Shown here in pieces: positions 1-43,618 of a stretch of DNA of 43,618 bases. A program made the translations under genes and the position numbers. Origin of the DNA: Bacteroidota bacterium (GTDB taxonomy: Bacteria > Bacteroidota > Ignavibacteria > Ignavibacteriales > Melioribacteraceae); assembly GCA_021812705.1 (NCBI GenBank), contig JAKAMT010000007.1, positions 1 to 43,618 on the forward strand. The letters are read 5' to 3'. How positions within the stretch are numbered: the first letter of the stretch is position 1; the number at the start of each line of letters is the position of its first letter. The notes beneath the pieces were generated by a model. That model saw nothing but the letters and a program-made list of their open reading frames with translations, did no database searches and was not told the origin of the DNA.

Positions 1-108
1 TTTGTGTTTCCTGTTATGCTGAGAAATGCGCTGTTCAAGATTTGAGGTACAGCCAATATAATGACGGTTTTTATCGGATTGGAGTATGTAAACAAAGTAA
101 TCCTGCAT
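1..108 (-). CDS. GIY-YIG nuclease ORF, second copy, 5' part only
   Basis: This is the start of a second copy of the ORF at 169-450. The ATG is at 108 and the 36 codons inside the window encode the same residues as the intact copy, with a single synonymous change in the third codon. It contains the GIY-YIG core (FVYIL and YIGCT) and the putative catalytic Arg27. The gene continues beyond the left edge, so its C-terminus and whether it also reads into a tRNA copy cannot be seen. The terminator hairpin at 117-138 lies immediately upstream, as in the other copy. Confidence 0.75.
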   Translation of the reverse strand, partial: MQDYFVYILQSDKNRHYIGCTSNLEQRISQHNRKHK

Positions 109-116
109 AAATAAAA

Positions 117-138
117 AACCCCAAATTTCTTTGGGGTT
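117..138 (-). terminator. Rho-independent terminator, left repeat copy
   Basis: A perfect 9-bp stem (AACCCCAAA with TTTGGGGTT) with a 4-nt loop is followed on the minus strand by a T-rich run at 109-116. It is the copy of the hairpin at 459-480 and lies downstream of the altered tRNA-Val copy and directly in front of the second GIY-YIG start codon at 108. Confidence 0.7.
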
Positions 139-148
139 ATTTAATTGT

Positions 149-215
149 GGGGGCTGAAGGATTCGAACCTACGACCCCTCCGACTTCGTCGGAGTGCTCT
201 GAACCAACTGAGCTA
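149..215 (-). pseudogene. Altered tRNA-Val copy with exchanged anticodon arm
   Basis: This copy matches tRNA-Val (490-564) from tRNA position 8 to the 3' end and lacks exactly the seven bases of the 5' acceptor strand. Its 17-nt anticodon arm is replaced by CTCCGACGAAGTCGGAG, a perfect hairpin unrelated to the original but of identical length. Read formally, the loop would present GAA, but position 33 is C rather than U and no acceptor stem can form, so it is not a working tRNA. D arm, variable region and T arm are unchanged, including a T-T mismatch in the T stem shared with the intact gene. The 5' half is also translated as the tail of the GIY-YIG ORF. Confidence 0.8.
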
Positions 216-450
216 GATATTCTTTTGCTTTTAACCAATTCTTCAAACTTTTCAAATACTTTTCTAATTTCATTGCAGAATTTTTATCCACTGTTTTGTA
301 TGAAATCAAAACAGACCATGTTTCGGTTGTACCGGTAAATCCTTTGTGTTTCCTGTTATGCTGAGAAATGCGCTGTTCAAGATTTGAGGTACAGCCAATA
401 TAATGACGGTTTTTATCGGATTGGAGTATGTAAACAAAGTAGTCCTGCAT
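169..450 (-). CDS. Small GIY-YIG nuclease-like protein with tRNA-encoded tail
   Basis: This 93-residue ORF belongs to the single-domain GIY-YIG (UvrC/homing nuclease-like) group. FVYIL is at residues 5-9, YIGCT at 17-21, the probable catalytic Arg is R27 (LEQR) and a candidate metal-binding Glu is E63. The family is about 80-100 residues long, so the domain is complete. Residues 79-93 (LAQLVQ...SEGS) are translated from the 5'-truncated tRNA-Val copy, including its hairpin, so the natural C-terminus has been replaced. The ATG follows only a few bases after a terminator stem-loop; the only purine-rich sequence upstream is the GGGG inside that stem, so translation is probably weak. Its position inside a tRNA duplication suggests a selfish element, but no target has been shown. 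The fold assignment is solid and the function is inferred. Confidence 0.85.
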   Translation of the reverse strand: MQDYFVYILQSDKNRHYIGCTSNLEQRISQHNRKHKGFTGTTETWSVLISYKTVDKNSAMKLEKYLKSLKNWLKAKEYLAQLVQSTPTKSEGS

Positions 451-458
451 AAATAAAA

Positions 459-480
459 AACCCCAAATTTCTTTGGGGTT
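459..480 (-). terminator. Rho-independent terminator after tRNA-Val
   Basis: A perfect 9-bp stem (AACCCCAAA/TTTGGGGTT, loop of four) is followed on the minus strand by a T run at 451-458. It ends tRNA-Val transcription about 10 nt after the tRNA. The T run reaches the GIY-YIG start codon at 450, so the ORF can only be transcribed by read-through or from an internal promoter that I did not find. Confidence 0.8.
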
Positions 481-489
481 ATTTAATTG

Positions 490-564
490 TGGGGGCTGAA
501 GGATTCGAACCTACGACCCTCTGCTTGTAAGGCAGATGCTCTGAACCAACTGAGCTAAGCCCCC
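490..564 (-). tRNA. tRNA-Val (anticodon UAC)
   Basis: The minus strand folds as a complete cloverleaf. Seven-base acceptor strands GGGGGCT and AGCCCCC pair, the D arm is intact, and the anticodon arm is TCTGC-CTTACAA-GGCAG with U33 and anticodon UAC. The T loop is TTCGAAT and the discriminator is A at 490. The T stem (GTAGG with CCTTC) has one T-T mismatch, which is also present in the altered copy at 149-215. CCA is not encoded. It lies about 96 bases downstream of tRNA-Gly on the same strand, with its own promoter-like sequence between them. Confidence 0.93.
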
Positions 565-605
565 GTTAAGGGTAAATCAAAAAGAACTTCAAAATTTGCG
601 CATCA

Positions 606-634
606 ATTATAGAACATTTATGCGTGAGAAACAA
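606..634 (-). promoter_or_regulatory. Sigma70-like promoter for tRNA-Val
   Basis: On the minus strand TTGTTT (634-629) and TATAAT (611-606) are separated by exactly 17 bases, about 35 bases before the tRNA-Val 5' end at 564. The match and its position make it a reasonable promoter, but it is called from sequence alone and the region is AT-rich. Confidence 0.45.
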
Positions 635-660
635 TACATAAGAAAAATATTTTATAAGAG

Positions 661-733
661 AGCGGGTGACGGGACTCGAACCCGCGACTTTCAGCTTGGG
701 AAGCTAACACTCTACCAACTGAGTTACACCCGC
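661..733 (-). tRNA. tRNA-Gly (anticodon CCC)
   Basis: The minus strand gives a full cloverleaf: acceptor GCGGGTG with CACCCGC, anticodon arm TTAGC-TTCCCAA-GCTGA with anticodon CCC, T loop TTCGAGT, and U as discriminator, as is usual for bacterial tRNA-Gly. The anticodon arm resembles that of E. coli tRNA-Gly(CCC). No CCA is encoded. A 3'-truncated copy with an altered anticodon arm lies 12 bases upstream at 746-807. Confidence 0.93.
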
Positions 734-745
734 ATATTTTTTTAA

Positions 746-807
746 GAACCCGCGACTTTCATCCCGCCCTTGGCGGGATAACACTCTACCAACTGAGTTA
801 CACCCGC
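746..807 (-). pseudogene. Altered partial tRNA-Gly copy with hairpin in anticodon arm
   Basis: The copy matches tRNA-Gly from its 5' end to the middle of the T loop, then stops, so the 3' T strand and acceptor strand are missing. The 17-nt anticodon arm is replaced by a 23-nt one containing ATCCCGCCAAGGGCGGGAT, an 8-bp perfect stem with a 3-nt loop. D arm and variable region are identical to the intact gene. The offset to the intact gene is 68 bases before and 74 after the hairpin. It cannot make a tRNA. No nuclease ORF accompanies this copy. Confidence 0.8.
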
Positions 808-869
808 ATTTTAATAAATAAATCTTCTGAGTAAAATTATATCTGCCGTTCGACTTTATCAAGAATTAT

Positions 870-1004
870 TTACTCTGTAATTATTAATGATATCTTTTCG
901 CTGTCATCCGGAAAATCTTTCTGAATCTGCATCGCTAACCTGAGAGCATTATAGACCCTCTCTGTCCCGTATGGTGGGTCATTTAAAAGTAAAAGATGTT
1001 TCAC
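870..1004 (-). pseudogene. Truncated DsrE/TusD-like protein (N-terminal relic)
   Basis: A GTG-started frame of 44 codons follows a strong AGGAGG site on the minus strand. It begins VKHLLLLNDPPYGTERVYNA and continues LRLAMQIQ, which is the usual N-terminus of DsrE/DsrF-like sulfur-relay family proteins (first strand, glycine loop and first helix). The family is normally about 110-120 residues, and this frame stops after the second strand region, so it is probably a remnant. The good ribosome site suggests recent truncation, or that a short product is still made. Family assignment rests on the N-terminal pattern only. Confidence 0.5.
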
Positions 1005-1228
1005 AAATCCTCCTTTTTTAGAAATATTTAAAAATCAGCTTATAAATAAAGAAAAGATTAGCAAAAGTTTATCAATGGTAATTACTGGGTATTGTGGATG
1101 AATGATCTGAATCACGTTTAATATTAAGATTGCGTTAAATGAGTGATTTTTATTGCATCGAGCATAAAAAAAATCTATTTTCAATTTAGGATGAGCATTA
1201 TATTCATTCAGAAAAGAAGTCATAGACC

Positions 1229-1711
1229 ATGGATAATGGGCAAACATTTTTAGTTTTGGGTGCGATGGTTCTCCTTGCTTTTCTTATTCTCAATGTAAAC
1301 CGCACTATTCTTGGCACTACGGATAATTCTCTGCAGGCGCAAGCCATAACCTCTTCAAATAGTGCTGGGCAACAGATAATGGATTTGATTAAATCCAAAT
1401 CATTCGACGAAAGCACTGTGAACGCAGTTGTTACCGATATCAATAATTTTACTGCGCCTAATTTATTGGGCCATGAGTCAGGCGAGACTATTAATACATT
1501 CGATGATGTCGATGATTTCAATCAATACAGCTGTACGGTATCAACTCCGCGCATGGGTAATGTAGCAATCAAAGCAACAGTCGGATATGTTAATCCTGGT
1601 TCCCCTGATATATTGGTCGCCTCAAAAACCAGAATGAAAAAGATTGAGGTTAAAGCCATGGCCCGTTTCCTGCCCGACACTCTAAGAATCTATTATTATG
1701 CGAGTTATTGA
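1229..1711 (+). CDS. Pilin-like membrane-anchored protein 1
   Basis: This 160-residue protein has one N-terminal hydrophobic helix (about residues 6-24, FLVLGAMVLLAFLILNVN), then a polar, probably exported domain without cysteines. An in-frame TAG directly precedes the ATG, which fixes the start. The short N-terminus followed by a long helix resembles type IV pilin-like or PilX/PilV-like minor subunits, but the classical prepilin cleavage site (Gly-Phe with Glu at +5) is absent, so this is an analogy. It is the first of three closely spaced genes of similar architecture (10 bases to the next) that probably form one operon and act together at the cell surface. No family is recognised with confidence. 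Confidence 0.65.
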   Translation: MDNGQTFLVLGAMVLLAFLILNVNRTILGTTDNSLQAQAITSSNSAGQQIMDLIKSKSFDESTVNAVVTDINNFTAPNLLGHESGETINTFDDVDDFNQYSCTVSTPRMGNVAIKATVGYVNPGSPDILVASKTRMKKIEVKAMARFLPDTLRIYYYASY

Positions 1712-1720
1712 GTTAATTAT

Positions 1721-2248
1721 ATGGGCTCTATAAATTTAACAGGATCATTCATCATCGGCGGTATAGTATTGCTCACTCTTCTTTTTGTACAATCCAACAT
1801 AAAAGATTTTCAAAGATCACAGATAATTAATGAATTCACCGAATCAAGTATGGTCAGTATGTCGAATGTAGTTGATTATGATTTTAATAAAATAGGCTAC
1901 CGTGTTACAACTAATCCCAAAATATCTTCTATTAATGGTTCATCAATCTCTTTTTTGTCCGATCTGAATAATAATGGAACTGTTGACAGCGTGAAGTATT
2001 TTATCAGGACTCTTTCCGGCAAACAATATTTAGTTAGAAGAACATTTGAGAATTCTGCATCAGAATATCAGATGGCGATTAGCAATTTCTTAATTCAAGG
2101 GTATGATTCACTGAATAGTGCCACTTTTACTGTCGCGAATATTAAAAGCGTTGACGTGAAAATTGTAATTGATAACAACGCCTTCAGGAGTGATACTACC
2201 AGCAATTTCGGATCGTACTATCAGAGAAGATATTTTATTCATAATTAA
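1721..2248 (+). CDS. Pilin-like membrane-anchored protein 2
   Basis: This 175-residue protein has an N-terminal membrane helix at about residues 8-25 (SFIIGGIVLLTLLFVQSN), followed by a coil-forming stretch and a polar domain rich in Ser, Asn and Asp. It has the same architecture as its neighbours, starting 10 bases after the previous gene and 11 before the next. The phrase DLNNNGTVDSVKYFIR resembles a beta-hairpin seen in minor pilin-like proteins but is not diagnostic. No prepilin peptidase motif is visible. Its likely role is as a component of an envelope-anchored assembly with the two adjacent products. Confidence 0.65.
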   Translation: MGSINLTGSFIIGGIVLLTLLFVQSNIKDFQRSQIINEFTESSMVSMSNVVDYDFNKIGYRVTTNPKISSINGSSISFLSDLNNNGTVDSVKYFIRTLSGKQYLVRRTFENSASEYQMAISNFLIQGYDSLNSATFTVANIKSVDVKIVIDNNAFRSDTTSNFGSYYQRRYFIHN

Positions 2249-2259
2249 AAGTTGAATTC

Positions 2260-3381
2260 ATGGGAAGAATGCTTCTGTTTTTGGTATTGGGAGTGAGCGG
2301 TTTATTCACTCTGGCAACTCTGAATATAAATTACAGCAGTGTCCGTCTTACGAACACCTCACTTGAAAAATTTGAGAGGACTCAGGCAGCAAATTTAGCT
2401 TCAAGCGGAATTAATCTGGCAATTTCTAAATTGAATCTGGATACAACATGGGCTGGAATTAACGGGCAGCAGTTCGGACCGGGTTCTTTAACTCTCACTG
2501 TTGCGACCACAACAAGTCAGTATCCGGGCGGGCCGAACATGGGATTAACCAGTATGAGACTCATTTCAAGCACCGGCACAGTAAATAATCAGTCCGTCAC
2601 TATCAGTTCCGTTTTTCGATTAACAACTAATCCAACAGCACCTCCATTCTTGCAATACGCAATGGCGTCCGGAAATGATCTCCAGCTTCAGGGAAGCATA
2701 GATGTCCGTGATGACAATAATACTAACTGGAATGCGAATATTCATTCGAATAATAATCTTCAAACTACAGGTAACGCTTATTCAGTAAGGGGATTTGGTA
2801 CTTATTCCGATCAGCTTGAATCTTCAAAAAATAATTTTTCTCCAAATCAGAATCCGAATTCTTTGCCGGTTAATTATAAGATTCCGCCTATAACGATCCC
2901 GGTCTTCAATCCGACCGATTATCTCAGTATTGCAACAAATATTTCAAACGGTGATCTGACAGTGACCGGCCCGATGGTATTAGGGTCTAAGAGCAATCCG
3001 GTTATCTACTATGTGAACGGCAATCTAAATTTCAGAGGATCAACTACCGGTTATGGGATATTTATTGTAACCGGGAACATTAATTTTAATGGAAATGTTA
3101 CAGTTAATTCTCAGGATCCCACGGCAAGCAATATAGGATTCTATGCCGGGGGCAACATACAAGCGAGCGGGAATATAAATTTAGCGGGGCAGATGTATGC
3201 GTCGCAAAATATTCAGGCAAGCGGAAATTTTACTCTGATCGGTTCCATGACAGCGCGAAATAATATCCAGCTTTCAGGAAATCCTACGATCAGATATAGA
3301 CCGGCTAATTCATCCTTGACAAAACAATTCTGGCCTACTGCTACAAATCTGAGACCTGCTGTTATCTCCTATTATGAGTGA
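2260..3381 (+). CDS. PilX-like N-terminus with beta-helix-type repeat domain
   Basis: This 373-residue protein starts with a membrane helix at about 4-22 (MLLFLVLGVSGLFTLATLNI) and an amphipathic helix containing ANLASSGINLAISKL, as in PilX N-terminal proteins. From about residue 225 to 340 it has imperfect repeats of the type GNINFNGNVTV, GNIQASGNINLAG, QNIQASGNFTL and NNIQLSGNPTI. These would stack as a right-handed beta-helix or bactofilin-like solenoid. It closes the three-gene cassette and is the largest product, perhaps the exposed part of the assembly. No peptidase or enzyme motif is visible. The role in a secretion or pilus-like structure is inferred only from architecture. Confidence 0.65.
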   Translation: MGRMLLFLVLGVSGLFTLATLNINYSSVRLTNTSLEKFERTQAANLASSGINLAISKLNLDTTWAGINGQQFGPGSLTLTVATTTSQYPGGPNMGLTSMRLISSTGTVNNQSVTISSVFRLTTNPTAPPFLQYAMASGNDLQLQGSIDVRDDNNTNWNANIHSNNNLQTTGNAYSVRGFGTYSDQLESSKNNFSPNQNPNSLPVNYKIPPITIPVFNPTDYLSIATNISNGDLTVTGPMVLGSKSNPVIYYVNGNLNFRGSTTGYGIFIVTGNINFNGNVTVNSQDPTASNIGFYAGGNIQASGNINLAGQMYASQNIQASGNFTLIGSMTARNNIQLSGNPTIRYRPANSSLTKQFWPTATNLRPAVISYYE

Positions 3382-3721
3382 ACAACCGTTTTACTTTCCA
3401 ACTGCTCACTCTGGAAAATTTACAACTTCTGCATATTCTTGCGGACTCATCAGAAGCGCTCAGAAATTTTAACGTTAAATTATTCTTCCTCTACACTATT
3501 TTTTAATTGTTCATCATCACAACCCCGGCCATAACATTTTGAACTGACTAAATTGTATGATAACTTATAAACGTTTAATTTATTTAAGAAAGAATAATGT
3601 GAAGAACGCTTTATCTCCTGCAACTTTTGGAGCAAATAAAATAATTGCTGAATATATTCCATCTCACAATTAATAAGATGCTGCAGATCAAATTTTTATA
3701 AAACAAATGAAAAGGAGAAAA
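3382..3721. other. Intergenic stretch, no recognised feature
   Basis: About 340 AT-rich bases separate the pilin-like cassette from the next gene. A 60-codon minus-strand frame at 3480-3662 has no ribosome site and no recognisable family. Short inverted segments near 3376 and 3408 (GAGTGA/TCACTC) are too far apart and lack a T run, so I do not call a terminator. Confidence 0.5.
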
Positions 3722-4207
3722 ATGAAAAAGTTAAGAATATTCCAATTTATTTTTGTAATGATATCATTATGCAGCACTTTGAGCGCCCAGGGAAAACCTG
3801 TTCAGCTTGCGTTATTCAATCCCATTCAGCTCTTCAGCGAGAACACTTCTATCACCGGTTTGAGACTCAGCCTTATCTATGGAAAGAATACAAGCGTAAC
3901 AGGATTGGACTGGGGATTAGTGAGTCACACTACATCTGGTACCTCAACCGGCGTACAATTCGGATTTCTCGGCATAAATGAAGCAGACTTCATCGGCTGG
4001 CAGGATACCGGCATAAATATAAATCACGGCAGCTTCGAGGGACTTCAATTGGGTCTTGTTAATTATGCCGGCGCTGTAAATGGCGTTCAGATTGGATTTG
4101 TCAATTATGCCGCGAATATGAAAAAGGGGCTGCAAATTGGAATTGTGAACATTATTAAGCAGGGTGGCCAGTTCCCGTTTTTCCCGATTGTCAATTGGGC
4201 GCTGTAG
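3722..4207 (+). CDS. Exported small surface repeat protein (LA_2272-like)
   Basis: I prefer the ATG at 3722 (161 residues) over the in-frame ATG at 3707 because AAGGAG lies right before it and because it gives a normal signal peptide (MKKLRIFQFIFVMISLCSTLSAQG, probable cleavage after SAQ). The mature part consists of short glycine-hydrophobic repeats (GLRLSLIYG, GLQLGLVNYAG, GVQIGFVNYA, GLQIGIVNII) and ends GGQFPFFPIVNWAL. This repeat style and ending match the family annotated as LA_2272-type surface repeat proteins in spirochaetes and Bacteroidota, probably a small beta-barrel or beta-solenoid. Its function is unknown. It stands alone. Confidence 0.75.
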   Translation: MKKLRIFQFIFVMISLCSTLSAQGKPVQLALFNPIQLFSENTSITGLRLSLIYGKNTSVTGLDWGLVSHTTSGTSTGVQFGFLGINEADFIGWQDTGININHGSFEGLQLGLVNYAGAVNGVQIGFVNYAANMKKGLQIGIVNIIKQGGQFPFFPIVNWAL

Positions 4208-4618
4208 AAGCAGTGAATAGTCAATAGTGAAGAGTGAATAGTTCGTAGGGAATACGGTGATTTAGACGCGAGGCTCGCTCAGTGAGGCTTGAAGAGAACA
4301 AATATTTTGTTCCATCATGGAGCGAAGTAACCAATTCAACCTTTCAATAAGCCATATACAACTGTTGAACTGTTGTGCGGGTGTAATAGACAGTTGTTTA
4401 ACTGTTGAATAGATGAAATTTCATTAAAGCGGATACAAAACAAAGTGACCAATTCAACAAGCATTTATTTTTGCTAAGCTGTTCAACAGTTCAACGCTTC
4501 AACAATTTAAAATTCACCATCCACGATTCACAATTCACCATCCACGATTCACAATTCACTCTCAAATTTATTATTTTTGTGGAGTTGACTGATTTATTTG
4601 ATTCTGTGGAGATGAATA
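4208..4618. other. Intergenic stretch with low-complexity repeats
   Basis: About 410 bases without a gene contain many degenerate copies of short words such as GTTCAAC, AACTGTTG and AATTCAC, including AACTGTTGAA-type near-palindromes around 4360-4410 and 4480-4500. A 21-bp direct repeat sits at 4511-4552. The stretch looks like neutral microrepeat expansion. The promoter for the SulP/Hyf-like operon probably lies near its right end, but I cannot point to a convincing one. Confidence 0.5.
4511..4552. repeat. 21-bp direct repeat, two full units
   Basis: Two perfect head-to-tail copies of a 21-base unit beginning AATTCACCATCCACG occupy 4511-4531 and 4532-4552, and the next eight bases start a third. 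There are no spacers, so it is a minisatellite rather than a CRISPR. Confidence 0.85.
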
Positions 4619-6337
4619 ATGAATGTTTTAAAACCCAAAATTTTAACAACTCTTAAAAACTACAACAAAGAACAATTCATAAAAGATGCTACTGCTGGTG
4701 TTATAGTAGGAATTGTTGCTCTCCCGCTAGCTATCGCATTTGGTATTGCCAGCGGTGTTACTCCAGAAAAAGGAATTATCACTGCAATTATCGCGGGTTT
4801 TATAATTTCCGCTTTTGGAGGAAGCCGCGTGCAGATCGGCGGACCAACCGGCGCATTCATTATTATTGTTTATGGGATTGTCCAGAATTACGGTACAACA
4901 GGTCTTGCAATTGCAACAATAATGGCAGGGATTATTTTAGTCATAATGGGCCTTGTAAAATTCGGGTCACTCATTAAATTTATTCCTTACCCGGTTGTTG
5001 TAGGATTTACAAGCGGCATCGCACTTTTAATCTTTTCAACACAGATAAAGGATTTTTTAGGGCTCCAGATTCAAAAAGTACCATCCGAATTTCATGAAAA
5101 GTGGATTGCTTACTTCGAGGCGTTCCCGACAATAAATTATTATGTGTTCGGAATAGCTCTCCTTGCTATATTCATTATGATCTTCTGGCCTAAAATTACT
5201 CACAGAATACCCGGTTCTTTAGTTGCGATAATTATTACTACAATTCTTGTGATTGTTATGAAACTTCCGGTTGATACTATCGGAAGCAGATTCGGAGAGA
5301 TCCCATCTAATCTTCCCGCGCCGAGTACTTTCACTATAAATTTAACAGTTATAAAAGGCCTCATTGGTCCTGCAACTGTTATCGCGCTGCTTGCTGCTAT
5401 AGAATCTCTTCTTTCGGCTGTTGTTGCCGACGGTATGATTGGAGGCAAGCACAGAAGCAATATGGAACTGATTGCTCAGGGTCTGGCAAATATTGTTACT
5501 CCTATTTTCGGCGGAATTCCGGCAACGGGAGCAATTGCAAGAACTGCAACTAATATTAAAAATGGCGGAAGAACTCCGGTTGCAGGAATAATCCATGCTT
5601 TAACTCTGCTGCTTATAATGCTCTTCTTCGGCAGCTACGCAAAACTCATCCCGATGGCTACTTTGGCCGCTATTCTTGTAATTGTCGCGTACAATATGAG
5701 CGAATGGCATTCATTCAAATCGCTTTTAAAAAGTCCTAAGAGTGATGTTGCGGTTTTATTAACCACATTCTTTCTAACTGTGCTATTCGATTTGACGATC
5801 GCAATTGAAATCGGTATGGTCCTGGCAGTGCTGTTATTTATGAAACGTATGGCTGAAGTTTCAAACGTAAGTGTGATTACCAGAGAACTTGAAGATGAAG
5901 ATGAGATCCCCGATCCTAATGCGATTGATAAAAAGCAGATTCCGGTTGGCGTCGAAGTATTCGAAATTAACGGTCCCTTCTTTTTTGGCGCCGCTAAGAA
6001 GTTCAAAGACGAGATGTTGGATATTGAAGATCCGCCGAAAGTTAGAATTATCCGTATGAGAAATGTGCCGGCTGTTGACGCTACCGGACTTCAGACTTTG
6101 AAAGATTTTTATAACGATGCTAAAAAACAAAAAATTCATATGATTCTCTCGGGCGTTCATACACAGCCGCTCTTCGCGATGACTCAGGCCGGACTTTTCG
6201 ACTTATACGGGGAGGAGAATATATTCGGTAATATCGATGACGCGCTCGATCATGCCAGGCAGCTGCTCGGTCTGCCAAAATTGGGAAGACCCAAAGATTT
6301 TGTTGCTACGGTGAAGAGAGAGATGAAAAATGATTAA
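4619..6337 (+). CDS. SulP family anion transporter with STAS domain
   Basis: This 572-residue protein is a full-length SulP (SLC26-like) inner-membrane transporter for sulfate, bicarbonate or a related anion. The signature appears early ([20 protein letters not shown], about 27-46), followed by GGPTGAF and about a dozen hydrophobic helices up to residue 415. A cytoplasmic STAS domain at about 440-555 contains the conserved [14 protein letters not shown] sits about 10 bases before the ATG. It starts the gene block that leads into the EIIA-like and hyf-like genes, so bicarbonate or sulfate entry may be linked to that complex. Substrate cannot be read from sequence. A C-terminal relic of a second copy is found at 14870-14974. 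Confidence 0.92.
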
Positions 6338-6410
6338 TTTATATAACTGGATTATTTTTTGTCCCGATATCTGTTGAGGTGCGATTTAAAAAATTAATAA
6401 TTACAATTTA

Positions 6411-7097
6411 TTGAATACTAGAGTGGACCTTAATACAAAAGATATTTCTCTTTTGCTGATGATTCCTGAAAAAGAAGTTCAGCAATTTATAAAACGGAAA
6501 GAGATTCCTTTCCAGTTCCTTCATGATAAAGTAGTGTTCAATAAACAGCAGATTATTGAATGGGCATTGGGGCGCAACTATCCTATCAATATATCCGGCA
6601 ATAATAAACTAAGCGAATATCATATCGATACTGTCAGCCCCCTTCTTGATAAAGATTCGTTTCACTATAACTGTGATTTTAATGAATCTGATTATATTGA
6701 GCAAATGGTTGCACGGATTAATATCGATAAAAATGTAGATAAAGAAATCATTACTCAGTTGCTGAGAAGCAGGGAATCGATGATGAGTACTGCCATCGGA
6801 AACGGAATAAGTCTGCCTCATCCGCGCGTCCCTCTCATGGTTGGTAAGAATAAACCGTTAATAAATTTTTTCTTCCCGGAAAAGCTGCTTGACTTAAAAT
6901 CAATTGACGGCAAGCCGGTTCATACTTTAATTCTTCTTATCTCTCAAACTATTAAACAGCATCTGAGCCTGATCGCGCATCTCAGCTTCCTGCTTTCAAC
7001 GGAAACTTTCCGCTTCGCACTTGGAAACCGGCTTGAGTCAGGAGAAATACTGGATATAATTCAGAAGATTGAAGAGGCTAAAAACAAAGCCCAATGA
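6411..7097 (+). CDS. HTH-PTS EIIA(Ntr/Fru)-type regulatory protein
   Basis: Two domains are visible. Residues about 6-58 resemble an excisionase/MerR-like helix-turn-helix (KDISLLLMIPEKEVQQFIKR ... ALGRNYPI). Residues about 76-222 are a PTS EIIA type-2 domain with the phosphorylatable His137 in GNGISLPHPR and the usual preceding E122. The start is TTG at 6411; GTG at 6423 is an alternative, and neither has a good ribosome site. The stop overlaps the hyfB-like ATG by four bases, so the two are translationally coupled. Without sugar permease genes nearby, this is probably a regulatory EIIA that senses phosphorylation state and controls the transporter or complex rather than taking up sugar. Domain assignment is strong; the partner is inferred. 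Confidence 0.85.
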   Translation: MNTRVDLNTKDISLLLMIPEKEVQQFIKRKEIPFQFLHDKVVFNKQQIIEWALGRNYPINISGNNKLSEYHIDTVSPLLDKDSFHYNCDFNESDYIEQMVARINIDKNVDKEIITQLLRSRESMMSTAIGNGISLPHPRVPLMVGKNKPLINFFFPEKLLDLKSIDGKPVHTLILLISQTIKQHLSLIAHLSFLLSTETFRFALGNRLESGEILDIIQKIEEAKNKAQ

Positions 7098-9076
7098 ATG
7101 ATTTAGCTGATCCCGGATATAGTTTATTCATTGTTGCATTTGCAATTCAATTACTCGCGATAGTTTTTCTTTCTATCAGGAATGAACGCACTGCATTGTT
7201 TTCATCAAGTATTGTCCTAGTCATCGGTCTGATACTCGGCCTCATTTCAACATTTTCTTCGGCTCTCTTTTCTTCAGTGGAAATTCCGGGAAGAACTTTT
7301 TTTTCAAATTGGATACGTCTTGACGGATTGAGCATTTATTTCATATTTATTATACAGCTTGTTGCAATTCCAACTACAGTCTCCGGCATCTCATACCTTA
7401 ATCATTACATCGATCAGAAGAGATCTGTTAAAAGCTTTTTCATATTCTATATAATTCTTTTAATCTCAACTCAGTTTGTAGTAATTGCAAATCAGACAAT
7501 ATTTTTCCTGGTCAGTTGGGAAGTGATGAGCATGTCGGCCTATCTTGCAATGATTCTTGAGCGTGAAAAGGAAGAAGTTCAACGCGGAAGTTTCTACTAT
7601 TTTGCCGCGTCGCATGTTCTGATTTTTATCCTCTATATAATGTTTTTCCTGCTTCATCATCAGACGGGGAGCTGGTACTTCAGCGATTACCATCTCTCAT
7701 TTTCTTCAGGTATTGTTGTTCCATTAATTTTCATCCTGTCATTGATTGGATTCGGAATCAAAGCCGGATTCATACCGTTCCATTTCTGGCTTCCGCAGGC
7801 GCACCCGATTGCTCCGACTGTACTAAGCGCTTTTTTATCCGGCGTAATTATTAAAATGGGTATTTACGGAATTTTCAGGACGTTTCTTTTTCTTAAGCCG
7901 GTTCCCGAGTGGTGCGGATGGCTTCTGCTGATTGTGGGTATGATCAGCGCAATATTCGGCGTATGGTATGCACTTGCCCAGCATGATATTAAACGACTGC
8001 TTGCATATCACTCCGTGGAAAATATCGGCATTATTGGAATAGGTATCGGTATAGGATTTATTGGCTCGGCTAATAATCTCTCCTCTGTTCAAGTGCTTGG
8101 ATTCGGCGGGGCGCTCCTGCATACCTTGAACCATGCGATATTTAAAAGCCTTCTGTTCATCGGAAGCGGTGTTATTTATAGAAATCTCGGAATAAGAAAT
8201 ATTGAATTGATGGGAGGACTGATCCACCGCGCAAAATATATTGCGCTCTTTTTTCTGGCGGGATCTGTCGCGATAAGCGGAATTCCTCCGTTTAACGGTT
8301 TTATCTCCGAGTTCATCGTCTATACCGGATTTTTCAAAACCGCAAATGAACTGAAAAATTATTATCCAATTTTAATGCTGATGTTTGTAGTCGGGCTGGC
8401 ATTTGTCGGAGGACTTGCGGTTGGGTGTTTCACAAAAGTAAATTCAGTAATCTTTTTGGGAAGTGAAAGGAGAGAAGTGAAGAGATTTCATTCTTCCATT
8501 TACGATTATGTTTCGCTTGGCTTTTTATCTTTGCTCTGCATTTTGATAGGATTTTATCCGCAGCCGTTTGTAGGCGTAGTTAATAAAGTAATCTCATCCG
8601 GTTTTTTAAACGGGAATAGTTCTTCGGCATTAATTAATATTGACTGGCACTACTTCACTCTAATATTTTCGTCCCTCGCAATAGGAATTATCCTTTTGTA
8701 TCTGCTAAAATTAAAACTTGAAAAGAAATATGGAAGAAGAACTTCTGCTGCATGGGGCTGCGGATATGAAAATCTTACTCCGCGAATGCAATATTCGGCA
8801 TCATCATTTGCAGATGAGCTGAACACAATCCCAAAAACAATTCTGGTTTATCAAAAAGAAGTTGAAATATCAGATTCTCCCTATCCTGTTTCCTCCGGAT
8901 TTGAAAGTCATTCTAAAGATTTTGTTGACTACAAGATAGTTCTGCCTCTTTTCAATTTTTTAAGATCGCTTGCCGCAAGAATCGGATTTTTAAGTCAGAC
9001 TGATATCCGTTACTACATTGCATTCATTTTAATAATAATTTCAATTTACGGATTGATAGCGTTTCTATGGGTTTAA
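7094..9076 (+). CDS. hyfB: HyfB-like proton/ion-pumping membrane subunit (NuoL family)
   Basis: This 660-residue polytopic protein is of the NuoL/M/N-MrpA antiporter family as found in group 4 hydrogenase-type complexes. Conserved proton-path residues are present: the Glu of SWEVMSMSAY, the Lys of GFGIKAGFIPFHFWLPQAHP, and the His/Lys region GALLHTLNHAIFKSLLF. The C-terminal extension after about residue 540 contains GCGYENLTPRMQYSA, typical of HyfB/HycC. It starts within the stop of the EIIA gene and overlaps the next gene by ten bases. It would form the distal antiporter module that couples redox chemistry to H+ or Na+ transport. Confidence 0.93.
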   Translation: MNDLADPGYSLFIVAFAIQLLAIVFLSIRNERTALFSSSIVLVIGLILGLISTFSSALFSSVEIPGRTFFSNWIRLDGLSIYFIFIIQLVAIPTTVSGISYLNHYIDQKRSVKSFFIFYIILLISTQFVVIANQTIFFLVSWEVMSMSAYLAMILEREKEEVQRGSFYYFAASHVLIFILYIMFFLLHHQTGSWYFSDYHLSFSSGIVVPLIFILSLIGFGIKAGFIPFHFWLPQAHPIAPTVLSAFLSGVIIKMGIYGIFRTFLFLKPVPEWCGWLLLIVGMISAIFGVWYALAQHDIKRLLAYHSVENIGIIGIGIGIGFIGSANNLSSVQVLGFGGALLHTLNHAIFKSLLFIGSGVIYRNLGIRNIELMGGLIHRAKYIALFFLAGSVAISGIPPFNGFISEFIVYTGFFKTANELKNYYPILMLMFVVGLAFVGGLAVGCFTKVNSVIFLGSERREVKRFHSSIYDYVSLGFLSLLCILIGFYPQPFVGVVNKVISSGFLNGNSSSALINIDWHYFTLIFSSLAIGIILLYLLKLKLEKKYGRRTSAAWGCGYENLTPRMQYSASSFADELNTIPKTILVYQKEVEISDSPYPVSSGFESHSKDFVDYKIVLPLFNFLRSLAARIGFLSQTDIRYYIAFILIIISIYGLIAFLWV

Positions 9077-9990
9077 CTTTTTTACAGGGAATTATCTCAA
9101 TAATCGTGATTATGGCTCTCGCGCCATTGTTTGCCGGAATGGTGAACAAACAAAAAGCGATTTTAACCGGCCGGATCGGAGCGCCGGTTCTTCAGCCTTA
9201 CTATGAGCTGATTCGTCTCTTCAAAAAAGAAACTATTAATGCCGGCACTTCTTCCTTCATAAGTAGAATTTCACCATTGATCAATCTCGTTTCTATGATC
9301 GTGGCCGCGGCAATGCTTCCGGTAGGGTTCTGGAAACCGATAATCAGTTTTAACGGCGATATAATTCTGTTCGCTTATATTCTTGGTCTTGCCCGTTTTT
9401 TTCAGATCCTTGCTGCAATGGATATCGGCAGTTCATTCGAAGGAATGGGCGCTGCGCGCGAGGCAACGTTTGCTCTCTTTGCCGAACCGATCTTCTTTTT
9501 TACGATAGGGAGTATCTCATTTATCAGCGGTTATAATTCTTTATTCGATATTTACCATTCAATTCAGCTGAATAATGTCTCGTATGAAGTATTTATAATC
9601 GTCTGCTCAATTTCCGTTTTTATGCTTGCTGTTACGGAATGTTCAAGAATGCCGGTTGATGATCCAAACACGCATCTCGAGCTCACGATGATTCACGAAG
9701 TAATGATACTCGATAATTCAGGCATCGATCTGTTTCTTTACCAGTACTCAAGCTATATCAAACTCTTTATCTATGCGCTTCTTGAAATTTCTTTTTTCTA
9801 TCCGTTCAGTCAGAAGAGCAATTCTGTGGGGATTTTAATCTTCATCACCGGAAGTGTCGCGCTTACTTTTGTCCTTGGAATAGTTGAAACCATTACTTCA
9901 AGATACAGGATGAAAAATATTCCGCAGTATCTACTCTTTGCGACCGCTATCGGAATTTTAAATTTGCTGATCTATACTTTTACAAAATGA
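9067..9990 (+). CDS. hyfC: HyfC-like membrane anchor subunit (NuoH family)
   Basis: This 307-residue membrane protein is homologous to NuoH/HycD/HyfC. The first cytoplasmic loop carries ILTGRIGAPVLQPYYELIRL, a hallmark of the subunit that joins membrane arm to the hydrophilic module. Near residue 200 is the conserved acidic stretch CSRMPVDDPNTHLELT followed by MIHEVMI. About eight hydrophobic helices are seen. The ATG lies inside the 3' end of the hyfB-like gene. Nothing is truncated. Confidence 0.93.
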   Translation: MGLTFLQGIISIIVIMALAPLFAGMVNKQKAILTGRIGAPVLQPYYELIRLFKKETINAGTSSFISRISPLINLVSMIVAAAMLPVGFWKPIISFNGDIILFAYILGLARFFQILAAMDIGSSFEGMGAAREATFALFAEPIFFFTIGSISFISGYNSLFDIYHSIQLNNVSYEVFIIVCSISVFMLAVTECSRMPVDDPNTHLELTMIHEVMILDNSGIDLFLYQYSSYIKLFIYALLEISFFYPFSQKSNSVGILIFITGSVALTFVLGIVETITSRYRMKNIPQYLLFATAIGILNLLIYTFTK

Positions 9991-9997
9991 ACTGAAT

Positions 9998-10630
9998 ATG
10001 GAAAATGTATTAAGCATATTATTCTGCCTCTCATTGTTTTACGTGGTTGTTACTTCGCGGGTAAAGGCATATGTGACGGTATTGCGGTTCCAGGGGATTA
10101 TATTGTCTGTCCTTCTCGTAATCCCGTTTATCTATAATTTTTCAATATTCGGAATTATTCTGCCGGCAACATTGCTGCTGGTAAAAGTATTTCTCATTCC
10201 GGGCTATATAAATAAAGTTATTCTAGATCTCGATATAAAGAGAAGAATTGAACCGCCGATTCAGCAGATGATATTTCTTCCCCTTGTAATCGCAACAATG
10301 ATTATAGTATTTCTCGCGTCCAGCATTCTCTCAAAAATTACAGAGCTGGATGTAATTCCGTTTGCTTCCGGATTCTCGGCGATTATTATCGGCATATACC
10401 TGATTATTTTCCGGAGGAAACTGATAATTCATGTCTGCGGTTTTCTGATTCTTGAAAACGGAATTTTCCTCTTCGGTACTGCGGTCGCATCGGAACTTCC
10501 GATGATGATTGAACTCGGCACATTGCTCGATATCTTTGTTGTTGTATTCCTCATGGGAATTGCATTGAATAGGATAAGAGGCACTTTCGCGGGATTTGAA
10601 GCAACGCATCTTGGGAGACTGAAAGACTGA
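9998..10630 (+). CDS. hyfE: HyfE-like small membrane subunit (NuoK-related)
   Basis: This 210-residue protein with about six to seven hydrophobic helices is at the position and of the length of HyfE in hydrogenase-4 operons. The C-terminal half contains CGFLILENGIFLFG and ELGTLLDIFVVVFLMGIALNR, characteristic of HyfE and related to NuoK. It begins seven bases after the hyfC-like stop, and its last base is the first of the next gene, consistent with tight co-translation. It contributes part of the E-channel region of the membrane arm. Confidence 0.9.
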   Translation: MENVLSILFCLSLFYVVVTSRVKAYVTVLRFQGIILSVLLVIPFIYNFSIFGIILPATLLLVKVFLIPGYINKVILDLDIKRRIEPPIQQMIFLPLVIATMIIVFLASSILSKITELDVIPFASGFSAIIIGIYLIIFRRKLIIHVCGFLILENGIFLFGTAVASELPMMIELGTLLDIFVVVFLMGIALNRIRGTFAGFEATHLGRLKD

Positions 10631-12084
10631 TGCTCGAATTTTCTATTTTTATATTGATTCCACTCGCTTCGGCAGGATTATGTTATCTGATTAAAAATTT
10701 GCGTGTGCAATATGCAATCTCTCTCTTTGTATCTACAATCCATCTCGGGTTATCGCTGGCTGTTTTTCTAGGTCTGCATCACACACTATTACCGACTTTT
10801 TTCGGCGTTGATTCGCTCAGCAAATTTTTTATACTGATTCTCTCCAACGTTTATTTCTGGGTCGTTCTCGTTTCCTATTCTTATCTTAAAAGACCCGTGA
10901 TGCCGAGAGCCGAAGAGGGAAAGCGGTTTTACTTTATGCTTTTGAATTTTTATCTGGCCGCCAATTCTGCGGCAATGTTGAGCAGTCATTTCGGAATGTA
11001 TTGGGTTGCAGCCGAAGCAACAACTCTAAGCGTGGCTCCGCTGATCTATTTTTACCGCAATGAAGAATCACTTGAAGCAATGTGGAAATACCTCTTTCTG
11101 GTCTCTATCGGAATTGCGTTCGCGTTCATTGGAATTTTATTACTGACTCTCTCGGCTAAAGGGACTTCGCTGGCGGGAGGACAATTATTCTTCTGGGAAT
11201 TCATACGAAAAGCCGGTCAGTTAAATCCGATCTGGTTGAAAGCCAGTTTTGTGTTCATCTTTGTAGGACTGAGTACAAAAATTGGAATTGCGCCGATGCA
11301 TTCGGGCGATATCGATGCCACAAGCAATGCCCCGAGTCCGATTGCAGCCTTGATGTCCGGCTCGCTCCGGTTGACCGCACTTCTCGGAGTCTTGAGAATT
11401 TTTCAGATCATCCGGCCCACTTCTTCATTTGAGTTCGCGAAAACGCTCCTCATTATCGGTGCTTTGCTCTCGCTCTTTGTAGCATTCGTATTTATGTTCA
11501 GAGTGAATAATTATAAACGGTTGCTCGCATATTCAAGCGTTGAGCATCTCGGACTAATTTCTCTCGGATTGGGAATAGGGGGATTGGCTTTTGTCGGCGC
11601 ACTGTATCATGCAATCTATAATTCGATTACTAAAGTAGTTCTCTTCCTTATGGCGGGAAATATTCACAGCCGGTTTAAATCGCGCGAAGTGGATAAAATC
11701 AGGTCGGTCCTGAATGTTTTGCCGAAAACCGGATGGCTCTTTATCCTGGCATTTATGGCTATCTCCGGAATACCTCCGCTTGGAATATTTTTTAGTGAGA
11801 TAAAAATATTTGAAGGAATTCTTTTCTCAGATAAACCGTATCTGCTCGCAGTGGTTATGTTTTTTCTCCTCTTCATTTTTGTGAATATGGGCAAAATAAT
11901 TTTTACTATGCTCTACAAAAAAGGAGATGATGATAAACTGCAGAGTGGAGTCGAGAAATTTGAACTTACTCATTTTGTGGCTATTGTTTTGCTGATTCTA
12001 TTGGTCGCAATTGCGGTTGCCGCGCCGGATAAGGTTAACCTGAATATTATTGATATCGCAAAAGATTTTGGTGTAAAATTATGA
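10630..12084 (+). CDS. hyfF: HyfF-like antiporter-type membrane subunit
   Basis: This 484-residue member of the NuoN/M family is placed as HyfF in hydrogenase-4 clusters. The helix with the conserved Glu is YWVAAEATTLS, the broken helix 7 carries Lys in STKIGIAPMHSGDIDATSNAP (about residues 216-237), and AYSSVEHLGLISLGLG followed by ALYHAIYNSITKVVLF gives the second Lys/His element. GDIDATSNAPSP is the variant usual for HyfF. Like hyfB, it should be an ion-translocating unit, so the complex would have two antiporter-like subunits. The stop overlaps the next ATG (ATGA). Confidence 0.92.
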   Translation: MLEFSIFILIPLASAGLCYLIKNLRVQYAISLFVSTIHLGLSLAVFLGLHHTLLPTFFGVDSLSKFFILILSNVYFWVVLVSYSYLKRPVMPRAEEGKRFYFMLLNFYLAANSAAMLSSHFGMYWVAAEATTLSVAPLIYFYRNEESLEAMWKYLFLVSIGIAFAFIGILLLTLSAKGTSLAGGQLFFWEFIRKAGQLNPIWLKASFVFIFVGLSTKIGIAPMHSGDIDATSNAPSPIAALMSGSLRLTALLGVLRIFQIIRPTSSFEFAKTLLIIGALLSLFVAFVFMFRVNNYKRLLAYSSVEHLGLISLGLGIGGLAFVGALYHAIYNSITKVVLFLMAGNIHSRFKSREVDKIRSVLNVLPKTGWLFILAFMAISGIPPLGIFFSEIKIFEGILFSDKPYLLAVVMFFLLFIFVNMGKIIFTMLYKKGDDDKLQSGVEKFELTHFVAIVLLILLVAIAVAAPDKVNLNIIDIAKDFGVKL

Positions 12085-13559
12085 AACTGATCGAAGTTCA
12101 GAATAATCAGATGTTCAAAATTGATGATATCCGCTTTACCGGAAAAGAGGAATTCAGAGATACTATTGCTGAACTGATGCTTAACGGAAGCAGATTGATT
12201 TCTCTTACTCCAGTTGACCCGGATAATCCGAAAAAAATATTCGCCGCGTTGACTGACAAAAATTTTTCGGTTATATATCTGAGCGGGTGCGACTTTAACG
12301 GGTCAGCACTTGAATACGAATCCTTTGCAAACGATTTTCCACAGACAAATTATTTCGAATGCGAACTTGCCGAAAATTACGGCATAATGCCGTTGAATCA
12401 TCCGTGGCTCAGACCTGTAAGAAAACAGAATGTGATAATGGGAAATATACCGTATCACTTTTTCCAGTTGAAGGGAGAAGAGGTTCATGAAGTTGCGGTG
12501 GGACCGATCCACGCGGGAGTCATTGAACCGGGTCATTTCAGATTTCAGTGCCATGGCGAACTTGTTTATAATCTCGAAATTAATTTGGGTTACCAGCACA
12601 GGGGAGTGGAAAAATTATTTCTTCAGTTGAATTCTGATCAACGAATTATTTTGTCGGAATCAATTGCGGGCGATACCGCGCTCGGCCATGCATTTGCGCA
12701 CTGCCACGCGATTGAAAGTTTATCGAATATACAACTGAGTCTGCGCGCTAAAGTGATAAGAACTGTAGCCGCGGAGATCGAAAGAGTAGCAATGCATCTC
12801 TCCGGACTGGGAGGTATTGCAAATGATGTTGGTTTCGCTCTCCCGTCAGCTTCATACGGAAGATTGCGCACACTAGCCATTAATAGTCTCGCGCTGATTT
12901 GCGGATCAAGATTCGGCAGGGGATTGTTTGTATATGGCGGAGTCCGTTACGATATCGATAATGAAATAAAAAATTCCGTGATGGAAAACCTGAATACAAT
13001 ATTGAATGATGTTCGGCAAGTCAACGACTATATGTTCTCGTCGGTAGGTGCGCTTTCTCGTTTCGAGGAAACGGGAATTGTAAGCAAAGATCTTGCTCAG
13101 AGTATCGGATTGGTCGGTCTGGCCGCCCGCTCGTCAGGACTTGAAGAGGATGTCCGGATTAATTTTCCATACAGCGCCTACCGTTATAATCCTGTCTCTA
13201 TGATAACATTATCGACCGGTGATGTTTTCGCGCGGGCCCGTTTGCGCGCGCTTGAAATTGATGAGACGTTGCGGTTCATAATCGAACAGCTCGAGAATCT
13301 TCCTGAAGGAGAGATTAAAGCCGGATCCGGAAAAACAGTGCCTGGCTCCGCTGTAATCTCGATGATCGAGGGATGGCGCGGAGAAATTGTTCATTCGGTA
13401 TTTACAGACTCCGAAGGGAAATTGATGAATTATAAAATCAAAGATCCTTCATTTAATAATTGGTATGGATTGAGTCTGGCATTACGCGAGACTGGCATTT
13501 CGGATTTCCCGCTGTGTAATAAAAGTTTTGATCTGTCGTATGCCGGTCACGATTTATAA
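12081..13559 (+). CDS. hyfG: HyfG-like large subunit lacking Ni-binding cysteines (Ehr-type)
   Basis: This 492-residue protein fuses a NuoC-like N-terminal part (about 1-125) to a NuoD/HyfG-like catalytic part (GPIHAGVIEPGHFRF at 141-155, LGYQHRGVEKL at 169-179). In true [NiFe] hydrogenases two CxxC pairs bind nickel. Here the first motif reads E193-S-I-A-G-D-T199, with Ala196 and Thr199 at the Cys positions. The second, near the C-terminus, reads D484-L-S-Y-A-G-H490, with Ser486 and Gly489 there. All four ligands are therefore missing, which rules out normal hydrogenase chemistry and matches the energy-converting hydrogenase-related (Ehr) complexes. No C-terminal maturation peptide is present. 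The last 105 codons are duplicated at 20845-21162. Confidence 0.92.
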   Translation: MKLIEVQNNQMFKIDDIRFTGKEEFRDTIAELMLNGSRLISLTPVDPDNPKKIFAALTDKNFSVIYLSGCDFNGSALEYESFANDFPQTNYFECELAENYGIMPLNHPWLRPVRKQNVIMGNIPYHFFQLKGEEVHEVAVGPIHAGVIEPGHFRFQCHGELVYNLEINLGYQHRGVEKLFLQLNSDQRIILSESIAGDTALGHAFAHCHAIESLSNIQLSLRAKVIRTVAAEIERVAMHLSGLGGIANDVGFALPSASYGRLRTLAINSLALICGSRFGRGLFVYGGVRYDIDNEIKNSVMENLNTILNDVRQVNDYMFSSVGALSRFEETGIVSKDLAQSIGLVGLAARSSGLEEDVRINFPYSAYRYNPVSMITLSTGDVFARARLRALEIDETLRFIIEQLENLPEGEIKAGSGKTVPGSAVISMIEGWRGEIVHSVFTDSEGKLMNYKIKDPSFNNWYGLSLALRETGISDFPLCNKSFDLSYAGHDL

Positions 13560-13653
13560 AATAGATTCTAGGATCACCTTAATTACGGGTGTAAATGAGT
13601 ACAGATTTATTTGAATGAATATCGGCTGATATTATTAAGAAAAATAATTATTT

Positions 13654-14400
13654 ATGAAAGACGCAATTAAAATAAGAATACTTCAGGGTGATCCGGTTAT
13701 TCACGATGTAAAAAACGCATCTCTCCCAAAATTGTTCCGCGGATTGCCGGTTATAGAAGATAAACCGTGCCTCACCGGCTGCACGAGCTGTGCCGAAATC
13801 TGCCCGACAAACGCGATCAAGTTAAATCCCGTAAGTATAGATATTGGTTTATGCGTTTTTTGCCCTTTGTGCGAAGAAGCCTGTCCCGAAAAATTAATCC
13901 ATTTTACGAACGATTATAATACGGCATCAGAAGTCAGAGAAAAATTAATTGTAACTAATAAAACAAAAAGTATTACTCCGGAAAAAGCTTCGGAGAAGAT
14001 CAGGAACTATTTTGGTCGATCTCTGAAACTGCGTCAGATATCTGCCGGCGGGTGCAACGGATGCGAACTTGAATTAAATGCTCTCGGCAATGTTAATTTT
14101 GATATGGGCAGATACGGTATTGAATTTGTCGCCTCGCCCCGGCATGCCGATGGAATTGTTATAACCGGTCCCATAACTGAAAATATGTCTAAGGCCGTCG
14201 AAATATGTTTCGATGCCGTCCCGAATCCAAAAATAATTATTCTTGTTGGTACCTGCGCTATTTCTTGCGGCATCTTTAAGAATTCAACCAAGCTACAACG
14301 GAAATTCCTCAATGAAAATAAAATTGACCTTTTTATTCCAGGCTGCCCGCCCCATCCGCTGACTTTTATAAACGGATTATTAGATTGGCTTGATAAATAA
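13654..14400 (+). CDS. Fused HyfH/HyfI-like iron-sulfur subunit, copy 1
   Basis: This 248-residue protein joins two units usually encoded separately. The N-terminal 85 residues form a polyferredoxin module with two 4Fe-4S sites: C39, C43, C46, C50 and C67, C70, C73, C77. From about 115 onward comes the NuoB/hydrogenase small-subunit module, with proximal cluster ligands C134 and C137 (GGCNGCELE), C201 (VGTCAIS) and C231 (PGCPP), all present. Thus the electron path to the large-subunit site is intact even though the Ni site is lost. It starts 94 bases after hyfG. A 93%-like copy is at 21255-22001; one difference is an extra Cys205 here. Confidence 0.92.
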   Translation: MKDAIKIRILQGDPVIHDVKNASLPKLFRGLPVIEDKPCLTGCTSCAEICPTNAIKLNPVSIDIGLCVFCPLCEEACPEKLIHFTNDYNTASEVREKLIVTNKTKSITPEKASEKIRNYFGRSLKLRQISAGGCNGCELELNALGNVNFDMGRYGIEFVASPRHADGIVITGPITENMSKAVEICFDAVPNPKIIILVGTCAISCGIFKNSTKLQRKFLNENKIDLFIPGCPPHPLTFINGLLDWLDK

Positions 14401-14649
14401 TTTAATCGGTCGGTTATCAGTCAAATATTCAATTTTTAAATATCGCAAATCAGTCTGATAACTCATGAATTGCATAATCATCTCTACTTCCTTCAATATG
14501 GATAGTATTACACCGAGATCAATAATTATAAATGTGGGTTTTATCAGTATCGACAACAATGTCTGCTAAAAAAATAATTTTTATAAAAATCATATTTTAC
14601 TTTATATAACAGTTTTCAAAAATTATCTTTACCCAACAGTAAATCAAAA

Positions 14650-14814
14650 ATGAAAAGCACAACGCAAAATATCCAATCTGATTTTACAAGTGCCGGATCG
14701 GGCATTACGGGTGTTGTGCCAATTTCTATTAATAACTTTCCTTCACTTATTCTACTAGGGATTAATATTATTATTCTAAGCCTGCTCGGTAGTCTAATTA
14801 CTGTGATAGGCTAA
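14650..14814 (+). CDS. 54-residue Ile/Leu/Val-rich membrane peptide, copy 1
   Basis: A short frame of 54 codons starts MKSTTQNIQSDFTSAG and has a single hydrophobic helix in its C-terminal half (LILLGINIIILSLLGSLI). The same-length frame exists in the second copy of the segmental duplication (22250-22414) with no indels or stops, which supports it being a real gene. The N-terminal half has changed considerably while the helix is kept. There is no good ribosome site (AAATCAAAA before the ATG). The Bacteroidota-type -7 element present before copy 2 is degraded here (TATCTTTA at 14624-14631). Function is unknown. Confidence 0.5.
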   Translation: MKSTTQNIQSDFTSAGSGITGVVPISINNFPSLILLGINIIILSLLGSLITVIG

Positions 14815-14869
14815 GACATAATAGGTTGACCCAAAATCAGATCAAAATATTGGTTAAACAAGTAGAACA

Positions 14870-14974
14870 AAAGACAGGGCAAGAGAGATTGAAGGTGTGC
14901 CCAAGTTGGGGCGTCCTGAAAATTTTATACCGACTGTAAAAAGGGAAATGGCCGACCCTAAAAAGGCGCAATGA
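14870..14974 (+). pseudogene. C-terminal relic of a second SulP transporter
   Basis: In the frame ending TGA at 14972-14974 the sequence reads KDRAREIEGVPKLGRPENF, then IPTVKREM and a short tail. This aligns without gaps to the end of the SulP protein at 4619-6337 ([18 protein letters not shown], then VATVKREM). No start codon or upstream transporter sequence remains. The left edge coincides with the end of the segmental duplication. It shows that a further copy of the transporter once stood here, and was deleted except for the last 30 or so codons. Confidence 0.8.
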
Positions 14975-15092
14975 TAGATGTGATTTTTATCTATTGTGAC
15001 TTATCCGTAAAAGATTATATTAGAACATATTCGAGGGCAATTATTCTTTAATTAACTGAGAAAGGGAAAATATATCTTTTAAGGAGGGTATT

Positions 15093-16946
15093 ATGAAAAG
15101 ATTTCAACTGCTTTTCGCGGTTGCAACTCTAATGGGGCTCTTTTCAACTTATTCCTTTGCAGAAACTGAACCGAATAACACGTACCAGACAGCTAATACG
15201 TTACTGCCCAGCGGCGGCAGCGATTCCGGCTCCCTGAATGAAGGAAATCCTACATCATCCTATGATCCCGAAGACTGGTTTAAAGTTACTTTATCTTCGG
15301 ACGGATGCTGGTATGTTACAACTACCAGCTCATCCGGATTGGATATAGACCTGTATATCTATGATACTAACGGCAATACACAAATTGCCTCCGGAACAAA
15401 ATACGGCACGTTTGAATCCGTCTATAAAGTAAATCTTAAAGCGGGCACCTATTATGTCCGTCTATACCGTTTTAATGGCACCGGAACTTATTCTCTGTCT
15501 TCAAGATTTACTTCTGCTCTTTATACAAACGATTCTGAACCCAATGATACATATCAGACTGCACTTTCACTCGGTTTGAATACGCAGACTACTGGGCATA
15601 TATATTATTATGGAAATGGAACCACTGATGGAGAGGATTATTACAAAGTTGTAATTCCTTATGATGGCAGCTTGACAGCCAACGTGGCATCGGATTCCGC
15701 AGATATTGATATTTACCTGTTTGATGTGAACGGCGCAACTCAGATAAAATCAGGCACGGCATATGGACTTACTGATCAGTTCACTTATCCTAATTTATCT
15801 CCCGGGACTTATTACATCAGAATATATCCCGCAGGGGGACATCAGGGGTCTTACACATTAAGTGCCACATATGTGCAATCTTCAATTAACAGCGTAACCA
15901 CAAATGATCCAGAATTAAATGATTCATATCAGACTGCTGTAACATATTTTAATTTCGGCTCTTCAGGCACTTTAACCAATTATGGTCATCTTGGTTTCTA
16001 CACAAACAGCTATAAGGATAACGATGATTACTGGGTGCTCCAGACTTCAACCGACGGCAAGATTGTGATCAGAATAGAATCGAACAGCACTCTTGATATA
16101 GACCTGTATCTAATTGATGTGAACGGTTCAACGTCCATATACAGCGCTTCGAATTACGGTAGTACAGAGACGTTAACTTTCAATAATTTAGCCGCGGGCA
16201 AATTCTATATAAGAGCATGGAATTCAGGCGGCGGATACGGTTCTTATAAAATTACGTGTGAATTTACAACACCTACGATGGCTAACGATTCCGGCAGCAA
16301 TGATACATTTGGAACTGCGGCTTCAATCAGCCTGGAAACCAAAATGACCGGGCATCTTGGCTATTATGCTAACAGCGTAACTGACTATGACGATTATTAT
16401 ATTTTTACATTACCCGCCGCGTGGGATTCTCTTTATGTGAGAACAGATTCAGAGTCTTCGCTCGAACTTGATCTTTATCTTTTTAACAGTTCACAGGTAC
16501 AAATTAACAGCGGCTACGCTTACGGTACAAAAGAGTTGGTCAAAAGAGGTAGCACTGCAGCGGGGACTTATTACGTGCGCGCATACAGATCAAGCGGACA
16601 GGGAAGTTATGCAATAAAAATTTCAAACCGGTATCCCGCATCTCCATTAACGGATGTTAAAAAGGAAGAGATTATAATTCCTGCAGATTACTCCTTGTCC
16701 CAGAATTATCCCAATCCTTTCAACCCGACCACCAATATCAAATATCAAATTCCGGTTCCGGGATATGTTACTTTAAAAGTATTTGATCTTCTGGGAAGGG
16801 AAGTAAAAACACTGGTAGACGGAAATTTAAATGCAGGATTCTACAATGCGGAATTAAACGCTTCCGATCTTTCGAGCGGAATTTATTTTTACAGAATTCA
16901 GACGGATAAATTTACCGCAGTTAAAAAACTGCTTCTGATAAAATAA
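15093..16946 (+). CDS. T9SS-exported protein with four PPC domains
   Basis: This 617-residue protein has a strong ribosome site (AAGGAGGG) and a signal peptide ending SYSFA. Four repeats of about 125 residues each start with an acidic motif (ETEPNNTYQTA at 25, SEPNDTYQTA at 148, DPELNDSYQTA near 272, GSNDTFGTA near 400) and continue with DDYWV, DIDLYL and GTYYVRLY-type strands. These are the bacterial pre-peptidase C-terminal (PPC) beta-sandwich domains that bind calcium or substrate in secreted enzymes. No enzyme domain is present. The last 85 residues (LSQNYPNPFNPTTNIKYQIP ... KKLLLIK) are a type A T9SS sorting domain, so the protein is exported across the outer membrane and probably surface-attached. 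It interrupts the two duplication copies. Confidence 0.92.
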   Translation: MKRFQLLFAVATLMGLFSTYSFAETEPNNTYQTANTLLPSGGSDSGSLNEGNPTSSYDPEDWFKVTLSSDGCWYVTTTSSSGLDIDLYIYDTNGNTQIASGTKYGTFESVYKVNLKAGTYYVRLYRFNGTGTYSLSSRFTSALYTNDSEPNDTYQTALSLGLNTQTTGHIYYYGNGTTDGEDYYKVVIPYDGSLTANVASDSADIDIYLFDVNGATQIKSGTAYGLTDQFTYPNLSPGTYYIRIYPAGGHQGSYTLSATYVQSSINSVTTNDPELNDSYQTAVTYFNFGSSGTLTNYGHLGFYTNSYKDNDDYWVLQTSTDGKIVIRIESNSTLDIDLYLIDVNGSTSIYSASNYGSTETLTFNNLAAGKFYIRAWNSGGGYGSYKITCEFTTPTMANDSGSNDTFGTAASISLETKMTGHLGYYANSVTDYDDYYIFTLPAAWDSLYVRTDSESSLELDLYLFNSSQVQINSGYAYGTKELVKRGSTAAGTYYVRAYRSSGQGSYAIKISNRYPASPLTDVKKEEIIIPADYSLSQNYPNPFNPTTNIKYQIPVPGYVTLKVFDLLGREVKTLVDGNLNAGFYNAELNASDLSSGIYFYRIQTDKFTAVKKLLLIK

Positions 16947-17333
16947 CACTGATACGGTTAATCCGGATTATTCTTTCACCGCTCTCCCCGTAATCGCGGG
17001 GAGAGGCGGCATTTCAGTAATCTCCGGTTCAGTACCGGTCAGCAGCACATTCATAAGTATTAAAAATAATCTTCTAATTTTCTTTTTCAGCTGCTTAATA
17101 GATTTTTTTCTCTTTCGCGTTGATAGCGTGCTGAAATTAGTTAGGATGTGTCCATTTTTTCAATTGAAACAGGAGATTCCGGTCTTATTCATATAGGAGA
17201 TTAGTGATTAAAAGATTTACTTTATACGAAAAATTTGTGAACTTATATCACCTTATTAAACTGTAGTAATCAATGCGTTGAGTACTCCTCTTCCGGCATT
17301 AATCGGATTAAGACATTATCAGTTTCCGTGTGA
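16947..17333. other. Intergenic stretch with a perfect palindrome
   Basis: These 387 AT-rich bases separate two T9SS-protein genes. The only clear structure is the 9-bp inverted repeat at 16982-17005. I see no RNA gene or ORF of interest, and no convincing promoter for the next gene. Confidence 0.55.
16982..17005. repeat. GC-rich palindrome (9-bp stem, 6-nt loop)
   Basis: CTCTCCCCG and CGGGGAGAG pair perfectly around TAATCG, and flanking CCG/CGG extend the stem with a bulge. It lies just after the PPC protein gene but has no T run, so it may be either a weak terminator or a dispersed palindromic repeat like the hairpins in the tRNA copies. Confidence 0.7.
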
Positions 17334-20300
17334 ATGATTATGGATAATAATTTTTATGCTGCCGCAGTGAATATTTTAAAATCCGTTTTCAGAACGAACT
17401 GCATCTTAATAATAAAATCTTACCGCGGACTTTATTTATTTATCATACTATCATTCTTCTTGTCACAATTCAATTCTTATGGTCAGTCTTTTATTCCGCC
17501 GCCGAGGTTGATTTCACCTCATGAAGGCAGCGACAATTTATTTATTGTGGTTGATCTGGAATTCAGCGGCGAGTGCAGCTCAAAAAATTCCTCCTTTCAT
17601 CTTCAGATTTCCCATGATAAAGAGTTTACCGAGATATTAATAGAGAAAAAAAATATCGAGAACCCTCCTAACGGATGGCCACGGTACAGAACATACGGGC
17701 TAAAAGACACAACAATTTATTATTGGCGTGTGCGTCAGACCTGTTCGGGCCTTATAAGCGACTGGTCCGAAATTTGGTGGTTTCGTACTAAGAAAGAGAT
17801 CGGCTCTAAGCCTCCTTCTCCTCCGGTACAGTTATTCCCGCCCGACAACGCGACGGGAATCTCATGCATGAAGAATGAATTAATCTGCAGCAGCGCCGAA
17901 GGGGCAACTAATTATGAGTGGAAATTCTCCAGAGACCCTGAATTCAGCCCCTCGGAAAAATCTACGAAGAGCTTTACAACACCGGACACCAGCCTGACCT
18001 TTTCTTCGGTGGAGGGAGGCGGAATCTGGTACTGGAAAGTAAGAGCTGTTAATCTGGGTACCAGGAGTGATTGGTCGTCTGTCTGGAAATATCAGGTCGT
18101 TCCGTATCCCGCGCGTCTCCTCTCGCCCGCGTCAAATTCCATAAATGTTCCGGTTAATTTTACATTTAAATGGGCCCCGTCTATCGGCGCCTCCGTATAC
18201 CGGCTGCTTGTATTCACAGATTATTTCGGAAATAATAAAACTGTGGTAATCGACAGAACCACTTCTGAGGATTCTGTCTCGGTGACGGATCTCTCTCCCA
18301 ATACGGCTTATTTCTGGTATGTTAAAACCTACGACTCGAACGGCGACAGCGAACCCGAACCCGTTTATCTAAGTAAATTTAGTACGCTGACCGAATCAAT
18401 TAATATTGCTCCCGCCGCTCCGGTTTTAATCTCTCCTTCGGATGGAGCGGTTAATATCTCGCCTGAGATTAATCTGGAATGGAACCCCTCCGCCGGTGCC
18501 GCATCGTATCATCTTCAGGTTTCAGCCGATCCCGGTTTTACCGCATATGCATATGAGAACAGTGCTGTCTCAAGTATATCTCAGCAGGTATCCGGATTAA
18601 ACAATTCGGTTAAATATTACTGGCGGGTTAAAGCTGTAAACAGTAATGGCGCATCTGCATGGTCAGTTCCCTGGTCATTCACTACAGCGGAAAGAAATGA
18701 TGTTATTACCTCAAGCGCGCCGGCGCTTTTATTTCCGCCGGACGGTTCATTAAAAATCGCAACCCTTATCACGCTTCAATGGTCTCCTCTTAGCGGTGCT
18801 GGGTCGTATCGTCTTCATGTATCTACTGTTCCCGATTTTTCCGATACTGTCTTAAGTAAAAGTAATATTACCGGTACTTTTCAGGAAGTATCCGGTTTAA
18901 ACAATTCCGCAAAATATTATTGGAGAGTAAAAGCAGTCAACACCAGCGGTACATCGGCATGGTCCGCCTCGTGGTCATTTACAACCGAGGGTTTCACTCT
19001 TCCTTTACCGGCTCCTCAACTTGAATCACCTTTAAATGGAACTCTGAATATTTCTACAAGTCCCTCGCTCGCCTGGTATCATATCACCGGCGCGACTTAT
19101 TATCAGCTGCAGGTTTCTTCGGATCCGAATTTCGGTTCCTTTGAACTTGATCGTGATAATATCCAGGTGCTTTCTCAGAATTCGCGTGACCTGTCTTCCG
19201 AAGTAATAAATCTTCATGATAATACCGCATATTACTGGCGGGTACGTGCCGGGAATGACGGCGGATTGAGCCCTTGGTCCGATCCTTGGAACTTTAAAAC
19301 AGCCGCTCCAAAATTAGTATTAAATGCTCCGGTGATCTTATCACCCCGGAATAACTCGTTTAATATATTAATTAATCCGTGCCGGTTCATCTGGCATAAA
19401 ATTCCGGAAGCCGCCTCGTATGATCTGATCCTTTCACGCGATAGTCTTTTTAATCCGATTGTTTCTACGCTGACTGCTTTGCCGGATACTGTAAAATATC
19501 TGAATGGTCTGCAGCCGGCTGTCAGATATTTCTGGAAAGTGAAAGCCGTTAATGTCAGCGGTTCATCAGTATGGTCCGATACCTGGTCGTTTGTATCGCA
19601 GGACGCTTTGACGATCCCCGATATTCCGAATTTAATTTCGCCTTCCCAGGATGCTGCTGATCTTGCAACTACTTTTACATTCAGCTGGACAGCCCCGGCG
19701 CGGGCAGTGGATTATCAGCTGCAGATATCAACCGACCGTTATTTCACCGGAAATTTTTTCGAATTTATAAGCTTAGACGCTTTTCAGCAGGTAACCGGTC
19801 TAAGCAATTCCACATTATATTATTGGAGAATAAAAGCAAGAAACAGTTACGGAGCATCGGATTGGTCTGTTACCTGGTCTTTTACTACCAGGGCTGCTGC
19901 CACTGCTCTTACAGTCCCGAAATTATTATTGCCTCCTGACGGGGCTTCCGGTCTGGAACTGCCTCCGACGCTGACGTGGAATTCGGAGGAAGGTATTATT
20001 TATTATCATCTGCAGGTTTCTGCAAATCCCGATTTTTCCGCAACCGTCTATATTGCCAGTGATCCCGCCTTTTCTCAGCAGGTCCCGGGGCTGGTCAGCG
20101 GCAGAACTTATTACTGGAGGGTTCTTGCAGCCGGCATCTATGGACTTTCCGACTGGTCTGAAGTATGGTCATTCACAACAGCAGAGCTGAAAACTTCCAT
20201 CCGGCAAACGAAGGATGAATTGCCTGATAAATTAATGCTCTCGCAAAACTATCCGAATCCGTTCAACCCGTCTACATCAATAAAATATCAGCTTCCGTCC

Positions 20301-20489
20301 GACGGATATATCTCTTTAAAGGTTTATGATATTCTGGGAAGGGAAACGGCCGTGCTGGTTGAAGGGGAACAGAGCGCCGGTTATTATGAGGCGAAATTCG
20401 ACGCCGGGAATCTCTCCAGTGGTATTTATTTCTGCCGGCTTCAGGCGGATAAATTCTCTTCGGTTAAAAAATTATTGCTCGTTAAATAA
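17334..20489 (+). CDS. T9SS-exported protein with about nine fibronectin III-like domains
   Basis: This 1051-residue protein starts at 17334 or, equally possibly, at the second ATG at 17340; neither has a clear ribosome site. The N-terminus carries a long polar lead and a signal helix (LYLFIILSFFLSQFNSYGQS). About nine modules of 90-100 residues follow, each opening with a P-x-LISPxDG-type strand, containing W..S.GA.SY.LQVS.DP.F, and ending with YYWRVKA...SAWS..WSFTT. This is the fibronectin type III-like pattern common in surface proteins of this group. Residues about 970-1051 form a T9SS sorting domain (LSQNYPNPFNPSTSIKYQLP ... KKLLLVK). It is probably an adhesive or scaffold surface protein. 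No catalytic domain is seen. Confidence 0.9.
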   Translation: MIMDNNFYAAAVNILKSVFRTNCILIIKSYRGLYLFIILSFFLSQFNSYGQSFIPPPRLISPHEGSDNLFIVVDLEFSGECSSKNSSFHLQISHDKEFTEILIEKKNIENPPNGWPRYRTYGLKDTTIYYWRVRQTCSGLISDWSEIWWFRTKKEIGSKPPSPPVQLFPPDNATGISCMKNELICSSAEGATNYEWKFSRDPEFSPSEKSTKSFTTPDTSLTFSSVEGGGIWYWKVRAVNLGTRSDWSSVWKYQVVPYPARLLSPASNSINVPVNFTFKWAPSIGASVYRLLVFTDYFGNNKTVVIDRTTSEDSVSVTDLSPNTAYFWYVKTYDSNGDSEPEPVYLSKFSTLTESINIAPAAPVLISPSDGAVNISPEINLEWNPSAGAASYHLQVSADPGFTAYAYENSAVSSISQQVSGLNNSVKYYWRVKAVNSNGASAWSVPWSFTTAERNDVITSSAPALLFPPDGSLKIATLITLQWSPLSGAGSYRLHVSTVPDFSDTVLSKSNITGTFQEVSGLNNSAKYYWRVKAVNTSGTSAWSASWSFTTEGFTLPLPAPQLESPLNGTLNISTSPSLAWYHITGATYYQLQVSSDPNFGSFELDRDNIQVLSQNSRDLSSEVINLHDNTAYYWRVRAGNDGGLSPWSDPWNFKTAAPKLVLNAPVILSPRNNSFNILINPCRFIWHKIPEAASYDLILSRDSLFNPIVSTLTALPDTVKYLNGLQPAVRYFWKVKAVNVSGSSVWSDTWSFVSQDALTIPDIPNLISPSQDAADLATTFTFSWTAPARAVDYQLQISTDRYFTGNFFEFISLDAFQQVTGLSNSTLYYWRIKARNSYGASDWSVTWSFTTRAAATALTVPKLLLPPDGASGLELPPTLTWNSEEGIIYYHLQVSANPDFSATVYIASDPAFSQQVPGLVSGRTYYWRVLAAGIYGLSDWSEVWSFTTAELKTSIRQTKDELPDKLMLSQNYPNPFNPSTSIKYQLPSDGYISLKVYDILGRETAVLVEGEQSAGYYEAKFDAGNLSSGIYFCRLQADKFSSVKKLLLVK

Positions 20490-20514
20490 ATATTTTTCTC
20501 ATAACCGGAATAAA

Positions 20515-20546
20515 AAGGGCGTCGAACGACGCCCTTACTTTTTTAA
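20515..20546 (+). terminator. Rho-independent terminator
   Basis: AAGGGCGTC and GACGCCCTT form a perfect 9-bp stem with a GAAC loop, followed by ACTTTTTTA. It ends the fibronectin-type gene 25 bases after its stop. An A-rich run on the other side would allow it to work in both directions. Confidence 0.9.
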
Positions 20547-20558
20547 ATTTATGATTTA

Positions 20559-20846
20559 TTATTTAATCTTTATCGCAATACACTCATGACATATTCTGCT
20601 CGACTGATAAACAGAAGAATTTCTTTTAAGTATTCGCCATCCTGCAAAATCAAAAACATTGCTGTTGTTCACCAGATCAGCTAAGCTTGAATAATTATCA
20701 AGAAGATCGATCAGCTCTTTGTTCTGCCCTAATGTACTGTGACGCAAATTGTGACCGGTTATTATAGTTACTGTCTCAATTACAAGATTTGACAAATTCT
20801 GAAATTCCAATCCGGGCAGCGCCTGCTTTGCTTCGAGCTGAATCAT
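20559..20846 (-). CDS. Hypothetical 95-residue ORF cut at the duplication edge
   Basis: A minus-strand frame of 95 codons begins at the exact left edge of duplication copy 2 (20846). There is no ribosome site, because the sequence upstream is duplicated hyfG DNA, so the present ATG may be accidental and a longer gene may have been cut there. The product reads LEAKQALPGLEFQNLSNLVI near the start and ends with CHECIAIKIK; I do not recognise a family. It faces the preceding T9SS gene and shares its terminator region. It is either a decayed 3' part of a foreign gene or a chance frame. Confidence 0.3.
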   Translation of the reverse strand: MIQLEAKQALPGLEFQNLSNLVIETVTIITGHNLRHSTLGQNKELIDLLDNYSSLADLVNNSNVFDFAGWRILKRNSSVYQSSRICHECIAIKIK

Positions 20847-21162
20847 GCGCGCGCTTGAAATCGACGAGACGTTGCGGTTTATAATCGAACAGCTCGAGAA
20901 TCTTCCTGAAGGAGAGATTAAAGCCGAATCCGGAAAAACGGTGCCGGACTCCGGTGTGATCTCAATGATCGAGGGATGGCGCGGAGAAATTGTTCATTCA
21001 GTATTTACTGACTCCAAAGGAAATTTGATCAATTACAAAATCAAAGATCCTTCATTTAATAATTGGTATGGATTGAGTCTGGCATTACGCGAGACCGCTA
21101 TTTCGGATTTCCCGCTGTGTAATAAAAGTTTTGATCTGTCGTATGCCGGTCACGATTTATAA
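20845..21162 (+). pseudogene. hyfG C-terminal fragment (duplication copy 2)
   Basis: This 105-codon frame is almost identical to the last 105 codons of the hyfG-like gene at 12081-13559 and ends with the same cysteine-less DLSYAGHDL. The ATG arises at the breakpoint (TTG in the parent, hyfG codon 388) and has no ribosome site. It lacks the NuoC-like part and most of the NuoD-like fold, so it cannot act as a large subunit. The frame has stayed open, which points to a recent event rather than to use. Confidence 0.85.
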
Positions 21163-21254
21163 ATTAGTTGCCGGGATCAGTTTAATGACGGGCGTAGATC
21201 AGTACAGATTTATTTTAATAAAATTGGCTGATATTATTCATAAAAAAATTATTT

Positions 21255-22001
21255 ATGAAAGACGCAATTAAAATAAGAATACTTCAGGGTGATCCGGTTA
21301 TTCACGATGTGAAAAACGCATCACTCCCAAAATTGTTCCGCGGATTGCCTGTTATAGAAGATAAACCGTGCCTCAGCGGCTGCACGAGCTGTACCGAAAT
21401 CTGCCCGACAAATGCGGTCAAATTAAATCCCGTGAGTATCGATTTGGGTTTATGCGTCTTTTGCCCTTTGTGCGAAGAAACCTGTCCCGAAAAATTAATC
21501 CATTTCACAAACGATTATCATACGGCATCGGACGTCAGAGAAAAATTAATCGTCACCAATCAGACAAAAAATATTACTCCGGAAAAAGCTTCAGAGAAAA
21601 TCAGGAAATATTTCGGAAGTTCACTAAAGCTGCGTCAGATTTCTGCCGGCGGGTGCAACGGCTGCGAACTTGAATTGAATGCTCTCAGCAATGTTAATTT
21701 TGATATGGGTAGATACGGTATTGAGTTTGTTGCATCGCCCCGTCATGCCGATGGAATTGTTATAACCGGTCCTGTAACTGAAAATATGTCAAAGGCTGTC
21801 GAAATATGTTTCGATGCTGTCCCGAATCCAAAAATAATTATTCTCATCGGCACCTGTGCCATCTCTGCCGGAATCTTCAAGAATTCAACCAAGCTTCAAC
21901 GGAAATTCTTCCATGAGAATAAAATTGATCTTTTTATTCCAGGCTGCCCGCCCCATCCGCTGACTTTTATAAATGGATTATTAGATTGGCTGGATAAATA
22001 A
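21255..22001 (+). CDS. Fused HyfH/HyfI-like iron-sulfur subunit, copy 2
   Basis: This 248-residue copy of the protein at 13654-14400 has about 18 substitutions by my count and no indels. All twelve cluster cysteines are kept: C39, C43, C46, C50, C67, C70, C73, C77, C134, C137, C201 and C231. The copy-1 Cys205 is Ala here (GTCAISAG). Many base differences are silent, suggesting that the copy is still under selection even though no complete large subunit accompanies it. It might exchange with copy 1 in the complex or serve another partner. The gene lies 92 bases after the hyfG fragment. Confidence 0.88.
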   Translation: MKDAIKIRILQGDPVIHDVKNASLPKLFRGLPVIEDKPCLSGCTSCTEICPTNAVKLNPVSIDLGLCVFCPLCEETCPEKLIHFTNDYHTASDVREKLIVTNQTKNITPEKASEKIRKYFGSSLKLRQISAGGCNGCELELNALSNVNFDMGRYGIEFVASPRHADGIVITGPVTENMSKAVEICFDAVPNPKIIILIGTCAISAGIFKNSTKLQRKFFHENKIDLFIPGCPPHPLTFINGLLDWLDK

Positions 22002-22200
22002 TTTAATCGGTTGGTCATCAGTCAAACACCCAATTATGCAAATCGCAAATTAGTCTGATAGTTCATGAATTGTATAATCATCTCTACTTTCTTCAATATG
22101 GATAGTAATACACATTTATGAATAATTATGAATGTGGATTTTATCAGAGCCGACAGCAATGTCCGCTAAAAAATATTTTTTTATATTATTTATATTTTAC

Positions 22201-22231
22201 TTGACATATCAATTTTCAAAAATTATCTTTG
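22201..22231 (+). promoter_or_regulatory. Bacteroidota-type promoter before the 54-codon ORF and ilv operon
   Basis: TTGACA at 22201-22206 and TATCTTTG at 22224-22231 match the -33 TTG and -7 TAnnTTTG elements of the Bacteroidota primary sigma factor, with 20 bases between TTG and TA. Transcription would start just before the small ORF (ATG at 22250) and run into ilvD. In copy 1 of the duplication the same place reads TATCTTTA and the TTGACA is lost, so only this copy keeps both elements. Confidence 0.55.
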
Positions 22232-22249
22232 CCCAACAGTAAATCAAAA

Positions 22250-22414
22250 ATGAAAAACACAACACAAAATATTGATACTGATTTTATGAGTGCCGGAGGC
22301 GGTATCCTCAGTGTTGTGTCAATTTCTATTAATAACCTTCCTTCAATTATTCTACTAGGGATTAATATTATTATTCTAAGCCTACTCGGTATTCTAATTA
22401 CCGTTATAGGCTAA
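22250..22414 (+). CDS. 54-residue Ile/Leu/Val-rich peptide, copy 2, in front of ilvD
   Basis: The frame could also begin 21 bases earlier, but the ATG at 22250 matches the start in copy 1. The product (MKNTTQNIDTDFMSAGGG..., then LPSIILLGINIIILSLL) contains 13 Ile, 8 Leu and 3 Val in 54 residues and has one likely membrane helix. It lies 19 bases after a promoter-like sequence and 112 bases before ilvD. Two readings are possible: a small membrane protein moved with the hyf-like segment, or a leader peptide whose Ile/Leu/Val codons sense charged tRNA for the operon. The presence of the same ORF behind hyf in copy 1 favours the first. Confidence 0.5.
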   Translation: MKNTTQNIDTDFMSAGGGILSVVSISINNLPSIILLGINIIILSLLGILITVIG

Positions 22415-22423
22415 GACATAATA

Positions 22424-22504
22424 GGTTAACCCAAAATCAGATCAAAATATTAATTAAACAAGCATAACGAAAAAGGGTTAACCGAAACCCGAACAGAATT
22501 TCTG
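22424..22504 (+). promoter_or_regulatory. Inverted repeats in the ilvD leader
   Basis: GGTTAACCC (22424-22432) can pair with GGGTTAACC (22475-22483). Alternatively GGGTT (22475-22479) can pair with AACCC (22486-22490), so the two structures exclude each other. A third small hairpin, CAGAA/TTCTG (22494-22504), sits just before ilvD's ribosome site. This looks like a possible switch, but no T run typical of an attenuator follows. Confidence 0.3.
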
Positions 22505-22526
22505 AAGGATTTTCTTTAGGAATTTT

Positions 22527-24206
22527 ATGCGTTCAGATTTAATTAAAAAAGGATTTGAAAAAGCTCCCCACAGAAGCCTTCTTAAAGCAACAGGCGTTAT
22601 CAGAAGCGACGCAGATTTTGAAAAACCGTTCATAGGTGTATGCAACTCATATATCGATCTTATACCAGGGCATGTTCATCTTCAGGAATTCGGAAGAGTA
22701 ATAAAAGAAGCCATCAGAGAGGCCGGCGGAATACCCTTTGAATTCAACACAATCGGTGTTGATGACGGAATTGCAATGGGCCATCTTGGAATGCGTTACT
22801 CACTCCCCAGCCGTGAACTGATTGCGGATTCGGTAGAGACAGTTGTAGAAGCGCATCGTTTAGACGGTATGGTTTGCATCCCGAATTGCGATAAGATTGT
22901 GCCGGGCATGTTAATGGCTGCTGTCCGTGTCGATATCCCCACAATATTTGTTTCCGGCGGACCGATGAAATCCGGAAGAACTCCGGACGGAGAGAAAGTC
23001 GATCTGATTTCTGTATTTGAGGGAGTGGGAAAATATCAAGCCGGCAAAATTAATGCTGATAAGTTGAAAGAATATGAAGACTACAGCTGTCCTACCTGCG
23101 GCTCATGCTCAGGAATGTTCACCGCAAATTCAATGAATTGTCTTATGGAAGCGCTCGGACTCGCGCTGCCCGGCAACGGTTCCATCCTCGCGATTGATCC
23201 CAGAAGAAAGAATCTCGCAAAAAAAGCAGCCGCTCAAATTTTAAATCTTGTTGAAAAGGATTTGAAACCAAGTGATATACTTTCGGCGGAATCTTTTATT
23301 AATGCCTTTGCCCTGGATATGGCAATGGGCGGAAGCACGAATACCGTCTTGCATGCGCTGGCTATCGCTAATGAAGCGCATATAAATTTTGATTTGAAGA
23401 CGCTGAATGAACTTTCGGATAAAGTCCCTTATATCTGCAAAGTGAGTCCCGCCACAAAAAATGTGCATATGGAGGATGTCGACAGAGCCGGAGGTATATC
23501 GGCTATTCTTAATGAAATATCCAAAGTGAATGTGCTCGATTTAAAAAGACCGACAGTAACCAGTAAAACGCTGGGTGAAAATATTTTAGATGCGAAAATT
23601 CTTGATAGCTCTGTCATAAGAAATGTCGAAGATCCGTATTCAAAAACCGGAGGACTTGCCGTGCTGTATGGAAATCTTGCACCGGACGGCTCTGTAGTAA
23701 AAACCGGCGCCGTTGAAGCCGGCATGAAAGTTTTTTCCGGACCGGCTAAAATTTTTGAATCGCAGGAAGAAGCAGTAGAAAAAATTCTCGCGGGTGTTGT
23801 TGTGGCAGGTGATGTTGTGGTTATCCGTTATGAAGGTCCGAAAGGCGGACCCGGTATGCCGGAAATGCTTTCTCCAACTAGTGCAATCATGGGTCTGGGT
23901 CTTGGTGATAAAGTTGCTCTGATCACTGACGGCAGATTTTCCGGCGGCACTCGCGGGGCGTGCATAGGCCATATCTCCCCAGAAGCCGCGGAACGCGGAC
24001 CGATCGCAGCTCTTCAGAATGGGGATTTTATAAAAATTGATATTCCAAGCAGAACATTAAATGTGGATCTGGAAGATGAAGTGATTCAAAAAAGATTGAA
24101 AGCTCTTCCTGAATTCACGCCTAAAATAAAAAGCGGCTACCTCTCTCGTTATGCGAAGATGGTATCTTCTGCCAATACCGGCGCAATATTAAAAAATAAT
24201 TTCTAA
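22527..24206 (+). CDS. ilvD: Dihydroxy-acid dehydratase
   Basis: This 559-residue enzyme converts 2,3-dihydroxy-isovalerate and -methylvalerate into the 2-oxo acids of valine and isoleucine synthesis. The IlvD/Edd family motifs are present: [11 protein letters not shown] with a cluster Cys, [12 protein letters not shown] with another, and [19 protein letters not shown] with the third. [19 protein letters not shown] lies near residue 470. Length is normal. It opens the ilv-leu operon, and ilvB follows after 15 bases. Confidence 0.97.
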
Positions 24207-24221
24207 GAAAAAGAGTATGCT

Positions 24222-25940
24222 ATGAAAAAGTCTGACAATCTTATGAGCGGGGCGCAAATATTTTTTGAATGCTTAAAGCGCGAAAAGGTCGAACACATTT
24301 TTGGATATCCGGGTGGCGCTGTGCTTAAACTATATGAACATCTTTATGATGTGGATTTTCTGGAGCATGTGCTTGTGCGCCATGAACAGGGAGCCGTTCA
24401 TGCTGCGGAAGGCTATGCTAAGGCCTCCGGAAAAGTCGGAGTTGTTTTAGTTACATCCGGCCCGGGAGCTACAAATACAGTTACCGGTATTGCCGACGCA
24501 TACATGGATTCTGTCCCTATTGTTGTTTTTACCGGCCAGGTTCCTTCTCACTTAATCGGCAATGATGCATTCCAGGAAGCAGATATTGTCGGCATCACAC
24601 GCCCGATTACAAAACATAATTTTCTTGTCCGTGATGTTAAAGATCTCGCTCTTACAATTAGAAAAGCTTTTTATATCGCCTCTACCGGGAGGCCGGGACC
24701 GGTACTGGTCGATTTGCCGAAAAATGTTATCGCCTCGAAGTGCGAATTTATCTATCCGGAAGATGTTGAACTGCGCGGATATAAACCAAATTATAAAGGC
24801 CATATTAATCAGATAAAAAAAGTTGCCGAAGTGATTGCCTCGGCAAAGAGACCGCTCCTCTATGTAGGCGGGGGAGTTATAATGTCCGGCGGCTCAAGAG
24901 AACTTGCAATTCTGGCGCGCGAAAATAAATTGCCAGTTGCTATGACGCTTCAGGGATTAGGCGCGTTTCCCGGTACTGACGATCTCTCATTAGGAATGCT
25001 GGGAATGCACGGGACATATTGGGCAAACCGTGCTGTTGATAACTGCGATGTATTGGTGTCGCTTGGTGCAAGATTCGACGACAGAGTTACAGGAAATGTT
25101 GAAACGTTTGCCAGGAATGCTTTTAAAATTCATGTCGATATTGATCCTACCTGCATCGATAAAAATGTTGTTGTCGATTTGCCGGTCGTAGGAGATGTAA
25201 AACATATAATCGCAGAAATCGCTTCCGAGATGCCGAATCAGCCCGATACCACAGAATGGCTCGCACAGATAAATGAATGGCGCGAAGAATGTCCTCTGGT
25301 CTATGAAGATAATGACGGCAGACTAAGAACAGAATTTGTAATCGAAAAATTATTTGAAAAAACCAAAGGTGAAGCTGTTATTGTAACTGACGTGGGTCAG
25401 CATCAGATGTGGACTGCGCAGCATTATAAGTATAATCACCCCCGTTCAAATCTTACAAGCGGCGGTTTGGGCACAATGGGATTTTCTGTGCCCGCGTCAA
25501 TAGGCGCCTCCTTCGCGGTTAAAGACCGGCCTATTATCTCAATCAGCGGCGACGGCGGTTTCCAGATGAATATTCAGGAATTAATAACTGCCGCTGCAAA
25601 TAAAGTTCCGGTCAAATTCATAATCATCAATAACAGCTTCCTCGGAATGGTGAGACAATGGCAGGAATTATTTCATGCCGAGAAATTCAGTTTCACTGAT
25701 CTTAGCAGCAGCAATCCAGACTTTGTAAAAGTCGGAGAAGCTTTTGGAATTCCATCTTACTCCACCGATAATCCGAAAGAAGTGGATTCAATTTTAGAGA
25801 AAGCTTTCTCAATAAATGACCGTCCGGTTCTTCTTGAATTTAAAGTAGTGAAAGCCGATATGGTCTTTCCGATGGTTCCGTCCGGGGGATCTATTTCTGA
25901 TATGATGGTTAAAAGATTAAATCCGAGGAGGATGACCTGA
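24222..25940 (+). CDS. ilvB: Acetolactate synthase, catalytic subunit
   Basis: This 572-residue ThDP enzyme joins two pyruvates (valine, leucine) or pyruvate and 2-oxobutyrate (isoleucine). The catalytic Glu is in RHEQGAVHAAEGYA (about residue 55), the FAD region has GVIMSGGS and LGARFDDRVTG, and the ThDP/Mg site is GDGGFQMNIQEL ending in NN. GMVRQWQELF is typical of acetohydroxyacid synthases rather than catabolic AlsS. It is preceded by ilvD and nearly touches ilvN (one base), its regulatory subunit. Confidence 0.97.
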   Translation: MKKSDNLMSGAQIFFECLKREKVEHIFGYPGGAVLKLYEHLYDVDFLEHVLVRHEQGAVHAAEGYAKASGKVGVVLVTSGPGATNTVTGIADAYMDSVPIVVFTGQVPSHLIGNDAFQEADIVGITRPITKHNFLVRDVKDLALTIRKAFYIASTGRPGPVLVDLPKNVIASKCEFIYPEDVELRGYKPNYKGHINQIKKVAEVIASAKRPLLYVGGGVIMSGGSRELAILARENKLPVAMTLQGLGAFPGTDDLSLGMLGMHGTYWANRAVDNCDVLVSLGARFDDRVTGNVETFARNAFKIHVDIDPTCIDKNVVVDLPVVGDVKHIIAEIASEMPNQPDTTEWLAQINEWREECPLVYEDNDGRLRTEFVIEKLFEKTKGEAVIVTDVGQHQMWTAQHYKYNHPRSNLTSGGLGTMGFSVPASIGASFAVKDRPIISISGDGGFQMNIQELITAAANKVPVKFIIINNSFLGMVRQWQELFHAEKFSFTDLSSSNPDFVKVGEAFGIPSYSTDNPKEVDSILEKAFSINDRPVLLEFKVVKADMVFPMVPSGGSISDMMVKRLNPRRMT

Positions 25941-25941
25941 T

Positions 25942-26454
25942 ATGAGGCGCACAATCTCAGTTTTAGTAGAAAATCGTTTTGGAGCTTTCGACCGCATTGC
26001 TACTATGTTCAGCGGCAAGGGATTCAATATCAGAAGCATTTCAATAGGAGAAACCGAAATTGCAGATATATCCCGCATGACGATTGTTACCGAAGGCGAT
26101 GATCAGATAATCGATCAGGTTGTAAAACAATTAAACCGCTTGATTGATACGATAAAAGTTGTTGACCTTGCCGATACTTATCACGTTGAGCGGGAACTTG
26201 CATTAATAAGTATCGGCCTTCATAAAGGCTCAATGGAGCAGATAAAAAACATCTGCGACATCTTCCGCGGAAATATAGTTGACATTACAAATAAATCTAT
26301 GATGATCGAAGTTACCGGTCCGCCCGATAAAATTGATGCCGCGGTAAATGTCCTGGCGCCGTTCGGAATTAAAGAGATGGCCCGTTCCGGTATTGTCGCG
26401 CTTAAACGTGGCGAGCAATTGAAAATTCAGAAAAAAGAAAATTTTACAACTTAA
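25942..26454 (+). CDS. ilvN: Acetolactate synthase, regulatory subunit
   Basis: This 170-residue protein has two ACT-type domains: residues about 1-75 ([29 protein letters not shown]) and about 80-160 ([13 protein letters not shown]). The first is the valine-binding ACT domain of IlvH/IlvN, so feedback inhibition by valine is expected. Start is ATG two bases after the ilvB stop, with AGGAGGAT upstream inside ilvB. The size equals that of the IlvH type. Confidence 0.96.
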
Positions 26455-26467
26455 TCGAGGAAATAAA

Positions 26468-27484
26468 ATGAAAGTCTATTATGAACAGGACGCGAATTTT
26501 GGTTTACTGAAATCTAAAAAAATTGCAGTGCTCGGATTTGGAAGTCAAGGCCATGCGCACAGCTTGAACTTAAAAGAGAGCGGCATGAATGTTTGTGTGG
26601 GACTTAGAACTACCTCTGCGACATGGGAAAAAGCTAAGAACGCGGGCATGGAAGTTAAAACTGTCGCCGATGCAGTTAACTGGGCTAATGTAATTATGAT
26701 TCTTCTGCCGGATCAGAATCAGAAAGAAGTTTATGATAAAGAGATCGCCCCAAATTTAAAAGCCGGTGATACTCTTGCGTTCGGTCATGGTTTCAATATT
26801 CACTACAAACAAATTGTTCCTCCCGCCGATGTTAATGTTATGATGATTGCGCCTAAAGGTCCCGGTCATTTGGTGCGCAGGACTTTTCTGGAAGGTACGG
26901 GAGTCCCTTGCCTAATTGCGGTTCATCAGGATCCGGGCGGAAAGACAAAAGAACTTGCTCTCGCATGGGCTAAAGGAATCGGTGGAACGAGAGCCGGCGT
27001 TATTGAAACGAATTTTAAAGACGAAACCGAAACGGATCTATTCGGCGAACAGGCAGTATTGTGCGGCGGTTCTGCCGAACTGATCAAAGCAGGATTTGAA
27101 ACTTTGGTTCAGGCCGGTTATTCGCCGGAACTGGCTTACTTTGAATGCATGCACGAAATGAAATTGATTGTCGATCTCTATTATGAAGGCGGTCTCTCAA
27201 GAATGAATTATTCTGTGAGCGATACGGCAGAATACGGCGGCATGAGCAGAGGAAGCAGATTAATAACTGCCGATACAAAAAAAGAGATGAAAAAAATTCT
27301 TACCGAAATTCAGGATGGGAGCTTTGCCAAAGAATGGCTTGCCGAATACAATGCCGGTATGCCGAATATGAATAAACTCAGAAAAGAAAATAGAGAGCAT
27401 ATCATTGAAGAGGTTGGCGCAAAATTGAGAGGAATGATGAGCTGGCTCTTTAAAAAAAATAAAAAGGAAGAGGTCGGTGTATGA
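26468..27484 (+). CDS. ilvC: Ketol-acid reductoisomerase
   Basis: This 338-residue class I enzyme isomerises and reduces acetolactate and acetohydroxybutyrate. The NAD(P)H loop reads [17 protein letters not shown], and [14 protein letters not shown] and the metal-binding acidic motif [16 protein letters not shown] are present, as is the C-terminal [14 protein letters not shown] helix. The loop after the second strand (GLRTTSATW) may hold the cofactor-specificity residues. Its stop overlaps the leuB start (ATGA). Confidence 0.97.
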
Positions 27485-28578
27485 GCTACAAGATTACTCT
27501 TCTGCCCGGAGATGGTATTGGTGTTGAAGTAACAGAAGCTGCCGTGAAAGTAATGAATGAAGTCGCTGATAAATTCAATTTAACTCTTGAATTTAAAACC
27601 GAATTGATAGGCGGATCCTCATACGAAAAAAACGGCTCGCCATTGACGGACGAAACACTTCAATCGTGCTACGATTCTGATGCGGTTTTTCTCGGCGCGG
27701 TGGGAGGTCCAAAGTGGGAATCTCTTCCTCATAATCTTAAACCGGAGGCTGCTCTGCTTAAACTGAGAAAGTCGCTCGGTCTTTTTGCGAATATCAGACC
27801 CGCAAAAATCTATGAACCGCTCATCGATTCTTCTACATTGAAAAAAAATGTTCTACTGGGCACGGACTTAATTGTACTTCGTGAGCTTACAGGGGGAATC
27901 TATTTCGGAACGCCGCGTGGGTTCGATGAAAATCGCGGCTGGAATACTATGGAGTACTCTTATGAGGAAGTAGAACGAATAACCCGAATCGCGTTCCGGA
28001 TGGCAAAGGAGAGGAATAAAAAAGTTACTTCAGTTGATAAAGCCAATGTCCTTGAAGTGAGCCAGTTCTGGAGAAATATAGTTCATAAAGTTCATAATGA
28101 ATTTAAAGATGTGGAACTGAATGATATGTATGTTGATAACGCCGCGATGCAGATTGTTCGTAATCCTAAACAATTTGATGTAATTCTCACTTCCAATTTA
28201 TTCGGAGATATATTAAGTGATATTGCTGGAATGATTACCGGCAGCCTTGGGATGCTTCCATCAGCAAGTATCGGCACAAAATATTCTTTGTACGAACCTG
28301 TTCACGGCAGCGCGCCCGATATCGCGGGGCAGAATAAGGCTAATCCGCTGGCGGCAATTTCATCTGCCGCAATGATGTTTAATTATTCATTCGGATTGCA
28401 GAAAGCTGCAGAAATTATTGACTCTGCAATTGAAAAAACACTTGCATCGGGAATCCGTACTCGCGATATCTATTCTGAAGGAACTGCTTTGGTTTCCACT
28501 GAACAGATGACCGGTGCGGTACTGGAAAACATAAATGAAATTTACCATAGTCAGGCTCTGGGTGTGTTTACTCTTTAA
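27481..28578 (+). CDS. leuB: 3-isopropylmalate dehydrogenase
   Basis: This 365-residue enzyme oxidatively decarboxylates 3-isopropylmalate and, in the citramalate route, 3-methylmalate. [12 protein letters not shown] is at the N-terminus, [14 protein letters not shown] at about residue 139, [13 protein letters not shown] follows, and the NAD-binding end reads [19 protein letters not shown]. It is coupled to ilvC by a four-base overlap and separated from leuA by 89 bases holding a hairpin. Confidence 0.97.
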
Positions 28579-28598
28579 TAAGTAGACAAACCTGAAAT

Positions 28599-28625
28599 AT
28601 CCTCTTCCCCATAAGGGAGGAGGAT
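28599..28625. repeat. Hairpin between leuB and leuA
   Basis: ATCCTCTTCCC and GGGAGGAGGAT pair over 11 positions with one G-T pair and a five-base loop. No T run follows, so it is more likely a dispersed palindrome or an RNA processing or stability element than a terminator. It resembles in style the hairpins at 16982 and in the tRNA copies. Confidence 0.65.
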
Positions 28626-28667
28626 AAAGAGCTGATTTAATTTGATGATAAAAAAGCGGGAAAGAAT

Positions 28668-30248
28668 ATGAGTGAGAGAATTTTAATTTTTGACACGACC
28701 TTAAGAGACGGCGAACAATCCCCCGGCGCATCATTGAATGTGTTCGAAAAATTGGAAATTGCGCGTCAGCTTGCAAAGTTGAAAGTGGATGTAATTGAAG
28801 CCGGCTTCCCGGTCTCTTCTCCGGCGCAGTTCGATGCGGTAAAGAGAATAGCTGATGAATCGGAAGTCATCATTGCGGCATTAGCTCGCGCTAAAGAGAT
28901 CGATATAAAAACCGCATTCGACTCTTTGCGTAATGCAAAGAAACCAAGGATTCATACTTTTTCCAGCACATCGGATATCCATATACTGGGAAAATTCGGA
29001 GACGCCAAATATGGCGAATCGCTTAAGGAAAAAAGAAATACAATCTTGAAAATGTCTTACGATGCAGTCGCATATGCAAAAACTTTTTGCGCTGATGTGG
29101 AATTCTCCGCCGAGGACGCCGGCAGGACAGATATAGGTTACCTGTGCGATGTAATTGAGACTGCGATTGATGCCGGGGCTACTACGGTAAACATACCTGA
29201 TACTACCGGATATAATTTCCCGTCGGAATTCGGAAGCAAAATTGAGGAATTGAAAAAGCGGGTGAAAAATATTCATAAAGCGGTTATAAGCGTGCACTGC
29301 CATAATGATCTCGGTCTTGCCGTCGCAAATTCAATCTCCGCTGTTCAAAACGGCGCACGGCAGATTGAATGCACCGTAAACGGAATTGGAGAAAGAGCCG
29401 GCAACGCTTCTTTGGAAGAGATTGTTATGGCTCTTAAAGTGAGGAATGATATTTGCGGTTATTATACACAAACGGACATAACTGAAATATATAATACCAG
29501 CAAAATGGTTTCCGGATTTACCGGAATAGTCGTTCAGCCTAATAAAGCGATTGTGGGTGAAAATGCATTCGCGCATGAAAGCGGAATACATCAGGACGGA
29601 ATGCTGAAGAATAAACAGACTTATGAAATTATGACCCCTGAGTCTGTCGGAGTAAATAAAACTAAAATTGTTCTTGGAAGGCATTCCGGCAGGCACGGAT
29701 TAAAGGCCCGTTTAAATGAATTGGGCTACAGACCCTCGGAAGAAGATCTCCAAAAAGTTTATGATCTTTTTCTTGAATTGGCTGATAAGAAAAAAGAAGT
29801 TTTTGATGATGATTTGAGAATATTGATGGGCGACGAAATTTATAGGGAAGAAGAATTGTATGAACTTGAATACCTGCATGTAAATTCCGGAACCGGAACT
29901 ATACCTACTGCAACTGTAAAAATAAAATCAAAAGAAAAAGAAATACAGGAATCCTGCACGGGAGACGGACCTGTCGACGCCAGCTTTAACGCTATCGAAC
30001 GTGCACTTGATTTTAAACCAGTAGTTGAATCTTATAACGTGCGCTCGGTTACTTCCGGAAGACAGGCGCTCGGCGAGGCGATTGTTAGAATAAGAGACGG
30101 CGAAAATTCCTTCACAGGAAGAGGTACATCAACAGATATTATCGAGGCAAGCGCAAAAGCCTATCTTCAGGCAATTAATCAATTCCTTCTTTTCTCAAAA
30201 ACTAATCTTGAATTTGAGAATGATGAATTGATTATCAAAAAAAATTGA
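28668..30248 (+). CDS. leuA: 2-isopropylmalate synthase
   Basis: This 526-residue enzyme condenses 2-oxoisovalerate with acetyl-CoA. The catalytic barrel begins FDTTLRDGEQSPGASLN, has SVHCHNDLGLAVANS with metal-binding HxH, and HESGIHQDGMLKN. The C-terminal regulatory LeuA dimer domain (about 395-520) contains GTGTIPTATVKI and GDGPVDASFNAI, so leucine feedback is expected. The GEQSPG variant separates it from CimA, found four genes later. GGGAAAG precedes the ATG. Confidence 0.96.
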   Translation: MSERILIFDTTLRDGEQSPGASLNVFEKLEIARQLAKLKVDVIEAGFPVSSPAQFDAVKRIADESEVIIAALARAKEIDIKTAFDSLRNAKKPRIHTFSSTSDIHILGKFGDAKYGESLKEKRNTILKMSYDAVAYAKTFCADVEFSAEDAGRTDIGYLCDVIETAIDAGATTVNIPDTTGYNFPSEFGSKIEELKKRVKNIHKAVISVHCHNDLGLAVANSISAVQNGARQIECTVNGIGERAGNASLEEIVMALKVRNDICGYYTQTDITEIYNTSKMVSGFTGIVVQPNKAIVGENAFAHESGIHQDGMLKNKQTYEIMTPESVGVNKTKIVLGRHSGRHGLKARLNELGYRPSEEDLQKVYDLFLELADKKKEVFDDDLRILMGDEIYREEELYELEYLHVNSGTGTIPTATVKIKSKEKEIQESCTGDGPVDASFNAIERALDFKPVVESYNVRSVTSGRQALGEAIVRIRDGENSFTGRGTSTDIIEASAKAYLQAINQFLLFSKTNLEFENDELIIKKN

Positions 30249-30257
30249 GGCAAAAAA

Positions 30258-31553
30258 ATGAAAATGACTATCACAGAAAAAATATTGGCAAAGGCTGCGA
30301 AGAGAAAAAGCGTGACTGCTGGTGAAAATGTATGGTTAGATGTAGATGTTCTTATGACCCATGATGTGTGCGGACCTCCCACTTTTGCAATATGGAAAAA
30401 AGAATTCGGCGAGAAAGCTGAAATCTGGGACAAGGAAAAAGTAGTGATCTTTCCGGATCATTATATTTTTACAAAAAATCCGCATGCAAATAGAAATGTC
30501 GATCTGCTGCGCCAATTCGCTTCGGAACATTCGCTTCCCAACTATTACGACATTGGCTCGGATCGTTATAAAGGTGTGTGCCACATAGCGCTGGCGGAGG
30601 AAGGCTTTAATGTACCGGGAACCGTTTTGTTTGGAACAGATTCCCACACCTGCACATCCGGAGCATTCGGAATGTTTGCTACGGGAGTGGGCAATACAGA
30701 CGCCGCGTTTATACTTGGGACCGGAAAAATATGGGAAAAAATTCCTGAGTCTATGGAATTTGTTTTTGATGGCACAATGCCTCCTTATCTAACCGCAAAA
30801 GATCTTATCCTGCAAATACTTGGAGATATAGGAACAGACGGCGCCGCCTATCGTGCAATGGAATTCAAAGGAGAAGCAATAAAATCATTGCAAATGTACG
30901 AACGGATGACACTCACAAATATGGCTATCGAAGCCGGAGGCATGAACGGCATTATAGAAGTGGATGATACTACAAAAAATTTTCTAGCTACGATCGGAGT
31001 GAATGAATTCGAAAGTTTTATCAGCGATTCCGATGCTTCATATTATTCAAGTTATCATTATGACGTTTCTAAAATTGAACCGCTCCTTGCTAAACCGCAC
31101 AGCCCCGATAATCGCGACACCGTCCGGAATGTCGCCGGTACTAAATTGACCAAATGTTATATCGGCTCGTGTACCGGGGGAAAGATTACAGATTTCCGGT
31201 TTGCTGCTGAACTTCTTTTCGGAAATGAAGTTAAGGTCACAACATTTATTGTCCCGGCCAGCGTTGCAATTGCCAAACAGTTGGAAGAAGAAACCCATAA
31301 CGGAATTTCTCTGAAAGAGATTTTTGAAAAAGCAGGATGCACCATCGCTGAATCTTCCTGCGCTGCTTGCCTTGGCGGTCCTTCTGATACTATAGGAAGG
31401 GCTGTTGAAGATGATGTGGTGATTTCGACTACTAATAGAAATTTTCCCGGAAGAATGGGAAGCAAATCTTCACAGGTTTATCTGGCGTCTCCGTTAACTG
31501 TGGCTGCATCCGCAATTTCAGGCGCTATCACGGATCCCAGAGATTTTTTGTAG
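30258..31553 (+). CDS. leuC: 3-isopropylmalate dehydratase, large subunit
   Basis: This 431-residue aconitase-family protein is of the shorter LeuC2/HacA type. FeS-cluster cysteines are seen in FGTDSHTCTSGAFG, CYIGSCTGGKITDF and SSCAACLGGP. With LeuD it isomerises isopropylmalate and, in the citramalate route, citramalate. It starts nine bases after leuA. The C-terminus (NRNFPGRMGSKSSQVYLASP) is complete. Confidence 0.95.
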   Translation: MKMTITEKILAKAAKRKSVTAGENVWLDVDVLMTHDVCGPPTFAIWKKEFGEKAEIWDKEKVVIFPDHYIFTKNPHANRNVDLLRQFASEHSLPNYYDIGSDRYKGVCHIALAEEGFNVPGTVLFGTDSHTCTSGAFGMFATGVGNTDAAFILGTGKIWEKIPESMEFVFDGTMPPYLTAKDLILQILGDIGTDGAAYRAMEFKGEAIKSLQMYERMTLTNMAIEAGGMNGIIEVDDTTKNFLATIGVNEFESFISDSDASYYSSYHYDVSKIEPLLAKPHSPDNRDTVRNVAGTKLTKCYIGSCTGGKITDFRFAAELLFGNEVKVTTFIVPASVAIAKQLEEETHNGISLKEIFEKAGCTIAESSCAACLGGPSDTIGRAVEDDVVISTTNRNFPGRMGSKSSQVYLASPLTVAASAISGAITDPRDFL

Positions 31554-31625
31554 TACCCAAGTAACTTCTAAAAAATTTGAAAGAATTAATTCTAATATGC
31601 ACTCATCAAATATGAGGAAATTGAA

Positions 31626-32183
31626 ATGGAAAAAATTATAACCGGTAAGGCTTATGTGCTCGGAGATAATATCGATACCGATCAGATTATTCCTGCCGAG
31701 CATCTGGTTTACAGCACAAGCGATCCGGAGGAATTAAAAAAGTATGGGCACTATGCGCTTTCCAGCGTGCCGGTGGAAAAAGCCGGACTGCCGGATGGAG
31801 GGCATCCGTTTATTTCAGGTGATAATTATAGCTCCGGATTCAGCATTATCATAGGAGGTTCTAATTTCGGATGCGGATCTTCAAGGGAACATGCGCCGCT
31901 CGCTCTGCAGGTTGCTGGTGCTAAAGTCGTCATCGCCGATTCTTATGCAAGAATATTTTACCGCAATGCCGTAGACGGAGGTTTCCTGATCCCTTATGAA
32001 TCTTCTGAAAAACTGAAGGATAAAATAAAAACTGGAAATCTGCTCGAAGTTAATATTAGCGAGAATTTATTGGTTGATCTGACTGAACAAAAAAAATATA
32101 AACTTAATCCGCTGGGAGACGTTTTTGAAATTGTTGAAGCCGGCGGATTGTTTGAATTTGCCCGCTCCAAAGGGATGATCTGA
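31626..32183 (+). CDS. leuD: 3-isopropylmalate dehydratase, small subunit
   Basis: This 185-residue swivel-domain subunit has GDNIDTDQIIPAEHL at residues about 13-27 and NFGCGSSREHAPLAL at about 80, which contacts the substrate gamma-group and sets specificity. Length is right for the LeuD2 type that pairs with the short LeuC. GAGGAAATTGAA precedes the ATG. It follows leuC by 72 bases. Confidence 0.95.
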   Translation: MEKIITGKAYVLGDNIDTDQIIPAEHLVYSTSDPEELKKYGHYALSSVPVEKAGLPDGGHPFISGDNYSSGFSIIIGGSNFGCGSSREHAPLALQVAGAKVVIADSYARIFYRNAVDGGFLIPYESSEKLKDKIKTGNLLEVNISENLLVDLTEQKKYKLNPLGDVFEIVEAGGLFEFARSKGMI

Positions 32184-32241
32184 AATGAATTTACTCTGCA
32201 GTCTCAAAAATAAAATTGTTAAATGAATTGAGTATAATAAA

Positions 32242-33834
32242 ATGAAATTCGATTTTGTAGAACTATTCGATACAACACTCCGGGACGGCACTCAGGGCGA
32301 GGGTGTGAATCTGTCCATAAATGATAAATTGAGTATTGCACAGAAACTAGACGAATTCGGAATCGATATCATAGAAGGGGGCTGGCCCGGAAGCAATCCC
32401 CGCGATGAAGAATTTTTTAAATCGGCGTCGAAACTTCATCTGAGGAATGCAAGAATCTGCGCTTTCGGCTCGACCGCAAGAGCCCTGAACAAAATTTCTG
32501 AAGACCTTAACCTCAACGCGCTTCTTAAAGCCGAAACTCCCTGTGTCTCAATTTTCGGCAAGACATGGAAATTCCATGCGGAAAAAGGATTAGGATTATC
32601 CGCATCCGAGAATGAGGAACTTATCTACAAATCTGTACTCTTTTTAAAAGAGCACGGAAGAGAAGTTGTTTTCGATGCAGAACATTTTTTTGACGGCTAT
32701 AAAGATGAAAAAGAATTTGCCCTGAAAATGATTCTTGCCGCCCAACGCGGCGGAGCGGATGTAATTACTCTATGCGATACCAACGGGGGCTCTCTTCCGA
32801 ATGAAGTTTATAATGCGGTGAGTGAAGTAGCACGTTTAATATCTATTCCCGTCGGAATTCATACACATAACGATGGTGAACTTGCCGCGGCTAATTCTCT
32901 GATGGCTGTTGAAGCAGGCGCTTCGCACGTGCAGGGAACAATTAATGGAGTAGGGGAAAGATGCGGCAACGCTAATTTAATCGGCATCATTCCGAATCTT
33001 CTGCTTAAAATGAATCTTAAAACAAAAAATGAAATAGATCTTAAAGAACTTACAAAACTTTCAAACTATGTGAGCGAAGTGATGAATATGGCTCCGAACC
33101 AGAGAGCTGCTTATGTTGGCAATTCAGCATTCGCCCATAAAGGCGGTATTCACGTCAGCGCGGTTCTGAAAGAAAGCAGAATGTATGAGCATATTGATCC
33201 GGGTGCGGTGGGAAATAAACAGCGTGTACTTGTTTCCGATCTTGCAGGGCAGAGTAACGTAAAATATAAAGCAAAAGAATTTGGCGTCGACCTCTCGGAT
33301 AACAACGATCTAAGCAAAAAAATAGTAAAGCATATTAAATCTCTGGAATATGAGGGATACCAGTTCGATGGGGCGGAAGCTTCTTTTGAATTAATGCTCC
33401 GTGCGGAGACAAAAGAATTTTCACCCTTCTTCAAACTGATAGATTCAAAAGTGCATGTCGCGTTCGACAGCGCTAAGCATTCTAGCGCAGAAGCCGTTCT
33501 TAAAATCGAAGTAGACGGAGAGATTGAACACACCGCGGCTAATGGAGACGGTCCGGTTAATGCTTTCGACAATGCACTTAGAAAAGCGCTTCTCAGATTC
33601 TACCCCGAGATCTCTTCAATAAAACTTCTCGATTATAAAGTTCGCGTGCTTAATGAAAAAAGCGGCACCGCCGCTAAAGTACGTGTCCTCATTCAGTCCG
33701 GCGACGGCATAGAAACGTGGTCGACCGTCGGTGTCTCTGAAAATATACTTGAAGCTAGCTGGCAGGCGCTGTGCGACAGTATTAACTATAAACTATTTAA
33801 AAGTGAAAAAGAAAAAAATGTGTTTGCCAATTAA
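32242..33834 (+). CDS. cimA: (R)-citramalate synthase
   Basis: This 530-residue LeuA relative makes citramalate from pyruvate and acetyl-CoA, starting the threonine-independent isoleucine route. The N-terminus reads LFDTTLRDGTQGEGVNLS, the GTQGEG form that marks CimA rather than LeuA (GEQSPG). GIHTHNDGELAAANSL and AFAHKGGIHVSAV complete the active site, and the last 120 residues form a regulatory domain (GDGPVNAFDNALRKAL). Products would be carried through LeuCD and LeuB to 2-oxobutyrate, which explains why no threonine deaminase gene is needed here. ATG at 32242 lies within an AT-rich leader without a strong ribosome site. Confidence 0.93.
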   Translation: MKFDFVELFDTTLRDGTQGEGVNLSINDKLSIAQKLDEFGIDIIEGGWPGSNPRDEEFFKSASKLHLRNARICAFGSTARALNKISEDLNLNALLKAETPCVSIFGKTWKFHAEKGLGLSASENEELIYKSVLFLKEHGREVVFDAEHFFDGYKDEKEFALKMILAAQRGGADVITLCDTNGGSLPNEVYNAVSEVARLISIPVGIHTHNDGELAAANSLMAVEAGASHVQGTINGVGERCGNANLIGIIPNLLLKMNLKTKNEIDLKELTKLSNYVSEVMNMAPNQRAAYVGNSAFAHKGGIHVSAVLKESRMYEHIDPGAVGNKQRVLVSDLAGQSNVKYKAKEFGVDLSDNNDLSKKIVKHIKSLEYEGYQFDGAEASFELMLRAETKEFSPFFKLIDSKVHVAFDSAKHSSAEAVLKIEVDGEIEHTAANGDGPVNAFDNALRKALLRFYPEISSIKLLDYKVRVLNEKSGTAAKVRVLIQSGDGIETWSTVGVSENILEASWQALCDSINYKLFKSEKEKNVFAN

Positions 33835-33851
33835 TATCAATAGGAGATGCC

Positions 33852-34817
33852 ATGGCATTCGAATCTGATTATATCTGGCTGGAAGGAAAATTTATTCCGT
33901 TCGGAGAAGCTAAACTTCATTTCTTAACCAGCTCGCTTCATTATGGAACTTCTCTCTTTGAAGGGATCCGCTCTTATTCCACTCAAAATGGACCCGCAAT
34001 TTTTAGATTGAGAGACCATCTCGAAAGACTAATTCAGAGTACAAAAATTCTGGGGATAGAGGAATTTCCATATACATTGGATCAAATTTATGACGCGTCG
34101 ATCAAATTGGTTAGAATGAATAATATGGAGGAATGTTATATCCGTCCGCTTGTCTATATAAAAGAAGGAGGCTGGAATCTTTCCGTGACGAATGTAAAAA
34201 TAGATATGGGAATTGCTGTCTGGAAATGGACAAATTATCTCGGAGAGTCCGCGCTCAAAAACGGTGTGCGCGCTAATGTATCCTCCTTTCCAAGACACCA
34301 CCCTAACATAATGATGACAAAAGGGAAAATTGCGGGTAATTATGTTAACTCTGTTCTGGCAAAATCGGAAAGTCTTAGAGGTGGATTTGATGAGGCTATT
34401 ATGCTTGATCCGAACGGCAATGTATCGGAATGTACAGGCGAAAATATTTTTGTCGTGAGAAATGGAATTATCTATACAACACCAAGAAACAGCGTGCTGG
34501 AAGGATTAACACGGGATTCAATTATTAAAATTGCGTCCGATCTTGGCTATTCAGTGGTAGAAGAAACTATAACTCGGGATCAGCTCTATATCTCCGATGA
34601 AGTTTTTGTTACCGGAACAGCCGCGGAAGTTATTGCGCTCAGAGAAATCGATTATAGAAAAATCGGGACTGGAATGACAGGTCCAGTATGCGCGGCTCTT
34701 CAAAAAATCTATTCAGATATCATTCACGGGAGAAATGAGAAATATGAAATGTGGATCGATTACGTATATCCGGATTCTGTAAAAAATAGTGCCGCTGTAA
34801 AATCTGCTCTCGGTTGA
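33852..34817 (+). CDS. ilvE: Branched-chain amino acid aminotransferase
   Basis: This 321-residue fold-type IV PLP enzyme transfers the amino group from glutamate to the three branched 2-oxo acids. Motifs are SLHYGTSLFEGIRSY, the PLP-lysine region MTKGKIAGNYVNS (Lys near residue 159), EAIMLDPNGNVSECTGENIF, and GTAAEVIALREID, which fit IlvE rather than D-amino acid transaminase. AGGAG precedes the ATG. It closes the carbon-skeleton operon, 17 bases after cimA. Confidence 0.95.
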   Translation: MAFESDYIWLEGKFIPFGEAKLHFLTSSLHYGTSLFEGIRSYSTQNGPAIFRLRDHLERLIQSTKILGIEEFPYTLDQIYDASIKLVRMNNMEECYIRPLVYIKEGGWNLSVTNVKIDMGIAVWKWTNYLGESALKNGVRANVSSFPRHHPNIMMTKGKIAGNYVNSVLAKSESLRGGFDEAIMLDPNGNVSECTGENIFVVRNGIIYTTPRNSVLEGLTRDSIIKIASDLGYSVVEETITRDQLYISDEVFVTGTAAEVIALREIDYRKIGTGMTGPVCAALQKIYSDIIHGRNEKYEMWIDYVYPDSVKNSAAVKSALG

Positions 34818-34967
34818 ATTAAAATTATTTTCAAATTCCGGATCGATTAGAGTTTCTATCATCCGTAAATCAGATCACGCTTCCTTGAATTTATATCACT
34901 CCGCCATGAGCGGTAATATTTAATACTAAGAGTAAGTGTTTTTATACATTAAGAAAATGGATAAAAA

Positions 34968-37900
34968 ATGCAAATAGCAGACGGACTTATCAAAAAAGAA
35001 TTCCACGATGCTTGCGGAATCGGATTTATCTCTGAATTGACCGGCAAACCGGGAAGACGTGTAATTGAACTCTCAATAGAGGCTTTGAGAAATATGTCGC
35101 ACCGGGGCGCTTCAGGATCAGACGAAAGAACAAGCGACGGCACCGGACTGCTGACCGATATACCGGTAGAGTATTTTAACATTGTATTGGAAGATGAACT
35201 TGATCAAAAAATAAATGATGGGAATCTTGGCATTGCTATGGTTTTCACATCTGAAAAAGAATTGCCCGTTATTGAAAAATCTTTTTTAGAGCTCTCTTCC
35301 GGACTAAGGATAAAATATTTAGGAAAGCGGCGTGTGCCTGTAAATACCGCCGTGCTTGGAGAAACCGGCCGCTCTACATGCCCGCTCATTATTCAATTCT
35401 TTTTTTCCGGATTGGACGAAGTTCAATATAAATATGAGACACGTCTCTATATCCTCCGCAAATCCGTAGAAAAAATTATTCTCAAATCTGAGATGGAAAC
35501 TTACATCTGCTCACTCTCCAGCAGGACTCTCGTTTACAAAGGTATGATGAAGCCGAATCAGCTTTCAAGATTTTATTATGATCTTAATCAGCCTGAATAC
35601 AAAGTGAAAGTTGCTCTATTCCATGAAAGGTTTTCAACTAATACTATTTCCAGTTGGAGTATGGCTCAGCCGTTCAGAATGCTGGGACACAACGGTGAAA
35701 TTAATACAATTAAAGGGAACCGTTTGTGGATGCGGACCCGCGAAGCAACAATTAAATCTTCTTTCTGGAATGAGCATCTTGAATCATTAAAACCGCTCGT
35801 CTCGGAAATTGGAAGCGATTCCTTCTCTCTCGATAATATTTTGGAATTTTTGGTGCAGAGCGGACGAAGCCTGTTCCACAGCCTCATGATGCTGATCCCA
35901 GAACCATATATCTATGATAACAGCATGCCGGATGATCTGAAAAATTTTTATGTGTATCATGAGAATCACATTGAGCCGTGGGATGGTCCTGCTGCTCTTG
36001 TCTTTACAGACGGAGAATTGGTCGGCGCTAAATTAGACCGGAATGGTTTGCGTCCGCTTAGATATACTATCACGAAAGACGGATTGGTTATTATGGCATC
36101 CGAAGCCGGTGTTGTTGAAATAGATGAGGAAAATATTCTTCTGCACCATCATATGAAATCGGGCGAAAATTTTGCTATCAGATTAGACGGCACAGGCGTG
36201 ATGAATAACTACGAGATTACTAAAAATGTCGCCTCACTGGATAAATATTCGGAAAAAGTTAAAAGTCATCTCTCAAATCTCGAACGAATGAATGACTCCG
36301 GGGAATTCGGCGGCTTTGCTCTGCCTGAAAACGGATTCGATAAACGTCTGCGCATTGCTTTCGGAATCGATAAAGAAGATATAGACCGCTTTCTAATTCC
36401 TATGGCAGATAACGCTGTCGAATCAATTGGGTCAATGGGAGACGATACTCCCCCCGCTTTCGTTTCTCATCAGAACAGAAAATTTTATGACTACTTTAAA
36501 CAGCATTTCGCACAGGTTACTAATCCATCAATCGACTCAATCCGCGAACGTTACGTGATGAGTCTCTACCGGTATATAGGCAGTGAGAGTGACCTTCTAA
36601 GCGATACAAGCGCGTTCGGAGGAGCAATAAGGATAGACAGCCCCGTGCTCTCTCCTAGAGAAGTAAATCTTCTCCGGGATAGGCATCATTTCTTTCCTCA
36701 TGTGGTTGTCAGTTGTCACTTTAAAATCAGCCAAAACCTTTCCGATAGAATTGATGAGATTAAAAAAGAATGTGAAACCGCGCTTCATCAAGGCGCAAAA
36801 ATTATAATACTTTCAGATGAGGGACTGCAGCCGGATCAGGCGCCAATTCCTATGCTGCTGATTGTATCGGCTGTGCATCAGCACTTAATTAAGAAAAAAT
36901 TGAGAAACAAATGCGCTCTTGTGAGTTTTACAGGGGACGTAATCGAAGATCATCATGTTGCTTGTCTTGTAGCCTTTGGAGCCAGCGTGGTTTATCCGTA
37001 TATGGCTTATGAACTTATCAGAGAATATTTTAAAGATGAAGACTGGATAACAAAACTTAGCAATTACAGAAAAGCATTGGAGAATGGACTTCTCAAAATA
37101 ATGGCTAAGATGGGAATCTCAACGGTGAGCAGTTATCACGGCAGTATGCTCTTTAATGCAATCGGAATATCACAAAATCTTATCAACGAATATTTCCCCT
37201 CAGTTAAAAGCGCATTCGGTGGAATCGATATCGAAATTCTTCAGCAGTCGCTTAATGAAAAAAGCAAAAAAGCTTTCTCTGAAAAATTTGAACTGAATGA
37301 GATTGGTAGATTCCGTTTCAGAAGGGAGGGAGAAGCGCACGGATTTTCTCCTTCTGTCATTAAAACAATCCATAATGTTTCCCGGCAGGAAAATAAACTT
37401 ATAGAGAATCATAAGCCCCCGGTATATATCAGGGATTTTTTGAATTTTGTCTCTGATGGTCAAACCTCTCTTGACAATGTGGAACCGCCCGAAATCATTC
37501 TTAAAAGATTTGGACTCGGCGCGGTCTCTTTCGGCGCGGTCTCCGAAGAAGTGCATAGAGCTCTGGCGCGCGCGGCTTCTATACTCGGTATTAGAAGCAA
37601 CACCGGTGAAGGAGGAGAACAGAAAGACCGCTACAGCACTTCTAATCCGGATCAAAATGAAAACTGCTATACAAAACAGATTGCAAGCGGAAGATTCGGT
37701 GTTACTACTTACTACTTAACTGCTGCCCGTGAATTGCAGATTAAAATAGGTCAGGGCGCTAAACCCGGAGAAGGGGGGCAGCTTCCGGGAGAGAAAGTTA
37801 CTCTATCAATAGCTAATAACAGATATACAACTGTAGGAGTACCGCTGATCTCTCCGCCGCCTCACCATGATATTTACAGCATAGAAGATCTGGCTCAGTT

Positions 37901-39446
37901 GATCTATGATCTTCGGCAGGTTAATCCAAGGGCAAAAATCTGCGTTAAACTTGTTTCGCAATTCGGTGTGGGAATAATTGCCTCCGGTGTCGTTAAAGCC
38001 GGTGCGGATATAATTCTTATAAGCGGAAACGACGGCGGCACTGGAGCCAGTCCGCTCGGTTCTCTAAAACATACCGGTCTTCCCTGGGAAATTGGTCTGG
38101 CTGAAGTGCACCGCACTTTAATTGAAAACGGTCTGCGGAATATGGTCACTTTAAGAGTCGACGGCGGTTTGAAAAATGCGAAAGACATAATTGTCGCCGC
38201 GATGCTCGGCGCCGAGGAATTTGATTTCGGAACTTCAGCACTCGTTGCACTCGGCTGCGTTATGGCCAGGCAGTGCCACTTAAATACATGCCCCGTCGGA
38301 ATCGCTACTCAGGATCCCGCTCTTAAAAAGAAATTTAACGGAAAACCCGAAAATCTTGTTAACTATCTGAAAAATTTAGCCGCTGATATAAGAATGCTGT
38401 TGCACGGGATCGGCGTTAATTCTATCTCGGAAATAGTAGGGCGTAATGATCTGCTTCTGATCGATTCTAAATTCGAAAAATATCTTGAAGAAAAAAGAAT
38501 AGACCTAAATTACTTGCTCGCGGAAAAGAATAAGAATTTCTTCTTCGATTCGAATAAAAAAATCACTGCGCCGACTGCAAAATTTGAACAGCATTTTGCA
38601 GAAGGACTCAATGAAGAGGTGCTCCCGGCAATTATTACTCACGGCAGAGTAATTGTAAATAGAAAATTAAAAAATACCGACCGCGCTGTGGGAAGCAGAA
38701 TATCGGGGCTCATCTCATTTCTATACGGACCGGGTGAATTTAAAGGATATATTCAATACAGGTTAAACGGAGCTGCGGGGCAAAGTCTAGGCGCATTCTT
38801 AGTGGATAATGTTGAGATGAGATTGTGCGGCGTGGCTAATGACTACGTAGGTAAAGGAATGAGCGGCGGAATGATTACAATCCGTTTCCCTAGATCTATA
38901 AGAAAATCTTTGGAAGGCAATACAATCATCGGCAATGTAGCGCTTTATGGCGCTACCGGTGGTGAACTATTTGTGGCGGGGAAAGCCGGAGAAAGATTTG
39001 CTGTGCGCAACAGCGGTGCCGCCTCGGTGGTTGAAGGGGTTGGAAATCACTGCTGTGAATATATGACCAGAGGATTTGTTATTGTGCTGGGCGGAATTGG
39101 AAAAAATTTCGGTGCTGGAATGACGGGCGGACTTGCATTTATTTTTGACGAACTCGCCGCGATTGAAAAAAATCTTAACGAAAAATATGTTAAAATCGAT
39201 CAGCTCAAGTTATCTGATGAGGATCTCATCTACAAATATCTCATAAACCATGAATTCCATACCGGTTCAACTTTCGCAAATTCAATTCTTGAAAATTGGG
39301 AGACCCAAAAAAACAAATTTGTTAAAATTGTGCCGAAAGCACTCGAGTCTGTAAATTACAGCAGGATCTTCGAAGAGCAATCTAAAAATAGATTGATGAG
39401 TATCTTCAATGGTGAAATTAATGAGACAGTGAGAATGAGACTTTAA
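34968..39446 (+). CDS. gltB: Glutamate synthase, large subunit
   Basis: This 1492-residue enzyme makes glutamate from glutamine and 2-oxoglutarate. After a 15-residue propeptide the N-terminal nucleophile Cys16 follows (ACGIGFI) with the amidotransferase domain (HNGEINTIKGN). The FMN barrel contains RSNTGEGGEQKDRY and KPGEGGQLPG, and the 3Fe-4S ligands lie in CHLNTCPVGIATQDP near residue 1110. The C-terminal GXGXG beta-helix ends the protein. It stands 150 bases after ilvE and may supply its amino donor. The small subunit gene (gltD) is not in this window. Confidence 0.97.
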   Translation: MQIADGLIKKEFHDACGIGFISELTGKPGRRVIELSIEALRNMSHRGASGSDERTSDGTGLLTDIPVEYFNIVLEDELDQKINDGNLGIAMVFTSEKELPVIEKSFLELSSGLRIKYLGKRRVPVNTAVLGETGRSTCPLIIQFFFSGLDEVQYKYETRLYILRKSVEKIILKSEMETYICSLSSRTLVYKGMMKPNQLSRFYYDLNQPEYKVKVALFHERFSTNTISSWSMAQPFRMLGHNGEINTIKGNRLWMRTREATIKSSFWNEHLESLKPLVSEIGSDSFSLDNILEFLVQSGRSLFHSLMMLIPEPYIYDNSMPDDLKNFYVYHENHIEPWDGPAALVFTDGELVGAKLDRNGLRPLRYTITKDGLVIMASEAGVVEIDEENILLHHHMKSGENFAIRLDGTGVMNNYEITKNVASLDKYSEKVKSHLSNLERMNDSGEFGGFALPENGFDKRLRIAFGIDKEDIDRFLIPMADNAVESIGSMGDDTPPAFVSHQNRKFYDYFKQHFAQVTNPSIDSIRERYVMSLYRYIGSESDLLSDTSAFGGAIRIDSPVLSPREVNLLRDRHHFFPHVVVSCHFKISQNLSDRIDEIKKECETALHQGAKIIILSDEGLQPDQAPIPMLLIVSAVHQHLIKKKLRNKCALVSFTGDVIEDHHVACLVAFGASVVYPYMAYELIREYFKDEDWITKLSNYRKALENGLLKIMAKMGISTVSSYHGSMLFNAIGISQNLINEYFPSVKSAFGGIDIEILQQSLNEKSKKAFSEKFELNEIGRFRFRREGEAHGFSPSVIKTIHNVSRQENKLIENHKPPVYIRDFLNFVSDGQTSLDNVEPPEIILKRFGLGAVSFGAVSEEVHRALARAASILGIRSNTGEGGEQKDRYSTSNPDQNENCYTKQIASGRFGVTTYYLTAARELQIKIGQGAKPGEGGQLPGEKVTLSIANNRYTTVGVPLISPPPHHDIYSIEDLAQLIYDLRQVNPRAKICVKLVSQFGVGIIASGVVKAGADIILISGNDGGTGASPLGSLKHTGLPWEIGLAEVHRTLIENGLRNMVTLRVDGGLKNAKDIIVAAMLGAEEFDFGTSALVALGCVMARQCHLNTCPVGIATQDPALKKKFNGKPENLVNYLKNLAADIRMLLHGIGVNSISEIVGRNDLLLIDSKFEKYLEEKRIDLNYLLAEKNKNFFFDSNKKITAPTAKFEQHFAEGLNEEVLPAIITHGRVIVNRKLKNTDRAVGSRISGLISFLYGPGEFKGYIQYRLNGAAGQSLGAFLVDNVEMRLCGVANDYVGKGMSGGMITIRFPRSIRKSLEGNTIIGNVALYGATGGELFVAGKAGERFAVRNSGAASVVEGVGNHCCEYMTRGFVIVLGGIGKNFGAGMTGGLAFIFDELAAIEKNLNEKYVKIDQLKLSDEDLIYKYLINHEFHTGSTFANSILENWETQKNKFVKIVPKALESVNYSRIFEEQSKNRLMSIFNGEINETVRMRL

Positions 39447-39524
39447 TAATTGTTAAAGTTCTTTTCGAATTTATTTTTTTCCTTAAAGATGTTTTAATTG
39501 AGAATCATAGATAACGAGGAGAAA

Positions 39525-39681
39525 ATGGAACTAATTAATCTCATCTTTCCCATTATTTTGATCTTTATCCTTTCAGCCTGCACTCCGGCTGAAACTGAAC
39601 CGAACTGTCTAACGGAACGTATCTCTACAGGATTCAGACGGATATATTCTCTCCGGTTAAAAAATTATTGCTCATTAAATA
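39525..39681 (+). pseudogene. Relic of a T9SS protein, internally deleted
   Basis: A GAGGAG ribosome site and ATG at 39525 start a signal-peptide-like sequence ending SACTPAETEPN, like the beginning of a PPC-repeat protein (AETEPNNTYQTA at 15093). Immediately after, in a different frame, the sequence encodes ELSNGTYLYRIQTDIF, then SPVKKLLLIK and a stop, which is the very end of a T9SS sorting domain (compare DLSSGIYFYRIQTDKF). So nearly the whole gene was lost and the two ends are joined out of frame. In the first frame the reading continues meaninglessly to 39701. Confidence 0.8.
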
Positions 39682-39701
39682 ACGGATCATTATTAAAATA
39701 G

Positions 39702-39733
39702 GTGACGTCCTTTTAATAAGGTCGTCATATTTT
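39702..39733 (+). terminator. Rho-independent terminator-like hairpin
   Basis: TGACG-T-CCTT and AAGG-T-CGTCA form a stem with one T-T mismatch and a short loop, followed by TATTTTT. It lies 20 bases after the stop of the T9SS-protein relic, in the same position as the terminator of the intact gene at 20515. Confidence 0.65.
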
Positions 39734-39811
39734 TCGTATTCAAAAAATTGGTTTTGAATACTTGAAATTCTAATATACGCATTGTAACTTAATGCAAAAT
39801 TTATATAAAGT

Positions 39812-40843
39812 TTGCATTTAGAGTTACAGAAATATCTTGTTCCTCTTCTTAACGCAGCCATATTGGGGACCATCTCTGACTTTGAAATTAATCAGTTAGT
39901 CAAAATTGCTCAAAGGTATGCGAGTATTAGGTTAACGCAGTTGATCAAAAAGGGGAAGTTGTCAACTGAAGTAGTGCCTCACTCTATCAAAGTGGTTGCA
40001 CTTGATTGCATTGCCGAAATTTTTAAAAGAGATCAAAAAGGCAATTTTGTTGAACTAAGTCTATATTTCTCAAATGAAAAGTCGATCCATTCTGTTGAAC
40101 CGGAAATAACTCTGATAAACTTCAGGTCTCTGGTATTTTCGAAATTGAACGACGGGATATTCCGCTTATACAGAGATTATGATCCTATAACAAGTAAAAT
40201 ACTTCGTAATATAAAGCTTATTTGTAAAAATGAATCCGAAGTGATGCTTTTCGAAAGATTTGGCGAGATAATGATCTCCAATGCTGGTGAGGCATTAAAT
40301 GAACATTTGCCGGAATATCCTTTTGACGAGCTTGAAACTGCCTTGACGATTAATTCAATTGATAGCCAATCTACAAAAAAAATCCTCATCTCTATTCTTG
40401 ATAATATAAAAAACAACTCATGCTATAGAAAATATTATCCTTTGACGGATGTTGCTCTCTTAATGAAATTTATTTATCTAAGAAATAGGGAATTCGTTTC
40501 TGATAAGACCTTGAATGATGGTGATCTGATTTTCGACGATGTTAAAAACATAATTAAGAACAGTTTTGATGAATTTAAAATTGAGTTGTCGGACAAATAT
40601 CTTGTCAAAAAGAAAATTGACGAAGACTCTTTTTTGCAATATCTTAATGCGATTGAAAAATATCTTTATAGCAGATTTCTGCTGAATAATGGCAATAAAC
40701 TTACTTATTTTGAATATCTGCAGGAACAAAATAACGAACTTACTTACGAGAAGTACCGGTCATTTGATCGGATAAAATTTGAATATATGTTAAAAGTTGC
40801 CAAATCTAAAGTAATCGCTAACCTTAAAGTAGCTTTCAATTAA
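39812..40843 (+). CDS. Unknown 343-residue cytoplasmic protein, possibly sigma-like
   Basis: The ORF begins with TTG at 39812; no good ribosome site is present, so the start is uncertain. The product is charged and helical, without signal peptide, membrane helix or cysteine motif. An early stretch (IAQRYASIRLTQLIKKGKL ... VALDCIAEIFKRDQKGNF) recalls region 2 of sigma-70-family factors in spacing only. No HTH is obvious at the C-terminus. The next gene encodes a small HxxxCxxC protein, a pattern typical of anti-sigma partners. These points together make a divergent regulator plausible but unproven. I do not recognise a named family. Confidence 0.6.
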   Translation: MHLELQKYLVPLLNAAILGTISDFEINQLVKIAQRYASIRLTQLIKKGKLSTEVVPHSIKVVALDCIAEIFKRDQKGNFVELSLYFSNEKSIHSVEPEITLINFRSLVFSKLNDGIFRLYRDYDPITSKILRNIKLICKNESEVMLFERFGEIMISNAGEALNEHLPEYPFDELETALTINSIDSQSTKKILISILDNIKNNSCYRKYYPLTDVALLMKFIYLRNREFVSDKTLNDGDLIFDDVKNIIKNSFDEFKIELSDKYLVKKKIDEDSFLQYLNAIEKYLYSRFLLNNGNKLTYFEYLQEQNNELTYEKYRSFDRIKFEYMLKVAKSKVIANLKVAFN

Positions 40844-40917
40844 TTCGAAATCCGATTCTCATCGGCAAGCTTAGCTTAATTTCTGCCGTGCATTTGCTTT
40901 GCAAGGATAATTTATTG

Positions 40918-41118
40918 ATGAAACATTATACTGAACATATTCTTGAACTATTTTATCTAAAAAGTAAAAGTGTCTCCTTAAACCGAGAAGAGATCGAAGA
41001 ACATTTGACAAATTGTGCCGGATGTACTGATTTATTCAATCAAATTGCAGACTTTTACAAGCGCATGGATAAATCCATTCCAGAGAACAAAAAAAACGAA
41101 CAAAAGGGGCAAATGTAG
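40918..41118 (+). CDS. Small zinc-finger (anti-sigma-like, HxxxCxxC) protein
   Basis: ATG at 40918 (66 residues) is preferred to the in-frame GTG at 40888 since AAGGA lies 12 bases before it. The protein is a helical N-terminus (HYTEHILELFYLKS) followed by EEIEEHLTNCAGCTDLFNQI, with the His-x3-Cys-x2-Cys zinc motif of zf-HC2 anti-sigma domains at about residues 31-38. No membrane helix follows, so it would be a soluble sensor or adaptor. It lies 74 bases after the 343-residue ORF and is probably co-expressed. Confidence 0.6.
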   Translation: MKHYTEHILELFYLKSKSVSLNREEIEEHLTNCAGCTDLFNQIADFYKRMDKSIPENKKNEQKGQM

Positions 41119-41588
41119 AATGATATATAGCCTCTCCGAATTACATAATGATCATTTCTATAATCTTGACTTGTCGAATCATCTGAAAATCAGAAGCCAT
41201 CCAAATTCATTCGTATAAAAAATCTAGTTTTATCCCCCGTTTTTAAGTGAACAAAAATAATTTTGTATACTACAAGATATTTTTTTATGATAGTTTGCAG
41301 TTTACTGCCGCCAGATCACCCGGGAACCTCTTCAAATCATACCTTCTATTCCATTTAGACTGTCCGATTATCTCTGAAATTATTTAAAATATTTTTCTGC
41401 AGATTCTCCAACACGCAAGGATAAATATATGTACTAAGGGTTGAGTAGTGTAAACTGTCAATTCCTTCCTGTATTAACAATTAATTATGAGCATAAAAAA
41501 AGCGTATTAAAATACTTGCTTTGTCATGTCCATTGTTTAAAAAAATAGAGAATCATTAATTAATAAATTCATCGTGTAGGGAGGAAGT
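41119..41588. other. Intergenic stretch, probable promoter region of next gene
   Basis: These 470 AT-rich bases contain only very short frames (one of 32 codons from 41121 with no homology). No hairpin with T run or RNA gene was seen. The ribosome site AGGGAGGAAG at its right end serves the gene at 41589. Confidence 0.5.
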
Positions 41589-43618
41589 ATGAAAAAAGTT
41601 GTATTGATTCTTTTATTCACTTTAGCAAGCTCTTTATCGGTCATTGCTCAAAATGTAAATTTGGCGAGCCCTTATCAAGGGCAAAATCAAGTAAGCCCGA
41701 TGCCACAATTCTATTGGCATCCATTCGTAGGCTCAGCATCATATACGCTTTCAATTAATAATACACCTGACTTCACCAGTCCTCTATTCAATTTTAATGT
41801 GAGTGATACTACTTTTACAATGGCCCAATCGTTAAATGAAAATACATGGTATTATTGGCGCGTAAAAGCGGACAATAGCGGTTGGTCTGATATATGGAAT
41901 TTTTTAACCCGTGAATCTCCAATTCCAAGACTGCTTGAGCCTAAGGACGGCTATGCAGAAGTCCCGGCAAATGGTGCCTTCTTAAGATGGAACTGGGTCA
42001 ACGGCGCAAACAATTTTCATGTAGATGTATCAACTGACCCCAATTTTAACTCCATCCAATTTACTCAAGAGAATAATAATACGATGTTCTGGCTTCCCCC
42101 ATTGACTGAAGGAACCACATATTATTGGAGAGTCAAATCATTTACCGATGTATGGAATGAATTTAGTCAAACCAGAAGTTTTACGGTTCATACAGTAAAT
42201 ATTATAATCCCGAATTATAAATTTTCGACGATAGATTATAGCCTGAATGCTGATCAGGGCTCTACATACAGAAGTGCCTTATACGCAGATGTGAACGGAG
42301 ATGGTACAAAGAAATTACTTGTAGGGAACGGCAAAGCAGGTAAATTGGAATTTTATCGATATGAGAATAATTCTTTGGTGAAAGAGAATGAAATTCAAAT
42401 ATTCTCCACTCCAGCCGATTGGACAGGCATAGCTCCTAAAGCGGTCGGGGATATTAACAAGGATGGGAAGAATGAAATTATAGTTACAGGTCAAGACCCC
42501 GCGGGAGCTTGGCAGCCTCCATTATTTAAGATACTGGAATGGAATGGAACCGGCTATGAATCGATATATGATAATCAAAATCTCTATGTCTCTCAAAACT
42601 GCAAAGTAGAGATATTGGATATAGATAATGACGGAAATCAGGAAATAATAATGATCTCCGGAAATATGCTGAAGATATATAGATTTAATTCAAATACATT
42701 GGACATGGTTTATGAGTTTAATCAGCCTCTCGGACCTCAGTTCGGTATTGGTGATACCGATGGAGACGGAAAAAATGAAATTGTAGTTGCACAGCAGAGT
42801 TACCCCGAATGGGAAATGAAGAATTTATACATTGTAGAATGCAATGGAAGCAGTTACAATTTGGAAAAAACTATCGGCGGATTTGAATATGGGCTTGGCG
42901 GTATTGCCGTTGAAGACTTAAATGGAGACGGAAGAGGGGAGATAATTACAGGGACTGGTTGGGGACAAATTTATACACACAGTACATATGTCATTGGTTA
43001 CAACGGAGCTGATTATAGTATTCTGCGCAACGATCGTATCCAATTTGGTGAAATTAATGGAAGGATAGGAGATGTTGACGGTGATGGGAAGAAGGAAGTT
43101 GTTCTCTTCAGAAATGCGAACGGATCTTACATTTATGATTACGAAAACGGAAACTACACGCTCGGATTTGTTGAACATATTGGTTTGGCAGAGAACGGCG
43201 ATGTGAACGATATTGACGGGGATTCAAGAGCGGAGATAATTGCCCCGGCTTATGGACAGATGCAGATAGTTAGCATCTTTGATCAAAATCCTAAGGTAGT
43301 ATTATTAACCCCTGTGCAAAATCAGAATGAAATAAAACCACTTACAACTTTTGTATGGGAAGCGTTTGCTGGTGCTGCCAGCTATACACTGCAAATCAAT
43401 AATAATCCAGACTTTACTAATCCGCAGTTTTCATATCCATCTAGTACAACAACATTCACAATCCCCCAGGCATTAAATGAAAATACCAGTTATTGGTGGA
43501 GAGTAAAAGCGGATAACAGTCAATGGTCGGATGTCTGGTCCTTTAATACAGGAAGTAATCCCATCCCAAGATTGTTGGAACCTAAAAACGGTTATGCAGA
43601 AGTACCGGCGAATGGCGC
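41589..43618 (+). CDS. Large exported fibronectin-like/FG-GAP protein, 5' part
   Basis: The frame is open from ATG 41589 to the window edge (676 codons, no stop), preceded by AGGGAGGAAG. It has a signal peptide (MKKVVLILLFTLASSLSVIAQ). Two fibronectin-like modules follow (YYWRVKADNSGWSDIWNF and YYWRVKSFTDVWNEF), then seven FG-GAP/VCBS calcium motifs of the form D-x-N/D-x-DG-x-x-E, beginning ADVNGDGTKKLL and ending NDIDGDSRAEII, enough for a seven-bladed propeller. After that the fibronectin unit restarts, with the phrase PIPRLLEPKxGYAEVPANG recurring about 547 residues after its first use. So the protein has long-range internal repeats. A T9SS end is expected beyond the edge. It is probably a surface adhesin or scaffold. 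Confidence 0.88.
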   Translation, partial: MKKVVLILLFTLASSLSVIAQNVNLASPYQGQNQVSPMPQFYWHPFVGSASYTLSINNTPDFTSPLFNFNVSDTTFTMAQSLNENTWYYWRVKADNSGWSDIWNFLTRESPIPRLLEPKDGYAEVPANGAFLRWNWVNGANNFHVDVSTDPNFNSIQFTQENNNTMFWLPPLTEGTTYYWRVKSFTDVWNEFSQTRSFTVHTVNIIIPNYKFSTIDYSLNADQGSTYRSALYADVNGDGTKKLLVGNGKAGKLEFYRYENNSLVKENEIQIFSTPADWTGIAPKAVGDINKDGKNEIIVTGQDPAGAWQPPLFKILEWNGTGYESIYDNQNLYVSQNCKVEILDIDNDGNQEIIMISGNMLKIYRFNSNTLDMVYEFNQPLGPQFGIGDTDGDGKNEIVVAQQSYPEWEMKNLYIVECNGSSYNLEKTIGGFEYGLGGIAVEDLNGDGRGEIITGTGWGQIYTHSTYVIGYNGADYSILRNDRIQFGEINGRIGDVDGDGKKEVVLFRNANGSYIYDYENGNYTLGFVEHIGLAENGDVNDIDGDSRAEIIAPAYGQMQIVSIFDQNPKVVLLTPVQNQNEIKPLTTFVWEAFAGAASYTLQINNNPDFTNPQFSYPSSTTTFTIPQALNENTSYWWRVKADNSQWSDVWSFNTGSNPIPRLLEPKNGYAEVPANG

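Follow-up and report, generated by a model that had tools for sequence, protein, structure and literature searches.

Why should a genome keep, next to an intact tRNA gene, a partial copy of that gene in which only the anticodon arm has been exchanged for a palindrome, and why should two different tRNAs in one cluster show the same exchange? The question arises at one end of the 43,618-nucleotide stretch of DNA considered here (all of it together: the window), which is contig 17 in the 277-contig genome of a member of the Melioribacteraceae. On the minus strand, the cluster begins with a 62-nt partial tRNA-Gly copy (807–746), a 12-nt spacer (745–734) and an intact tRNA-Gly(CCC) gene (733–661; ARAGORN and Rfam RF00005, 69.4 bits). 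These are followed by an intact tRNA-Val(TAC) gene (564–490; ARAGORN and Rfam, 73.7 bits), a terminator-like hairpin (459–480), a GIY-YIG nuclease ORF of 93 aa (450–169) whose C-terminus runs into a partial tRNA-Val copy (215–147), a second occurrence of the terminator (about 117–138) and a second GIY-YIG copy (108–1), of which the contig end leaves only the N-terminal part. Positions 1–177 are a 99% repeat of 343–519 and the GIY-YIG unit is therefore a 342-bp tandem repeat, within which the contig begins. Beside the tRNA cluster, three successive ORFs (1229–3381; 160, 175 and 373 aa) have hydrophobic N-termini and resemble, by eye, pilin-like secretion genes.

The partial tRNA-Gly copy reported by an earlier sequence-only reading of this DNA is real. 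Its nucleotides 1–29 (807–779) and 41–56 (761–746) show 100% identity with the intact gene, while nucleotides 30–40 of the anticodon arm are exchanged for the 17-nt palindrome TCCCGCC-AAG-GGCGGGA (minus strand; TCCCGCC-CTT-GGCGGGA in forward orientation, 762–778). Together with the flanking A and T this forms the 8-bp stem and 3-nt loop (761–779) that the reading had described. The copy lacks its 3′ side beyond T-loop nucleotide C56 and, again as claimed, a check of the locus for ORFs found no nuclease ORF in or beside it. The Val copy joins nt 8–28 to nt 46–76 and has its 17-nt anticodon arm swapped for CTCCGACGAAGTCGGAG (CTCCGAC-TTC-GTCGGAG, 178–194), an exchange of exact length. Hairpin-capped break repair, by which the palindrome would be a copy of the native arm, was rejected because the palindromes have no sequence relation to the arm replaced. 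A role as terminators was also rejected because they have no trailing T run, unlike the separate terminators after the tRNAs.

The break points of the Gly copy (29/41/56) recur, with a different palindrome, in tandem tRNA-Gly(GCC) copies in another genome of the genus (L164), and the Val-copy architecture, with its anticodon-arm exchange, is found also in the relatives G003, G026 and G508. In most relatives the Gly–Val pair has no copies, whereas G002, G003, G016, G018, G024, G026 and G508 have different copies or a nuclease there; the site is thus occupied in some relatives and empty in others. A second Gly–Val locus in the same assembly (contig 212, L055) holds two tandem Gly copies whose stems are those of the window, with the loop ATA in place of AAG. 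This locus and window positions 1–860 are homologous Gly/Val loci with different copies, and represent either two genomic copies or two co-assembled strains.

The two copies are far from alone. In whole-genome counts based on pattern and profile searches, the palindrome TCCCGCCnnnGGCGGGA has 11 exact sites in this genome, 10 of which lie within tRNA-gene fragments (pattern search, sites read by eye; control 0). These derive from tRNA-Gly, Thr, Asp, Ser-UGA and Ser-GCU, and the 11th site (C132) could not be placed. Other palindromes stand in fragments of tRNA-Pro, Leu, Val (T loop) and Ser (D loop) and of the tmRNA 3′ end. On another contig of the genome (C85, L062), one hairpin-bearing tmRNA 3′ fragment is present on both sides of a GIY-YIG ORF (280–362 and 682–755), beside the real tmRNA 3′ end. 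The sequence-only reading had judged chance an unlikely source of the hairpins, and palindromes with stems of at least 6 bp indeed occur at only 0.08 per kb in shuffled sequence, with 0 matches for a reversed-pattern control. It had also proposed a systematic process directed at tRNAs, to be abandoned if no further cases were found; dozens of further cases exist, including some in one-contig genomes, so that this refutation fails and the proposal is strongly supported.

The idea that anticodon arms are what is recognised proved right in its tRNA-directed part and too narrow in the rest. In Ser fragments a palindrome follows nt 21 in the D loop, in Asp one stands where the T arm would be, and 5S rRNA copies carry them too; in Val, Thr, Gly, Ser, Asn, Pro, Glu and tmRNA fragments they enter the T loop directly after C56. 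Each tRNA type has break points that recur in more than one genus (Pro and Val 28/46, Cys 38/57, Gly 29/41 and 56, Asp 51/60, Ser 21/22). Among 219 break points, which are not all independent, 55 fall within stems, where 106 would be expected, and 55 in the T loop, against an expectation of 24. In one genome (G018, C1:2091200–2092400; L131, 420–715), an intact 5S rRNA gene is followed by three tandem 5S rRNA 3′ fragments, each with a central palindrome TCCCGCC/CCCGCC-nnn-GGCGGG and all but the last followed by the same terminator.

The insert after C56 is a 22-bp double hairpin, found in fragments of all eight genes named above for the T loop. Searched with its stem positions left free, the pattern was matched by 30 genomes out of 164 from the order (control 0), and its 48 distinct versions are complementary at the four free pairs in 47, 47, 46 and 44 cases. 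It is 99% paired, with a covariation of 0.394 against 0.079 when shuffled (0/500 shuffles). The Pro anticodon hairpin is 100% paired, with four of its seven pairs changed on both sides and none broken (covariation 0.587 versus 0.182; 0/500 shuffles). The stems differ between genomes and remain paired, which indicates that the structure is maintained and makes the earlier term 'lesion' misleading. Within the T-loop pair, identical stems in both hairpins are rarer than expected (3 versus 12.8) and the second hairpin tends to be an inverted form of the first (loops AAA/GAA/ATA versus TTT/TTC/TAT). A strict form of the pattern, searched in 84,980 species, gave 31 stretches, all in the FCB group: Ignavibacteria/Melioribacteraceae, Balneolaceae, Bacteroidales and other Bacteroidetes, and Chlorobiota or Calditrichaeota. 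Genomes with T-loop inserts have more GIY-YIG genes (8.7 versus 5.0, p=0.0025). Among viral contigs there was one pattern match and no relative of the window nuclease, leaving a viral carrier unsupported. One array (G047, C1:2802500–2804700; L223) consists of 11 tandem copies, each of about 112 bp, of a tRNA-Thr 3′ end with the T-loop double hairpin, the loops varying and the stems constant, and has no nuclease.

Pfam PF01541 matches the window ORF at E=2.6e-14, the weakest of three ORFs that reach 1.9e-17, and a fourth at 1.1e-11. The conserved Tyr, Arg and Glu of the GIY-YIG domain are present (Y7, Y17, G19, R27 and E63 are invariant in seven proteins), and the closest solved protein is UPF0213 BH0048 (1zg2, E=0.0078). 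The ORFs hold little beyond this domain, and no DNA-binding part was identified in them. Of 57 genomes examined from the order, 52 contain ORFs of the window type, several of them grown into arrays of 2–5 units spaced about 310–350 bp apart; the tandem units beside tRNAs measure ~315–350 bp. Single-domain GIY-YIG ORFs often lie 0–130 bp from an intact tRNA gene and share its strand in 42/42 cases. Within 150 bp of such an ORF, the loci examined have 43 intact tRNAs. A partial copy accompanies 36 of these and a copy with a new palindrome at least 30, a number that is too low since palindromes located at block ends escape detection; related, non-independent cases inflate the counts, and the loci were picked by best GIY-YIG score. 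The intact tRNA is kept at every GIY-adjacent locus examined; the copies are truncated and often lie in tandem arrays. For Val, Pro, Cys, Asp and Asn the order is intact tRNA, ORF, 3′ part; the other polarity, with a 5′ part ahead of the ORF and the intact tRNA behind it, is mostly that of Ser and Arg. In the Ser type, the 5′ halves directly precede the nuclease start codon.

A tree of 96 nucleases contains one large group that is nearly all non-tRNA and another that is mostly tRNA-linked; in the latter, many of whose unlabelled rows represent second copies within arrays, tRNA types cluster. The tree follows tRNA type (23 changes versus 40.2 when shuffled, 0/200), and a 100/100 clade unites the window nuclease with its counterparts at tRNA-Val in G003, G026 and G508. 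At diagnostic tRNA positions, those that differ between genomes, the copies match the intact tRNA of their own genome 788 times, that of the other genome 26 times and neither 32 times. Up to 100 bp from tRNA-adjacent ORFs, palindromes number 9.1 per kb; beyond 200 bp they fall to 0.06–0.4. The Gly copy, which has no nuclease ORF of its own, is still not unconnected to nucleases as a whole: the genome has 8–9 GIY-YIG ORFs and palindromes cluster round them, at tRNAs and elsewhere. GIY-YIG ORFs away from tRNAs have 4.55 palindromes per kb within 100 bp, of the TGTCATTCCCGCGnnnGCGGGAATCC type. These non-tRNA ORFs (including L064 on C43 of this genome, L133–L148 and L169) mostly carry TGTCATTCCCGCG...GCGGGAATCC-like palindromes on one or both sides, which we take to resemble the neisserial dRS3 repeats. 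The partnership of nuclease and palindrome may be general, and the palindrome link may have come first and the tRNA link second.

The hairpin-studded tRNA copies and small nuclease genes appear to make up a tRNA-targeting mobile element of a kind not yet described. They are best explained as a chromosomal family in which a single-domain GIY-YIG gene is combined with half or most of the neighbouring tRNA, an arm or loop of which is replaced or filled by one or two short palindromes. We assign a probability of roughly 0.55 to the reading that these are tRNA-type-specific, homing-like GIY-YIG elements, with the tRNA fragments as homology arms and the Gly copy as a nuclease-less derivative. Cleavage, homing and the role of the hairpin, which we infer, would be related as follows. 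The nuclease would cut at or next to its own tRNA gene and repair of the break would draw on a donor unit, with its tRNA parts as homology arms, such that the unit is inserted or amplified and one intact tRNA is retained; repeated repair would produce arrays. The palindrome would mark the copy, turning it into a non-target and a non-tRNA, or alternatively might be a structure handled by the nuclease. Under either role the stems should stay paired, so that the sequences do not discriminate between the two; pairing would be kept since the hairpin would matter to the element as DNA or RNA. Nuclease-less copies such as that of tRNA-Gly were probably made by nucleases acting in trans. Several observations speak against homing: the intact tRNA persists uncut beside the nuclease in each host, the ORFs offer little besides the GIY-YIG domain, palindromes also accompany GIY-YIG ORFs away from tRNAs, and the local identity of the copies could stem from recent duplication or concerted evolution.

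Several known systems bear on the homing reading. Group I introns with homing nucleases occupy the tRNA anticodon loop, the same break point as here. Their nucleases include the GIY-YIG type (PMC3984707); unlike in tRNA-gene introns, however, the functional tRNA is here neither split nor spliced and stays intact beside the element, and the inserts are not introns because they are only 17–22 nt long. The conserved domain residues, the single target gene per lineage and the occupied and empty alleles found here are those of free-standing GIY-YIG homing endonucleases. One of these, SegB of T-even phages, cuts tRNA-containing DNA and drives tandem amplification of the tRNA and its own gene (PMC13096335), a tested phage precedent for a tRNA unit being amplified in tandem by a GIY-YIG nuclease. 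In both cases the nuclease gene adjoins tRNA genes. SegB, though, is phage-borne, amplifies an intact tRNA and is not known to involve palindromes or tRNA halves (PMC13096335), whereas the present nucleases are chromosomal, 83–93 aa long, tRNA-type-specific and accompanied by hairpin-bearing partial tRNAs. Mitochondrial double-hairpin and repetitive hairpin elements likewise consist of one or two hairpins situated in non-coding DNA and in RNA genes, and the double form, like the insert after C56, places two adjacent small hairpins in one insert (PMC2800124). They are organellar and are not known to have a partner nuclease or to duplicate tRNA halves, in contrast to the bacterial elements beside GIY-YIG genes; as the sequences are too short for homology, the likeness is one of resemblance only.

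The alternative that survives best, which we consider possible but unlikely, is that mobility belongs to the palindromes, which GIY-YIG nucleases would move in trans as RAYT does REPs and REPINs, with tRNA fragments as preferred or tolerated landing sites. Like REP/REPIN–RAYT systems (PMC2817692, PMC3116915, PMC8266576), the palindromes are short, stand singly or in inverted pairs near a presumed mobilising nuclease and have variable loops. The flanking of non-tRNA GIY-YIG ORFs, the inverse relation of hairpin 2 to hairpin 1 and the tRNA, tmRNA and 5S copies that carry palindromes without a nuclease all suit this idea. RAYT, however, is an HUH tyrosine (HUH/Y1) transposase rather than a GIY-YIG protein, and REPs lie outside genes, in many copies of one sequence common to a genome, whereas the present palindromes are intragenic in tRNA copies, with diverse stems. 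That these stems differ about as much within one genome as between genomes is unlike copies of one element, and both the fixing of insertion points to tRNA positions (after nt 21, 28/45 and C56) and the tracking of tRNA type by nuclease lineages also argue against it.

It is less probable still that the copies act as RNA, the hairpin tRNA halves being transcribed with the tRNA operon as structured leaders or tails, decoys or guides. Covarying stems, the Ser-type halves before the nuclease start codon and the placing of all parts on the tRNA strand are consistent with such a role; some arrays, however, have no nuclease, and single-strand folding of three copies was only moderately better than that of shuffled sequences (z −0.8, −2.8 and −3.2). 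Neutral debris, in which tandem duplications of tRNA ends would have acquired chance repeats or template-switch palindromes, accords with how common partial duplications of tRNA ends are, and breaks in the T and D loops could be replication pauses. It is nevertheless strongly disfavoured because the stems are conserved, and also has to face a palindrome density about 100-fold above shuffled sequence, positions fixed across genera and a native arm that is not the source of the palindromes. It is very doubtful that the hairpin-bearing tRNA half could be a guide or handle, its tRNA part directing the single-domain nuclease to the matching gene and its covarying hairpin binding the nuclease, as a minimal guided system. 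An assembly artefact, which the sequence-only reading had itself raised and which a 277-contig metagenome assembly and a contig beginning inside a repeat might suggest, is refuted because the single-contig genomes G018, G034, G045 and G047 show the same structures.

Searches of an open-access library gave no description of GIY-YIG genes with hairpin-bearing tRNA copies. If the homing reading is true, these elements would constitute a mobile system by which essential bacterial tRNA, tmRNA and 5S genes are exploited without being broken, and in which very small GIY-YIG nucleases are paired with base-paired palindromes. It would offer a candidate role for many genes annotated as small 'GIY-YIG nuclease family' proteins, link homing nucleases to REP-like palindromes and account for tRNA pseudogenes with odd hairpins in genomes of Ignavibacteria, Balneolaceae and Bacteroidales. 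How so short a GIY-YIG protein finds one tRNA gene would become testable.

Intergenic islands in G018 and G016 (L119, L120, L127) contain repeats such as GTCTTTGCGAGGAG...GACGAAGCAAACTC in which the middle is replaced by GTCCCGCCnnnGGCGGGAC; palindromes therefore also enter repeats outside RNA genes.
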